Below the pieces are notes generated by a model. The model worked only from the letters and a program-made list of their open reading frames with translations, did not search any database and was not told the DNA's origin. From NCBI GenBank assembly GCA_009391275.1, contig VEXF01000052.1, positions 1 through 6,990 on the forward strand: DNA of 6,990 nt, given 5' to 3'. The position numbers and the translations under genes were made by a program. Positions 1-6,990 of this stretch are shown here, in pieces (position 1 is the stretch's first letter; each line of letters opens with the position of its first letter). This stretch comes from SAR202 cluster bacterium AD-804-J14_MRT_500m. GTDB lineage: Bacteria > Chloroflexota > Dehalococcoidia > UBA3495 > GCA-2712585.

Positions 1-65
1 TTGGTTTTCAGAAGCGAACTAATCTATACGACTAAAGAAGCCAGATATCGGTCAGTTTAAAAAAT

Positions 66-1412
66 TCAATCAGCTAAAAGTTTAGTGAGAACACGCACAC
101 TGGGTAATTTCTCCAAACTCCGGACGGATTCCAAGATATTCTCAGACCGGGATTCGGTGATAGCTGATTCAGAAAGTCTACGGAATTTCTCTACTAGTTC
201 ATTGTGAGGGCGTCGGTTCAAATAATCGCCAAAATGCGAACCATTAGAATGGGTAATAGTGCGGCCATCTTTTAGCCCGATAGACACAAGGGCACTCGGA
301 TAATCGTTGCGACTCGCCGTCATCTCTTGGTCTGCTTCCAGTGTGACTCGCTCCGCTAACAGTTTTATCTCAGGATCTGCAATTACCTCTGGTTCAAAGA
401 CAGATGCATCGCTCCGTCCCTTGACCACAGAAGCAGCTATTGCATAAGGAATGTGGAATTTAGCAGATAGTGTGGTATCTGGATAAGCACCTCGTAATCG
501 CTCTCCCATAGGATTGGTAGTCACTTTGATCCAGTCGATGTCTCCCGGTCCAATGTTAGCATCGGATACAAGAACCCCGACAGCATCTAAGGGAGCATGA
601 TTGTGTAAACAACATGCATGGAATTTAAAATAATTGTTTTCAATCCGCAGTGGATCCGATCCTAGCCCTTCTACAACTTGATCAGCATTAAACCCCTCTG
701 CGAGGATAGTTGAATAGACATCTCCTGGTCCGTCACCTATAGCGGTAAACCCACAACGTTGGGCGTGAACAGCTAGAATTCCCTGCATGCCAGACCTGCC
801 TGGATACAGGTTTCGTATGGTGGCTCCTTCAAAACATGGCGTCCAACTATTGGCGGGACTCATAGATGCCGATAGGCTAATAACCTCCCTCATTTCCTGT
901 CGATTAAACCCCATCAGACGAGCCACGGCAGCAGCTGTTCCCGGCGTCCCCCATATCCCATGCGAGTGGACATTCCATCGAGGGATCGTTGCCCCTCCTA
1001 AACGGGAGCAAACTTCATAGCCAACAACAAGAGCTTCAATAAATTGTTTCCCAGTAGAATCTATTTCCTCTGATACTGCCAGAAGGCCTGGTAGTACATG
1101 TATAGACGGATGCCCACCACCAAGACGGCTGCCTTCATCCAACTCCTGAGAAACCCCAGATGTTGCATTTACGAGAGCAGCCATAGTCGAAAGAGATCGG
1201 AGTCCATGACCTATTAATGTCGAGCTTCCGCCTCCGGTATAAGTCGCAGCAAAATTTGCCAAGTTCGCATTCTCCGGAAGTGTACTGCCACTTAAAATCG
1301 CACCCAAGGTATCCATAACCACATCTTGAGCAGCTATTTTGGCTGAGTCAGATAGTTGCTCATAAGTAAGTTCAGCCGCGAATTCAGCTAAGTCGTCTAA
1401 ATAATCAGTCAT
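66..1412 (-). CDS. MmgE/PrpD family protein (2-methylcitrate dehydratase / cis-aconitate decarboxylase superfamily)
   Basis: Full-length member (448 residues, usual size about 450) of the cytosolic MmgE/PrpD superfamily. Characterised relatives dehydrate 2-methylcitrate, decarboxylate cis-aconitate or epimerise iminodisuccinate. Counting from the upstream TTG, the N-terminal helical domain shows MDTLGAILSG near residue 35, D94, HPSIH with H103, and HSHGIWG with H153. RNLYPG is near 202, FKFHACC with K265 near 264, and AKFHIPYAIA near 319. H103 and H153 match the active-site histidines of cis-aconitate decarboxylase by motif, and K265 its second lysine; the first lysine is replaced by Arg in IRNLYPG, which suggests another substrate. 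Start choice: a TTG at 1418 gives two more residues, but the AGAGG ribosome site lies 8 bases before ATG 1412 and only 2 before the TTG. The gene lies 182 bases downstream of the amidohydrolase on the same strand and may be read from the same promoter. Family assignment is sure; the reaction is unknown. Confidence 0.93.
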   Translation of the reverse strand: MTDYLDDLAEFAAELTYEQLSDSAKIAAQDVVMDTLGAILSGSTLPENANLANFAATYTGGGSSTLIGHGLRSLSTMAALVNATSGVSQELDEGSRLGGGHPSIHVLPGLLAVSEEIDSTGKQFIEALVVGYEVCSRLGGATIPRWNVHSHGIWGTPGTAAAVARLMGFNRQEMREVISLSASMSPANSWTPCFEGATIRNLYPGRSGMQGILAVHAQRCGFTAIGDGPGDVYSTILAEGFNADQVVEGLGSDPLRIENNYFKFHACCLHNHAPLDAVGVLVSDANIGPGDIDWIKVTTNPMGERLRGAYPDTTLSAKFHIPYAIAASVVKGRSDASVFEPEVIADPEIKLLAERVTLEADQEMTASRNDYPSALVSIGLKDGRTITHSNGSHFGDYLNRRPHNELVEKFRRLSESAITESRSENILESVRSLEKLPSVRVLTKLLAD

Positions 1413-1594
1413 TCTCAAATCCTCTAACCAATATCTTCAAATTCATGGCCTAAAATTTTCTCGATGTGGAATCAAGCATTAAACATGGTTTGTTAACGAA
1501 GAACATGTTCAAGGCTAATCAAAGTCCAATCGTATAATGAAATCGGTAATCGAACATCAGACCGCTCTTGATTAATTTTTGCGGCGCTTGCCGG

Positions 1595-3013
1595 CTACCG
1601 AACCGAGCCTGCTAATGGGGACCGTGGGGATCCACATTCTAAGAATTTTCCATAACCGGGTTTTTGCTGTATTTCCCCATCTTCTAGAAGGACCTGGCCA
1701 CGCAGCAAAGACATCCAAGGTCTGCCAGTAACATTCCAACCTTCAAAAAGGGTAAATCCAGAGTGACTTTGCTGATCTTTATGCGATATCACCCTATCGC
1801 CTTTAGGATCCCATATCACCAAATCCGCGTCAGACCCAACTTGTATGACACCTTTTCTTGGATACAGACCAAATATACGAGCCGGATTTTCAGCCATAGA
1901 TCTTGCAAGCCACCAAATTGGGAGAGACCGTTTTACTATTCCTTCAGAATAAGTGAGTGGTACTATCGTGGCTATACCCGGAGCACCAAATGGGACTGCT
2001 GCCCCGTCAGGCGTGACGAAAACATTGTCCCAGCCGCCCATTTTAGACTCTTTTTTATGCGGGGCATGATCGCTTGCCACAGCCGAAATGTATCCCTGTT
2101 CTAAGCCGCGCCAAAGCGCAGGTTGATTTGGACCATCCTTAGGGCGAAGTGGAGGGCCAATTTTGGCCAATGGACCGACCTCCGCAAGTTTTTCATCTGA
2201 AAGCAGAAGATACTGGGGACAAGTTTCAGTCCAAACCCGTTGCCCTTCAGATTGTGCTCGTTTGATACGCTCCAGACCTAGTTCAGAACTAAGGTGTACC
2301 ACATAAATAGGGCAATCAGTGGCACGCCCCATGTTGACCGCTCTGTTAATAGCTTCTTCTTCAGCCCAAACAGGACAAGCTCTAGGAAAGTCTGTAGGGT
2401 GAACATGTCCTTCATCTATCAATTTATTTTCTAAATATTCAATGATGTTGCCGCTTTCACAATGCAGTTGAATGAGCCCGTTGCCCCTTGAGGCGAGCTC
2501 CATCGCTTCACAAATAAAATCATCTTCGCACATACGATTAGGATTTTTTTTATACGTCATGAACATCTTGAACGATTTAACACCAAGCTCTAACGCCTTG
2601 GGAATGCTTTTCAGGATGTATGGGCGATTTTGCAGTATGTAGTGAAACCCAAAATCAACGACACAATTCGACTCGATGTCTTCACGGTGTCGATGAATAG
2701 CGGAATCAAGTGGTTCGTCTTTCTCTAGGTCATAATTGCCGAATGGGATAAGGGTGGTAAGGCCTGCATACGCTGCTTCCGTTGCTCCTGTAGCAAAGTT
2801 ATCGCCGTAGTCAAGATGAACATGGCAATCGATTAAACCTGGCAACACAAACTTGCCTTCAGCGTCTATAACCCGATCGGCCTGAGGAAGTAAATGTTCC
2901 GGACCTATAGCAACAATCTTCTCTCCCTTTATGGCAATTGCAGCTTCATATGCTTCGGTAGAAGAGACAACTTGACCTCCTCGGACTATCGTATCAACTC
3001 TCGTATCAGGCAT
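1595..3013 (-). CDS. Dihydropyrimidinase/hydantoinase-family zinc amidohydrolase
   Basis: A 472-residue cyclic amidohydrolase of the dihydropyrimidinase/hydantoinase/allantoinase group, which opens cyclic ureides or imides by water attack at a binuclear metal centre in the cytoplasm. The whole metal set is visible: HVH (H64, H66), the lysine that becomes carboxylated in GVKSFK (K149), H184 in QLHCES, H240 in VVHLSS and D315 in SDHAP. Y154 in FMTY sits where hydantoinases have their catalytic tyrosine. N- and C-terminal beta-sandwich strands flank the barrel (VRGGQVV near 10; SDADLVIWDP near 394). Length and spacing fit D-hydantoinase well. Two substrate-side segments differ from classical enzymes: IGPPLR near 285 where SPPLR is usual, and PFGAPGIAT near 341 where PNGxPG(I/V)E is usual. 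Substrate is therefore open (hydantoin, dihydropyrimidine, allantoin-like or another cyclic amide). The ATG has a GAGG ribosome site 7 bases upstream and a clear promoter at 3053-3080. Confidence 0.93.
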   Translation of the reverse strand: MPDTRVDTIVRGGQVVSSTEAYEAAIAIKGEKIVAIGPEHLLPQADRVIDAEGKFVLPGLIDCHVHLDYGDNFATGATEAAYAGLTTLIPFGNYDLEKDEPLDSAIHRHREDIESNCVVDFGFHYILQNRPYILKSIPKALELGVKSFKMFMTYKKNPNRMCEDDFICEAMELASRGNGLIQLHCESGNIIEYLENKLIDEGHVHPTDFPRACPVWAEEEAINRAVNMGRATDCPIYVVHLSSELGLERIKRAQSEGQRVWTETCPQYLLLSDEKLAEVGPLAKIGPPLRPKDGPNQPALWRGLEQGYISAVASDHAPHKKESKMGGWDNVFVTPDGAAVPFGAPGIATIVPLTYSEGIVKRSLPIWWLARSMAENPARIFGLYPRKGVIQVGSDADLVIWDPKGDRVISHKDQQSHSGFTLFEGWNVTGRPWMSLLRGQVLLEDGEIQQKPGYGKFLECGSPRSPLAGSVR

Positions 3014-3020
3014 GGCTTTT

Positions 3021-3024
3021 CCTC
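3021..3024 (-). promoter_or_regulatory. Ribosome binding site of the amidohydrolase gene
   Basis: Read on the minus strand, AAAGAGG ends 7 bases before the ATG at 3013. This supports that start codon. Confidence 0.7.
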
Positions 3025-3052
3025 TTTAATAATTGTATTTAGATCTGTCTGT

Positions 3053-3080
3053 ATTATACCGGGGAAAATACGTGTAACAA
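3053..3080 (-). promoter_or_regulatory. Sigma70-type promoter for the amidohydrolase (and probably MmgE/PrpD) genes
   Basis: On the minus strand TTGTTA (3080-3075) is followed after 16 bases by a perfect TATAAT (3058-3053). Transcription would begin near 3046, leaving a leader of about 33 bases that holds the ribosome binding site. It is the best promoter match seen in the window and points away from the transporter gene. Confidence 0.65.
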
Positions 3081-3173
3081 GACTGAATTAGAAAAAACGC
3101 CAAGTTGTAGTTGATCATTCGTCGATATGAGCATAGGAGATTCAAGACAATATGGAGCAATATATGAAATATC

Positions 3174-3207
3174 CCAAGCTTATGACCATAAATACGAATA
3201 AGCTTGG
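3174..3207. repeat. Perfect 10-bp inverted repeat in the divergent intergenic region (possible operator)
   Basis: CCAAGCTTAT (3174-3183) and ATAAGCTTGG (3198-3207) are exact reverse complements separated by 14 bases. Each arm contains the self-complementary AAGCTT, so the arms are partly direct repeats as well, with centres 24 bases apart. The right arm ends just before the TATACT box at 3210-3215 and covers the place of a -35 element, which suits a regulator binding site for the transporter-peptidase operon. No T-run follows, so a terminator is unlikely. The function is inferred from position only. Confidence 0.45.
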
Positions 3208-3209
3208 CT

Positions 3210-3215
3210 TATACT
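3210..3215 (+). promoter_or_regulatory. Candidate -10 box of the transporter-peptidase operon
   Basis: TATACT matches five of six consensus bases and lies 29 bases before the transporter ATG. There is no recognisable -35 hexamer at 16-18 bases upstream; that place is filled by the inverted repeat at 3174-3207. The promoter may thus need an activator, or the true promoter may be elsewhere. Weak support. Confidence 0.3.
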
Positions 3216-3244
3216 GAAGCCATACCCGAAGGAATTACTGCAGT

Positions 3245-4525
3245 ATGCACACCATTAGCAACAGCGCGCCTACTTTAAGACCAATCAACTATGTAAATCT
3301 AAGCATATTGGGATTTGGATTGGCAGCAATAACAACCAGTCTGGGCCAAATAATCTTACCCATGAGGGTATTAGACATTGCGCCCGAGGCGCTCAAGAAC
3401 ACTTACCTGGGAATCCTGACCTTCGTCGGAATGGCAACTGCTATGCTGGTCCAGCCGGTTATGGGATATTTAAGTGACAGAACTAAGCTTTCTTGGGGAC
3501 GAAGGAAACCTTTCATTATCGTAGGTTCTGTGCTTGCTATACCCTGCATGATCGGAATTGGACTCTCTGGGAATTATATTTGGCTTGTTATAACCACTGC
3601 TTTAGTGCAAATGAGCGCGAACCTTGCACAAAGCCCATATGACGCCATAGTCAAGGATCAGGTTCCTCAGAACCTAAGGGGCAAGGTAGTATCTACACGA
3701 GCAGTAGCTGGTGCTGGTGGAGCTGTTACCTTCGTATTGCTCACCGGCTTGCTAATGGATCAACACAAAGTAACAGTGCATGACATTTGGCTTTGGCTTG
3801 CCGTGTCACTCCCAATGGGTGCTTTGGTCGGTTGCATGATATGGACCGCTGTTACGCTAAAGGACAATCAGACAGGTTTTACGTACAGCAGGTCGGAATC
3901 AGAAATTCGACGACATGACAGTCATCCTCAATTTCCGTGGTTACTAGCAGCCGGATTCTTCTTTATGGTAGCGGGAGGTATATTGCAAACATACACGTTG
4001 TTTTTCTTAAAAGACGTAGTAAACCTAGAGAATCCGGGCGCAGCATTAGGCATTTTAGCGGTGGTAGTGGGTATAACCATCTTGTTGTGCCTAATGCCTG
4101 CTGGCATATTGGCAGACCGCATAGGACGGCGACCTTTACTGATATTTTCCGCAATTATAGGAAGCAGCGGAACTATATTGTTCTTCTTCGCGAGCAACTT
4201 AATCCATGTAATCCTCATTGGGATACCGCTCGGGATAGCAGTCGGTATTTTCATGACCGCGGGACGAGCAATGATAACGGATATGGTCTCCACAAAATGG
4301 CCAGCCTTCCAAATGGGGATAGCCAATCTTGTGCTGTTGGGTGGCCTGGCTACCGCAAAATTAGGTGGAATTGCAATTGATGCATTAAATAGACACGGAG
4401 ATAATCTTGGATATCATGTTCTTGTGGGAATATGCGCGATATCGTTCCTTATCGGGGCAGTTCTTATCTGCACGATTAAAAATGAAAATGCACAGACCGT
4501 TCACAGGTTTAAATCCGAACTCTAG
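3245..4525 (+). CDS. MFS transporter, 12 transmembrane segments, sugar/organic-solute cation-symporter type
   Basis: A 426-residue inner-membrane carrier of the major facilitator superfamily. Hydrophobic segments are distributed as two six-helix halves around a hydrophilic central loop (about residues 206-230). The loop between helices 2 and 3 carries the MFS signature from G74 to R87 (GYLSDR, then WGRRKP), and the matching loop in the second half carries GILADRIGRRP (287-297). The form SDR...WGRRKP together with SPYDAIVKDQVP...RG (130-146) recalls the glycoside-pentoside-hexuronide and sucrose-type symporters more than drug exporters, so uptake is more likely than efflux; the substrate is not readable. 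Ribosome site AAGGA (3229-3233) lies 11 bases before the ATG, somewhat far. The gene is divergent from the amidohydrolase and 36 bases upstream of the S9 peptidase, so it may import the substrate for either one. Confidence 0.92.
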   Translation: MHTISNSAPTLRPINYVNLSILGFGLAAITTSLGQIILPMRVLDIAPEALKNTYLGILTFVGMATAMLVQPVMGYLSDRTKLSWGRRKPFIIVGSVLAIPCMIGIGLSGNYIWLVITTALVQMSANLAQSPYDAIVKDQVPQNLRGKVVSTRAVAGAGGAVTFVLLTGLLMDQHKVTVHDIWLWLAVSLPMGALVGCMIWTAVTLKDNQTGFTYSRSESEIRRHDSHPQFPWLLAAGFFFMVAGGILQTYTLFFLKDVVNLENPGAALGILAVVVGITILLCLMPAGILADRIGRRPLLIFSAIIGSSGTILFFFASNLIHVILIGIPLGIAVGIFMTAGRAMITDMVSTKWPAFQMGIANLVLLGGLATAKLGGIAIDALNRHGDNLGYHVLVGICAISFLIGAVLICTIKNENAQTVHRFKSEL

Positions 4526-4561
4526 GAAACTAACTTTTCTACAGAGGACAACCTGATAAAT

Positions 4562-6541
4562 ATGGATGACAGAACACTGCCCAATGAACCTATAACCCCG
4601 AACATCGTATATGAACTAGTCTCAATTTCTAGCCCTACATTGGCACCTGAAGGAGATCTGATAGCATATTCAGAAGGAACAATTGACTCGGAAACGTTAG
4701 TGGCTAAGTCACGGTTGACCTTGATGAATCTGCCGAACGGTCCAAAAATCTTTATCACCGACGGCCCAAAAGACAATCGACCGAAGTTCTCTCCGAATGG
4801 AGAAATAATCGCTTTCATGAGACCCGATAAAAATGAGCAATCTCAAATATGGACAATTACCGTTAACGGTGGAAAACCCAAACGTCTGACTTCAACGGGC
4901 GGCGGAGTACAAGATTTTGAATGGTCGCCTGGCTCAGATGCATTAGCATTCGTATCAGACGTCTGGCCGAAAAATGAAAACCCTAATGCTGAGAGTGGCA
5001 ATGAGCCGCGTGTGAAAGTCGTTAATCGGATTGGATACCGAGCTGATACGCTAGGATGGAGAGGCAACGCCTACCGACACATCTTTACCATCGGAATCAC
5101 TGGCGGACAGCCTCACCAAATCACCCATGGCCAATACGACAACTGGGGACCCAAATGGTCACATGACGGAACGAAGATCGGATTCATCTCTGCAAGACGC
5201 GATGACCGAGATGTGACTCCATACAGCGAGGCATATGTAATTTCAGCAGCAGGCGGAAACCCAGTAATGTGGTCGACGGGACTTTCCAGTATAGGAGCGT
5301 TGGTGTGGGATACACATGGGCAATTTATCGTAGCCGTGGCTTCGGAAGATGAAGCCGTTGGAGCTACATGGCAGGGACAATTGTATTTGTTGCACCCAGT
5401 CAACCCTCCGACCCAGTTATCATGCGACTCGATCAAACCTTCAGCAGGTTTCCCACCTACGGCCCCAGCACCGGAAATGTACTGCACCCCAAATGGTCAT
5501 GTGTTTTTCCTGGCCGATGCCCAAGGAGAATCATACTTATACGACACAGCCATGGATCCAAGCAAAACCCGAAAAATATACGGCGGAGGAGCACAATTTT
5601 CCGATGTTGTATTCGACAAGGAAGGGAAGATCGCGGTTATTCAAGCAAGTTCACCCACATCGCCCGGGGAACTGAGATTGATCAATATTGAACCTTACGC
5701 TGAATCCGTCATTGTAAGACCAAATGCTGATTTCTTCTTGACTCACCCGACCGCTTCTCTGGAGAAAAGAGTGATCACACGAGGTCGGCTGGAAATAGAA
5801 TCTCGTTTATTAAAACCCCCTGGGTTCGACTCGAACATCAAATACCCTCTCATACTAGACATTCACGGGGGTCCACACGGAGCTTTTTATGATTCTTTCA
5901 ACGCTATGCAACAAATTTTAGCAACGGCAGGTTATCTAGTGCTGTGTGTAAATCCACGTGGCTCATCGACATACGGAGTCGAATTTCTCAAAGCAGTGAT
6001 TGGCGACTGGGGCGGTGAAGACTATCTGGATATTCTGGCAGCAGTAGATGATACATGCACCGAGCCATACGTAGATACATCACGATTGGGCTTGCACGGA
6101 TACAGCTATGGCGGGTTTATGAGTTCTTGGATCGTTGGGCAAGACAACAGGTTTAAAGCAGCCGTAGTCGGGGCACCATGTACAGATCTGTCGAGCATGT
6201 ACGGTACGTCTGACATCGGGGTAAGCTTTGGAGAAAGGCAATGGGCCGGCACGAGGTATGACTCTTTTGACTCGTTCGTACGGCAGTCACCCCTGACGTA
6301 CGCCCAAAAAGTTAACACACCTATCCTCCTGCTACATGGAGAGTCAGATCACAGGTGTCCCATAGAACAGAGTGAACAATATTTTGTGACACTTAAGCGG
6401 CTAGGGAAAGAAGTGGAATTCGTAAGATTTCCAGGATGTTCTCACCTATTCCTAAGGAATGGTCATCCTAAAATGCGAGAGGAATACCTTCTTAGAACCT
6501 TGGCTTGGTTTGAGAAACATTTAGTTTCCCTCCGCGCGTAA
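4562..6541 (+). CDS. S9-family prolyl-oligopeptidase-type serine peptidase (acylaminoacyl-peptidase-like)
   Basis: A 659-residue cytoplasmic serine peptidase: N-terminal seven-bladed propeller, then C-terminal alpha/beta hydrolase domain. No signal peptide is present. Propeller strands of PD40/TolB type are seen at PKFSPNGEIIAF (74-85), FEWSPGSDALAF (119-130) and PKWSHDGTKIGF (197-208). The catalytic domain begins near 400: oxyanion-side HGGPHG (435-440), nucleophile S515 in GYSYGGF, D596 in HGESDHRCP and H628 in GCSHLF, all in the usual order and spacing. Such enzymes cleave short peptides, releasing dipeptides or N-acylated residues. Length is normal for the S9C/acylaminoacyl-peptidase group. 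It follows the transporter by 36 bases and is probably co-transcribed, suggesting hydrolysis of an imported peptide-like compound or general peptide recycling. ATG 4562 is 14 bases from GAGG (4544-4547), which is long; a CTG at 4553 is 5 bases from it and in frame, so three more residues are possible. Confidence 0.94.
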   Translation: MDDRTLPNEPITPNIVYELVSISSPTLAPEGDLIAYSEGTIDSETLVAKSRLTLMNLPNGPKIFITDGPKDNRPKFSPNGEIIAFMRPDKNEQSQIWTITVNGGKPKRLTSTGGGVQDFEWSPGSDALAFVSDVWPKNENPNAESGNEPRVKVVNRIGYRADTLGWRGNAYRHIFTIGITGGQPHQITHGQYDNWGPKWSHDGTKIGFISARRDDRDVTPYSEAYVISAAGGNPVMWSTGLSSIGALVWDTHGQFIVAVASEDEAVGATWQGQLYLLHPVNPPTQLSCDSIKPSAGFPPTAPAPEMYCTPNGHVFFLADAQGESYLYDTAMDPSKTRKIYGGGAQFSDVVFDKEGKIAVIQASSPTSPGELRLINIEPYAESVIVRPNADFFLTHPTASLEKRVITRGRLEIESRLLKPPGFDSNIKYPLILDIHGGPHGAFYDSFNAMQQILATAGYLVLCVNPRGSSTYGVEFLKAVIGDWGGEDYLDILAAVDDTCTEPYVDTSRLGLHGYSYGGFMSSWIVGQDNRFKAAVVGAPCTDLSSMYGTSDIGVSFGERQWAGTRYDSFDSFVRQSPLTYAQKVNTPILLLHGESDHRCPIEQSEQYFVTLKRLGKEVEFVRFPGCSHLFLRNGHPKMREEYLLRTLAWFEKHLVSLRA

Positions 6542-6601
6542 GACTCATACCCTACGCAATCTATTCAAATGACCATTAGCAATCCCTAGAATTCTTGTGC
6601 A

Positions 6602-6631
6602 TTGTTAAACTATATGTTCCAATCGGATATG
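6602..6631 (+). promoter_or_regulatory. Weak candidate promoter of the peroxiredoxin gene
   Basis: TTGTTA (6602-6607), 18 bases, then GATATG (6626-6631). The -35 hexamer equals that of the amidohydrolase promoter, but the -10 matches only half of the consensus. The 140-base gap after the peptidase gene, with no terminator hairpin visible, leaves readthrough from upstream equally possible. Confidence 0.25.
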
Positions 6632-6670
6632 ACCCATCTATTTCTCAAAGCATGCAGTAATTTAACGCTG

Positions 6671-6676
6671 AGGAGG
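6671..6676 (+). promoter_or_regulatory. Strong ribosome binding site of the selenocysteine peroxiredoxin gene
   Basis: AGGAGG lies 5 bases before the ATG at 6682. It is the strongest ribosome site in the window and fixes the start of a gene that a standard caller would miss because of its internal TGA. Confidence 0.8.
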
Positions 6677-6681
6677 CCCTT

Positions 6682-6990
6682 ATGGCACAGCTATCTATTG
6701 GAGACGCGGCTCCGGATTTCAACCTACAGGATTGCCATGGCAACAATGTGCAGCTCCAAGATATGCGCGGGAAGAAAGTTCTGCTCTATTTCTTCACAAG
6801 CCCCGGCGGAGGTAATTGAACACGAATGGCTCTCGGGTACCGAGAACATTCTCAAGAATTTGCATCCAAGAATCTAGTTGTTTACGGGATTAATGATAAG
6901 GACGCAGAAAGCGCCAACCAATGGATAGAGAAAGAACAATTACCTTTCAGTATCCTGTTAGACTCTGATCGCAGCGTCGGGATTTCTTAT
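6682..6990 (+). CDS. Selenocysteine-containing peroxiredoxin, BCP/AhpC-TSA type (3' end beyond window; in-frame TGA at 6817-6819)
   Basis: The first 103 codons of a thioredoxin-fold thiol/selenol peroxidase that would reduce hydroperoxides in the cytoplasm. Residues 3-38 follow the BCP pattern: IGDAAPDFNL, then DCHGNNVQLQD, then RGKKVLLYFF. Codon 46 is TGA, exactly at the peroxidatic cysteine. The frame continues as TRMALGYRE, matching the CTxxAxxFRD block of BCP proteins, then LVVYGINDKDAES (65-77), LPFSILLDSDRSVG (87-100), typical of the family's second half (strand beta4 and the LPFxLLSD segment). A hairpin at 6824-6851 fits a bacterial SECIS, so TGA is read as selenocysteine. Oddities: the PxxxTxxC signature becomes TxxxGxxU (T39, G43), the BCP resolving cysteine (five after the peroxidatic one) is L51, and the only cysteine seen is C18. 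Alternatives are a nonsense mutation of TGC/TGT or a sequencing error; the hairpin and open downstream frame argue against both. Gene calls ending at the TGA would give a false 45-residue peptide. Confidence 0.85.
6817..6819 (+). other. Recoded UGA codon (selenocysteine, residue 46)
   Basis: TGA in the frame of ATG 6682, preceded by GGGN and followed by T, at the place of the active-site cysteine codon in peroxiredoxins. The same frame has no other stop through base 6990. Recoding is inferred from motif position plus the adjacent hairpin. Confidence 0.8.
6824..6851 (+). promoter_or_regulatory. Bacterial SECIS element (bSECIS) within the coding sequence
   Basis: The RNA can fold as a lower stem GAATG/CATTC (6824-6828 with 6847-6851), an internal loop (GC opposite A), an upper stem TCTCGG/CCGAGA (6831-6836 with 6840-6845) and a GUA apical loop (6837-6839). 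All eleven pairs are Watson-Crick. The loop begins 18 bases after the UGA and its first base is G, both as described for bacterial SECIS elements, which bind the elongation factor SelB. The three-base loop is at the short end of the described range. Confidence 0.75.

Follow-up and report, generated by a model that had tools for sequence, protein, structure and literature searches.

Selenocysteine-containing peroxiredoxins (Sec-Prx) belong to the Pfam family PF00578, and their motif is given as TxxU or PxxxTxxU in PMC13188914, PMC1088965 and PMC2398784 (TxxU in Table 1 of the first and Table 2 of the last). Table 1 of PMC13188914, which according to the text of that paper comprises 119 families and subfamilies, also includes the UxxC / UxxS / UGC, SelL-related, PrxU and Prx-SUH selenoproteins, likewise of peroxiredoxin or thioredoxin-like type. 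The form GxxU appears in this table under other proteins and not under PF00578.

The gene described here lies at the end of a 6,990-nucleotide stretch of contig VEXF01000052.1 of SAR202 cluster bacterium AD-804-J14_MRT_500m, and this whole stretch is called the window below. Though seemingly cut by a stop codon, it is very probably intact and codes for a small redox protein with selenium, found in uncultured bacteria and related to known enzymes that remove peroxides. The family to which it belongs shares with Sec-Prx the Pfam family, the fold, the placement of Sec at the peroxidatic position and the use of UGA, but it has Gly in place of Thr at position -3 and Thr or Ser in place of Pro at position -7. 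It also differs from the UxxC / UxxS selenoproteins, as Cys or Ser at position +3 is missing. The window protein scored 17.9 bits with the PrxU model (cut-off 270) and 26.1 bits with the SelL-related model (cut-off 120), and no Prx-SUH match appeared in the model scan of this protein. The preliminary description had assigned the gene to the BCP type, which holds for the fold and the position of Sec but not for the defining PxxxTxxC motif; a conserved resolving Cys is lacking as well, and the four proteins compared with the BCP/PrxQ model (NCBIfam PRK09437, cut-off 140) scored only 76.6 (a 103-residue part of the protein), 71.3, 79.4 and 46.4 bits. Identity to the 1-Cys peroxiredoxin AhpE (1xxu, 1xvw and others) was 25-26% in the structural alignment, and the differences are Sec for Cys and the loss of the motif.

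The 5' part of the gene (103 of about 153 codons) occupies positions 6682..6990 of the forward strand and leaves the window at 6990. Its ATG at 6682 follows a Shine-Dalgarno-like AGGAGG (6671..6676, forward strand, 5-base spacer) read directly from the sequence, and several homologues likewise carry GGAG or AGGAGG ahead of the start. The frame from this ATG, MAQLSIGDAAPDFNLQDCHGNNVQLQDMRGKKVLLYFFTSPGGGN-U46-TRMALGYREHSQEF..., contains a sole TGA at codon 46 (6817..6819, forward strand), followed by 57 open codons up to 6990; all of this reads as the preliminary description had it. Family sequence on both sides of the TGA, also claimed there, was found when the read-through protein was analysed with U treated as Cys: the Pfam model AhpC-TSA matched residues 6-103 (4.5e-24) and Redoxin residues 7-103 (8.1e-16). 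This homology is not a matter of chance, since the closest relative spanning the site, P0002, is 77% identical across the whole query, with Arg at its residue 46. The usual length of the family is 153 residues, and the database protein P0068, which begins at residue 62 and ends at residue 153 without a second stop, is probably the continuation of the window gene on the window's own contig (46,837 bases). No disabling mutation past position 6990, of the kind that had been considered beforehand, was thus found in P0068.

The neighbouring genes in the window encode an MmgE/PrpD protein, an amidohydrolase, an MFS transporter and an S9 peptidase. Among the loci L006-L010 no neighbour gene was common to all; L008 and L009 have one upstream ORF in common, which presumably resembles 3-isopropylmalate dehydrogenase. 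The Rfam scan of the window gave no match at the gathering score, and the tRNA scan of the window found none.

The database search showed how such genes are annotated. Out of 106 relatives, 84 begin at Met49, right after the TGA, as an ORF of 105 amino acids, and five stop at Asn45, right before it, so the gene is usually split at exactly codon 46. The annotation as a 45-residue fragment that had been predicted therefore occurs in these five, while the 105-residue ORF from Met49 is the prevailing form. Thirteen relatives cross the site, with Cys in eight, Trp in four and Arg in one; the remaining four are other fragments or a distant relative. Cys homologues aligned to U46, which the preliminary description had expected, were found in the form of these eight full-length database proteins and of one genomic locus, L050.

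The codon itself was followed in 26 distinct loci, the window included; TGA stands at codon 46 in 25 of them and TGT in one (L050). The scan of the collection with one genome per species relied on two peptide patterns that represent the window's side of the family; the search elsewhere covered one order and a class sample. The scan yielded five loci (Dehalococcoidia / Chloroflexota), and codon 46 is TGA in every one of them. Within the order (250 genomes), the gene was present in 23 genomes at E <= 1e-35, the first five loci included, and each of the 23 genes has exactly one internal TGA, at codon 46. The class sample (393 genomes) contributed L049, with TGA, and L050, with TGT for Cys. One of the genomes with the TGA form, G004, is a single-contig assembly of 2,855,855 bases. 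In the full-length relatives no stop other than the TGA at codon 46 was found. Five viral contig matches to a DNA pattern of 17 bases (L001-L005) were dropped, because the active-site motif scan found nothing in them and their number is near the chance level, which we take to be about five for such a pattern in viral contigs.

A SECIS-like hairpin was located at 6824..6851 (forward strand), with the upper stem at 6831-6836 / 6840-6845, the loop GUA at 6837-6839 and a lower stem at 6824-6828 / 6847-6851. Conservation does not extend to the lower stem, though some relatives, e.g., L045 and L073-L075, have one. The bSECIS model given in PMC13188914 specifies a loop of 3-9 nt, a stem of 4-16 bp, a G in the first two loop positions, a spacing of 16-37 nt and an MFE <= -7.5 kcal/mol; the window hairpin, whose apical loop lies 17 nt past the UGA, agrees with it in all five. 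Among the 25 Sec sequences, the 3-nt loop begins with G in 22 (not in L073, L074 and L077), and the energy of the model is attained in 24 (not in L085; L088 attains it via another fold). The core stem is part of the minimum-energy fold in 23 of them, the exceptions being L085 and L088. The fold of the window hairpin has a z-score of -2.17 (54 nt), or -2.22 against synonymous recoding; the wider 101-nt stretch around the TGA is unremarkable (z -0.46). Compared with synonymous recodings of the same peptide, the mean z-score over the 25 Sec sequences was -2.1, and 15 of them surpassed 95% of the recodings. The Cys gene L050 retains a weak 5-bp stem (z -0.73), perhaps a relic. A terminator-like score of the hairpin on the reverse strand (6829-6847) is likely just a consequence of its being palindromic.

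Conservation of the hairpin was analysed in 24 of the 25 Sec sequences, L049 being excluded from the alignment, the synonymous-identity and covariation counts and RNAalifold. Over codons +4 to +9, codon identity at pairs with the same amino acid was 0.75 versus 0.36 expected from pooled codon use, compared with 39% versus 37% upstream and 46% versus 41% further downstream, figures that ignore relatedness and beside which isolated codons elsewhere are also high. The codon of Tyr53 is TAC in 24/24. In the 7-column stem, 97.0% of the 168 cells are paired, 26 cells carry double-sided changes, and the covariation score is 0.371 versus 0.123 in shuffles; in each of these three measures none of the 500 shuffles was as high, and with the partner shifted by 1 to 3 columns the covariation score was at most 0.107. 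Two other counts were not outstanding: pairs with double-sided changes (3 versus a shuffle mean of 2.2, 119/500 as high) and further pair types in the stem (7 versus 5.7, 58/500 as high). RNAalifold, unaided, recovered the inner five pairs. Compensatory changes extend from one codon to another: in all 24 sequences, codon 54 pairs through its third base with the second base of codon 51, which is T, A or G, and the outermost pair changes from C-G to G-C in the clade L079-L089 (11 and 11 sequences; two, including the window, are unpaired). The preliminary description had left open that relatives might show TGC or TGT with the hairpin not conserved; among the 26 loci, TGT was found at a single one and the hairpin is kept with compensatory changes.

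In L073 and L074, Arg54 is replaced by Gln with the RNA pair retained, and in the clade L079-L089 amino-acid changes at codons 50, 51 and 55 accompany the pairing of the hairpin. As far as sequence comparison can tell, it looks as if the hairpin RNA had shaped the protein at codons 50, 51, 54 and 55.

The genomes of five relatives were searched for the selenocysteine machinery. All five have tRNA-Sec (70.8-72.9 bits, cut-off 47), SelB and SelD over the cut-off; SelA passes in four, with a partial match in G003. Among 14 control genomes, tRNA-Sec passed in five, SelB in two, SelA in one and SelD in two; thus tRNA-Sec alone is the least specific marker. By a manual count for the order, 20 genomes among the 23 with the gene have SelA at E <= 1e-30 (G003 with a partial match); of the three without a listed SelA match, G417 has tRNA-Sec and SelB, G552 only tRNA-Sec and G565 neither. 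The association of the gene with SelA is uninformative, as SelA is over the cut-off in 199 of the 247 genomes of the order searched. In G095, with the TGA form, SelA and tRNA-Sec are present. The expectation that G028, with the Cys form, has no Sec machinery did not hold: SelA was not found, yet SelB and tRNA-Sec are over the cut-off, and L050 maybe represents a recent change from Sec to Cys. The SelD genes of all five relatives (L035-L039) have one in-frame TGA each, and for this reason SelD is probably itself a selenoprotein there.

The predicted structure of the protein has a peroxiredoxin fold. In the structure comparison, each of the 26 top-ranked entries was a peroxiredoxin or a thiol peroxidase, including one fusion with a nitroreductase. 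Residue 46 belongs to the predicted helix 44-55, the first long one, and its place close to the beginning of this helix is the peroxidatic position; it aligns without gaps with the Cys of 2ywn, a peroxiredoxin of known structure. Arg122, nearly invariant in the alignment, is aligned to an Arg of 2ywn that we take to be catalytic. The claim of selenocysteine at the peroxidatic position is strongly supported by the TGA in 25/26 loci, the conserved hairpin, the Cys homologues, the machinery in relatives and the predicted fold, and its insertion at codon 46 is very probable on these data. That the protein is a peroxiredoxin-fold selenoprotein decoded by SelB and a SECIS element is highly probable.

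The active site is uncommon, as had been remarked earlier, with GGxNU instead of PxxxTxxU. The PxxxTxxC/U motif is absent: residue 43 is Gly in 34 of 34 aligned members, and residue 39, the place of the motif Pro, is Thr or Ser in 33, with Pro in P0012 only. Gly stands three residues before Sec in all 25 Sec sequences, and Sec opens U-T-R-M or U-T-R-H in 24 of them and U-T-V-H in L049. Residue 49 is a conserved Met in the window's clade and His in a second clade (L079-L089, L049, L050). No resolving Cys is conserved, and 12 of the 25 Sec members are free of cysteine.

The classical PxxxTxxU with an in-frame TGA was also observed, in L091 (G004), L093 (G244), L094 (G095), L095 (G034) and L097 (G062); G004, G244 and G095 carry both this form and the GGxNU or GGKTU form. 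In L092 (G002), Thr replaces the motif Pro and the Thr ahead of Sec is retained, while L098 (G110) is a peroxiredoxin-like gene with an in-frame TGA (...VRGVFUPNC...), a candidate selenoprotein of the UxxC type. Descent of the subfamily from TxxU copies was considered but is not claimed. The first tree, which held two misextracted rows (L058, L061) and came with a long-branch warning, joined the subfamily to Sec-Prx L091-L093 (99/94), and this join is gone in the rebuilt tree. The latter omits L058, L061 and L096, lacks L055 and includes 17 of 34 rows of the subfamily, whose monophyly it retains (100/100), with a long branch leading to the clade.

One rival reading is a pseudogene or a sequencing error, in which an ordinary peroxiredoxin with Cys has been spoilt by a nonsense mutation or a wrong base call; a single change would do, as TGA is one step away from TGT, TGC or TGG. 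The same codon, however, recurs in 25 of 26 distinct loci, the single-contig genome among them, neither the full-length relatives nor P0068 contain a further stop, and both the protein on either side of the TGA and the hairpin are conserved; judged from these sequences, the conservation of the TGA across the family in practice refutes such an origin, and we regard it as extremely improbable. Equally little weight falls on a changed genetic code with TGA read as Trp or Arg. It is suggested by Trp (P0006, P0011, P0013, P0014, the last without its N-terminus) or Arg (P0002) at the Sec position in five of the 13 site-spanning relatives, all known as protein records only. Pending their codons, these relatives count against strict conservation of Sec; gene calling with TGA as Trp is our guess for the Trp rows, and the variants may stem from gene calling under another code, sequencing error or real loss. 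In the window contig TGA is not Trp, given that the four neighbour genes use TGG 33 times and TGA nowhere within the frame, and that one of them terminates with TGA. TGA is likewise the stop codon of L050 and, among the 23 family genes of the order, of five (L079, L083, L084, L086, L089), and the only sense-codon locus whose DNA was examined, L050, encodes Cys.

A different possibility is that UGA also acts as a stop, with a 105-residue protein made by re-initiation at Met49 and the hairpin regulating the switch. The Met49 ORF called in 84 of the 106 relatives and the conservation of this Met in the window's clade would fit such a second product. It is nevertheless very unlikely, because His stands at residue 49 in the second clade, and a protein starting there would, according to the predicted structure, miss both the catalytic residue and the strands with which the fold begins. 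A peroxiredoxin-fold selenoprotein with another job, such as a thiol/selenol oxidoreductase, a selenium or metal carrier or a redox sensor, competes with the peroxidase step only, and here a substantial minority of our confidence lies. Sec at the peroxidatic position, Arg122 aligned to the Arg of 2ywn and the make-up of the top structural matches speak against it, so that peroxidase activity is moderately favoured over another selenol or thiol redox role.

For the peroxiredoxin-fold selenoprotein, the proposed mechanism concerns a protein of about 153 residues in a host whose relatives are Dehalococcoidia (Chloroflexota). SelB with Sec-tRNA(Sec) would bind the hairpin just downstream, and the ribosome would then read UGA at codon 46 as selenocysteine. 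Most likely, the substrates would be H2O2 or organic hydroperoxides, which Sec would reduce in a 1-Sec cycle: attack by the selenolate would give a selenenic acid, and thioredoxin or a small thiol would resolve it externally. As no resolving Cys is conserved, resolution from outside is reasonably likely, slightly more so than the peroxidase activity itself.

The main texts of PMC13188914, PMC2398784, PMC9402790 and PMC12013277 nowhere contain the string 'Chloroflex'; the first three comprise a 2026 inventory and two papers on marine selenoproteomes. Members of the subfamily may be present among the 253 Prx sequences of PMC2398784. The literature search for selenoprotein together with SAR202 returned no paper, and the subfamily is undescribed in the titles and abstract openings of the matches listed. 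The subfamily itself appears to be new: it has the peroxiredoxin fold with Sec at the expected position, yet neither the Pro nor the Thr of PxxxTxxU. We give about even chances to the broader proposal of an uncatalogued, deep-branching selenoperoxiredoxin subfamily of Dehalococcoidia, GG[GNK][NT]-U-T, in which Sec would be the older and dominant state, 12 of the 25 Sec members would be Sec-only 1-Sec peroxidases with a differently built peroxide site, and the SECIS element would have driven amino-acid changes.

The results add a selenoprotein subfamily in relatives of the Dehalococcoidia, a family hidden so far because gene callers cut the gene at UGA. The hairpin, resolved at the level of codons, is a good training case for SECIS finding. 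If the peroxidase function is true, the classical Pro and Thr would be dispensable in Sec and Cys forms alike, and a textbook requirement would become testable.
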